From assembly GCA_028278305.1 (NCBI GenBank), contig JANQEP010000030.1, positions 1 to 35,367 of the forward strand: a stretch of 35,367 nucleotides of DNA. The letters are read 5' to 3'. Position 1 is the stretch's first letter. Every line of letters starts with the position of its first letter. Origin of the DNA: Candidatus Gastranaerophilales bacterium (GTDB taxonomy: Bacteria; Cyanobacteriota; Vampirovibrionia; Gastranaerophilales; UBA9971). Position numbers and translations under genes: made by a program. A model generated the notes under the pieces. That model saw only the letters and a program-made list of their open reading frames with translations, did no database searches and was not told where the DNA came from. Shown here in pieces: positions 1-35,367 of the stretch.

Positions 1-1772
1 TTAGCTATAAAGAATTATATGAATATATTTATCGGTTTGCTTCAGGGTTACAATCTTTAGGAGTTAATAAAGGCGATCATATATGCCTGTTTTCAGAAAA
101 CAGCTCTAAATGGCTGATTGCAGACCAGGCTATAATTATGGCAGGGGGTGTAGACGCGGTAAGAGGTTCTCAAACACCTTCTGAGGAGCTTTTTTACATA
201 CTCGAGCACAGCGGAAGTAAAGCGCTTATTGCTGAAAACCTCGAAACAATAAATAAACTGGCTGATTATCTTAAAAATCACCCGCTGAGTTTTATTATAT
301 GTCTTTCCAACGAAGAAATTCCCGCTGAAATCAGGGATAATTATAATGTTTACAGCTTTAACCAGGTTATTGCAAGGGGAAAAAGAGCGCCTTTAAATCC
401 CGTAAAATTAAAACGCGATGATATTGCAACTCTTGTCTATACTTCAGGAACTACTGCAAAGCCTAAAGGCGTAATGATAACCCACGGTAATTTTCTGTCG
501 CAGCTAAGCGTTCTTGGGGAAGTTTTAGGTATTTCCCCGGGAGAAACAGCTCTTAATATACTTCCTTCCTGGCATATTTACGAGAGGACCTGTGAATATT
601 ATCTTCTCTCCAGAGGTGTAACCCTTAATTATACAAATGTGCAGAATTTTAAAAATGATATACAGCTCTATAAGCCTGACTGCCTGATAGCAGTGCCCAG
701 AATATGGGAAGCTATATATATCGGTGTGCAGGGGGAGCTGAAAAAACAACCGGATTTAAAGCAAAAATTAATAAAATTTTTACTTAAATCCGGTGAAACC
801 TTCATAAAATCAAAGAGAATCATAAATAGCCAATGCCTGGATAATATTAAGTTTACCGTATCAGGCAGGCTTAAAGCCCTTATGAAGTATTCCCTGACTT
901 TTTTACTGCATAAGTTAGGGGAAAAACTTATTTATAATAAACTGCGTTCTGCTCTCGGCGGAAATTTCAGGATTGGCATTTCGGGTGGGGGCTTACTTGC
1001 GGGGTATCTCGAAGATTTTTACGAAACAATAGGTATTGAAATCCTTGTAGGCTATGGACTTACAGAAACATCACCTGTGTTAACCCTCAGAAATCAGAGC
1101 CGTAATCTGAGAAAATCAGCAGGAAAACCTGTACATCAGACTGAAATTAAAATTGTAGACCCTGAAAACAGTCAGGAGCAGGGATTTTTAAAAACAGGAC
1201 TTGTGCTGGTGCGAGGTCCGCAGGTTATGAAAGGCTATTTTAAGGATAAAAGAGCTACAGATGAAGTTTTATCTTCTGACGGCTGGTTGAATACCGGTGA
1301 TTTAGGATGGCTTACCCCTGCAAAAGACCTTATTTTAACCGGCAGGAATAAGGAAATAATTGTCCTTTCCAACGGGGAAAATATTGAACCCCAGCCTCTT
1401 GAAGATGCCTGTCTTACAAGTCCTTTTATAAACCAGATAATGCTCGTGGGTCAGGATAAATCACATCTTGGAGCATTAATTTCTCCTGATTTCCAAGCCC
1501 TTCAGGATTGGGCAGAAAAGCAGGATTATAAATATGCTGATGTCTCCCATATTTATAATTGTCCCAGAATTTATAAACTGTTTAAAAAAGAACTGAAAGA
1601 GCGTTTGCAAAAGCGGCTAAATTCCAGATCTTTTGAAAAAGTACAGTGTTTTAAGCTTTTGCAAGAACCTTTCACTATTGAAAACGGACTTTTAACCCGG
1701 ACAATGAAGATCAAAAAAGCAGAAGTCCAGGAAAAATATAAAGACCAGATAGAAGATATGTTCAAAATATAA
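1..1772 (+). CDS. Long-chain acyl-ACP/acyl-CoA synthetase (AMP-forming), 5' end outside window
   Basis: ATP-dependent fatty-acid activation, probably peripheral to the inner membrane. The reading frame is open from base 3, upstream of the first ATG at 138 (it reads SYKELYEYIYRFASG onward), so the gene is cut by the window edge and about 590 residues are visible. The AMP-binding P-loop YTSGTTAKPKG is at about 438-470, YGLTETSPV at about 1053-1079, the GWLNTGDLG motif at about 1281-1307 and the hinge GRNKEIIVLSNGENIEP at about 1340-1390. The segment VRGSQTPSEELFYILEHSG resembles the cyanobacterial/plastid acyl-ACP synthetase (Aas/AAE15) branch more than enterobacterial FadD, suggesting recycling of free fatty acids onto ACP. 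CoA and ACP specificity cannot be told apart from sequence alone. It converges on the minus-strand thioredoxin gene. Confidence 0.9.
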   Translation, partial: SYKELYEYIYRFASGLQSLGVNKGDHICLFSENSSKWLIADQAIIMAGGVDAVRGSQTPSEELFYILEHSGSKALIAENLETINKLADYLKNHPLSFIICLSNEEIPAEIRDNYNVYSFNQVIARGKRAPLNPVKLKRDDIATLVYTSGTTAKPKGVMITHGNFLSQLSVLGEVLGISPGETALNILPSWHIYERTCEYYLLSRGVTLNYTNVQNFKNDIQLYKPDCLIAVPRIWEAIYIGVQGELKKQPDLKQKLIKFLLKSGETFIKSKRIINSQCLDNIKFTVSGRLKALMKYSLTFLLHKLGEKLIYNKLRSALGGNFRIGISGGGLLAGYLEDFYETIGIEILVGYGLTETSPVLTLRNQSRNLRKSAGKPVHQTEIKIVDPENSQEQGFLKTGLVLVRGPQVMKGYFKDKRATDEVLSSDGWLNTGDLGWLTPAKDLILTGRNKEIIVLSNGENIEPQPLEDACLTSPFINQIMLVGQDKSHLGALISPDFQALQDWAEKQDYKYADVSHIYNCPRIYKLFKKELKERLQKRLNSRSFEKVQCFKLLQEPFTIENGLLTRTMKIKKAEVQEKYKDQIEDMFKI

Positions 1773-1835
1773 AAATTTTAGGTAAGAATTTTTTCTTTAT
1801 TTCTTAGTCTACTGCTAAAATTTTTTCATACTTCC

Positions 1836-2159
1836 TTAAAGATATTTTTCAATGGTTGAAACCAGGTTCTGCTTCTGCATAAGACCTACAAGCCTTTCTA
1901 CAGCTTCGCCTTTGTTAAATATCAGAATGCTTGGAATGCCGCTTATGCTATATTCCTGGGCTGTGCGGACATTTTCGTCTGTGTTAATTTTTACAACCTT
2001 AATTTTTCCTTTGTATTCTTCCGCTATCTCGTCAATAATAGGAGAAATCTTTCTGCAAGGACCGCACCAGGGCGCCCAGAAGTCTACCAGTACAGGAATT
2101 TCAGCCTGCTTTACTTCCTGGTCAAAACTTGCATCATTTACTTTTATTGTGTCGGACAT
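1836..2159 (-). CDS. trxA: Thioredoxin
   Basis: Cytoplasmic dithiol-disulfide oxidoreductase of 107 residues, the normal length for a single-domain thioredoxin. The active site WCGPC is at residues 31-35 within FWAPWCGPCRK, and the conserved cis-proline is P76 in SISGIPS. No signal peptide is visible, which supports a cytoplasmic, TrxA-like role. A Shine-Dalgarno-like AGGAG lies just upstream of the ATG. It is divergent from the LptF/LptG-type permease, and the promoter region between them holds a palindrome at 2200-2227. Confidence 0.96.
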   Translation of the reverse strand: MSDTIKVNDASFDQEVKQAEIPVLVDFWAPWCGPCRKISPIIDEIAEEYKGKIKVVKINTDENVRTAQEYSISGIPSILIFNKGEAVERLVGLMQKQNLVSTIEKYL

Positions 2160-2199
2160 TTTTATCTCCTCAAAATGAAAAATATATTCAAGTTTTATT

Positions 2200-2227
2200 A
2201 TAGTATTATATTATTTTATAATACTAT
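2200..2227. promoter_or_regulatory. Palindrome overlapping a TATAAT box in the trxA/lptF divergent promoter
   Basis: Two perfect 11-bp arms (ATAGTATTATA and TATAATACTAT) are separated by 6 nt. The right arm contains a TATAAT hexamer at 2217-2222, a good -10 box for the plus-strand permease. The left side carries TTATAGTATTATA, which also occurs in the longer palindrome upstream of the Nudix regulator at 6798-6824. It may be an operator, though AT-richness raises the chance of coincidence. Confidence 0.5.
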
Positions 2228-2258
2228 GACAAGCTTAAACCTTTACAAACTAAATAAA

Positions 2259-3395
2259 ATGAAAAAAATTCTTACAAAAGTAAAAAATTTTCATCCGGGC
2301 ATATTGGATAAATATCTGCTAAAACAGCTTCTGGAAACATTTTTTCCGGGCATAGTAGTGTTCACTTCCCTGGTTTTTGCCTCAGATCAATTCTTGTATC
2401 TGGTTAAACAAATTTCTAATTACGGCATACCTTTTAAAGTTGCATTTCTTGCTGTTTTGCTGCAAATGCCTTATATAATAGTTTTCACGATACCCATGGC
2501 GATTTTACTTGCTACAATTCTTACTTTTAACAGGTTTAACACAAATAACGAAATTACAGTAATGAGAGCATGCGGGATAAATTTAAGAAGACTCGCCATG
2601 CCTGTTCTTATTTTCAGCTTTGTTGCAGCACTTAGCAGCTTTTTTATAAATGAATTTGTTGTTCCTGCCGCTAATACCCAGGCTAGAAATCTTATGCTGT
2701 GGGCTATAATGCAAAAAAATCTCCCTAGTGCAAAGACAAACTTTTCTTTTAAAGAATTCGACGTTAACAAACAGCTAAAAAGACTTTTTTACATAAGTAA
2801 ATATGAAGACAAAAAAATAGAAGGCGTAACTGTTATGGATCTCTCAAAGCAGGGAATAATACAGGTTCTTCAGGCAAAACACGCTGAAGCACTGCCTGAT
2901 AAATGGAAATTTTATGATGCTGTTAATTATACGATTTCACAAAACGGAAAAATAATGAACACGGCTGTTTTTAAGGAGTCTGCAATGAACACGGTTTTTA
3001 ACCTGAGTAAACTTAAAAAATTGCATAGAGCAGGTGAATTAAACTTTTTTGATCTTTCAAAGTATATAAGCAAAGTTGAAGAAAAAGAAAAAGACAACCC
3101 TGATCTGGCAGAGCTGAAAATCAGGCTGTATGAAAAAATTTCGCTTCCCGCAACATGTTTTTTGATATCAATTATAGGAATTCCTCTTGCCATAACCCCT
3201 CCCAGGGCAAGGTTTAACCGGGGGCTTTTGTTCAGCATACTAATTATATTTCTTTATTATCTTTTAAGAGCCATATCAACTTCTCTTGGTGAAGCGCAAA
3301 TTCTTGATTCCCTGTTTGCGGCATGGTTTCCTAATCTTGTTGTCTTTATTTTAGGATGCTGGCTCTTTTACAGGAAAGAATTTCTTGTCAGGTAA
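2259..3395 (+). CDS. LptF/LptG family permease (YjgP/YjgQ), LPS export
   Basis: Inner-membrane permease subunit of the LptB2FG transporter that extracts lipopolysaccharide towards the outer membrane. The N-terminal segment ILDKYLLKQLLETFFPGIVV and three TM stretches are followed by a soluble periplasmic region (about residues 140-270) and three C-terminal TM segments around IPLAITPPRARFNRG, the layout of YjgP/YjgQ proteins. A longer frame starts at 2175, but the TATAAT box at 2217-2222 would leave that codon untranscribed. The ATG at 2259 also fits the family N-terminus; 2226 is another option. Only one such gene is visible. Its presence implies an LPS-bearing outer membrane. Confidence 0.85.
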   Translation: MKKILTKVKNFHPGILDKYLLKQLLETFFPGIVVFTSLVFASDQFLYLVKQISNYGIPFKVAFLAVLLQMPYIIVFTIPMAILLATILTFNRFNTNNEITVMRACGINLRRLAMPVLIFSFVAALSSFFINEFVVPAANTQARNLMLWAIMQKNLPSAKTNFSFKEFDVNKQLKRLFYISKYEDKKIEGVTVMDLSKQGIIQVLQAKHAEALPDKWKFYDAVNYTISQNGKIMNTAVFKESAMNTVFNLSKLKKLHRAGELNFFDLSKYISKVEEKEKDNPDLAELKIRLYEKISLPATCFLISIIGIPLAITPPRARFNRGLLFSILIIFLYYLLRAISTSLGEAQILDSLFAAWFPNLVVFILGCWLFYRKEFLVR

Positions 3396-3435
3396 TAAGG
3401 AAGCAATAAAAAATTTTATGTAAAAACTTTTTGCT

Positions 3436-3488
3436 ATTGTGCTCTCAAAAAGAAAGCCGGAAATAAAAAATATTTTCGAAAGCACAAT
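3436..3488. repeat. Inverted repeat between convergent genes
   Basis: Arms ATTGTGCT (3436-3443) and AGCACAAT (3481-3488) flank about 37 nt. It lies in the spacer between the permease and the convergent phosphomannomutase gene, directly before the strong hairpin at 3505-3543. It may be part of a compound terminator or a small interspersed repeat. Confidence 0.4.
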
Positions 3489-3504
3489 GCGCAAGCAGAG
3501 AGCG

Positions 3505-3543
3505 TTTTTTAGGAAAATCAGGCTTTGCCTGTTTTCCTAAAAA
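3505..3543. terminator. Bidirectional intrinsic terminator
   Basis: A long hairpin with arms AGGAAAATCAGGC and GCCTGTTTTCCT, one bulge and a TTT loop, is flanked by a T run on the left and an A run on the right. It can therefore end transcription from both the plus-strand permease and the minus-strand phosphomannomutase, which converge here. Confidence 0.8.
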
Positions 3544-3569
3544 TAAACTCGTTTCATTATAATTCCTTT

Positions 3570-5018
3570 TTATAGAGGCATTTTAAATTTTTGTAATTTT
3601 TCTTCTACAATTTGAAACATTTTTTCTTTATAATTAGCGAGGTTTTCCTGTGTTGCTGCCTCAAACCTGAGCGTGAATACAGGTTCCGTATTACTTGCCC
3701 GTATAAGTGCAAATCCGTCATTGAAAACAAGCCTTACCCCGTCAATCGTAATAACATTTTCAATTTTATTACAAAAAATATCAGGTTTCAGGGCAAAGTC
3801 TTTTTGCAATTCTTCCGCAATTTTATATTTATACTCATCCAGGCATGGAATCCGCACTTCCTCTGAAGTGATTGTTTTGGGAAAAGAACTTATAAACTTT
3901 GAAACATTAAAATCAGAATCTTTAGATTTTTTCTCGCCAATAATTTCAATAAATCTGCAACCTGCATAAATAGCATCATCATAGCCGAAGTTGCGGTCTT
4001 TAAAGAATATATGCCCGCTCATTTCGCCTGCCATAAGAGCATTTTCCTGCTTCATCTTATTTTTTATGAAGCCATGCCCGGTCTTCCACATTACTGCCCT
4101 GCCGCCGTTTTGCTCAATAGTATCATAAAGCAGCTGGGAGCATTTGACTTCTGATACAAAAGTCGGAATTTTATTGCGGGATTCACTCAGGATATCCAGC
4201 GCAAAAATTAAAATGAGCTGGTCACCGGCAAGGTTAACGCCGTTATTATCAACAATACCTATCCGGTCAGAATCACCATCAAATGCTATTCCAAAATCAG
4301 CCCTGGCTTCAATAATTTTAGCCTTCAGGTCTTCAAGTGTCTTGAGATCACTGGGATTAGGATGATGATTCGGGAAATTACCGTCAGGTTCTGAATATAA
4401 TTCTATTACTTCACAGCCCATTTTTCTGTATAATTCCGGTGCAACAACCCCACCGGTAGCGTTTGCGCTATCTACAACTATTTTCAAGCCTTTTCCGGTT
4501 CCTTCAAAGTCTTTTAGATAGGTATTTATGTATTCGGAAATGATATCATATTCCCTGCACTCGCCTTTTGCCTGTGATTTTGGAAAATTTGCCTGCCTGG
4601 TAAGGTCTCTGAGTTTTTTAATTTCTTCTTCGGGAAGAATTACCTTTTTATGAGTCATTTTAATTCCGTTATATTCAGGCGGGTTGTGACTGGCTGTAAC
4701 TATAAGAGTTCCGCTTATTTCCGGGATTTTGTACTCGGAAAAATAACCCAGGGGAGTAGGGCAAAGTCCGATGTTATATACGTTTATTCCGCTTTCCAGA
4801 AGCCCTTCAATAAGTGCTTCGGTTAATTCCGGGGAATGTCTCCTGGCGTCATAGCCAACACTTACTGATTTTGTATCGAAACCCGCATCATTTTTTTGAT
4901 CTATATACTGTGCATAGGCTTTTCCTATATTCCTGTAAAGCTCGGGGGTTATGTCCTGCCCGACTTTACCGCGGATATCGTTTTTTCCAAATATTACATC
5001 ATTAAAATCCATGCTCAT
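3570..5018 (-). CDS. Phosphomannomutase/phosphoglucomutase
   Basis: Interconverts hexose-1- and hexose-6-phosphates (alpha-D-phosphohexomutase superfamily), feeding sugar nucleotides for LPS and glycans. Counting from the ATG at 5018 (482 residues), the phosphoserine loop TASHNPPEYNG places the catalytic Ser at 110. The Mg-binding loop DGDSD is at 247-251, the sugar-binding loop GEMSGH at about 331-336, and the C-terminal phosphate loop RASNTEP is near residue 455. The frame extends 16 codons upstream to 5066, but a Shine-Dalgarno stretch (AAAGGGTGA) sits just before the 5018 ATG. PMM and PGM specificities are hard to separate by eye. The gene appears monocistronic. Confidence 0.92.
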   Translation of the reverse strand: MSMDFNDVIFGKNDIRGKVGQDITPELYRNIGKAYAQYIDQKNDAGFDTKSVSVGYDARRHSPELTEALIEGLLESGINVYNIGLCPTPLGYFSEYKIPEISGTLIVTASHNPPEYNGIKMTHKKVILPEEEIKKLRDLTRQANFPKSQAKGECREYDIISEYINTYLKDFEGTGKGLKIVVDSANATGGVVAPELYRKMGCEVIELYSEPDGNFPNHHPNPSDLKTLEDLKAKIIEARADFGIAFDGDSDRIGIVDNNGVNLAGDQLILIFALDILSESRNKIPTFVSEVKCSQLLYDTIEQNGGRAVMWKTGHGFIKNKMKQENALMAGEMSGHIFFKDRNFGYDDAIYAGCRFIEIIGEKKSKDSDFNVSKFISSFPKTITSEEVRIPCLDEYKYKIAEELQKDFALKPDIFCNKIENVITIDGVRLVFNDGFALIRASNTEPVFTLRFEAATQENLANYKEKMFQIVEEKLQKFKMPL

Positions 5019-5417
5019 AAAATCACCCTTTATTCTGTTTTTTACAGCTATGTCGAAGTTTTTCAAATTTAAACCAAGATGATGATTACCGTTTTAAAGG
5101 TTTTATCATTGAATTATTTTTAGTATTGCAGAGTTATATTTTTTATCAGTCATAACTTATCCTCTACTTTGTTTTTAATGTTTGGTATAGATTTTAGACT
5201 ACCATAAAAAAATAATTTTTATTAACTCAAATCACCAGTCGCATATATGTAACTGGAGATTCAGCTTAATCTACCCCCTACCTTCAAAGGGGGACTTTGG
5301 AGTTTTTTGGTCTCGCTGCCCTCGCTGTGCTCGGTCGCTCGACCCTATATAATTAATGAATCAATCTAGTAGTAAGAATTAAAGGCTTCAAAAAAATTTG
5401 AAGCAACAAGATAATGA
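5019..5417. other. Intergenic region with small inverted repeats, no gene seen
   Basis: No credible ORF. It contains a dyad around 5233-5258 (CCAGT ... ACTGG), a GC-richer segment at about 5270-5345 with a CCCCCT/AGGGGG hairpin and a repetitive CTCGCTGCCCTCGCTGTGCT tract, and a small hairpin at 5385-5404. The left part begins ATTAACTCAAATC, loosely similar to the arm of the palindrome at 17517 and to 35270. It reads as decayed interspersed repeats. Confidence 0.5.
5385..5404 (-). terminator. Possible weak terminator after moeA
   Basis: An 8-bp stem (GCTTCAAA/TTTGAAGC) with a T-rich loop lies 14 nt beyond the moeA stop codon. On the minus strand it is followed by CTTTAATT, a poor U tract, so termination is uncertain. 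Confidence 0.4.
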
Positions 5418-6680
5418 TCAGAACAGCAGTACTTCAACCCTATCACCCTGATAAAGCCCTGTGCACTCAGCAGGAATTTTTACAATTCCATGTGATTTTA
5501 CCAGTGTAGACAAAAAGGATGATTGACCTGTATAAGGATAAGCAATAATTTTTCCTTCCTTATCTTCCAGTAAACGCACTCTGACATAATCTTCCTTACC
5601 TTCAGGAGAAAAAATTTTCTTTGCCAGAAAAGCATCCAGCTTTATGGTATCTTTTCTATCCTGCCAGAAAGATCTCGGAGTTCCGGCAAGTTTCTTCAAT
5701 ACAGGTTTTCCAAATACATGAAAAGATGTCATGTTTGAAACAGGATGTCCGGGCAAGCCTATAACAGGTTTATTTTCCACAAAGGCAAGCAGTATATGGC
5801 TTCCGGGACGTATTTCTACTTCATTAGCTATAATTTTGGAATTTTCCAACTCTCTTATTGCGTTTAAAGTATAGTCTTTAGTACCCGCAGAGCAGCCTCC
5901 TGAAACCAGAACCAGGTCAGAAACCTCCAGGGCTTTTGATATAGAACTTTTTACCTGGTTTAAATCATCCTTAACAATAGATGATATTTTTGCTGTGCCG
6001 CCTAATTGCTCTATAAAACCTTTTAAAACATAGCCGTTAGAAGAGATAATCTGATTAACATCAGGTTCAACGTCTATGGGAACAAGCTCATTACCTGTAG
6101 GAATTATTGAAACAACGGGTTTTTTATAAACTTTCACCTGGCAGTAGCCTATTCCTATGATTCCGCCTACATCCTGGGGGCGAAGTTTCCTGTTTTTCTT
6201 GATAAAAACTTCTGAAGCTACAAGGTCTTCACCTCTCTTAGCCACGCAGGTCCCGGGGCTTACGCTTTTTAAAACCTTGATAATCTCATTTTCCTGAACA
6301 ACATCTTCCGAGGAAATTACCGAATCCGCGTTTTCCGGCAGAAAAGCTCCTTTTGAAACCTTAACAGCCTGGTTATCCGAAATAGCAGTCCTGTTTTTTG
6401 TTTCCGCGTTTATTTCCGCAATAACCTGTAAAATCACAGGTTTAGTTATACTTGTATGCGCTATTTTAGAGGAATTTACCGCATAACCATCGATCAAAGC
6501 CTTGTCAAAAGGAGGTTGATCTATTTTTACCATAATATCTTCGTATAAAATCCTGGATAAAGAGTCTTCCACGCTGATATTTTCAAATTCCAGGTGCTCT
6601 TCAGAAATTGCATCCAGGTAATCATTAAGAGCTGACTCTACAGAGCAGCTTATTTTATCTAAATTATTTGTTTCAAACAT
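5418..6680 (-). CDS. moeA: Molybdopterin molybdenumtransferase MoeA
   Basis: Inserts molybdenum into adenylylated molybdopterin, the last step of Mo-cofactor synthesis. Length is 420 residues, usual for MoeA. Family hallmarks are PPFDKALIDGYAV near residue 58 (family PPFDNSAMDGYAV), the MPT-binding loop VSGGCSAGTKDY (family SGGVSxGxxD) and GLPGHPVS (family GLPGNPVS). The MoeA-fold segment SIIPTGNELV and the C-terminal beta-barrel domain IV are also present. No other cofactor-synthesis genes or molybdoenzymes are in the window, so it stands alone here. It is divergent from the Nudix regulator gene, sharing a 242-nt intergenic region that holds a 27-bp palindrome. Confidence 0.93.
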   Translation of the reverse strand: MFETNNLDKISCSVESALNDYLDAISEEHLEFENISVEDSLSRILYEDIMVKIDQPPFDKALIDGYAVNSSKIAHTSITKPVILQVIAEINAETKNRTAISDNQAVKVSKGAFLPENADSVISSEDVVQENEIIKVLKSVSPGTCVAKRGEDLVASEVFIKKNRKLRPQDVGGIIGIGYCQVKVYKKPVVSIIPTGNELVPIDVEPDVNQIISSNGYVLKGFIEQLGGTAKISSIVKDDLNQVKSSISKALEVSDLVLVSGGCSAGTKDYTLNAIRELENSKIIANEVEIRPGSHILLAFVENKPVIGLPGHPVSNMTSFHVFGKPVLKKLAGTPRSFWQDRKDTIKLDAFLAKKIFSPEGKEDYVRVRLLEDKEGKIIAYPYTGQSSFLSTLVKSHGIVKIPAECTGLYQGDRVEVLLF

Positions 6681-6797
6681 AGACCTGCCTTCTCAAAAAG
6701 TCTTATTATATAAAATTATAGTTAATAAATATTAGTTTTAAACGTAAATAAATCAAAAAACGTATTAATTTTTTATGAAAGTTGAATGTATAATTCT

Positions 6798-6824
6798 AAT
6801 ATTATAGTATTATACTATAATATT
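6798..6824. promoter_or_regulatory. 27-bp perfect palindrome, probable operator of the Nudix regulator
   Basis: Two perfect 13-bp arms (AATATTATAGTAT and ATACTATAATATT) flank a single central T. It lies 98 nt before the Nudix-family regulator and 117 nt before moeA, in the shared divergent spacer. The position and symmetry suit autoregulation by the neighbouring winged-helix protein. Its right half (TATTATACTATAA) recurs exactly upstream of the 4-alpha-glucanotransferase gene at 17496-17508. Confidence 0.6.
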
Positions 6825-6922
6825 ATAGTAGCAATGGTATGTTCGAAACAAATGCAACGCAATTTTTGCAATGCATATTTAATAGTTATTCTTAACGCTT
6901 AGTATGAAGAAGTGAGACAGGA

Positions 6923-7603
6923 ATGATTGAACAAAAAACCCATGAAGTAACTGTTGATACGGTTATTTTTACAATCCGGAAAAATGCCCTGAAAGTACTG
7001 CTGGTCCAAAGGGGACAGGAGCCGTTTAAAGATAAATGGGCGATTCCCGGAGGATTTGTAAGGTTATCGGAAAACCTTGATGAAGCTGCAAAACGGGTTT
7101 TGTATGAAAAAACACACGTAAAAGATGTTTATCTCGAACAGCTCTATACATTCGGTAATCCCGGAAGATACCCGAGCGCAAGAGTTATCACGGTCAGCTA
7201 TGTCGCGCTTATAAGGTCGGATGAGCTGGAACTTCAGGCAGAAGAGGGATTAAATATTCAACAGATTAACTGGCATCCTGTGTATAATCTTCCTTCACTT
7301 GCGTTTGACCATAAAGATATCCTTAGTTATGCCATAAAAAGGCTCAGGGCAAGACTGGAATATACACCCATAGCATTTCAGCTTCTGCCTAAAAAATTTA
7401 CTCTTACCGAACTTCAGCGTACTTATGAATCAATTCTGGGTATTGATCTGGATAAAAGAAATTTCAGAAAAAAAATGACTTCACTTGGAATTCTAAAAGA
7501 ATACGAGGAATTTACCAAGGAATCCTCAAAGCGTCCTGCAAGGCTATATGGCTTCAATGAAGAATCCATTGAAGGCCGAAAAGGTCTTATGACAGCAATA
7601 TAA
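6923..7603 (+). CDS. Nudix-domain transcriptional regulator, NrtR-like, with degenerate Nudix box
   Basis: Two-domain protein of 226 residues: an N-terminal Nudix fold (about 8-145) and a C-terminal winged helix (about 150-226, TLTELQRTYESILG...RNFRKKMTSLGIL), the layout of NrtR-type regulators. The Nudix box is degenerate. G44-x5-E50 and R58 are kept, but the usual RExxEE core reads R58-V-L-Y-E62-K63, leaving one of the metal-binding glutamates, so catalysis is unlikely and ligand sensing is inferred. YLEQLYTFGNPGR is typical of the NrtR/ADP-ribose group. NrtR homologues elsewhere control NAD or sugar genes. The target here is not shown by the sequence, but a 27-bp palindrome lies in its promoter. 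Seven nt separate it from the next gene. Confidence 0.85.
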   Translation: MIEQKTHEVTVDTVIFTIRKNALKVLLVQRGQEPFKDKWAIPGGFVRLSENLDEAAKRVLYEKTHVKDVYLEQLYTFGNPGRYPSARVITVSYVALIRSDELELQAEEGLNIQQINWHPVYNLPSLAFDHKDILSYAIKRLRARLEYTPIAFQLLPKKFTLTELQRTYESILGIDLDKRNFRKKMTSLGILKEYEEFTKESSKRPARLYGFNEESIEGRKGLMTAI

Positions 7604-7610
7604 AATTTTT

Positions 7611-8723
7611 ATGAAAAAACTGGCATTTGTAATAAACGTCTTTAGAGAAAGCTGTTTTCACAGCGGCGGGGAAAAACTTTTTTATGAGCTTGTCAGCAGG
7701 TCGATTCAGTATGGTCATATGGTTGATCTTTACTGCAGTACTTATCTCGGTGATAAAAATATATTAAAAAACCGCTTAAATAAGTTAACTTTGCTGGGCT
7801 CACCAAAGGACTTCAAGTATCCCCGTAAAATTGAAGCTTTTTATGAAAAAATTAAAACCATTACACAAAAAGAAAACTATGATTTTGTAATATCGGAAAA
7901 TATCTCACCACCGCTTGATATTGGTATTATTCAGGGACATTCATTTCTTCATTACAGGGATAATGCGGGTAACCCCTTTTCAAAACTTTTATACAGCCTG
8001 GTAAAATCCGGGCATATAAAGGCGCAAAAGCAATGGTTAAGCCATCCTTACCAGAAAATAGCAGTGCCTTCAGAAATTCTAAAAAATGAACTTATAAGGA
8101 ATTTCGGGATTTGCGGGGAAAAATTCCTTGTAATACATCCCGGAGTTGACGCCCCTGAAGAAATTCTTTCTGAAAAAAAGACTAACAACCCGTTTGTTTT
8201 TGGCATTTCAGCGCCGAGCTTCGGTAAAAAAGGCGGTTATATATTTTTAAAAGCATTGAGTATTCTAAAAAATAAAGGCTATGATTTTAAATCAAGGCTG
8301 ATTTATCCTAAATTCCGGAAAAACCCGCGGCTGCAATTTCTGGTTAAATATTACGGTTTAGCGGAAAAAGTAGAATTTCTCTCTTATCAGCAGGATATGA
8401 CAGAATTTTACAGTTCTGTGGACTGCATTGTAATGCCTTCTGTTATTGAAACTTTCGGTATGGTTGCCCTGGAATCTATGATTCGTAGAAAACCGGTTAT
8501 TATTGGTTCATTTTGCGGGGCTTCCGAGATAATAACAGATGCAGAAAACGGTTTTGTCTTTGATATGAGCAAACAAAGCCATAAAAACCTTGCGGAAAAA
8601 ATGGAAATTTTTCTGCATGGCAATGCTGATTATGAAAAAATTTCAGAAAAAGCTTACAGAACAGCGCTTGATTATAGCTGGGAAAATTTTTATAAAAAAT
8701 TTAAAGAAAATTTAATTGAATGA
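7611..8723 (+). CDS. Glycosyltransferase family 4-like
   Basis: Predicted GT-B glycosyltransferase of 370 residues transferring a sugar from a nucleotide donor, probably in LPS or surface-glycan assembly. The N-terminal acceptor domain begins MKKLAFVINVFRE and includes a small SGGEKLFYEL loop. The C-terminal donor domain has VIHPGVDAP, a GT4-like EX7E region in VIETFGMVALES (about 283-294) and the KPVIIG segment. No signal peptide. It follows the Nudix regulator by 7 nt with no own Shine-Dalgarno site, so translation is probably coupled. Donor and acceptor cannot be told. The gene converges on fliD across 115 nt with no clear terminator. Confidence 0.85.
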   Translation: MKKLAFVINVFRESCFHSGGEKLFYELVSRSIQYGHMVDLYCSTYLGDKNILKNRLNKLTLLGSPKDFKYPRKIEAFYEKIKTITQKENYDFVISENISPPLDIGIIQGHSFLHYRDNAGNPFSKLLYSLVKSGHIKAQKQWLSHPYQKIAVPSEILKNELIRNFGICGEKFLVIHPGVDAPEEILSEKKTNNPFVFGISAPSFGKKGGYIFLKALSILKNKGYDFKSRLIYPKFRKNPRLQFLVKYYGLAEKVEFLSYQQDMTEFYSSVDCIVMPSVIETFGMVALESMIRRKPVIIGSFCGASEIITDAENGFVFDMSKQSHKNLAEKMEIFLHGNADYEKISEKAYRTALDYSWENFYKKFKENLIE

Positions 8724-8838
8724 TAAAGTTGATAAAGAACTGAGGATATAGAGTTAATAGCAGCCGTAAAATTTTTTAAAACTTTTGAAACCGCTTTTAG
8801 TTGTCGTGATGAACCGAAAAGTCAATCAGAGCTATTTC

Positions 8839-10608
8839 TTACAGCAGTGAAAGAGCGGATTGTTGCTGTTGCATCTGGCTTATATACTGATCCATCTGGT
8901 TAAATTTATAGGTAAGCTGTTCTCTCATCTTGTCAAGACGTTCCTGCTCCCTTACTATTGTATTATCAAGAGTAGAAATCGTGGTATTATAGGACTCTTC
9001 TCTTGTGGAAAAATAACCGCTTACCGGGTCAACAGAATTTTCCACCGTTTCTTCAAGTTTTTGAAGAATACCTGTTATTCCCTGTTCTTCATCGCCGACA
9101 AACAGGGCTTTTACTTCAGCCGGGTTATCCTCAAGCGCCTTAAGAAACTCATCCTCATCAAACTCAAGGGTATTCGTATCTTCCTCAACGCTTGTTCCTA
9201 CATTACCTGAGGATATTCCTATCATGCTAAAGCTTCCATATTCTGAAAGTCCAGGCACCATATCCGTTACCATTGTCCTGATACTGTTTCTCAGGGAAAT
9301 AAGCGAGTATTCTCCATGTAAATCTTCACCTTTAGAAGTTTCTTTATCTATTTCATTTATGATATTGTTAAATTTACTCACAAAATCACTTACGGCATTA
9401 GTCAGCTGCTCGGTATCCTGGTTTACATCAAGAGTTATTTTTTCACCGGCTTCACTAACGTCTTTAAGGGATATGGTAACGCCGCTGATACCGCTTATAT
9501 CGCTGGTAATAGTGTTAGAATTAACTTCGATAAGTTCTGTTGAGTCATTAATGCGGACACGGGCATTTTCTCCGAGCGTTTGAGAAGCAAGAGCATCACC
9601 GCCAGATGCGATTAAACCTATCTGCTCAAGAAAATTACCGCTGGTATCTTCAAGGTTTATCGCTGTTTTACCCGCTTCTTTTGAGGTTAAATTAAATTTA
9701 TTTTCCCTGGCATCATAGCTAATCAGGACGCCTGCATCGTCATCATTGTTTATTTTACTTATTAAGCCCTGAAGCGTGGTATCTTCGTCTACCGTAAACT
9801 CAGAACCGCCGATTTTAAAAGTATATGTGCCGGAAAACGTACCGGTAAGGTTTGCTTCCCCGCTTATAATTTTTCCTTCGGTATTTACTTTACTTACACC
9901 ATCAACACTTTCATATACTTTATCATAAGGGGCTTCCGTAATAGACTGGGCATCTGCCGTAGACATATGCATTACATTAAGAAAATTGCTGGTATCTGAA
10001 CTTGACCCCAGGGTAAGGTTTGCTATCTGGGCATCGTCTGTTTTAAGCCGGAATTTCCCGTTTTCTACGCTGGCTTCAAGCCCGGAAATTCCCGCATTAT
10101 TTATATCATCGACAATATTATTTAGAGAATCTGTTTCTTCTATTGTAAATTCGTGCTTTACACCGTCAACATAAAAACTGAAAGTACCCTCTTTTGCTTC
10201 ACCGTCTGCAAGCTCAGTAAAAATTTCGGTACCGTCAATAAGTTTTCCCGCCTCAGTAAGGCTTTGTGCTGTTGTAGCAGTTGCAAGGCTTTCTATTTCG
10301 AGCTTAATCTTTTGAATGGCAGAATTAGTATCAGCAGTTGCGGTTGCAATAGTATCATCAGAACTTGCCACTTTTCTTTTTTCAAAAATGTCAAGTGTTC
10401 TGGCTATATTAGCGTCTGTGATCTTTTCCATGGCGGATTTTAATGAATTAAACTTTGCCTCAATAGAGTTTAACGAGGTTCTTGCCTTTTGCAGCCCGGC
10501 TTTATCTTCCTTGTACATATTTAGCCTGCCGCTTCTATTCTGGATCATAGAATTTATCCAGTCCTGAATAGGTAATCCTGATCCCAAGCCGCTAAACTGA
10601 ATTGACAT
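8839..10608 (-). CDS. fliD: Flagellar hook-associated protein 2 (filament cap) FliD
   Basis: Filament-cap protein that promotes flagellin folding at the growing tip, exported by the flagellar type III system (no Sec signal). Length is 589 residues. The N-terminal family motif is FSGLGSGLPIQDWINSMI. The middle has repeated flagellar-hook-type domains (for example ASVENGKFRLKTDD and ISYDARENKFNLTSKEAGK). The C-terminal coiled coil ends in FNQMDQYISQMQQQQSALSL, typical of FliD tails. Low-cysteine, Ser/Thr/Asn-rich composition suits an exported axial protein. No fliS or fliC is beside it. The upstream 216 nt show a Shine-Dalgarno-like AAGGAG but no convincing sigma-28 promoter. Confidence 0.94.
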   Translation of the reverse strand: MSIQFSGLGSGLPIQDWINSMIQNRSGRLNMYKEDKAGLQKARTSLNSIEAKFNSLKSAMEKITDANIARTLDIFEKRKVASSDDTIATATADTNSAIQKIKLEIESLATATTAQSLTEAGKLIDGTEIFTELADGEAKEGTFSFYVDGVKHEFTIEETDSLNNIVDDINNAGISGLEASVENGKFRLKTDDAQIANLTLGSSSDTSNFLNVMHMSTADAQSITEAPYDKVYESVDGVSKVNTEGKIISGEANLTGTFSGTYTFKIGGSEFTVDEDTTLQGLISKINNDDDAGVLISYDARENKFNLTSKEAGKTAINLEDTSGNFLEQIGLIASGGDALASQTLGENARVRINDSTELIEVNSNTITSDISGISGVTISLKDVSEAGEKITLDVNQDTEQLTNAVSDFVSKFNNIINEIDKETSKGEDLHGEYSLISLRNSIRTMVTDMVPGLSEYGSFSMIGISSGNVGTSVEEDTNTLEFDEDEFLKALEDNPAEVKALFVGDEEQGITGILQKLEETVENSVDPVSGYFSTREESYNTTISTLDNTIVREQERLDKMREQLTYKFNQMDQYISQMQQQQSALSLL

Positions 10609-10824
10609 ATCGCATACTCTCCTTGTATGACCTTATCTTATAATAAATTATTTTAATTATAATCCTTTAAAAAAATTATTTAAAGATTTGAATTAAAATT
10701 TAATTACTATCTTTATTTATTATTCCAAATATCCGGCTTTTTTAAACTTACTCGAATTGCTGAATAACTGAAAGGCTTAATATGACTGATTCAAAATTCC
10801 TTAAAATTTATAGAAGCAAAAAAA

Positions 10825-11856
10825 TCAACAAAATAAAGCAGTGATAAAATCCTCAGCATTGAAGTTTTTAAGATCTTCCATTTTTTCCCCAACCCCTATG
10901 AGCTTTACAGGAAGTCCCAGCTCTCTTGCAATTCCTACTACAATTCCTCCTTTTGAGCTTCCGTCAAGCTTTGTCAGCCCTACACAGGTAAGATTTACAG
11001 CTTCCCTGAACACTTCCGCCTGCTTAAGTCCGTTTTGTCCGGTAGTGGCATCTATTACAAGTATTGACTCAGCAAGAACATCAGGCGCTTCCCTGTCTAT
11101 GACTTTTTTGATCTTGCTTAATTCCTGCATCAGGTTAAACTTATTATGAAGCCTTCCTGCCGTGTCTATAAGCAAAATATCGTAATTTTCCTCTCTTGCT
11201 TTTTGTATTGAATCATAGACCACAGAAGCAGGGTCAGCATTGTCCTGTCTTACAATATCAGCTCCGGCGCGGTTTGCCCATATTTCAAGCTGGTCTTCCG
11301 CAGCAGCCCTGAAAGTATCACCGGCTGCCACCAGGACTTTTTTATCCTCTAGGCGGAATTTATACGCAAGTTTTCCTATAAGGGTAGTCTTTCCTGAGCC
11401 GTTAACCCCGGTGATTAAAAAAATGTTCAATTGCCCGGGGCGCTGGTTTATACTTGTAGAACCGCTATCATTAATTATTTCCCGGAATTCTCCCTTAAGA
11501 AATTCCCCGATTTCAGAAGGTTTTACGCTGTTTTTATTAGCCCTGAGTTTCTCAATAATATAAGTAGTCGTATTAACCCCGAGATCCGCCCGGATCAGCT
11601 TTTCTTCCATTTCATCAAGAAGATCGTCATCAACCTGCTCTTTGTCTTCAGCCAGGGCAAGCACGTTTTCCGAAAAAAACCTGTTTGTGTTAGAGACAAC
11701 CTGTTTTAGCCCTGAAAATGAAATTCCCCAGAAGTTTTTTTCCTGCTGGTCCTGAAACTGCCCGGTATCTTTATTTTCATGGAATTCTTGCGTTTGGGCA
11801 GGTTCTGATTTATGATCTTCCGGTTTTTCTTGTTTTTTCCTGAATATATCAAACAT
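10825..11856 (-). CDS. ftsY: Signal recognition particle receptor FtsY
   Basis: SRP receptor GTPase that docks ribosome-nascent-chain complexes at the inner membrane. Length is 343 residues. A charged N-terminal A region of about 60 residues is followed by the N domain and the G domain. G motifs are GVNGSGKTT (150-158), DTFRAAAEDQ (180-189), DTAGR (231-235) and TKLDG (295-299), with a C-terminal GVGEKMEDLKNF. All catalytic motifs are intact. It starts 18 nt after nusB, so it is probably the last gene of a three-gene operon with nusB and the upstream unknown gene. Confidence 0.97.
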   Translation of the reverse strand: MFDIFRKKQEKPEDHKSEPAQTQEFHENKDTGQFQDQQEKNFWGISFSGLKQVVSNTNRFFSENVLALAEDKEQVDDDLLDEMEEKLIRADLGVNTTTYIIEKLRANKNSVKPSEIGEFLKGEFREIINDSGSTSINQRPGQLNIFLITGVNGSGKTTLIGKLAYKFRLEDKKVLVAAGDTFRAAAEDQLEIWANRAGADIVRQDNADPASVVYDSIQKAREENYDILLIDTAGRLHNKFNLMQELSKIKKVIDREAPDVLAESILVIDATTGQNGLKQAEVFREAVNLTCVGLTKLDGSSKGGIVVGIARELGLPVKLIGVGEKMEDLKNFNAEDFITALFC

Positions 11857-11874
11857 TTACGCTGTCCTTCTTGA

Positions 11875-12534
11875 TTAAAGAATATTTTTTGATTTTACAA
11901 CCTGCCCCAGAATGCCGTTTATGAACTTTGAGCTTTCCGGCTCGCTGTATTTTTTGGCAATTTCCACTGCTTCGTCTATGGAAACACTCTGCGGGACATC
12001 TTTGAAAAATAAAATTTCAGTAATTGCTATTCTCAGAATATCCCTGTCTATTTTCACAAGTCTTTCGACGTCCCAGTCTTTTGAATGCTCCTTTATTTTA
12101 TCATCTATTTTATCCCTGTTTTCAGTAAAAGTTTTTACTATCTTCACAATATAATCCCTGACTTCCTCAATTTCCCCGAGAGAAACCAGTTTTGTCATAT
12201 CTATTGCTGAATATGTCTTATCCGCAGAGTCCAGAACTTCATCTATCCTGCCGAGCATGTCAGAAGTCATGGGAACAGCTACCGGGATTGTTGCTTCATT
12301 ATATGGCTTTTCCACGTTTTCAGGATGTTCAAATTCGTAATTCTGTATAAATTCCCTGATTTTAACCAGCTCTTTAACTGCTGAATTAAGATTATTTTCA
12401 GCTTCACCTGTCATAATTTCCGCGGATTTCTGAATAATTTCAGCTATATCTATATCTTCGGATTTTTTTATGCTTTTGCTGAGTTGGGAAAAAGTTATTA
12501 AAGCCAGTTCTCTGGCGGCTCTGCGTTTATTCAT
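11875..12534 (-). CDS. nusB: Transcription antitermination factor NusB (long form)
   Basis: Component of the boxA-binding antitermination complex of rRNA operons. Length is 219 residues against about 140 in E. coli. The N-terminal RRAARELALITFSQL and the C-terminal core (WDVERLVKIDRDILRIAITE... SIDEAVEIAKKYSEPESSKFINGILG) are classical. The extra length is a central insertion of about 70-80 residues, as in cyanobacterial NusB. It lies between an unknown gene and ftsY in a tight minus-strand operon. Confidence 0.94.
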   Translation of the reverse strand: MNKRRAARELALITFSQLSKSIKKSEDIDIAEIIQKSAEIMTGEAENNLNSAVKELVKIREFIQNYEFEHPENVEKPYNEATIPVAVPMTSDMLGRIDEVLDSADKTYSAIDMTKLVSLGEIEEVRDYIVKIVKTFTENRDKIDDKIKEHSKDWDVERLVKIDRDILRIAITEILFFKDVPQSVSIDEAVEIAKKYSEPESSKFINGILGQVVKSKNIL

Positions 12535-12562
12535 CTTTTTGTTCTGCTAATTTACAAAGATA

Positions 12563-13093
12563 TTAATGATCTGAAAAATATTTTGAAATTTCTTCAAAGT
12601 ACTTCTCAAGAATTTTATGACCATTATAAACATTACTTGTTATATTCACGTAATTAGTGGCAATCATATATTTTAACTCTTTAGACCTGATTTTTATAAT
12701 ATTATCAGCTGCTTCATGCAGTTCTTTATTTCTTGAGAAACTCCATTGTTTAAGATAGACAATTTCATCTTCAATTTGCTTTGCGGTTGAATATTCAAGA
12801 AGGTTAAAATCGTACCTTACAAGAAGTTCAGCCTCTTCCCGGGTGATTTTTGGCTGGACAACAGGATGACCGAAAATCTTTTTAATAATCATAAAGTTAT
12901 CAGCGACTCTTCTGTGAGATTCAGGGACTCCCCTTCTCAGGTAGAAGTTATTTTTTTTCAAAAAGCCATACCTGATAGACTCCAGGGGCAGGTTTTCAAA
13001 ACTGATTTCCGAGCTTGTTTCTATAGGGTTGCTCATCCCTGCATTATCCAAATCCAGGTTCTGCTGCTTATTTAAGTCTCTGATAGTGTCCAT
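12563..13093 (-). CDS. Conserved-looking hypothetical protein upstream of nusB
   Basis: I do not recognise this 176-residue protein. It has no signal peptide or TM segment and is predicted mostly helical, with a polar N-terminal 40 residues (Asn/Gln/Ser-rich) and a charged body (REEAELLVRYDFNLLEYSTA, LHEAADNIIKIRSKELKYMI). It ends 28 nt before nusB and the same strand continues into ftsY, so co-transcription is likely. Normal base use and operon position argue for a real gene; function is open. Confidence 0.75.
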   Translation of the reverse strand: MDTIRDLNKQQNLDLDNAGMSNPIETSSEISFENLPLESIRYGFLKKNNFYLRRGVPESHRRVADNFMIIKKIFGHPVVQPKITREEAELLVRYDFNLLEYSTAKQIEDEIVYLKQWSFSRNKELHEAADNIIKIRSKELKYMIATNYVNITSNVYNGHKILEKYFEEISKYFSDH

Positions 13094-13303
13094 AACTCTG
13101 TTCGCCTTTACCTCTTAACTAAATGTTATTTCCCCTTAGTCTTATGCTGGAATTTAGCTTCTTTCAGCCTTAAATTTAAATTTTAATAAACATATTATTG
13201 TATATATTAAATCATAGTTTAAATAAAAGTTATAATTTTTTAACCCCTTTTATAAGGTTTATGAAGTTTTTGAAACACAATTAGCAATTTGAGTAAATTA
13301 TAA
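13094..13303. other. AT-rich spacer, no gene seen
   Basis: Divergent spacer between the minus-strand operon and the plus-strand permease. It is very AT-rich with TTTAAATTTTAATAAAC-like tracts, and presumably holds the promoters of the hypothetical-nusB-ftsY operon. No ORF or strong hairpin was found before the 77-bp repeat. Confidence 0.5.
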
Positions 13304-13380
13304 TAAGTAGGCAGCAATAAATTTTTATTTCTTATTTTGAAAATTTTATTAAACATACAAAATTTTTTGTTCACTACTTA
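13304..13380 (+). repeat. 77-bp interspersed repeat, copy 1 (terminal inverted repeats)
   Basis: A 77-bp element begins TAAGTAGGCAGCAA and ends TTGTTCACTACTTA, so its ends are imperfect inverted repeats (TAAGTAG/CTACTTA). A second copy lies in reverse orientation at 35066-35142 with only four differences, all transitions. It stops 34 nt before the start of an orphan ABC permease. The size and termini suit a MITE or a conserved promoter element. Confidence 0.8.
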
Positions 13381-13414
13381 AAAAAGTCCAGAAATTTTAT
13401 CAAGGAATAAGTTT

Positions 13415-14290
13415 TTGCAAAGATACTATAAATCTTATATTCCATATTTATTCCTCATACCGGCGGGAATTATCCTGGTTTTATTTTTCTTTATTCCTTT
13501 TTTAGAAACTTTTTTATTAAGCTTTAAAAGCTACAGAAGTGATATTTATAATCCTGAATGGGTAGGGCTAAAAAATTATATAGAACTATTCGGCGCGCCT
13601 GTATTCTGGAAAACCCTGCTGAATACGTTTATATACCTGATAGGCGTTGTTCCTGCCCTGGTAATTTTGCCTTTGGTTATAGCAATCATAGTTAACAGAA
13701 AACTGGCAGCAATAGGCTTATTCAGAACCACAATTTACATTCCGGTCGTGGTTTCTGTAGTAGTAGCGGGAATTGCCTGGAAATGGATCTATGCGGATAG
13801 CGGAATACTGAATTATTTTTTAAGCTTTTCAGGACTGCATAAGATCGGATGGCTTACAGACCCGGATTATTCATTATTCTCGGTGATGCTTGTTACTGTC
13901 TGGAAAGGTCTTGGCTATTATATGGTAATTTACCTCGCATACCTGACTACTGTACCAAAAGAACAGTGGGAAGCAGCGGAAATTGACGGGGCAAATACAT
14001 TTCAAAAACACCTGACCGTTACATTACCCTATATGATGCCTGCTGTCACGTTTGTAACAGTAATGAGCTCAATAGCTGCAATGAAAGTTTTCGTGGAAAT
14101 CTATGTTATGACTCAGGGAGGACCTCTGAATTCCAGTAAAACTATTGTGTATTATATATACCAGCGGGCTTTTGAAAATCTTGACCTTGGCTATGCTTCG
14201 GCAGCCGGGGTTGTGTTACTGGTAATCACAATGTTGATTTCGATTTTTAATATAAAATTTTTTGAAAAAGGCAGCTATCCTGCAAAATAA
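13415..14290 (+). CDS. Sugar ABC transporter permease, MalF/UgpA type (orphan)
   Basis: Inner-membrane permease of a CUT1-type sugar importer, 291 residues with six predicted TM segments (the first is LFLIPAGIILVLFFFIPFLE). The cytoplasmic EAA loop that contacts the ATPase is EAAEIDGANTFQKHLTVTLP, with the conserved G. A TTG start at 13415 is supported by AAGGA 8 nt upstream. No substrate-binding protein, second permease or ATPase follows. Instead the regulator island begins within about 45 nt. A short frame after its stop resembles the beginning of a MalG-like partner, so the operon may have been interrupted. Confidence 0.9.
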   Translation: MQRYYKSYIPYLFLIPAGIILVLFFFIPFLETFLLSFKSYRSDIYNPEWVGLKNYIELFGAPVFWKTLLNTFIYLIGVVPALVILPLVIAIIVNRKLAAIGLFRTTIYIPVVVSVVVAGIAWKWIYADSGILNYFLSFSGLHKIGWLTDPDYSLFSVMLVTVWKGLGYYMVIYLAYLTTVPKEQWEAAEIDGANTFQKHLTVTLPYMMPAVTFVTVMSSIAAMKVFVEIYVMTQGGPLNSSKTIVYYIYQRAFENLDLGYASAAGVVLLVITMLISIFNIKFFEKGSYPAK

Positions 14291-14300
14291 GGAGCAAGCA

Positions 14301-14351
14301 ATAAAACTTACGGCATGGCATTTTTGGGAAGTTTTAATCTGCTATGTCTAA
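14301..14351 (+). pseudogene. Possible 5' stub of a second permease gene
   Basis: Directly after the permease stop there is AAGGAGCAAGCA and then a short frame reading IKLTAWHFWEVLICYV before a stop. It begins with ATA where ATG is expected. The placement and the Lys/Trp-plus-hydrophobic pattern recall the N-terminus of MalG-type permeases, the usual next gene. It is only 16 codons, so this is tentative. It runs into the 3' end of the minus-strand small ORF of island 1. Confidence 0.25.
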
Positions 14352-14540
14352 AATTTCCATGCTCTCCTCGATTTTTTCAGATATTTTTGAGTTTCTCTTT
14401 TGTACCATTTCAAGCAACATATGGCATTGAGCAGAACAAGCCTGTGCATTTAATATTAAACTATCTAAAATAGCCCTGTTTTCATAGCACTTACCTGATG
14501 CTGTTTTATGAATTTTTTCCAGCTTTTTCTTTTCACTCAT
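14334..14540 (-). CDS. Small helical protein, divergent partner of HTH genes (island 1)
   Basis: Unrecognised 68-residue protein with a Lys-rich start (MSEKKKLEKIHKTASGK), three cysteines in the middle and an acidic helical C-terminus (EKIEESMEILDIAD). No signal or TM segment. An AAAGGAGC Shine-Dalgarno site precedes the ATG. It is transcribed away from an HTH gene, with a 14-bp palindrome between them. A second copy of only its first 18 or so codons lies at 15073-15138. By analogy with lambda-like switches or toxin-antitoxin pairs it could be the partner regulated by the HTH protein; this is inference. Confidence 0.7.
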   Translation of the reverse strand: MSEKKKLEKIHKTASGKCYENRAILDSLILNAQACSAQCHMLLEMVQKRNSKISEKIEESMEILDIAD

Positions 14541-14595
14541 TTTCTTGCTCCTTTAAAAATTATTACACTTATTAAAATCTATATGGTTAATAATG

Positions 14596-14609
14596 TACTC
14601 TATAGAGTA
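14596..14609. promoter_or_regulatory. 14-bp perfect palindrome, probable operator (island 1)
   Basis: TACTCTATAGAGTA is fully self-complementary. It sits between the divergent 68-residue ORF and the first HTH gene, just upstream of the latter's -35-like ATGTCA (14614-14619). This is where a repressor controlling both promoters would bind. Confidence 0.6.
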
Positions 14610-14613
14610 TAAA

Positions 14614-14642
14614 ATGTCAAGAAAAATTTAAAATGTTATTAT
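14614..14642 (+). promoter_or_regulatory. Promoter for a probable leaderless HTH mRNA
   Basis: -35-like ATGTCA (14614-14619), a 17-bp spacer and -10 TATTAT (14637-14642) are followed by 7 nt and the ATG at 14650. Transcription would start at or next to the start codon, and there is no Shine-Dalgarno site. Confidence 0.55.
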
Positions 14643-14649
14643 AAAATTT

Positions 14650-14853
14650 ATGATAAATAATAAACTTTCAGAAATAATGGGCAGAAAAAGAATACGTATT
14701 AGCGAGCTGCAGAGAATGACAGGATTAAGTCGTAATGCAATAACTGGTATTTATTACAATAAAAGAAATGGTATAACCTATGATGTTATGAATAAACTTT
14801 GTAATGCGCTGGAATGTAATGTAGGCGATCTTTTCGAGCATATTCCGGATTAA
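14650..14853 (+). CDS. XRE/Cro-type HTH regulator (island 1, copy 1)
   Basis: Minimal 67-residue helix-turn-helix protein of the XRE/Cro family with nothing beyond the DNA-binding domain. The HTH core is ISELQRMTGLSRNAITGIYYN (about 18-38), and the C-terminal helices end LFEHIPD. It lacks a Shine-Dalgarno site, and a -10 box ends 7 nt upstream, so the mRNA is probably leaderless. It is followed after 11 nt by a paralogue with the same layout, roughly half identical. Both genes end in the same sequence TATTCCGGATTAAAAATTCA, showing tandem duplication. Confidence 0.85.
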   Translation: MINNKLSEIMGRKRIRISELQRMTGLSRNAITGIYYNKRNGITYDVMNKLCNALECNVGDLFEHIPD

Positions 14854-14864
14854 AAATTCACAAT

Positions 14865-15068
14865 ATGATTAAAAATAATTTACCAAGACTAATGGGTGAA
14901 AAAAGGCTTAAATTAATTGATCTGAAAAGACTTTCAGGTCTGAGTGATAATACTATCAGGAGAATTTATTATGATACTGCTGATAGCGTAAGCTATAATG
15001 CTATAAACCAGATTTGTAAGGTACTAGATTGTTCTGTCGGAGAGCTTTTTGAGTATATTCCGGATTAA
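14865..15068 (+). CDS. XRE/Cro-type HTH regulator (island 1, copy 2)
   Basis: 67-residue paralogue of the preceding gene: MIKNNLPRLMGEKRLKLIDL, HTH LKRLSGLSDNTIRRIYYD, tail LDCSVGELFEYIPD. It has neither a Shine-Dalgarno site nor a clear own promoter, so it probably depends on read-through from copy 1. The recognition helix differs from copy 1 (SDNTIRRI against SRNAITGI), so the two may bind different operators after duplication. A 3' fragment of a third member lies beside tRNA-Ser at 34768-34873. Confidence 0.82.
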   Translation: MIKNNLPRLMGEKRLKLIDLKRLSGLSDNTIRRIYYDTADSVSYNAINQICKVLDCSVGELFEYIPD

Positions 15069-15072
15069 AAAT

Positions 15073-15138
15073 TCACAAGAAGTAGCGTTTACCTGATGCT
15101 GTTTTATGAATTTTTGCCAGCTTTTTCTTTTCACTCAT
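15073..15138 (-). pseudogene. 5' remnant of the island-1 small ORF
   Basis: The frame MSEKKKLAKIHKTASGKRYF matches the first 18 codons of the 68-residue gene at 14334-14540 (one substitution up to that point) and keeps its Shine-Dalgarno region (AAGGAGCAAGAAAATG). It then breaks and stops at the 3' end of HTH copy 2. Only the promoter-proximal end of the ORF was kept. It is divergent from the 80-residue HTH-like gene at 15252. Confidence 0.75.
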
Positions 15139-15162
15139 TTTCTTGCTCCTTTTGTTAAGTTT

Positions 15163-15219
15163 TTGCCATATGAATATAATATATAGTTGTAATTGTATAA
15201 CAATATATTATATTGCCAA
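15163..15219. promoter_or_regulatory. Imperfect dyad in the second divergent promoter of island 1
   Basis: Outer TTGCCA/TTGCCAA elements and inner complementary 12-mers (AATATAATATAT and ATATATTATATT) form a broad dyad between the small-ORF remnant and the gene at 15252. This differs from the palindrome at 14596, so the two halves of the island seem to have separate operators. Confidence 0.4.
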
Positions 15220-15251
15220 TAGCTCTTATTAGCTACGTTATAATTTGAATA

Positions 15252-15494
15252 ATGAGTGAAAATGAATATAAATTAAAAATAAAAGAACTTAAAAATTTAA
15301 TAAAATCATTAACTGCTATTAATGGTTTAGATTTGATTAAAGTTAAAAATAAAGTTAATCAAAAATATAACAGAAATGATTCTATTCATAATTTAAGAAG
15401 AAAACTAAACGAAGAGAAGTTACAGGTTTCTGAAATGCTGGAAATATTTGATATTTTAGGATATGAAGTAATTATAAAAGAAAAAAATTACTAA
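15252..15494 (+). CDS. Small HTH-like protein (island 1), related to 33881-34096
   Basis: 80-residue protein. Its C-terminal part (IHNLRRKLNEEKLQVSEMLE then IFDILGYEVIIKEK) aligns with that of the island-3 protein (SNLSLKIKNGTMPFSEVLII then ADILGYKIKFEKE), pointing to one family of phage-like HTH repressors. The N-terminus is Lys-rich and helical. TATAAT at 15239-15244 ends 7 nt before the ATG and there is no Shine-Dalgarno site, so a leaderless mRNA is likely. It is paired here with the truncated ORF copy, whereas its homologue in island 3 faces an intact one. Confidence 0.65.
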   Translation: MSENEYKLKIKELKNLIKSLTAINGLDLIKVKNKVNQKYNRNDSIHNLRRKLNEEKLQVSEMLEIFDILGYEVIIKEKNY

Positions 15495-15512
15495 TAGACT
15501 CTTAACCAGATG

Positions 15513-17450
15513 TTAACTGATAAACTCAGAGTAATTTCGCAGCTTTTCGAGCAATTCCCGGTGTTTTGCCGCAAATTTGCTTCCTTTTGATTCAATAGCC
15601 ATAATCAGGGCTTCCGGCATATTCAGGGCTTCACCTTTTTTCAGCTGGTCATAATAAAAACATTCGTAATTATCAGGCACTCTTAATGACCAGTTCTGGT
15701 CGCCCGAAGTGCCGGGCTGGTTATATCTCTGGTTCATACCGAAGAAGTCGGCGAAAAATACCTGGACATTCTCGGCAGAGCTTGCAAACAATTCAGCAAA
15801 CTTCGCAGTAATAAACCTTCTTCTGTTTTCAATAAGTTCCTGCTTGAACTCATCTGTATTTGAAGGTTTTAAATCTTCAGCAAGATTTTTGGCGTGCGTT
15901 TCTATTTTGTTTTGTTCATAAAGTTCACTAACCCAGTTGACTAGCGGGGAGTTATCATGGCTTCCAGCCATTACCCAGTGGATTAAGTCGGTATTTTTAA
16001 TCCTGTAAGGATGGTCTTCAACTTGCGGGTCAACAAATTCAGTTACTCTAAGCCCGCTTAGGGCGAGTTTATTCATCACTTCAAGCACAGGATTTGTTAT
16101 TGTTCCCAGGTCTTCACAGATTATGGATTCCTTGTCTATTCCTTTTTCTTCTGCGGACTGTATAACAATCTTTTCCAGAATCCTTGAATATTGTTTTACC
16201 TGATAATCAGCCAGGTTGACTATCCTTTGTTCGTTGTCACGACTGACTTCATGGTTGAGGTTTTCTTCAGCCGGAATTGCATATTTTCCCAGCTCTTCAT
16301 GCTCAGGTGATGAATAAAGCCTTGAGGCACCTTCTTCGGGTTTTGGGCGATGTCCTTTTTTGTAAACATAAGGGTCTATAAGCCCGATAATATGGTCAAT
16401 TCTTACACCTCCGGGATTTTCCTCAAACATTTTTTCAAACCGTGCCTTGAGAATTTTCCCGCCGTCTGCGAGAGTTCCGTCCGGGTTAAACATTTTGTCC
16501 GGGTCCATGACCGGAAATCCCCATGCCTGTCCGTCTTCTGAAAAGAAATCAGGGGGGCAGCCGAGGTAATAATCTTCTATAAAATAGTACTGGTATGCCC
16601 AGAAATCACGATCTGAAAATGCTACCTGGGCGTCTGCAATGGTTTTCATTCCTTTTTTTGCCAGGTATTTTTTTGTATTTTGCTTTTGCATATAGGTTAA
16701 AAACTGGACAAACTGGTAAAATTCAATTTCATCCGCAAATTTTTCCTTTATTTCAAGCATTCTCTGGTCAGCCTGCTGCTGGGTAAACTGATGCCCGGGG
16801 CAGTAGAGCTTTTTATCAAGTTCATCTTCCCAGACGGGCCAGTAATCATTGCCATGTTTTATGGATAAAGCCTCGTAAACAGAATCTTTTTCCAGCCATA
16901 AGCTGTTTTTTTCCTTAAACTTATCAAAATTTTTCTTTAATTGCTTAACTTTTTTATCATTATCTGATAATTTTGCTTTATAAGTCCTGAAAGCTTCTCT
17001 CAGGGCTTTATTATATTCTTTATATATATATGAATATACGGTATGATTACTTTTTGAAGGATTATTATTTATAATTTTCCGGCAGGTTTCCTCGGTCAGA
17101 AGTTCTGCGAATTCCCTGGTTGTAAGCTGGTAAAGATCAATAAACAGAGGGTTATTGGAAAACAAAGTTGCTGTATAGGGGGAAGAGTCAACAGTTTTGG
17201 TTTTACCGTCAGGTCCGAGTTGAAGTCCGTTGAAGCCCATATTGTTGACAAACTCAATAAACTCTTTAGCCCCATCCGAGTTGTATGTTCCAAAACCTGT
17301 ATTTTTATTTTTTGCCGAAGGAAAGCTTGCCCCGTGGATTATCATATAAAAATTCTTTTTATTCAGCACTTTTAGGGCTTCTTGAATTGTTTTTTTAAAG
17401 CCTTTTTTATCTTTTTCAGTAAATTTTTTGCACATGCAGGTTTTGCTCAT
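15513..17450 (-). CDS. malQ: 4-alpha-glucanotransferase (GH77, MalQ-like)
   Basis: Disproportionating enzyme acting on maltodextrin/glycogen in the cytoplasm, 645 residues. GH77 signatures in order: GFGTYNSDGAKEFIEFVNNM (substrate entry region), GFPVMDPDKMF, nucleophile region GGVRIDHIIGLIDPYVY (Asp in RIDH), acid/base region IICEDLGTITNPV (Glu in ED), the RVTEF segment, and GSHDNSPLVNWV (third carboxylate, family THDN). All three carboxylates are present. The N-terminal 30 residues with four Lys/Cys-rich repeats are unusual. It looks monocistronic. Its promoter region contains TATTATACTATAA, identical to half of the Nudix-regulator palindrome. It fits with nearby CUT1 sugar permeases in glucan use. 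Confidence 0.9.
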   Translation of the reverse strand: MSKTCMCKKFTEKDKKGFKKTIQEALKVLNKKNFYMIIHGASFPSAKNKNTGFGTYNSDGAKEFIEFVNNMGFNGLQLGPDGKTKTVDSSPYTATLFSNNPLFIDLYQLTTREFAELLTEETCRKIINNNPSKSNHTVYSYIYKEYNKALREAFRTYKAKLSDNDKKVKQLKKNFDKFKEKNSLWLEKDSVYEALSIKHGNDYWPVWEDELDKKLYCPGHQFTQQQADQRMLEIKEKFADEIEFYQFVQFLTYMQKQNTKKYLAKKGMKTIADAQVAFSDRDFWAYQYYFIEDYYLGCPPDFFSEDGQAWGFPVMDPDKMFNPDGTLADGGKILKARFEKMFEENPGGVRIDHIIGLIDPYVYKKGHRPKPEEGASRLYSSPEHEELGKYAIPAEENLNHEVSRDNEQRIVNLADYQVKQYSRILEKIVIQSAEEKGIDKESIICEDLGTITNPVLEVMNKLALSGLRVTEFVDPQVEDHPYRIKNTDLIHWVMAGSHDNSPLVNWVSELYEQNKIETHAKNLAEDLKPSNTDEFKQELIENRRRFITAKFAELFASSAENVQVFFADFFGMNQRYNQPGTSGDQNWSLRVPDNYECFYYDQLKKGEALNMPEALIMAIESKGSKFAAKHRELLEKLRNYSEFIS

Positions 17451-17495
17451 AATTTTTTACCAATCCTCCGGGTTTTTTTCACCAATAATAGATTT

Positions 17496-17508
17496 TATTA
17501 TACTATAA
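17496..17508 (-). promoter_or_regulatory. Half-site shared with the Nudix-regulator palindrome
   Basis: TATTATACTATAA, 46 nt upstream of malQ, is identical over 13 bases to the right half of the 27-bp palindrome at 6798-6824. It may also serve as a -10 region. It is AT-rich, so coincidence is possible. Confidence 0.35.
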
Positions 17509-17516
17509 CAATAATT

Positions 17517-17560
17517 AACTCGAGTCGCTAATTGCATACATGCAATTAGCGACTCGAGTT
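17517..17560. repeat. 44-bp perfect palindrome
   Basis: Two perfect 21-bp arms (starting AACTCGAGTCGCTAATTGCA) flank only AC at the centre. It could form a cruciform or very stable hairpin. It lies upstream of malQ at the left edge of island 2. Degenerate relatives of the arm occur at 35271 (AACTTGAGTTGCTAATTAG) and around 5224, so it belongs to a dispersed repeat family. Confidence 0.8.
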
Positions 17561-17705
17561 ATATAGTTAAGTTAATTGGTAGTGATCAAATATTAAGGGG
17601 TAGAGAATACTTACTCATTTTAAAATTTTTCAAAAATCCCCACCCATGAATGAGTCTACGCTGCCGCGCCCACCCTCAGAGGTGGTCAAGGGACTTCGTC
17701 CTTTA

Positions 17706-17804
17706 GTTGGGTAGGTTGGGTCAATTTTGTAAATTGACCCAACAGCTTTAAATCCGCATTATTTGACGTTGGGTTAAAAAATAGAATTTTTTAACCCAAC
17801 CTAC
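17706..17804. repeat. MITE-like inverted-repeat element
   Basis: Terminal inverted repeats GTAGGTTGGGTCAA (17711-17724) and its near-complement TTAACCCAACCTAC (17791-17804) match at 13 of 14 positions. Inside are two hairpins: 17715-17743 (13-bp arms, TGT loop) and 17768-17800 (14-bp arms, 5-nt loop). The left end, 22 bases from 17706, recurs at 34550-34571. No transposase is encoded, so it is a non-autonomous repeat or a compound hairpin. Confidence 0.65.
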
Positions 17805-17821
17805 TGCTACTAAATAAACAA

Positions 17822-18073
17822 TTACTCATCAATAACTCTTTCAAGAGCTTCTTCTTTAGAACAGTCATATTCATTGCAATAAATTTCAAGCCATTCGCTT
17901 AATAATTCAACTTCTTTTGCACATAAAATTTCAAAATTCCTCTTTGAATTGCCATCTTCCTAGGAAAGATAGTCTTTGAATATTTTAGCCTGAAATTTAT
18001 CATGTTGAAAAGCTCTTAATTTTAAATTTTTTATATCTTTTTGCATTTCCTTGATAGTTCCTGTTGTATTCAT
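17822..18073 (-). pseudogene. Small ORF of island 2 interrupted by an in-frame TAG
   Basis: From an ATG with a strong AAAAGGAGG Shine-Dalgarno site, the frame reads MNTTGTIKEMQKDIKNLKLR and onwards for 83 codons before TAA, but codon 38 is TAG (17960-17962). The frame remains protein-like after it (NFEILCAKEVELLSEWLEIY), so the stop is recent or read through. No family recognised; helical and acidic at the C-terminus. It is divergent from the HTH gene at 18182, and a 5'-end copy lies at 18421-18464. TAG is used as a normal stop elsewhere (cheA, cheB), so recoding is unlikely. Confidence 0.75.
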
Positions 18074-18181
18074 TCTTACCTCCTTTTTATTATTAATTTT
18101 ATTATTAATGATGAAATAAATCATCTTATAAAGATTATATTCTGTAGAAATAATTTGTCAAAAGAATAAAATAGTATTGTT

Positions 18182-18409
18182 ATGATGATTGATTTAGACG
18201 TACTTCCGAAAGAGTTTGGTAAAAAAATTAAAATAGAAAGAATCAAAAGAGACCTTTCTCAAGAAGATCTTGCAGTGCTAGCTGGTTTACACCGGACAAC
18301 CCTGGGTGGCTTAGAAAACGGTAAAAATATGCCCAATCTGGAGACTATTGCAAGACTTGCGAATGCTTTAAATATGACTTTGCCGGAAATAGTTGATTTG
18401 GATTTTTAA
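18182..18409 (+). CDS. XRE-family HTH regulator (island 2, first)
   Basis: 75-residue Cro/C1-type HTH protein. The core is IKRDLSQEDLAVLAGLHRTT (about 22-41), then LGGLENGKNMPNLETIARLA, a textbook XRE domain, and it ends LPEIVDLDF. There are two consecutive ATGs. TAGTAT at 18172-18177 ends 7 nt before the second (18185), so that may be the true leaderless start. It is divergent from the amber-interrupted ORF. The spacer has a small GATGA/TCATC dyad and direct TTATTATTAA repeats. Confidence 0.87.
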   Translation: MMIDLDVLPKEFGKKIKIERIKRDLSQEDLAVLAGLHRTTLGGLENGKNMPNLETIARLANALNMTLPEIVDLDF

Positions 18410-18420
18410 TTTTCAAAATT

Positions 18421-18464
18421 CCTTTGTCTTTTTGTATTTCTTTAATAATTTCTGTTGTGTTCAT
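18421..18464 (-). pseudogene. 5' remnant of the island-2 small ORF
   Basis: The sequence MNTTEIIKEIQKD with its AAAAGGAGG ribosome-binding region repeats the first 13 codons of the ORF at 17822-18073. It then jumps to a sequence like the middle of that ORF (GGAATTTTGAAA) and runs into the HTH gene end. It is therefore an internally deleted, truncated copy, divergent from the second HTH gene at 18589. Confidence 0.7.
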
Positions 18465-18588
18465 TTTTACCTCCTTTTGATAACTGATATTTGTCATTAG
18501 CTAACAGTTAATATTAATAGCATTTTACAGTATTTTCGTCAAATGACAGTTGGTAGAAAGTCTTAAATAATTACTCATAATTATATTT

Positions 18589-18804
18589 ATGAGCAAAAGA
18601 TTTTTGAAAATTATTGGTAATAATGTAAAGTTCTTGAGGAAAGATAAAAATTTATCTCAAGAAAAACTTGCTGAATTAACAGGCTACAGCAGGAATTATA
18701 TTGGAATGATTGAGCGAGCAGAGGCAAATCCACCTGTTGATACTTTGTGTAAAATAGCAAAAATTTTAAGCGTTAAACCTGAAAGAATATTTATAGTCGA
18801 TTAA
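18589..18804 (+). CDS. XRE-family HTH regulator (island 2, second)
   Basis: 71-residue HTH protein: MSKRFLKIIGNNVKFLRKDK, HTH LSQEKLAELTGYSRNYIGMI, tail LSVKPERIFIVD. It is of a different subfamily from its island neighbour and closest in style to the XRE protein at 33478-33696 (both are nearly all DNA-binding domain). CATAAT at 18576-18581 ends 7 nt before the ATG and no Shine-Dalgarno site is present, so the mRNA is probably leaderless. The spacer holds GTCAAATGAC and AACTG/CAGTT dyads that could be operators. Confidence 0.87.
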   Translation: MSKRFLKIIGNNVKFLRKDKNLSQEKLAELTGYSRNYIGMIERAEANPPVDTLCKIAKILSVKPERIFIVD

Positions 18805-19373
18805 TTTTTTATTTTTGATTTTTAAAATAAGAATTTCCTTAAAACTTCCCATTACTTCCGATGATCCGAAAACCTATAAGCTGGAAAGCTTAAAAAAAGC
18901 AGGATTTAAATTACGCAATTCTACCTAATTTTTATTTTTAGCTCTTTTCATAAAAGAAAAAGTATGTTAAGTTATCCAGTATACTTAACATAATGTATTA
19001 AAAATAAAACAAACATTAAAAAATTGTGTATATTCTAATAATATTGCCCCCGCAATGTTATATTAAAAAAATAACAACAAGAACAAAGTTGAGGATCGAG
19101 TAAAATTTTTAAGGTAAATTTTTTAGCTGGTAATTGATTAGATATTGAATCTCTCAGGGTTAAGATCAAAGCAGGAATATTAATAAAACTGTTTTTATTT
19201 AAAAGTTATGAGCTCCGGTTGTTTTAGACTGAACTAGTATTAATTTTTAAGTTTTTATCATTAATGTCGGATTTTAAAAAATAAGAGTAAAAAATTTAAA
19301 GCCATCATGGTATATAGCAAATATAAAAATTATATTTATAGATCTGAAAACAAACAGAAAGGAAAAGCAAAAA
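18805..19373. other. Long intergenic region / probable 5' region of the chemotaxis operon
   Basis: No complete gene. At 18850-18930 a plus-strand frame reads LPITSDDPKTYKLESLKKAG then FKLRNST and a stop, and looks like the 3' end of a lost gene. Within it is a 25-bp stretch (18875-18899) repeated exactly at 34526-34550. At 18963-18992 there are perfect 10-bp arms TATGTTAAGT/ACTTAACATA. At 19043-19056 there is a small ATTGC/GCAAT hairpin. The last 300 nt before cheY are AT-rich and should hold the operon promoter; no clear sigma-28 site was found. Confidence 0.5.
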
Positions 19374-19742
19374 ATGTCAAACCATAAAGTTCTGGTTATT
19401 GATGATTCTCCGTTTATTTTTAAAGCTGTAAAAAGAGCGCTTGAGCCAAACGGGTTCGATGTTGTTGATAACGCTTCCAACGGGAAAATAGGGGTTGAAA
19501 TGTATGATAAATACCAGCCTGACGTGATAACCCTTGATGTAACCATGCCCATAATGGACGGGATTGAAACGGCAAAAGCTCTGGTGGCAAAAAATCCTGA
19601 CGTAAAAATCCTGATGCTGAGCGCTATGGGCGATGAAACCCTTCATAACCAGGCAAAGGAAATCGGCGTGAAAAAGTTTATAAGAAAACCGTTCAAGCCT
19701 GAAGAACTTCTGGAAAAAGTAAACAGTCTTTTAGGAACTTAA
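19374..19742 (+). CDS. cheY: CheY-type chemotaxis response regulator
   Basis: Single receiver domain of 122 residues with no output domain. The phospho-acceptor is D55 in ITLDVTMP, the acidic pair is D10-D11, the switch Ser is S83 in LSAMG, and K105 is in RKPF. It is the first gene of the chemotaxis operon and 4 nt from the CheX gene that probably dephosphorylates it. AGAAAGGAAAAG upstream provides the Shine-Dalgarno site. In the pathway, CheA phosphorylates it and phospho-CheY binds the flagellar switch. Confidence 0.95.
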   Translation: MSNHKVLVIDDSPFIFKAVKRALEPNGFDVVDNASNGKIGVEMYDKYQPDVITLDVTMPIMDGIETAKALVAKNPDVKILMLSAMGDETLHNQAKEIGVKKFIRKPFKPEELLEKVNSLLGT

Positions 19743-19746
19743 AATT

Positions 19747-20220
19747 ATGGATCAAGAAAAATTTCAGGAAATCCTTCTTATTACAAAAAAAGCATTTGAA
19801 GAGGTAAGCATGGAATTGCTGGAGACTGAATTTATCCCCTGTCAGAGATTTATATGCGATTACCCGTATAAAGTAGCAATAATTATAGGTATAACAGGCA
19901 GCTCAACAGGAAGGCTTTACCTGGAATGCAACCTGGAAACAGCGGTCAAGGTGGCGCTTACCATGAATTTCGGGGAGCGTCTTGATGAGCCTAATGATGT
20001 ATACACCTATCTTGCAGAATTCGGAAATATGATAGGCGGCAGGGCAACGACTTATATGACGGAAAAATATCAGAAAAACGAATTTCGCCTCTCCCCGCCC
20101 GCAATTTTTTCAGGAAAAGGACTGGAAACCCTTAGTCCTAATATTCAGTCCAGGATGGTTTATTACAGCGGAAGGCTGGGCAGGTTTTTTATTGATATAG
20201 GTTTTGAAGAGGAAAATTAA
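19747..20220 (+). CDS. cheX: CheX-like CheY-P phosphatase
   Basis: 157-residue CheC/CheX/FliY-family protein. The phosphatase signature E-x-x-N is E91/N94 in LAEFGNMIGGRA, as in CheX, so it is probably active on CheY-P. It follows cheY by 4 nt and precedes a second family member by 2 nt. CheZ is absent from the operon, which fits CheX as the signal terminator. A minor truth to note is that CheC and CheX are hard to separate without structural comparison, but a single ExxN motif and the length favour CheX. Confidence 0.85.
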   Translation: MDQEKFQEILLITKKAFEEVSMELLETEFIPCQRFICDYPYKVAIIIGITGSSTGRLYLECNLETAVKVALTMNFGERLDEPNDVYTYLAEFGNMIGGRATTYMTEKYQKNEFRLSPPAIFSGKGLETLSPNIQSRMVYYSGRLGRFFIDIGFEEEN

Positions 20221-20222
20221 TT

Positions 20223-20684
20223 ATGTCAGACATACTGGATTTAAAAGAACCGTTAATACAGACCTGTGAGGAACTCCTGCCAAAATACGGGATAAACTTT
20301 TCCTTTGTAAGAGAGAAGACCGAGAATACACTGAATTCCGGCGAGCAGATTAACCTGCTTGTAGGTTTAAGCAAGGGACTGGAAGGTAATTTTGTTGTGG
20401 GAATGACCAGAAAAGCCGCTTTATATGTAATATCCGGAATGACAGGACAGGAAGAGTTCTTTACCCTGGATAATTTAGCCAGGAACGCCCTGAGCGAATT
20501 TATAACAATACTTTGCAGAAAAACCCTTTCAAAAGTGGATATAAAGAAATTAGTCTCTATATCATCACCAACCCTTATAACAGGCGAGAGAATATGCCTG
20601 ATGATAAGTAAAACCCCTGCAAGAAAAACCTTTTTCAAAATGAATGATACCAATTTCAGCATAGCTTATAACGTGGAAGGTTAA
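20223..20684 (+). CDS. Second CheX-like protein, degenerate active site
   Basis: 153 residues with the CheX fold pattern (N-terminal helix, GLSKGLEGNFVVGMTRKAA, then ALSEFITILCRKTL). At the catalytic helix it keeps E92, but the Asn three residues on is T95 (E-F-I-T), so phosphatase activity is doubtful. It may form a heterodimer with the preceding CheX or act as a binding partner. It starts 2 nt after that gene, suggesting coupled translation and equal stoichiometry. Confidence 0.78.
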   Translation: MSDILDLKEPLIQTCEELLPKYGINFSFVREKTENTLNSGEQINLLVGLSKGLEGNFVVGMTRKAALYVISGMTGQEEFFTLDNLARNALSEFITILCRKTLSKVDIKKLVSISSPTLITGERICLMISKTPARKTFFKMNDTNFSIAYNVEG

Positions 20685-20708
20685 ATGATTAAAAGAATAC
20701 AGGTATAA

Positions 20709-22604
20709 ATGCATATGAAGGATAATGAAAACCTGCCGGAGTCAAAACAGGAAGTTGAAAACGAATTTCTCGAGGACTTTATTGTCGAGGCTTCCGAGCA
20801 TATTGAAAACATTGAAATGAATGTTTTTACCTTTGAAAAAGAACCTGAAAACGAAGAGGTAATTCATTCCATGTTCAGGTCTTTTCACACAGTGAAAGGA
20901 CTGGCAGGTTTTGTAGAGCAAGCCCTGATTGAGAATATAGCTCATAAAACAGAAACATTGCTGGATTACTGCAGGAAAAAAATTCTAAAACCTGATAAAA
21001 ATATAGCAAATATAATATTAACTTCAGCAGATTATATAAAGAAAATCTGCGAGGACACATCTCTTTGCGGGGATGAAAGTTTTCTCGAAGAAATTGATAA
21101 ACACCTTCAAAAACTTGCTCAAGAGGAAAAATGTCCTGATAAACAGGCTTTTGAGGAATCCCCCCCAAATCCGGAAATTGAGGAGCTTACTTTTGAAAGT
21201 ACAAAAGAAAACAGTGAAAACAATGAAAAACTCGCCGGAAAATTACCCGGCAATACCCCTAAAATAGGTGAAATCCTTGTTGAAGAGAAAAAGCTTGATC
21301 CCGGTGAAGTAGCGGGAATCCTTGAAAAACAGCAAAAAGACTATCCTGATTTTAAATTCGGGGAAGTAGCGATCTATGAGGAAAAAGCCCAACCTAAAGA
21401 TGTATTAAACGCGGTTAAAAAGCAGCAGGCAAAAACTTCCGCAAAAGAGGAATACATGAGGATTTCTACGGAAAAAGTGGATAACCTCGTGGATATGGTA
21501 GGAGAACTTGTCATAACCCAGTCACTCGTCGAGCAATTTGCCATATCCAATTTTGAGTCGGGTAAATCATTTACCAATAACCTTGGCAGAATGGCAAGAA
21601 TAACCAAGGACCTGCAAAACCTTGCAATGTACCTCAGGATGGTGCCTCTAAAGTCAACTTTCCAGAAGATAACCAGAATAGCAAGGGATACTATAAATGA
21701 ACTGGAAAAAGATATTGATTTTTCAACATCCGGTGATGATACGGAAATTGACAGAATGGTAACTGAAAAACTTCTTGATCCGCTTGTGCACCTGGTTAAA
21801 AACTCGGTATCCCACGGTATTGAATCCGAAGAAAAAAGAATTAAAGAGGAAAAGCCGTCAACAGGATCAGTCAGGCTCTGTGCTTACAATAAAAGAGGAA
21901 ATATATACATAGAAATTAACGATGACGGAGGTGGAATTAACACGGAAAAAGTTTACCAGAAAGCCCTGGATAAAGGTCTTATTGACCCGAATAGAAGTTA
22001 TTCGGATTCTGAAATTCACGAATTTATAATGCTGCCGGGATTTTCAACTATGGAAGTGGCAAATAACATATCCGGGCGAGGTGTTGGTCTGGATGTTGTA
22101 AGGACAGAAATCCAGAAAAACGGCGGTAAAGTTGAAATTCACAGCGAAAAAGGCAGAGGTTCAACTTTCACGCTTAAAATCCCGGTAAACCACGCTATTT
22201 TAAACGGTACGGTTGTTAATATTAAAGATTCCAATTATATAATCCCGACTTTGAATATTAAACAGATAATCCAGCCAAAAGAAGAGCAGTGGGTTTATGT
22301 AAAAAACGTGAGAAGCAAAATTAACGTAAGAGGCGAAATAATCCCGTTTTTACCCGTATCGGGACTTTTTGGCACACAGCCGGAAGATGAAGAACCGGCT
22401 CTTATAGTTATCATTGAACTGGAACAGAAATACCTGGCATTGCCCGTAAAAAACGTGATAGGCAGACAGGAAATTGTAGTAAAACCTGTCAGCGAAAATT
22501 TTTCAGGACTGGATTACATATCGGGAATGTCGATACTGGGAGACGGCAAAGTATCTTTGATATTGGATGTAGAAGTAATGTTTAAAAAGAAAGGAGCGAA
22601 CTAG
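20709..22604 (+). CDS. cheA: Chemotaxis histidine kinase CheA
   Basis: 631-residue kinase. P1 Hpt domain: H60 in FRSFHTVKGLAGF. The usual P2 CheY/CheB-binding domain is not recognisable. In its place are two tandem repeats (about 186-208 and 217-240: IGEILVEEKKLDP... and FGEVAIYEEKAQP...) of the LGxILV type seen in MshEN-like modules. P3 dimerisation: ISTEKVDNLVDMVGELVITQ. P4 ATPase: N box around N365 (HLVKNSVSHGIE), G1 DDGGGI (about 405-410), G2 SGRGVGLDVV. P5 is a CheW-like C-terminus. The TAG stop overlaps the GTG start of cheW. Confidence 0.95.
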   Translation: MHMKDNENLPESKQEVENEFLEDFIVEASEHIENIEMNVFTFEKEPENEEVIHSMFRSFHTVKGLAGFVEQALIENIAHKTETLLDYCRKKILKPDKNIANIILTSADYIKKICEDTSLCGDESFLEEIDKHLQKLAQEEKCPDKQAFEESPPNPEIEELTFESTKENSENNEKLAGKLPGNTPKIGEILVEEKKLDPGEVAGILEKQQKDYPDFKFGEVAIYEEKAQPKDVLNAVKKQQAKTSAKEEYMRISTEKVDNLVDMVGELVITQSLVEQFAISNFESGKSFTNNLGRMARITKDLQNLAMYLRMVPLKSTFQKITRIARDTINELEKDIDFSTSGDDTEIDRMVTEKLLDPLVHLVKNSVSHGIESEEKRIKEEKPSTGSVRLCAYNKRGNIYIEINDDGGGINTEKVYQKALDKGLIDPNRSYSDSEIHEFIMLPGFSTMEVANNISGRGVGLDVVRTEIQKNGGKVEIHSEKGRGSTFTLKIPVNHAILNGTVVNIKDSNYIIPTLNIKQIIQPKEEQWVYVKNVRSKINVRGEIIPFLPVSGLFGTQPEDEEPALIVIIELEQKYLALPVKNVIGRQEIVVKPVSENFSGLDYISGMSILGDGKVSLILDVEVMFKKKGAN

Positions 22605-23086
22605 TGCAGATTCAGGATGGGAAACATTTAACTTTTTCTCTCGGTAAGGAGGATTACGGTATTCCAATCCTGCAGGTGAGAGAAATCATCGGCATGATGG
22701 AAATTACTGAAGTCCCTAAAACTCCTGAATATATTAAAGGAGTTATTAATCTCAGGGGGAAAATTATACCGATAATGGACCTTCGGTCTAAATTCGGCAT
22801 GGATCCCATAGAGTATACGGAAAGAACATGTATTATTGTAGTGGAAGTTGACGTTAACAAAGCAAAAAGACCTATGGGCATAGTTGTCGATATGGTATCA
22901 GAAGTAGTTACGATTGAGCAGGGCGAAATTGAAGCTGCCCTTGATTACGGAGCAAAAGTAGACGGGGACTTCCTGACAGGAATGGGCAAGGTAAAAGATA
23001 AAGTGGTTTTACTGCTTGAAATCGAGAAAATAACAAACAGTGAAGACTTTAATATTGCCCTTGAGGAAACAAATACAAGAATTTAA
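22604..23086 (+). CDS. cheW: Chemotaxis adaptor CheW
   Basis: Couples receptors to CheA. 160 residues with the CheW SH3-like fold: FSLGKEDYGIPILQVREIIG, VINLRGKIIPIMDLRSKFGM, VVDMVSEVVTIEQGEIEAA and GMGKVKDKVVLLLEIEKI, all canonical. It starts with GTG overlapping the last base of the cheA stop codon, giving translational coupling, with AAAGGAGC upstream. It is followed by the receptor gene after 64 nt. Confidence 0.95.
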   Translation: MQIQDGKHLTFSLGKEDYGIPILQVREIIGMMEITEVPKTPEYIKGVINLRGKIIPIMDLRSKFGMDPIEYTERTCIIVVEVDVNKAKRPMGIVVDMVSEVVTIEQGEIEAALDYGAKVDGDFLTGMGKVKDKVVLLLEIEKITNSEDFNIALEETNTRI

Positions 23087-23150
23087 AAATTAACAGCAAT
23101 ATAAATTTTAAGATTGTAGTTTTAAGATTGTTTAGAAAGGACCAGAATAA

Positions 23151-24734
23151 ATGAAATTAACCATAGGAAAGCAAATAGGATTAGGGTATGCGGTTTTAGT
23201 TTTATTAATGTTAATAATGTCGATTATAGGCTTTTTAAAATTCCGTGAAATAAGCCATTTAGAAAGAATTACAGAAAGAAATGTTAAAATGAATATTTTT
23301 TTCATTGGTAGAGAAATTGACCATTTGAACTGGATGCAGAGTCTTACCTCATCATTACTGGCTGACCGGGAATTTACAATTCAGACAGACCATACAAAAT
23401 GTTCCCTGGGAAAATGGCTTTACAGTGATGAAATAAAAAAGATAATAAATCCCGAGATAAAAAGATTATTACATGAAGTGGAAGATCCTCATGAAAAACT
23501 TCATGCATCTGCAATAAAGATAAAATCTATGGTAGAAAGCGGAAATAAAAGAGCCGCAATGGATGTATACCAAAAAGAAACCATTATCGCATTAAAGAAG
23601 GTCCAGTATAATTTAGAAAAAATCGGTGAAATGTATTCCGAATCAGCGGAAAACTCCATGATAGATTTAAATAACAGCGCTGAGCAGGGAAGAAACGTTA
23701 TTTTAATTGTAAGTATTCTTTCTGTACTGGCAGGAATAGCCCTGGCAATAATTATAGCAAGCAATATAATGAAAGAGCTTAATAAGGTTATAAACAACCT
23801 GGGAGAATCAGCAGGTCAGGTTACATCCGCTTCAGCCCAGCTCTCAGCCTCAAGCCAGCAGCTGGCTGAAGGCAGCTCAGAGCAGGCAGCTTCCATTGAG
23901 GAAACATCTTCCACTCTTGAAGAATCTTCATCAATGGTAAAGCAAAACACGGAAAATACAAAACAGGCGTCTGTCCTTGCGAAGCAGACAAAAGATTCCG
24001 CGAACAAGGGCAATGTTGAAATGCAGGAAATGATGCATTCAATGGATGATCTTAAAAAATCAAGCGGTGAGATAGCTAAAATCATTAAAGTCATTGATGA
24101 AATAGCTTTCCAAACAAATATACTTGCCCTTAACGCGGCAGTAGAAGCGGCAAGAGCCGGTGAAGCGGGACAGGGCTTCGCGGTGGTCGCGGAGGAAGTT
24201 AGAAACCTTGCCCAGAGAAGCGCACAGGCAGCAAAAGACACAGCAGGAATCATTGAAAGTAATATAAGCCTCTCAGAGCAGGGCAGTGAGGTTTCCCAGC
24301 GGGTAAACGAGTCTTTAAAAGAAATTAATGACAATGCCCAGAAAGTAAGCTATCTTCTCGATGAAATATCCGCAGCAAGCCAGGAGCAGGCTCAGGGCAT
24401 TGAGCAGATCAATAAGGCAATAACCCAGATGGAACAGGTTGTCCAGGAAAACGCCTCAACCGCCGAAGAGAGCGCTTCAGCCTCAGAAGAGCTGACTTCC
24501 CAGGCAGAATCAATGAAAGAAATAGTAAATTCACTTATTATTCTCGTAAAGGGAATAAATACAACCCAGGCAGCTTTATCAATAAGAAAAAATGAACCCG
24601 GCAGGATAGGTTCCGCCAATTATAGTCAATTAACAACACGCAGGGCGCCTTCAAATTATAAAAAAGGTAAAAATACAAAAATAGTAAACCCTGAAGATGT
24701 GATTCCTCTTGAGAATGACCTCTCAGATTTCTAA
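23151..24734 (+). CDS. Methyl-accepting chemotaxis protein with a CZB-like sensor domain between TM helices
   Basis: Transmembrane receptor of 527 residues: TM1 about 10-28, a sensor region about 35-180, TM2 about 182-203, then a signalling domain with the intact hairpin tip [20 protein letters not shown] and Gln/Glu-rich methylation helices. The sensor region contains DHLNW (H58), [10 protein letters not shown] (C84) and HEKLH (H114, H118), the 3His-1Cys pattern of CZB zinc-binding domains, here on the periplasmic side. No C-terminal CheR/CheB-tethering pentapeptide is seen (it ends ENDLSDF). Shine-Dalgarno AAAGGA. It lies between cheW and cheR in the operon. Confidence 0.93.
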
Positions 24735-24744
24735 AGACGGTATC

Positions 24745-24779
24745 GGGTGCAGAAATGTGAGAACTCACATTTCTGCCCG
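24745..24779. terminator. Strong hairpin between receptor gene and cheR
   Basis: Perfect 13-bp arms GCAGAAATGTGAG/CTCACATTTCTGC with an AA loop, extended by CGGG/CCG. It is followed only by CTCTTTT, so it is either a weak attenuator that lowers cheR-cheD-cheB expression or an mRNA-stabilising or processing hairpin. Confidence 0.55.
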
Positions 24780-24801
24780 CTCTTTTAAGAGGAAATAACA
24801 T

Positions 24802-25620
24802 ATGAACAAACAAAATAAGCTCACCCAGGAACAATTTGAGAAATTTCGTGACCTGGTAAAAGAAAAGCTTGGAATTCACCTGAGCGAATCTAAAAAAGAA
24901 ATGGTCCAGTCAAAAGCCCTGAGGTTGATGAGGGAAGCACAGATTTCCTGTTTCGACGAGTATTATAAATTGATATGCAATGCCAAAAATAGTTACTGGG
25001 CTTCTTTTGTAGACCATATAACCATTCATAAAACAAACTTTTTCAGGGAGGATAACCATTTTAACTTTATCAGGGATAAAATACACAGCATAATGGATGC
25101 CAACCCGAGAATAGTCCGGAACAGGGAAATAAGAGTGTGGAGTTCAGCATGCTCAACGGGCGACGAAGCTTACACAATAGCAATGGTTCTCAAAGAATAT
25201 GTGCCGCCTGATATAAACATAAAAATCCTGGCAACTGACGTCAGCTCGCTTGTAATACAGGAAGCCCAGCAGGCAGAATATGTGCTTGACAGGGAAGACC
25301 TGATAAACCCTTATTTTCTGCAAAAATATTTTAAAAAAATCGGCAATATTTATAAAATCAAGGACGAAATAAAAAACCTGGTTACATTCAGGACTTTTAA
25401 CCTGATGGACAGCTTTCCTTTTAAAAACAACTTTGACATTATATTTTGCAGAAACGTAATGATTTATTTTAATCCTGAGGTGCAGGAAAAACTTATAAAA
25501 AAGTTCTATCATATCCTCACTCCGGGAGGTCTTCTGTTTATAGGGCACTCGGAGAGCCTGACACAAAGGCAGTATAAGTTTAAATACCTTCAGCCGACTA
25601 TTTATATAAATACTGGCTAA
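24802..25620 (+). CDS. cheR: Chemotaxis protein methyltransferase CheR
   Basis: SAM-dependent methyltransferase that methylates receptor glutamates, 272 residues. An N-terminal helical domain (about 1-70) is followed by the SAM-binding domain with IRVWSSACSTGDEAYTIAMV, ILATDVSS (acidic ligand) and the catalytic-region signature IIFCRNVMIYF, ending with GLLFIGHSESL. All family motifs are present. It is preceded by AAGAGGAAA and the strong intercistronic hairpin. It acts opposite CheB. Confidence 0.95.
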   Translation: MNKQNKLTQEQFEKFRDLVKEKLGIHLSESKKEMVQSKALRLMREAQISCFDEYYKLICNAKNSYWASFVDHITIHKTNFFREDNHFNFIRDKIHSIMDANPRIVRNREIRVWSSACSTGDEAYTIAMVLKEYVPPDINIKILATDVSSLVIQEAQQAEYVLDREDLINPYFLQKYFKKIGNIYKIKDEIKNLVTFRTFNLMDSFPFKNNFDIIFCRNVMIYFNPEVQEKLIKKFYHILTPGGLLFIGHSESLTQRQYKFKYLQPTIYINTG

Positions 25621-25657
25621 AAATTCTTACAAAGCAAATAAGTAACGGTAAAAATAT

Positions 25658-27197
<1,540 letters not shown>

Positions 27198-27448
27198 CTG
27201 GCGCGTTCTTCTGCCGACACCACGTTGATAGCTCCCGAAATGTCATTCCGAGGAAGCCTGCCCCGTGCTTGACATGGGGTGGGAATATGAGCAACGTCGC
27301 ATTAAGCTATAAATTTTAAGCTTTGACACGGGGTTCCACAGATTGCCACGGGCTCACAAATTGTCATTGAGCCCTCGCAATTTAAGAATATTTTAACCAC
27401 ACGAATGACAATTTAGGTGTTATCAACTAGTTAACCTGCCCATGTTCA
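27198..27448. repeat. Convergent spacer filled with GC-richer interspersed repeats
   Basis: No ORF. It holds a GTCATTCC segment, CCCCGTGCTTGACATGGGG and a later TTTGACACGGGG variant, and GTCATTGAGCCC, a pattern of short degenerate inverted repeats and higher GC than the flanks. It separates cheB from the minus-strand AbrB-like gene and gives no clear intrinsic terminator. Similar GTCATGCCTGACCCGG text occurs near 29593. Confidence 0.45.
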
Positions 27449-27607
27449 CTATTTATCTTTGGGTATTGGCTTTAATGTTATCTCTTTGCCATCGAATGTA
27501 AGCATTATTTTGTTTTTTCCCGGATTTAATTTCATAGTTTTTATGATTCCCTGAGGAATAATAATTCCCCATGAAGAACTTCCAAATTTAACAAACTTTT
27601 TTTCCAT
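27449..27607 (-). CDS. AbrB/MazE-like swapped-hairpin mini-protein
   Basis: 52-residue ORF reading MEKKFVKFGSSSWGIIIPQG then IIKTMKLNPG and ending ITLKPIPKDK. The pattern K-x-G-x-S-x-x-IxIPxxIxxxMxLxPG is that of AbrB/SpoVT/MazE swapped-hairpin DNA-binding domains (usual start of such proteins: VxKxGrS, then iPkeirexL). AAGGAG lies upstream. No toxin gene is adjacent, so it is a solo regulator or the antitoxin half of a lost pair. Too small for certainty about function. Confidence 0.7.
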   Translation of the reverse strand: MEKKFVKFGSSSWGIIIPQGIIKTMKLNPGKNKIMLTFDGKEITLKPIPKDK

Positions 27608-27774
27608 TTTTTATACAACTCCTTGATTAAATTAAAACAAGGAATTAATAAATAAGCATTTGGCAATACTAAAATAATTCTTTAATATATGTTTAAGAAT
27701 TGTTTATATTAATTTAAGTAAAGGATGCTTAGTAGCCGTTACAGTTTTATTACTTCATAAATTACCACTACCAA

Positions 27775-28629
27775 TTATTCTTTCATTCCGCCCAGCATAA
27801 TACCTTTTATAAAATATTTTTGCCCGAGTAAAAATACTCCTATTACCGGAATAACCGAAATTACAGCACATGCCATAAGTTGCCCCCACTCGGTAGTTTC
27901 CCGAAAACTTCCCTTAAAAACCGCAAGTCCTACGGGTAAAGTCCGCATACTATCGGAGTTAGTAACAATCAGGGGCCACATAAAGCTGTTCCAGGTAAGT
28001 ATAAACGTAAAAATTCCGAGTGTAGCAAGCGCCGGAAGCGCAAGAGGCAGGGCTATCTTAAAATATGTCTGCAGGGGATTGCACCCGTCAATTTTTGCGG
28101 CTTCTTCAAGCCCGGCTGGTAGCGTTTTAAACCATTGCCTCATAAGGAATATTCCAAACCCCCCGAATAAACCGGGAATTATCAAAGCCTGGTAAGTGTC
28201 TATCCAGTTTAATTCACGCATAATGAAAAATAAAGGGACGATATTTACCTGAGGAGGTATCATTGTTGTGGCAAGAAACAGAAGAAACAGGGGTTCTCTA
28301 TGCTTAAAGCTGATCCTTGCAAATGCATACCCTGCCATAGAAGCAATAAAAAGCTGTCCGGCTGTTGTTAAAACAGCAACAACAGCACTATTAAAAAAAT
28401 ACACAGCTACAGGTATTGATTTTGTTACTTCAACATAGTTTTTGATATATAAAGGATCAGGTATAACTTCAGGCGGATAGGAAAAAATTTGTTTCTGCTG
28501 CATAAGGGAAGTGATAAACATCCAGGCAAACGGCGCAAGCATAGATAATGCTCCGGCTGTAAGCAGAAAGTATACAAAGAATTTAGCCTGATTTACTCGT
28601 TTAATACCCATTTTTTCCTTGTTTTCCAT
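27775..28629 (-). CDS. Sugar ABC transporter permease, MalG type
   Basis: 284-residue CUT1-type inner-membrane permease with six TM segments (the first is FFVYFLLTAGALSMLAPFAW). The EAA loop is EEAAKIDGCNPLQTYFKIAL, and the C-terminus ends KYFIKGIMLGGMKE, the classic MalG-type ending. It overlaps the upstream MalF-type gene by 37 nt, so the two form a pair. The ATPase and binding protein are not adjacent, implying a shared MsmX/MalK-like ATPase elsewhere. Substrate unknown; a sugar or oligosaccharide is inferred from family. Confidence 0.92.
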   Translation of the reverse strand: MENKEKMGIKRVNQAKFFVYFLLTAGALSMLAPFAWMFITSLMQQKQIFSYPPEVIPDPLYIKNYVEVTKSIPVAVYFFNSAVVAVLTTAGQLFIASMAGYAFARISFKHREPLFLLFLATTMIPPQVNIVPLFFIMRELNWIDTYQALIIPGLFGGFGIFLMRQWFKTLPAGLEEAAKIDGCNPLQTYFKIALPLALPALATLGIFTFILTWNSFMWPLIVTNSDSMRTLPVGLAVFKGSFRETTEWGQLMACAVISVIPVIGVFLLGQKYFIKGIMLGGMKE

Positions 28630-29468
28630 TGAATTAGTGTTAATACCAGGATTATAATAAATAATATATACGCAATAGCTGATGCTTTGCCTATATTAAA
28701 GTATTCAAACGCCTGTTTGAAAAGCCAGTAAACCATTATCATGGTTGAATTTTCAGGTCCGCCTTCAGTCATAAGGTAAACCAGGTCAAATACCTGGAAA
28801 GATGATATAACAGTCATTATTGAGACAAAAAACAACGTAGGAGTTAAAAGAGGAAGGGTTATCAGAAAGAATTTCTTAATGCCTGCCGCCCCGTCTAATT
28901 TACAGGCTTCATTGACAGAATCCGGTATAGCCTGTAAGCCTGCAAGGAAAATTATCATATTATATCCGATATTTTTCCACACGCTTACTATTATCAGGGC
29001 AGGCATAGCGAATCTTTCGTCATAAAGCCATTTTATAGAGTCACCGACTCCTAATAGCCAGTTTAGTATTCCGTAATTAGGATCAAATATCCAGGTCCAT
29101 ACAATCGCAATAACGATCATGGGAGTGACGTAAGGCAAAAAATACGCGCTTTTGTAAAAACCTGTCCCTTTCCTATCCAGGGCATAAGCCAGTACCAGCG
29201 GGATTATTATGCTAAAAAGCGCTGTTGCAAAAGCATAATAAAATGTATTGAAGAGGACTTCATAGAAAATTTTACTGCGAAACAGTTCTGAATAATTGCG
29301 AATCCCTATGAATTCCGCAGGGCTGATTAAATTCCATTCCGTAAAACCGAGTGCGAAGGATATAAAAATCGGGACTATTATAAAAATAAATGTGCCTAAA
29401 AATGCAGGCAATATGAATAAAAATGCCCACCAGTAATTAGATGAAAATATATTTTTAAACTTATACAT
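28593..29468 (-). CDS. Sugar ABC transporter permease, MalF type
   Basis: 291-residue CUT1-type permease. The N-terminus is WWAFLFILPAFLGTFIFIIV (TM1), and the family motif FTEWNLISPAEFIGIRNYSE follows. The EAA loop is NEACKLDGAAGIKKFFLITLP, and YLMTEGGPENSTMIMVYW is typical of the subfamily. It is first in a two-gene operon with the MalG-type gene. It is a different paralogue from the orphan permease at 13415 (same length, low identity by eye). A CAGGT/ACCTG dyad lies about 28 nt upstream of its start. Confidence 0.92.
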   Translation of the reverse strand: MYKFKNIFSSNYWWAFLFILPAFLGTFIFIIVPIFISFALGFTEWNLISPAEFIGIRNYSELFRSKIFYEVLFNTFYYAFATALFSIIIPLVLAYALDRKGTGFYKSAYFLPYVTPMIVIAIVWTWIFDPNYGILNWLLGVGDSIKWLYDERFAMPALIIVSVWKNIGYNMIIFLAGLQAIPDSVNEACKLDGAAGIKKFFLITLPLLTPTLFFVSIMTVISSFQVFDLVYLMTEGGPENSTMIMVYWLFKQAFEYFNIGKASAIAYILFIIILVLTLIQWKTRKKWVLNE

Positions 29469-29494
29469 AAAATTTTTATATATTTGAATACTTT

Positions 29495-29513
29495 TCAGGT
29501 ACAGACAACCTGT
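29495..29513 (-). promoter_or_regulatory. Dyad in the permease-pair promoter
   Basis: Arms TCAGGT and ACCTGT flank 7 nt. On the minus strand this overlaps a -35-like TTGTCT, followed about 17 bp later by AT-rich -10 candidates (AAATAT/TATATA). The position fits a repressor operator for the sugar-permease operon. No regulator gene is adjacent. Confidence 0.4.
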
Positions 29514-29780
29514 ATAATTTTAGCTCAATATAAAATTTTCTACCAATCTCAAAAACTCCCAGGGTAATTCAGTTCTAGTTTTAAACTAATAATGTCATGC
29601 CTGACCCGGTTAACTTGACAAGCAAGTCCTTCGGCTAATATGTCGAAGGGTTTTTCATAGGTATAGCTTACTTTTCCGCCCTGTAATAAAAAGTTCGATC
29701 CCAGGTTATTTAAATATTATTTTTTGCTGCGTATTCCTGGTTTAACCTGGGCAGGGATAAAATAACCTTCCCGCTCCTGC
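29514..29780. other. Intergenic region, remnants of repeats
   Basis: No gene seen. It contains GTCATGCCTGACCCGGTTAA and CTTCGGCTAATATGTCGAAG segments resembling dispersed repeats, and a wide dyad of CCCAGGTTA (29700) and TAACCTGGG (29743). Confidence 0.4.
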
Positions 29781-29822
29781 TCTTTGCTCGATACTCTTGC
29801 GTATATTACGGCTTTTTTCATT
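29781..29822 (-). repeat. 42-bp direct repeat, copy 1
   Basis: Identical to 30199-30240 except for one base (CTTGCGTAT against CTTGAGTAT). It begins TCTTTGCTCGATACTCTTG and ends CGGCTTTTTTCATT. On the minus strand it starts at the stop codon of the coiled-coil ORF, so it is its 3' flank. Confidence 0.85.
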
Positions 29823-30183
29823 GCTTCATTGCTTTTAAATCAACAATATCTGCATAATTGCTTGCTGTTAAGCGCTCTACTGTTGTCATGTCCTTGCGTA
29901 GTGTTTTGACTTCGGTTTTGATAGATCCCTGTCCTTTTTTGAGCTCGTCAAGGCAGTCATCAATCGCATTAAAACGTTCGTCCTGAACTTCCCTAAGAAG
30001 CTTTATTTCTTCTCTTGTATTTTTGAATTCTTCCAGGGTTGTTTTTTTAAATTCATGTTGCTCTTCCTTGAGTCCATTAATATCGTCTTTGATACTTTTT
30101 AATTCTTCTGTTACTGATTTTTGAAATTCACTGTTTTTTTTAAGTTCTTCCAGTACTGATTTTTGAAATTCCTGATTATCCAT
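29818..30183 (-). CDS. Coiled-coil small protein
   Basis: 121-residue protein made almost entirely of charged heptad-like repeats. The first 25 residues contain two copies of an EFQKSVxEELK unit (NQEFQKSVLEELKKN and SEFQKSVTEELKSI), followed by KEEQHEFKKTTLEEFKNTRE and a C-terminal helix EVKTLRKDMTTVERLTASNY. No TM segment or signal. Such proteins occur near phage and mobile genes and as tail-like or structural helpers, but no function can be assigned. It is flanked by the 42-bp direct repeats, and a Shine-Dalgarno-like GGGAGAA precedes the ATG. Confidence 0.7.
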   Translation of the reverse strand: MDNQEFQKSVLEELKKNSEFQKSVTEELKSIKDDINGLKEEQHEFKKTTLEEFKNTREEIKLLREVQDERFNAIDDCLDELKKGQGSIKTEVKTLRKDMTTVERLTASNYADIVDLKAMKQ

Positions 30184-30198
30184 GATTATTCTCCCTGT

Positions 30199-30240
30199 TC
30201 TTTGCTCGATACTCTTGAGTATATTACGGCTTTTTTCATT
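30199..30240 (-). repeat. 42-bp direct repeat, copy 2
   Basis: Second copy of the repeat at 29781-29822, 418 bp away. It contains the hairpin ATACTC-TT-GAGTAT (weakened in copy 1). It overlaps the 3' end of a hydrophobic reading frame, just as copy 1 overlaps the 3' end of the coiled-coil ORF. Confidence 0.85.
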
Positions 30241-30382
30241 TTTTAATAAATTTATTGTAAATTTTTTTAAACATTGCTATAAGTGGTTTTTTGAAAATAA
30301 ATAGTAAGAACAGGGGGAATAATCCTGTAAACAAAGAAATTATGCCGATTATTCCATAGGCAACAATTTTTATTGCTATTGG
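30236..30382 (-). pseudogene. Hydrophobic small frame without clear start (gene remnant)
   Basis: The minus-strand frame reads IAIKIVAYGIIGIISLFTGL, then FPLFLLFIFKKPLIAMFKKI and YNKFIKK before TGA. There are one or two TM segments and a basic tail, but no ATG or Shine-Dalgarno site at its left edge, where a TAG closes the frame. Probably the 3' part of a small membrane-protein gene. Its stop codon lies in repeat copy 2. Confidence 0.4.
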
Positions 30383-30439
30383 CTAATATTTAAGCGGTAT
30401 ATTTTTCCAGGGGTTCATGTATTTCGTGATTCAGGTTGA

Positions 30440-30538
30440 TTAGTACCAACAGAAATTGCCGGGTTTAACGGTATAAAAGCTAAAGTTCTTTCACCATCTG
30501 AAACCGGTTAAGGTACAACCTTTCAGGTTACAGCTTAA
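30440..30538 (+). pseudogene. Remnant resembling the 3' end of a histidine-kinase gene
   Basis: The plus-strand frame reads LVPTEIAGFNGIKAKVLSPS, then ETG, TAA, GTTFQVTA and stop. The ETGxGTTFxV pattern resembles the last strand of a HATPase domain, with a CAA-to-TAA change producing the stop. It overlaps the 3' end of secA on the other strand by 4 nt. A TGA closes the frame upstream. No other part of a kinase is present. Confidence 0.35.
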
Positions 30539-33354
30539 ACTCTTGTTATACCTGAGCGGTCTTTACCGCAGCATTTCTTGAATTTTGAACCGCTTCCGCA
30601 GGGACAGGGGTCATTTCTTCCGATTTTATCACCTTTTTTAACAGGAGTATGCTCTTCAGAAATCGGGACGAAGTTCTCTGCGGCTTTTGCCAGATCAGTG
30701 TCTATAGGGGATTCAAATTCCTCATCACCCATATTTACAACCTGGATCTCAAATTTTGTCCTGAAAAGATGAGCCACGGTTTCTCTCTGGATTTCATGCA
30801 TCATATTATTGAACATATCAAAAGCTTCTCTTTTATATTCGATAAGCGGGTCTCTCTGTCCGTAAGCCCTTAAGCCTATACCTTCCCTGAGCATATCGTT
30901 ATTGTGAAGATGGTCAATCCACTTGCTGTCGATAATTCTAAGCAGCGTATCCCTTTCAAGGCTTCTCATTATGTTGTCAGGACCGCCGGGATTCTGGGTT
31001 TTAAATTCGCCCTGCTTGTTAATTTCTCTCACAACATTATTATGAAGCTCTACTATTGCTTTTTCATGTTCATTATAAGCCTCAATTGAAAGTGACTTAA
31101 TCTTTTCATAGATATCTTCATATTTCAAATCCCTTATATCCTCCGCGCTGAGCTTGCCTGAAAGCTGCGGGAACACTGAATGGATAGTTCTGACCAGGGA
31201 TTCAAGGTCTTCTTCAATATACTCGGCAGGGCGCATTTCCGGGTTAATATAGCCGCTGATCAGCCTTTCAATTTCTTTTTCTATCATATAGATAATATCC
31301 CGGTATACATTCTCGCCTTCGAGCACTTTTCTTCTCTGGGCGTAGAAAAGCTCCCTTTGCTGGTTCATAACATCATCAAACTGAAGAACCTGTTTTCTTA
31401 TGTCAAAGTGATAAGTTTCAACTTTTTTCTGTGCGGAAGCTATGCTTCTGCTAACTATCGGGGCTTCAATAGCTGTATCTTCTTCTATTTTAAGCATTTC
31501 CATCATGTTATACAGCTTTTCACCGCCGAATATGCGCATCAGGTTATCTTCCAGAGAAAGGAAAAATCTTGTTGAGCCGGGGTCGCCCTGTCTTGCAGCG
31601 CGACCTCTCAACTGATTATCAATACGTCTTGATTCGTGTCTTTCTGTGCCTATTACCATTAACCCGCCGGCTTCCACGACCCTCTGATGCTCATGGCGGG
31701 TTATTTCATATGCCTCATCAAGAGCTTCCTGTTTTCTTTCTTCATATTCCTCAACTGTCAGCCGGTCTTTATTTACACCGGATAACATCTCTTTTGCGAG
31801 GAACTCCGGGTTTCCGCCAAGTATAATGTCTGTTCCTCTTCCGGCCATGTTGGTTGCAATGGTAATTGCACCGTATCTTCCCGCCTGGGCAATTATGTTA
31901 GCCTCTTTTTCATGGTGTTTTGCGTTTAAGACACTATGTTTCAAGCCTTTTTTTGACAGAAGTTTTGATAGAAGTTCTGATTTCTCAATGCTTATGGTGC
32001 CGACCAGAATTGGTCTGCCTTTTGCGTGTTCTTCCTCAATTTCCTCTACCACTGACTTGTATTTTTGAATTTCTGTTTTATATACAACATCAGGGAGATC
32101 TCCTCTGATATCCTTTTTATTTGTTGAAACTGAAGTGACCTCGAGATTATAAATCTTGCCGAATTCGGCTTCCTCAGTCATTGCTGTACCGGTCATGCCT
32201 GCCAGTTTAGGGTAAATCCTGAACAGGTTCTGGAATGTAATACTTGCCAGGGTCTGGCTTTCATCCTGGATTTTAACGCCTTCTTTTGCCTCAACAGCCT
32301 GATGAATTCCGTCACTCCAGCGTCTTCCATCCATCAGTCTTCCGGTAAACTCGTCAACAATCACCACCTGCCCGTCTTTTATAACATAATCGGTATCTTT
32401 ATGGAAAAGCTCCTTTGCTTTCAGAGCATTCAGGACATAATGAGCAAGCATAGTCGATGGATCGAATATATCATTAACGCCAAGGAGTTCCTGAGCTTTG
32501 TCTATGCCCGGCTCGTGAAGAATCACGTTTTTGTTTTTCTCTTCTACTTCGTAATCAACATCCTTTACAAGTTTAGGAGCGATATTTGCCATTGTTTTAT
32601 ATGTTTCAGCGGATTTTTCAAGTCTGCCGCTGATAATAAGGGGAGTTCTTGCCTCGTCTATCAGGATACTGTCGACTTCGTCGATAATTGCATAGTTATA
32701 AGGTCTTTGAAGACACTGGTCAAGGCTTCCTGCCATATTATCGCGTAAATAATCAAACCCGAATTCGTTATTAGTGCCGTATGTAATATCAACAGCATAT
32801 GCCTGTTTTTTTTCCTCGAAATTCAGCTTGTTGCCGCCGGCTAAAATAACGCCTACATCAAGACCCAGGAATTTATAAATACGCCCCATCCATTCACTGT
32901 CACGTTTTGCCAGGTAATCGTTAACTGTAACTATATGTACACCCTTTCCGGTAAGTGCGTTAAGATAAGCAGGCAGTGTAGCTACAAGTGTTTTACCCTC
33001 ACCGGTTCTCATTTCCGCTATTTGCCCCCGGTGCAGGATGATTCCGCCCATTAACTGGACGTCAAAATGACGCATGTTAAGTGTTCTTTTTCCCGCTTCC
33101 CTTACTACTGCAAAAGCTTCGGGAAGAACCGACTCAAGGACTTCTCCTTCAAGTTCCCTGTCCCGGGCGGGATCAGACGATGTTTTCCTGTTAAGGATAA
33201 TATTTCTGAACTCATTGGTTTTTTCCCTGAGCTCATCGTCTGAAAGATTAATGATTTCCGGTTCAAGGCTGTTTATATAATCAACTGTGGGCTGTATTTG
33301 TTTTAATTTTCTTTCGTTTGGGTTTCCGAACAATTTTATTAAATATTCAATCAT
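30535..33354 (-). CDS. secA: Preprotein translocase ATPase SecA
   Basis: Motor ATPase of the Sec pathway at the inner membrane. From the ATG at 33354 it has 939 residues; a TTG at 33390 would add 12, but MIEYLIKLFGNPNERKLKQI is the usual SecA start and GGAATAAAAG lies before it. Walker A is MRTGEGKT; the DEAD-type box is IDEVDSILIDEARTPLIISG; the nucleotide-binding domain 2 motif is ATNMAGRGTDIILGG. The helical scaffold ends in the zinc/SecB-binding tail GRNDPCPCGSGSKFKKCCGK with all Cys intact. Monocistronic, with no canonical SecA leader (secM) seen. Confidence 0.97.
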   Translation of the reverse strand: MIEYLIKLFGNPNERKLKQIQPTVDYINSLEPEIINLSDDELREKTNEFRNIILNRKTSSDPARDRELEGEVLESVLPEAFAVVREAGKRTLNMRHFDVQLMGGIILHRGQIAEMRTGEGKTLVATLPAYLNALTGKGVHIVTVNDYLAKRDSEWMGRIYKFLGLDVGVILAGGNKLNFEEKKQAYAVDITYGTNNEFGFDYLRDNMAGSLDQCLQRPYNYAIIDEVDSILIDEARTPLIISGRLEKSAETYKTMANIAPKLVKDVDYEVEEKNKNVILHEPGIDKAQELLGVNDIFDPSTMLAHYVLNALKAKELFHKDTDYVIKDGQVVIVDEFTGRLMDGRRWSDGIHQAVEAKEGVKIQDESQTLASITFQNLFRIYPKLAGMTGTAMTEEAEFGKIYNLEVTSVSTNKKDIRGDLPDVVYKTEIQKYKSVVEEIEEEHAKGRPILVGTISIEKSELLSKLLSKKGLKHSVLNAKHHEKEANIIAQAGRYGAITIATNMAGRGTDIILGGNPEFLAKEMLSGVNKDRLTVEEYEERKQEALDEAYEITRHEHQRVVEAGGLMVIGTERHESRRIDNQLRGRAARQGDPGSTRFFLSLEDNLMRIFGGEKLYNMMEMLKIEEDTAIEAPIVSRSIASAQKKVETYHFDIRKQVLQFDDVMNQQRELFYAQRRKVLEGENVYRDIIYMIEKEIERLISGYINPEMRPAEYIEEDLESLVRTIHSVFPQLSGKLSAEDIRDLKYEDIYEKIKSLSIEAYNEHEKAIVELHNNVVREINKQGEFKTQNPGGPDNIMRSLERDTLLRIIDSKWIDHLHNNDMLREGIGLRAYGQRDPLIEYKREAFDMFNNMMHEIQRETVAHLFRTKFEIQVVNMGDEEFESPIDTDLAKAAENFVPISEEHTPVKKGDKIGRNDPCPCGSGSKFKKCCGKDRSGITRV

Positions 33355-33477
33355 TTTCGCTTTTATTCCAATTATTTTTGTTTTCAACAAGATTTTATCA
33401 CATCAAAAAATGAATGAATATTAAACCTGCCATACATCCGGATAGTACAACCGGCTAATATGTTGCCTGCGATTATT

Positions 33478-33696
33478 TTAATCTTGCCTTTGCAGCATTT
33501 CATCTATAGATTTATTGAAAACTTTAGATATTTCATAAGCATTAACTAATGAGAGGTTATGTTTTGCATTTTCTATATTACTCATATATGGAACACTAAA
33601 ACCTGTTAACCCGGCAAGTTCTTGCTGTGAAAGAGACTTTTTTATTCTTTCAATTTTTACATTATGAGCAAATATTTTTAAAATATCATCATTCAT
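33478..33696 (-). CDS. XRE-family HTH regulator (island 3, distal)
   Basis: 72-residue Cro/C1-type HTH protein: NVKIERIKKSLSQQELAGLT, then GFSVPYMSNIENAKHNLSLV and tail FNKSIDEMLQRQD. TATAAT (33704-33709, minus) ends 7 nt before the ATG and no Shine-Dalgarno site is seen, so a leaderless mRNA is likely. It is divergent from the short remnant at 33782, with a 14-bp dyad between them. The third island has the same plan as island 2, in reverse orientation. Confidence 0.87.
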   Translation of the reverse strand: MNDDILKIFAHNVKIERIKKSLSQQELAGLTGFSVPYMSNIENAKHNLSLVNAYEISKVFNKSIDEMLQRQD

Positions 33697-33753
33697 AGCT
33701 TATATTATATAAACTTGACTTTATTTATTCCATAAATTATAATATTTTTAAAA

Positions 33754-33767
33754 TAAACTACAGTTTA
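33754..33767. promoter_or_regulatory. Palindrome in the island-3 divergent promoter
   Basis: Arms TAAACT and AGTTTA flank AC. It lies between the distal HTH gene and the small-ORF remnant, where a repressor would control both. TAAACT/AGTTT half-sites also occur in the second promoter of this island (34151-34173). Confidence 0.5.
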
Positions 33768-33781
33768 TGACAAAGGTAAAA

Positions 33782-33877
33782 ATGAAAGAATTTAAAAATT
33801 ATATCTTTACAGAAAAAGAATTCAAGAAAATAGAAAAACCGACTGACAAATTTATTAGGATTTATCAGGAAGTTTGA
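33782..33877 (+). pseudogene. 5' remnant of the island-3 small ORF
   Basis: 31-codon frame MKEFKNYIFTEKEFKKIEKP then TDKFIRIYQEV, preceded by AAAGGT. Its first 24 or so residues align with the intact ORF at 34239 (IYSFEKKEFRRIEKLADEI), then it diverges and stops. As in islands 1 and 2, only the start of the gene is duplicated, beside another HTH gene. Confidence 0.65.
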
Positions 33878-33880
33878 GAA

Positions 33881-34096
33881 TTATTCTTTTTCAAATTTTA
33901 TTTTATAACCCAGAATATCTGCAATAATAAGTACTTCACTAAATGGCATAGTGCCATTTTTTATTTTAAGTGAAAGATTAGACGGTAAATAGTTTTTTCC
34001 CAGTCTTTTACCAAGCTCAATAGCCAAGTCTTTTTGCATTACTTTTTCTTTAACAAGCAAAATTTTTATTTGCTCTGTTACTCTTTCTCTAGTCAT
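33881..34096 (-). CDS. Phage-repressor-like HTH protein (island 3), homologue of 15252-15494
   Basis: 71-residue protein with RVTEQIKILLVKEKVMQKDL, SNLSLKIKNGTMPFSEVLII and ADILGYKIKFEKE. The C-terminal ILGYxIxxEK block and the preceding NLxxKI segment are shared with the 80-residue gene of island 1. Its promoter is clear: TTGTCA (34126-34131) and TAAAAT (34103-34108), both minus strand, with a 17-bp spacer. The -10 box ends 6 nt before the ATG and there is no Shine-Dalgarno site, so the mRNA should be leaderless. It is divergent from the intact small ORF at 34239. Confidence 0.75.
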   Translation of the reverse strand: MTRERVTEQIKILLVKEKVMQKDLAIELGKRLGKNYLPSNLSLKIKNGTMPFSEVLIIADILGYKIKFEKE

Positions 34097-34102
34097 ATGA
34101 GT

Positions 34103-34131
34103 ATTTTATATTTAATTTAATCTATTGACAA
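34103..34131 (-). promoter_or_regulatory. Promoter of the island-3 HTH gene
   Basis: -35 TTGTCA, 17-bp spacer and -10 TAAAAT on the minus strand, ending 6 nt before the start codon of 33881-34096. This is the best-matching promoter among the islands and supports leaderless expression. Confidence 0.65.
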
Positions 34132-34150
34132 TTAAATGTAATTAAGCTAT

Positions 34151-34173
34151 ATTTAGTTTTAATTAAACTAAAT
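34151..34173. promoter_or_regulatory. Operator-like dyad before the island-3 small ORF
   Basis: Arms ATTTAGTTT and AAACTAAAT flank TAATT. A partial repeat, TTAGTTTAATTAAA, follows at about 34198, giving two related sites between the divergent genes. Confidence 0.5.
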
Positions 34174-34238
34174 TAATATATTTTTATAATTATTAAATTA
34201 GTTTAATTAAATTTACATTTTTAACAATAGGAGCAAAA

Positions 34239-34451
34239 ATGGAAAAAAATAAAATTTATAGTTTTGAGAAAAAGGAATTTAGGCGAATAGAAAAATTGGC
34301 TGATGAAATTTATAATACAGCTATAGTCATAAAAGTATTTTGTGAGAATGACAAATATAGTGAGCACTTGCAGAATATTTTACCGGTAATTAAATTTTTG
34401 CATCAAAACTCTGATACTTTGAATTCTATTTTTATAAATTATGAAAAATAA
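34239..34451 (+). CDS. Small helical protein, divergent partner of HTH genes (island 3)
   Basis: Unrecognised 70-residue protein (MEKNKIYSFEKKEFRRIEKL start), predicted helical and mixed-charge, with one Cys and no TM segment. ATAGGAGCA provides a good Shine-Dalgarno site, in contrast with the leaderless HTH genes. It is divergent from the HTH gene at 33881; a truncated copy of its 5' end is at 33782. It has no clear sequence similarity to the small ORFs of the other islands, only the same size and position. Confidence 0.7.
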   Translation: MEKNKIYSFEKKEFRRIEKLADEIYNTAIVIKVFCENDKYSEHLQNILPVIKFLHQNSDTLNSIFINYEK

Positions 34452-34525
34452 CTTCTCTATTTACTCTCATAAAATTATAATCATGCGCAACTCTCACATT
34501 TGCTTTATCCTGCCTCAGAGCTGGT

Positions 34526-34571
34526 TATAAGCTGGAAAGCTTAAAAAAAGTTGGGTAGGTTGGGTCAATTT
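34526..34571 (+). repeat. Composite of two repeats that flank island 2
   Basis: The first 25 bases (starting TATAAGCTGGAAAGCTT) are identical to 18875-18899, right of island 2. The last 22 (starting GTTGGGTAGGTTGGG) are identical to 17706-17727, left of island 2; they share one base at the joint. Here the two are fused directly, 75 nt after the island-3 small ORF. Confidence 0.8.
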
Positions 34572-34646
34572 ACAAAAAAGAGCAAATTTTTATATATTTT
34601 TGTTTTTATATAAATATAACTCTTTAAGATAACCGGGGAAATGTAA

Positions 34647-34781
34647 TGTCTAGTATTTTTAGCAATTCCTGTAGTTCTTATTAAACCTAATGATGTAATG
34701 GGTTTATTATCAAACAGGGATCCTAAATTTTTAAGTGATTTGGCAAGTAAAGACGGAAATCTAGTGATTAATCGGGAATAA
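34647..34781 (+). pseudogene. Unidentified 44-codon frame, probable 3' gene fragment
   Basis: After an in-frame TAA the frame reads CLVFLAIPVVLIKPNDVMGL, then LSNRDPKFLSDLASKDGNLV and INRE before TAA. There is no start at its left edge, though an internal ATG at 34698 would give a 27-residue peptide. The composition looks protein-like, but I recognise no family. It ends overlapping the HTH fragment on the other strand. Confidence 0.3.
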
Positions 34782-34873
34782 ACTCAAAAATATCATCAAT
34801 TTTACACTCCAAAAAATTGCATAAAGAATTTAAAGTTCTAAGTTTAATTGCATCTACCCTTATTATAATAAAT
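34768..34873 (-). pseudogene. 3' fragment of an XRE/HTH gene next to tRNA-Ser
   Basis: The minus-strand frame reads DAIKLRTLNSLCNFLECKID then DIFEFIPD and stop. It matches the C-termini of the island-1 HTH proteins (NKLCNALECNVGDLFEHIPD and NQICKVLDCSVGELFEYIPD). The HTH part is missing: the frame meets the 3' end of tRNA-Ser 2 nt away. A deletion or integration event at the tRNA end would explain the break. Confidence 0.7.
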
Positions 34874-34874
34874 C

Positions 34875-34961
34875 CGGAGAGGGTGGGATTCGAACCCACG
34901 ATGCAGTTGCCCACATAACACCTTAGCAGGGTGCCGCCTTCAGCCGCTCGGCCACCTCTCC
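34875..34961 (-). tRNA. tRNA-Ser (anticodon GCT)
   Basis: 87-nt class II tRNA. Acceptor stem GGAGAGG/CCTCTCC with discriminator G, D arm with GCCGAGCGGCTGAAGGC, anticodon arm CACC-CTGCTAA-GGTG with GCT in the loop, a long variable arm and the T arm GGGTTCGAATCCC. It reads AGC/AGU. CCA is not encoded. The 3' end abuts a truncated HTH gene, and a 77-bp repeat lies about 105 nt upstream. Confidence 0.97.
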
Positions 34962-35065
34962 TTATTTTTACTGAAATTTAATTTCACAAAATCAAATAAA
35001 GTTTATCACAAAGAAAATTCATCAGACAAGAAACAAAATTAAACCGGTAAAGATTAATTTTTATT
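34962..35065. other. AT-rich leader of tRNA-Ser, no gene seen
   Basis: AT-rich spacer between the tRNA and the 77-bp repeat. It should hold the tRNA promoter on the minus strand, but no well-matched -35/-10 pair was identified. Confidence 0.4.
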
Positions 35066-35142
35066 TAAGTAGTAAACAAAAAATTTTGTATGTTTAATAA
35101 AATTTTCAAAATAAGAAGTAAAAATTTATTGTTACCTACTTA
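35066..35142 (-). repeat. 77-bp interspersed repeat, copy 2
   Basis: Reverse-oriented copy of 13304-13380, differing at four positions. Its ends TAAGTAGTAAACAA and TTGTTACCTACTTA are imperfect inverted repeats. Relative to its orientation it lies upstream of tRNA-Ser, as copy 1 lies upstream of the orphan permease. Confidence 0.8.
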
Positions 35143-35340
35143 ATTTTACCGAAGTATTTTTTCTTTGTTTCTTACCTTCTTACTTACACAGCTATGAATG
35201 CGGAAATAAAGCCTTATCATTAGTTTTAGCCATAAAGAATTTTTAAATATTCAATTATTTTTTATGATTAACTTGAGTTGCTAATTAGCCAAAAGCCAGG
35301 ATATGACTATGCAACATTTGCCAAAAAATTATAGAGAATC
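35143..35340. other. Non-coding window end, decayed repeat
   Basis: No gene seen. GATTAACTTGAGTTGCTAATTA at about 35269 is a degenerate relative of the palindrome arm at 17517. The remainder is AT-rich without other structure. Confidence 0.4.
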
Positions 35341-35363
35341 GAAAAGAGGCTCCGCCTCTTTTC
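35341..35363. terminator. Hairpin at window end
   Basis: Perfect 10-bp arms GAAAAGAGGC and GCCTCTTTTC with a TCC loop. The A/T-rich stem base could serve as a terminator in either direction, but the adjacent gene is outside the window. Confidence 0.5.
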
Positions 35364-35367
35364 CACC

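Follow-up and report, generated by a model that had tools for sequence, protein, structure and literature searches.

The question raised by this locus is why the beginning of a small open reading frame (ORF), complete with its ribosome binding site (RBS), should be present a second time behind a tandem pair of helix-turn-helix (HTH) genes. The window, i.e. the whole 35,367-nt stretch analysed, is contig C85 of a 2.17-Mb, 160-contig metagenome-assembled genome (MAG) of Candidatus Gastranaerophilales, termed G000. It contains three islands of this kind, flanked by ABC permease, malQ, cheY and secA genes. For island 1 (14334-15494) an earlier note had described a 68-residue ORF, a palindromic spacer, tandem HTH genes, an 18-codon stub of the ORF and an unrelated HTH gene. 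This plan is confirmed, and all of its parts were located:

14334-14540, minus strand: intact partner ORF68 (family A, 68 aa), a predicted helical hairpin; 97.6% nucleotide identity to the partner on contig C2 of G000
14541-14554, minus strand: RBS/leader of the intact family A partner, AAAGGAGCAAGAAA
14596-14609, no strand: 14-nt palindrome TACTCTATAGAGTA in the spacer, a candidate operator (p = 0.15 against shuffles, not individually significant)
14650-14853, plus strand: HTH_26 (PF13443) repressor-like gene 1, without a Shine-Dalgarno sequence
14865-15068, plus strand: HTH_26 (PF13443) repressor-like gene 2, tandem paralogue
15083-15152, minus strand: stub of 70 nt, family A RBS and first 18 codons; 96% identical to 14485-14554 (E = 1.5e-26)
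15252-15494, plus strand: DUF6471-like HTH gene (80 aa), putatively displaced; clade-mate of the stub-adjacent HTHs in genomes G001 and G004

The RBS in front of ORF68 is AAAGGAGCAAG, and the two HTH_26 genes have 67% nucleotide identity. The repeat begins at the RBS and ends after codon 18, and the stub reads MSEKKKLAKIHKTASGKRYFL and then a stop. The likeness (96% over 70 nt) is thus not limited to the RBS region, as the earlier note had allowed it might be. Ahead of the RBS the likeness of the spacers drops to that of shuffled sequences (56% vs 54%). The 80-aa HTH has a relative in island 3, the DUF6471-like HTH there.

These parts belong to a widespread unit. The survey comprised loci retrieved by HTH and partner searches in G000 and its relatives, of which G001 and G002 belong to the same genus, G004 to the same family and G013 to the same order; all these assemblies are fragmented and at least some are MAGs, whose contigs may be chimeric at repeats like these arrays. 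It yielded 53 HTH units, of three HTH types, with a divergent partner-like ORF and RBS, in a list made automatically in which a few ORFs may not belong. The spacers are mostly 65-160 bp long, often about 110 bp, and are enriched in palindromes (11 of 46 at p ≤ 0.05) that vary between units, as expected for individual operators. A Shine-Dalgarno core precedes only 5 of 46 HTH genes, so that most are probably leaderless. We infer that the small HTH protein binds a candidate operator in the spacer, from which it probably represses in both directions.

None of the partners tested, which are small ORFs, matched any Pfam, NCBIfam or PADLOC family, and searches of Pfam, PHROGs, NCBIfam, PADLOC and PDB folds gave nothing specific as to function. 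The family A partner was modelled as a two-helix hairpin (pLDDT 91), charged rather than a hydrophobic peptide; it has no specific structural match, such hairpins matching many unrelated structures. In named genomes its relatives occur only in Candidatus Gastranaerophilales MAGs, and a literature search combining Gastranaerophilales with helix-turn-helix found no paper. Within this uncultured order the two-gene system is abundant, and several of its partner families lack a curated profile.

In the lambda-type immunity region a divergent leaderless repressor and an RBS-bearing partner are arranged around an operator. The same divergent layout is found here with a candidate operator, and the HTH_3 proteins match phage repressor profiles, so the islands might be remnants of phage immunity regions (a repressor with a Cro-like or lytic gene), as the earlier note had suggested. 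Yet no phage genes were seen beside the islands, which lie among the chromosomal genes named above, and there is no Cro-like partner; the units are dispersed, chromosomal and multicopy. Families A, B and G were found in no IMG/VR contig and family A in no INPHARED phage, while the HTH_26 protein tested is only 33-42% like phage regulators. A phage origin is thus unsupported, and we consider it highly improbable.

The units also resemble type II toxin-antitoxin systems with HTH antitoxins (HigBA, HipBA) in that a small HTH protein is accompanied by a small partner, in many copies per genome, and by analogy autoregulation is plausible. Unlike those systems they are divergent, not operonic (note that they were found and collected as divergent pairs), their partners match no known toxin family, and the HTH can be exchanged between families.

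This exchange is seen most clearly where the partner is nearly constant. One partner family is paired with HTH_26, HTH_3 and DUF6471-like genes. G001 has two partner ORFs with 97% nucleotide identity; the spacers in front of them are alike only at shuffle level (54% vs 52%), and one faces an HTH_26 and the other a DUF6471-like gene. When island 1 is compared with the single unit on G000:C2, 202 of 207 nt agree in the ORF and 16 of 18 in the RBS, but only 62-63% in the spacer and 65% in the HTH gene. Contigs C142 and C143 of G000 are identical over their first 99 nt, which hold the start of a family B partner; beyond that point each has a spacer and HTH gene of its own, and the same fork exists in G001. 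The overlap shows that a segment is shared and does not give its true length, because an assembler's k-mer would also leave an exact 99-nt overlap. Near-identical partners with unrelated spacers and HTH families thus indicate, from sequence comparison, that regulators are swapped, with the border close to the RBS of the partner, and bear out the cassette exchange that the earlier note had proposed as one possibility. They provide a natural series of regulator swaps before one gene, the spacer moving with its repressor. In horizontal regulatory transfer the same gene gains a non-homologous upstream region via recombination (PMC5890482), and the G001 pair conforms to this, with ORFs 97% identical and spacers at shuffle level. 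It differs in that the replaced segment includes the regulator gene, and older regulators accumulate alongside.

Islands 2 (17825-18804) and 3 were said to share the plan of island 1. Their features are:

17825-18073, minus strand: island 2 partner (family G), 83 codons including a single in-frame TAG
18182-18409, plus strand: island 2 HTH_3 gene, in a unit related to G013:C126
18405-18413, no strand: island 2 junction, TTTTTAATT, where the G013-like part and the G001-like part overlap by 9 nt
18411-18480, minus strand: island 2 stub, family G, start codon at 18464, about 20 codons; 83% like the local partner
18589-18804, plus strand: island 2 HTH_3 gene, putatively displaced; its relative in G001:C354 has an intact partner
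33478-33696, minus strand: island 3 HTH_3 gene, putatively displaced; its relative in G002:C269 has an intact partner
33767-33855, plus strand: island 3 stub, family C, start codon at 33782, about 24 codons; 69% like the intact ORF
33881-34096, minus strand: island 3 DUF6471-like HTH gene, paired with the intact partner
34239-34451, plus strand: island 3 intact partner, family C, 70 aa

The layout holds, island 3 (33478-34451) being a mirrored version of it. The likeness does not extend to all details: the supposedly intact ORF of island 2 is full length except for the single TAG (the matching codon in G001 is TGG), and the stubs are only 83% and 69% like their local partners. Each of these islands adds together two arrangements that occur singly in other genomes. 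In island 2, 17822-18413 matches G013:C126 (77%) and 18405-18793 matches G001:C354 (83.5%), the latter part comprising a partner 5′ end, spacer and HTH gene; the 9-nt overlap of the two matches falls at the HTH stop codon. Island 3 combines a G001:C107-like unit with a G002:C269-like unit. Because their positions are not syntenic, these single-unit relatives represent component arrangements and not the state of this locus before insertion.

Some other sequences of note lie around these islands. A dispersed repeat TTGGGTCAATTTTGTAAATTGACCCAAC is present at 17705-17811 and 34549-34586 of the window, and the stretch 17744-17825 also matches several retrieved HTH-unit loci. A 3′ fragment of an HTH_26 gene (34768-34872) lies directly behind tRNA-Ser(gct) (34875-34961), with intact close relatives on G000:C142 and C143.

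The intact-plus-stub arrangement is not confined to the window. Twenty-one tandem HTH genes lack an intact partner; nine of them bear a partner 5′ stub, as judged by a detection that rests on known partner families, and the remaining 12 have no recognisable stub. This strong enrichment, seen both in G000 and in related genera, upholds the earlier view that the recurrence is not random decay. The break points are variable (about 4 to 26 codons), as the earlier note had foreseen for the case against its proposal, but the enrichment of intact-plus-stub pairs is strong. The stubs do keep the 5′ end, though geometry suffices to explain this, since the start of the partner is what adjoins the retained HTH gene in a divergent pair. 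Eight of the nine stubs are of the family of the local partner, as would follow from homology anchoring in the partner gene, and the one at G002:C247 is of a different family. The stubs start about 0-18 nt past the HTH stop codon and are antisense to the HTH gene.

By identity to the initiation region of the local partner the stubs fall into two classes. Those of island 1, G000:C116, G001:C259 (two), G004:C11 and G000:C135 are 93-100% identical; those of islands 2 and 3 form the lower class. The high-identity class implies that the events were recent or that gene conversion or selection has acted. The array of G001 aligns collinearly with that of G004 across 961 bp (65%), and the HTHs on the stub side of both group with that of island 1 in a supported clade. 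The stubs, however, each match the partner within their own genome. Either this layout came about more than once next to one HTH lineage, or the 5′ ends are undergoing homogenisation.

Several further sequences were noted in the retrieved loci. The motif AAACTCCCTGATAAAAATTGTCAAA occurs at right ends in seven copies in four genomes, mostly beside HTH units; it is not universal and was rejected as a general right-end motif. In locus L104 (G001:C259) a short palindrome-like sequence GTAGGGTGCGCATCCTAC separates the end of the HTH gene from the stub in each of the two stub units (808-825 and 1242-1259), and a similar one is present in L096. The latter locus (G000:C135, 1419-2086) is built on the intact-plus-stub plan; its partner is larger, similar to a HAD-type phosphatase, and the full-length copy appears frameshifted.

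We propose that the stubs are the footprints of sequential displacement, in which an incoming module anchors in the partner gene and the old HTH gene is kept; we give this a probability of about 0.6. The unit is the divergent module, a mostly leaderless small HTH gene opposite a strong-RBS partner that is small and helical. Another module whose partner is of the same family would enter the locus, joined on one side by homologous recombination within the partner gene and on the other by an illegitimate join just behind the stop codon of the incoming HTH gene. The incoming partner would provide the new intact copy, while the resident partner would be cut to its RBS-proximal 5′ end, and the resident HTH gene and spacer would be pushed back and kept under selection as an orphan repressor. 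The resulting repeats could then permit amplification or loss through unequal crossing-over. In this reading the orphan HTHs would be retained as immunity against incoming modules.

That repressor-like genes are retained with their own spacer while the partner is trimmed, as the earlier note had supposed, is borne out. HTH genes displaced in the window or elsewhere have dN/dS of 0.08-0.31, although dS is near saturation in some pairs and the lineages compared may have undergone displacement only recently; such purifying selection supports functional displaced HTHs and does not date the displacement. Among the matches listed, and where contigs allow a view, the malQ, secA and cheY orthologues in sister genomes have no HTH unit beside them. 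Homologues of comEC (ComEC) and dprA (DprA) are present in all five genomes tested. DNA uptake is therefore possible, but most bacterial control genomes also encode ComEC/DprA.

There is a close parallel in the type VI secretion (T6SS) clusters of Vibrio cholerae, where successive insertions of two-gene modules displace the old effector and keep the immunity gene (Kirchberger et al. 2017, PMC5361080). Homology-facilitated illegitimate recombination has been proposed for those orphan immunity arrays, in which remnants of displaced genes persist (PMC5361080). Here too, as in displacement arrays of the T6SS/Rhs type, the old partner is truncated and its cognate gene retained beside the newcomer. 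By contrast with T6SS arrays, what is kept is an HTH repressor-like gene and what is displaced a divergent small ORF that matches no known family, and it is the 5′ rather than the 3′ end that remains, because the displaced ORF reads divergently. Displacement here would extend this mode of array growth from secretion-toxin immunity genes to tiny repressor modules.

Several points stand against displacement, among them the 12 tandem HTH genes that lack a recognisable stub, the G002:C247 stub of a different family, the possibly recent displacement in the lineages compared for dN/dS, and the chance that MAG contigs are chimeric at these repeats. The stubs also abut the HTH stop codon more tightly than random illegitimate joints predict. 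In the G000:C116 array the HTH gene, the spacer and the start of the partner recur (67.6% over 411 nt), both HTH genes being HTH_26, and plain tandem duplication of an HTH-partner segment, with a break inside the partner and later divergence, fits this array as well. As a general account duplication is unlikely, and for heterogeneous arrays it is already contradicted: neighbouring HTHs are of different families in islands 1 and 3 and in G001:C259, and the spacers are at shuffle level, yet the stubs of island 1 and G001:C259 are 96-100% conserved.

The sharp start of the repeats at the RBS, and their position flanking HTH cassettes, might also suggest site-specific, integron-like cassettes with the partner 5′ end as attachment site. 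An integron requires a fixed recombination point and an integrase, whereas here the break points differ by event, the borders depend on the partner family and the DNA between the repeats encodes no integrase; this is the least probable of the readings weighed.

The tight abutment of the stubs has another potential explanation, i.e. that the stub is a functional antisense element, the 3′ end of the HTH transcript pairing with the RBS and first codons of the partner and so adding repression of translation, in the manner of a type I toxin-antitoxin system. The five high-identity arrays, and the match of each G001 and G004 stub to its own genome's partner, are in its favour. The layout nevertheless follows from the stacking of divergent units, the stubs of islands 2 and 3 have only 83% and 69% likeness to their local partners, and the modelled partner is not a hydrophobic peptide. 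When the 200 nt downstream of each HTH gene were locally aligned with partner initiation regions, with cross-locus controls, only the stub arrays stood out; strong antisense complement was present in few loci, and most HTHs in units with intact partners had no such element. Antisense was rejected as a general rule, and a general role is unlikely. For the 93-100% arrays, whose neighbouring HTH genes are near synonymous saturation between genera (dS about 1.7), we think it distinctly doubtful that the stub is maintained as a 3′-UTR antisense element of the repressor mRNA. If it were, module displacement would have created a dual lock, transcriptional and translational.

Repeated gene 5′ ends were also seen in other contexts. 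In L126 (G002:C140) the 5′ end of an AbrB-type-looking small ORF is repeated (1664-1742 and 2150-2228; 79 nt, 89%), behind an HTH_26 gene and in an in-frame fusion to an HTH_3 gene, and there it is not antisense. In the window two copies (91%) of the apparent first ~18 codons of a serine recombinase, MKKAVIYARVSSKEQ, lie at 29776-29829 and 30194-30247, flanking a 121-aa coiled-coil-like ORF. Lastly, an inverted repeat of 82 nt, 94% complementary, is found at 13304-13385 and 35061-35142, 21.7 kb apart.
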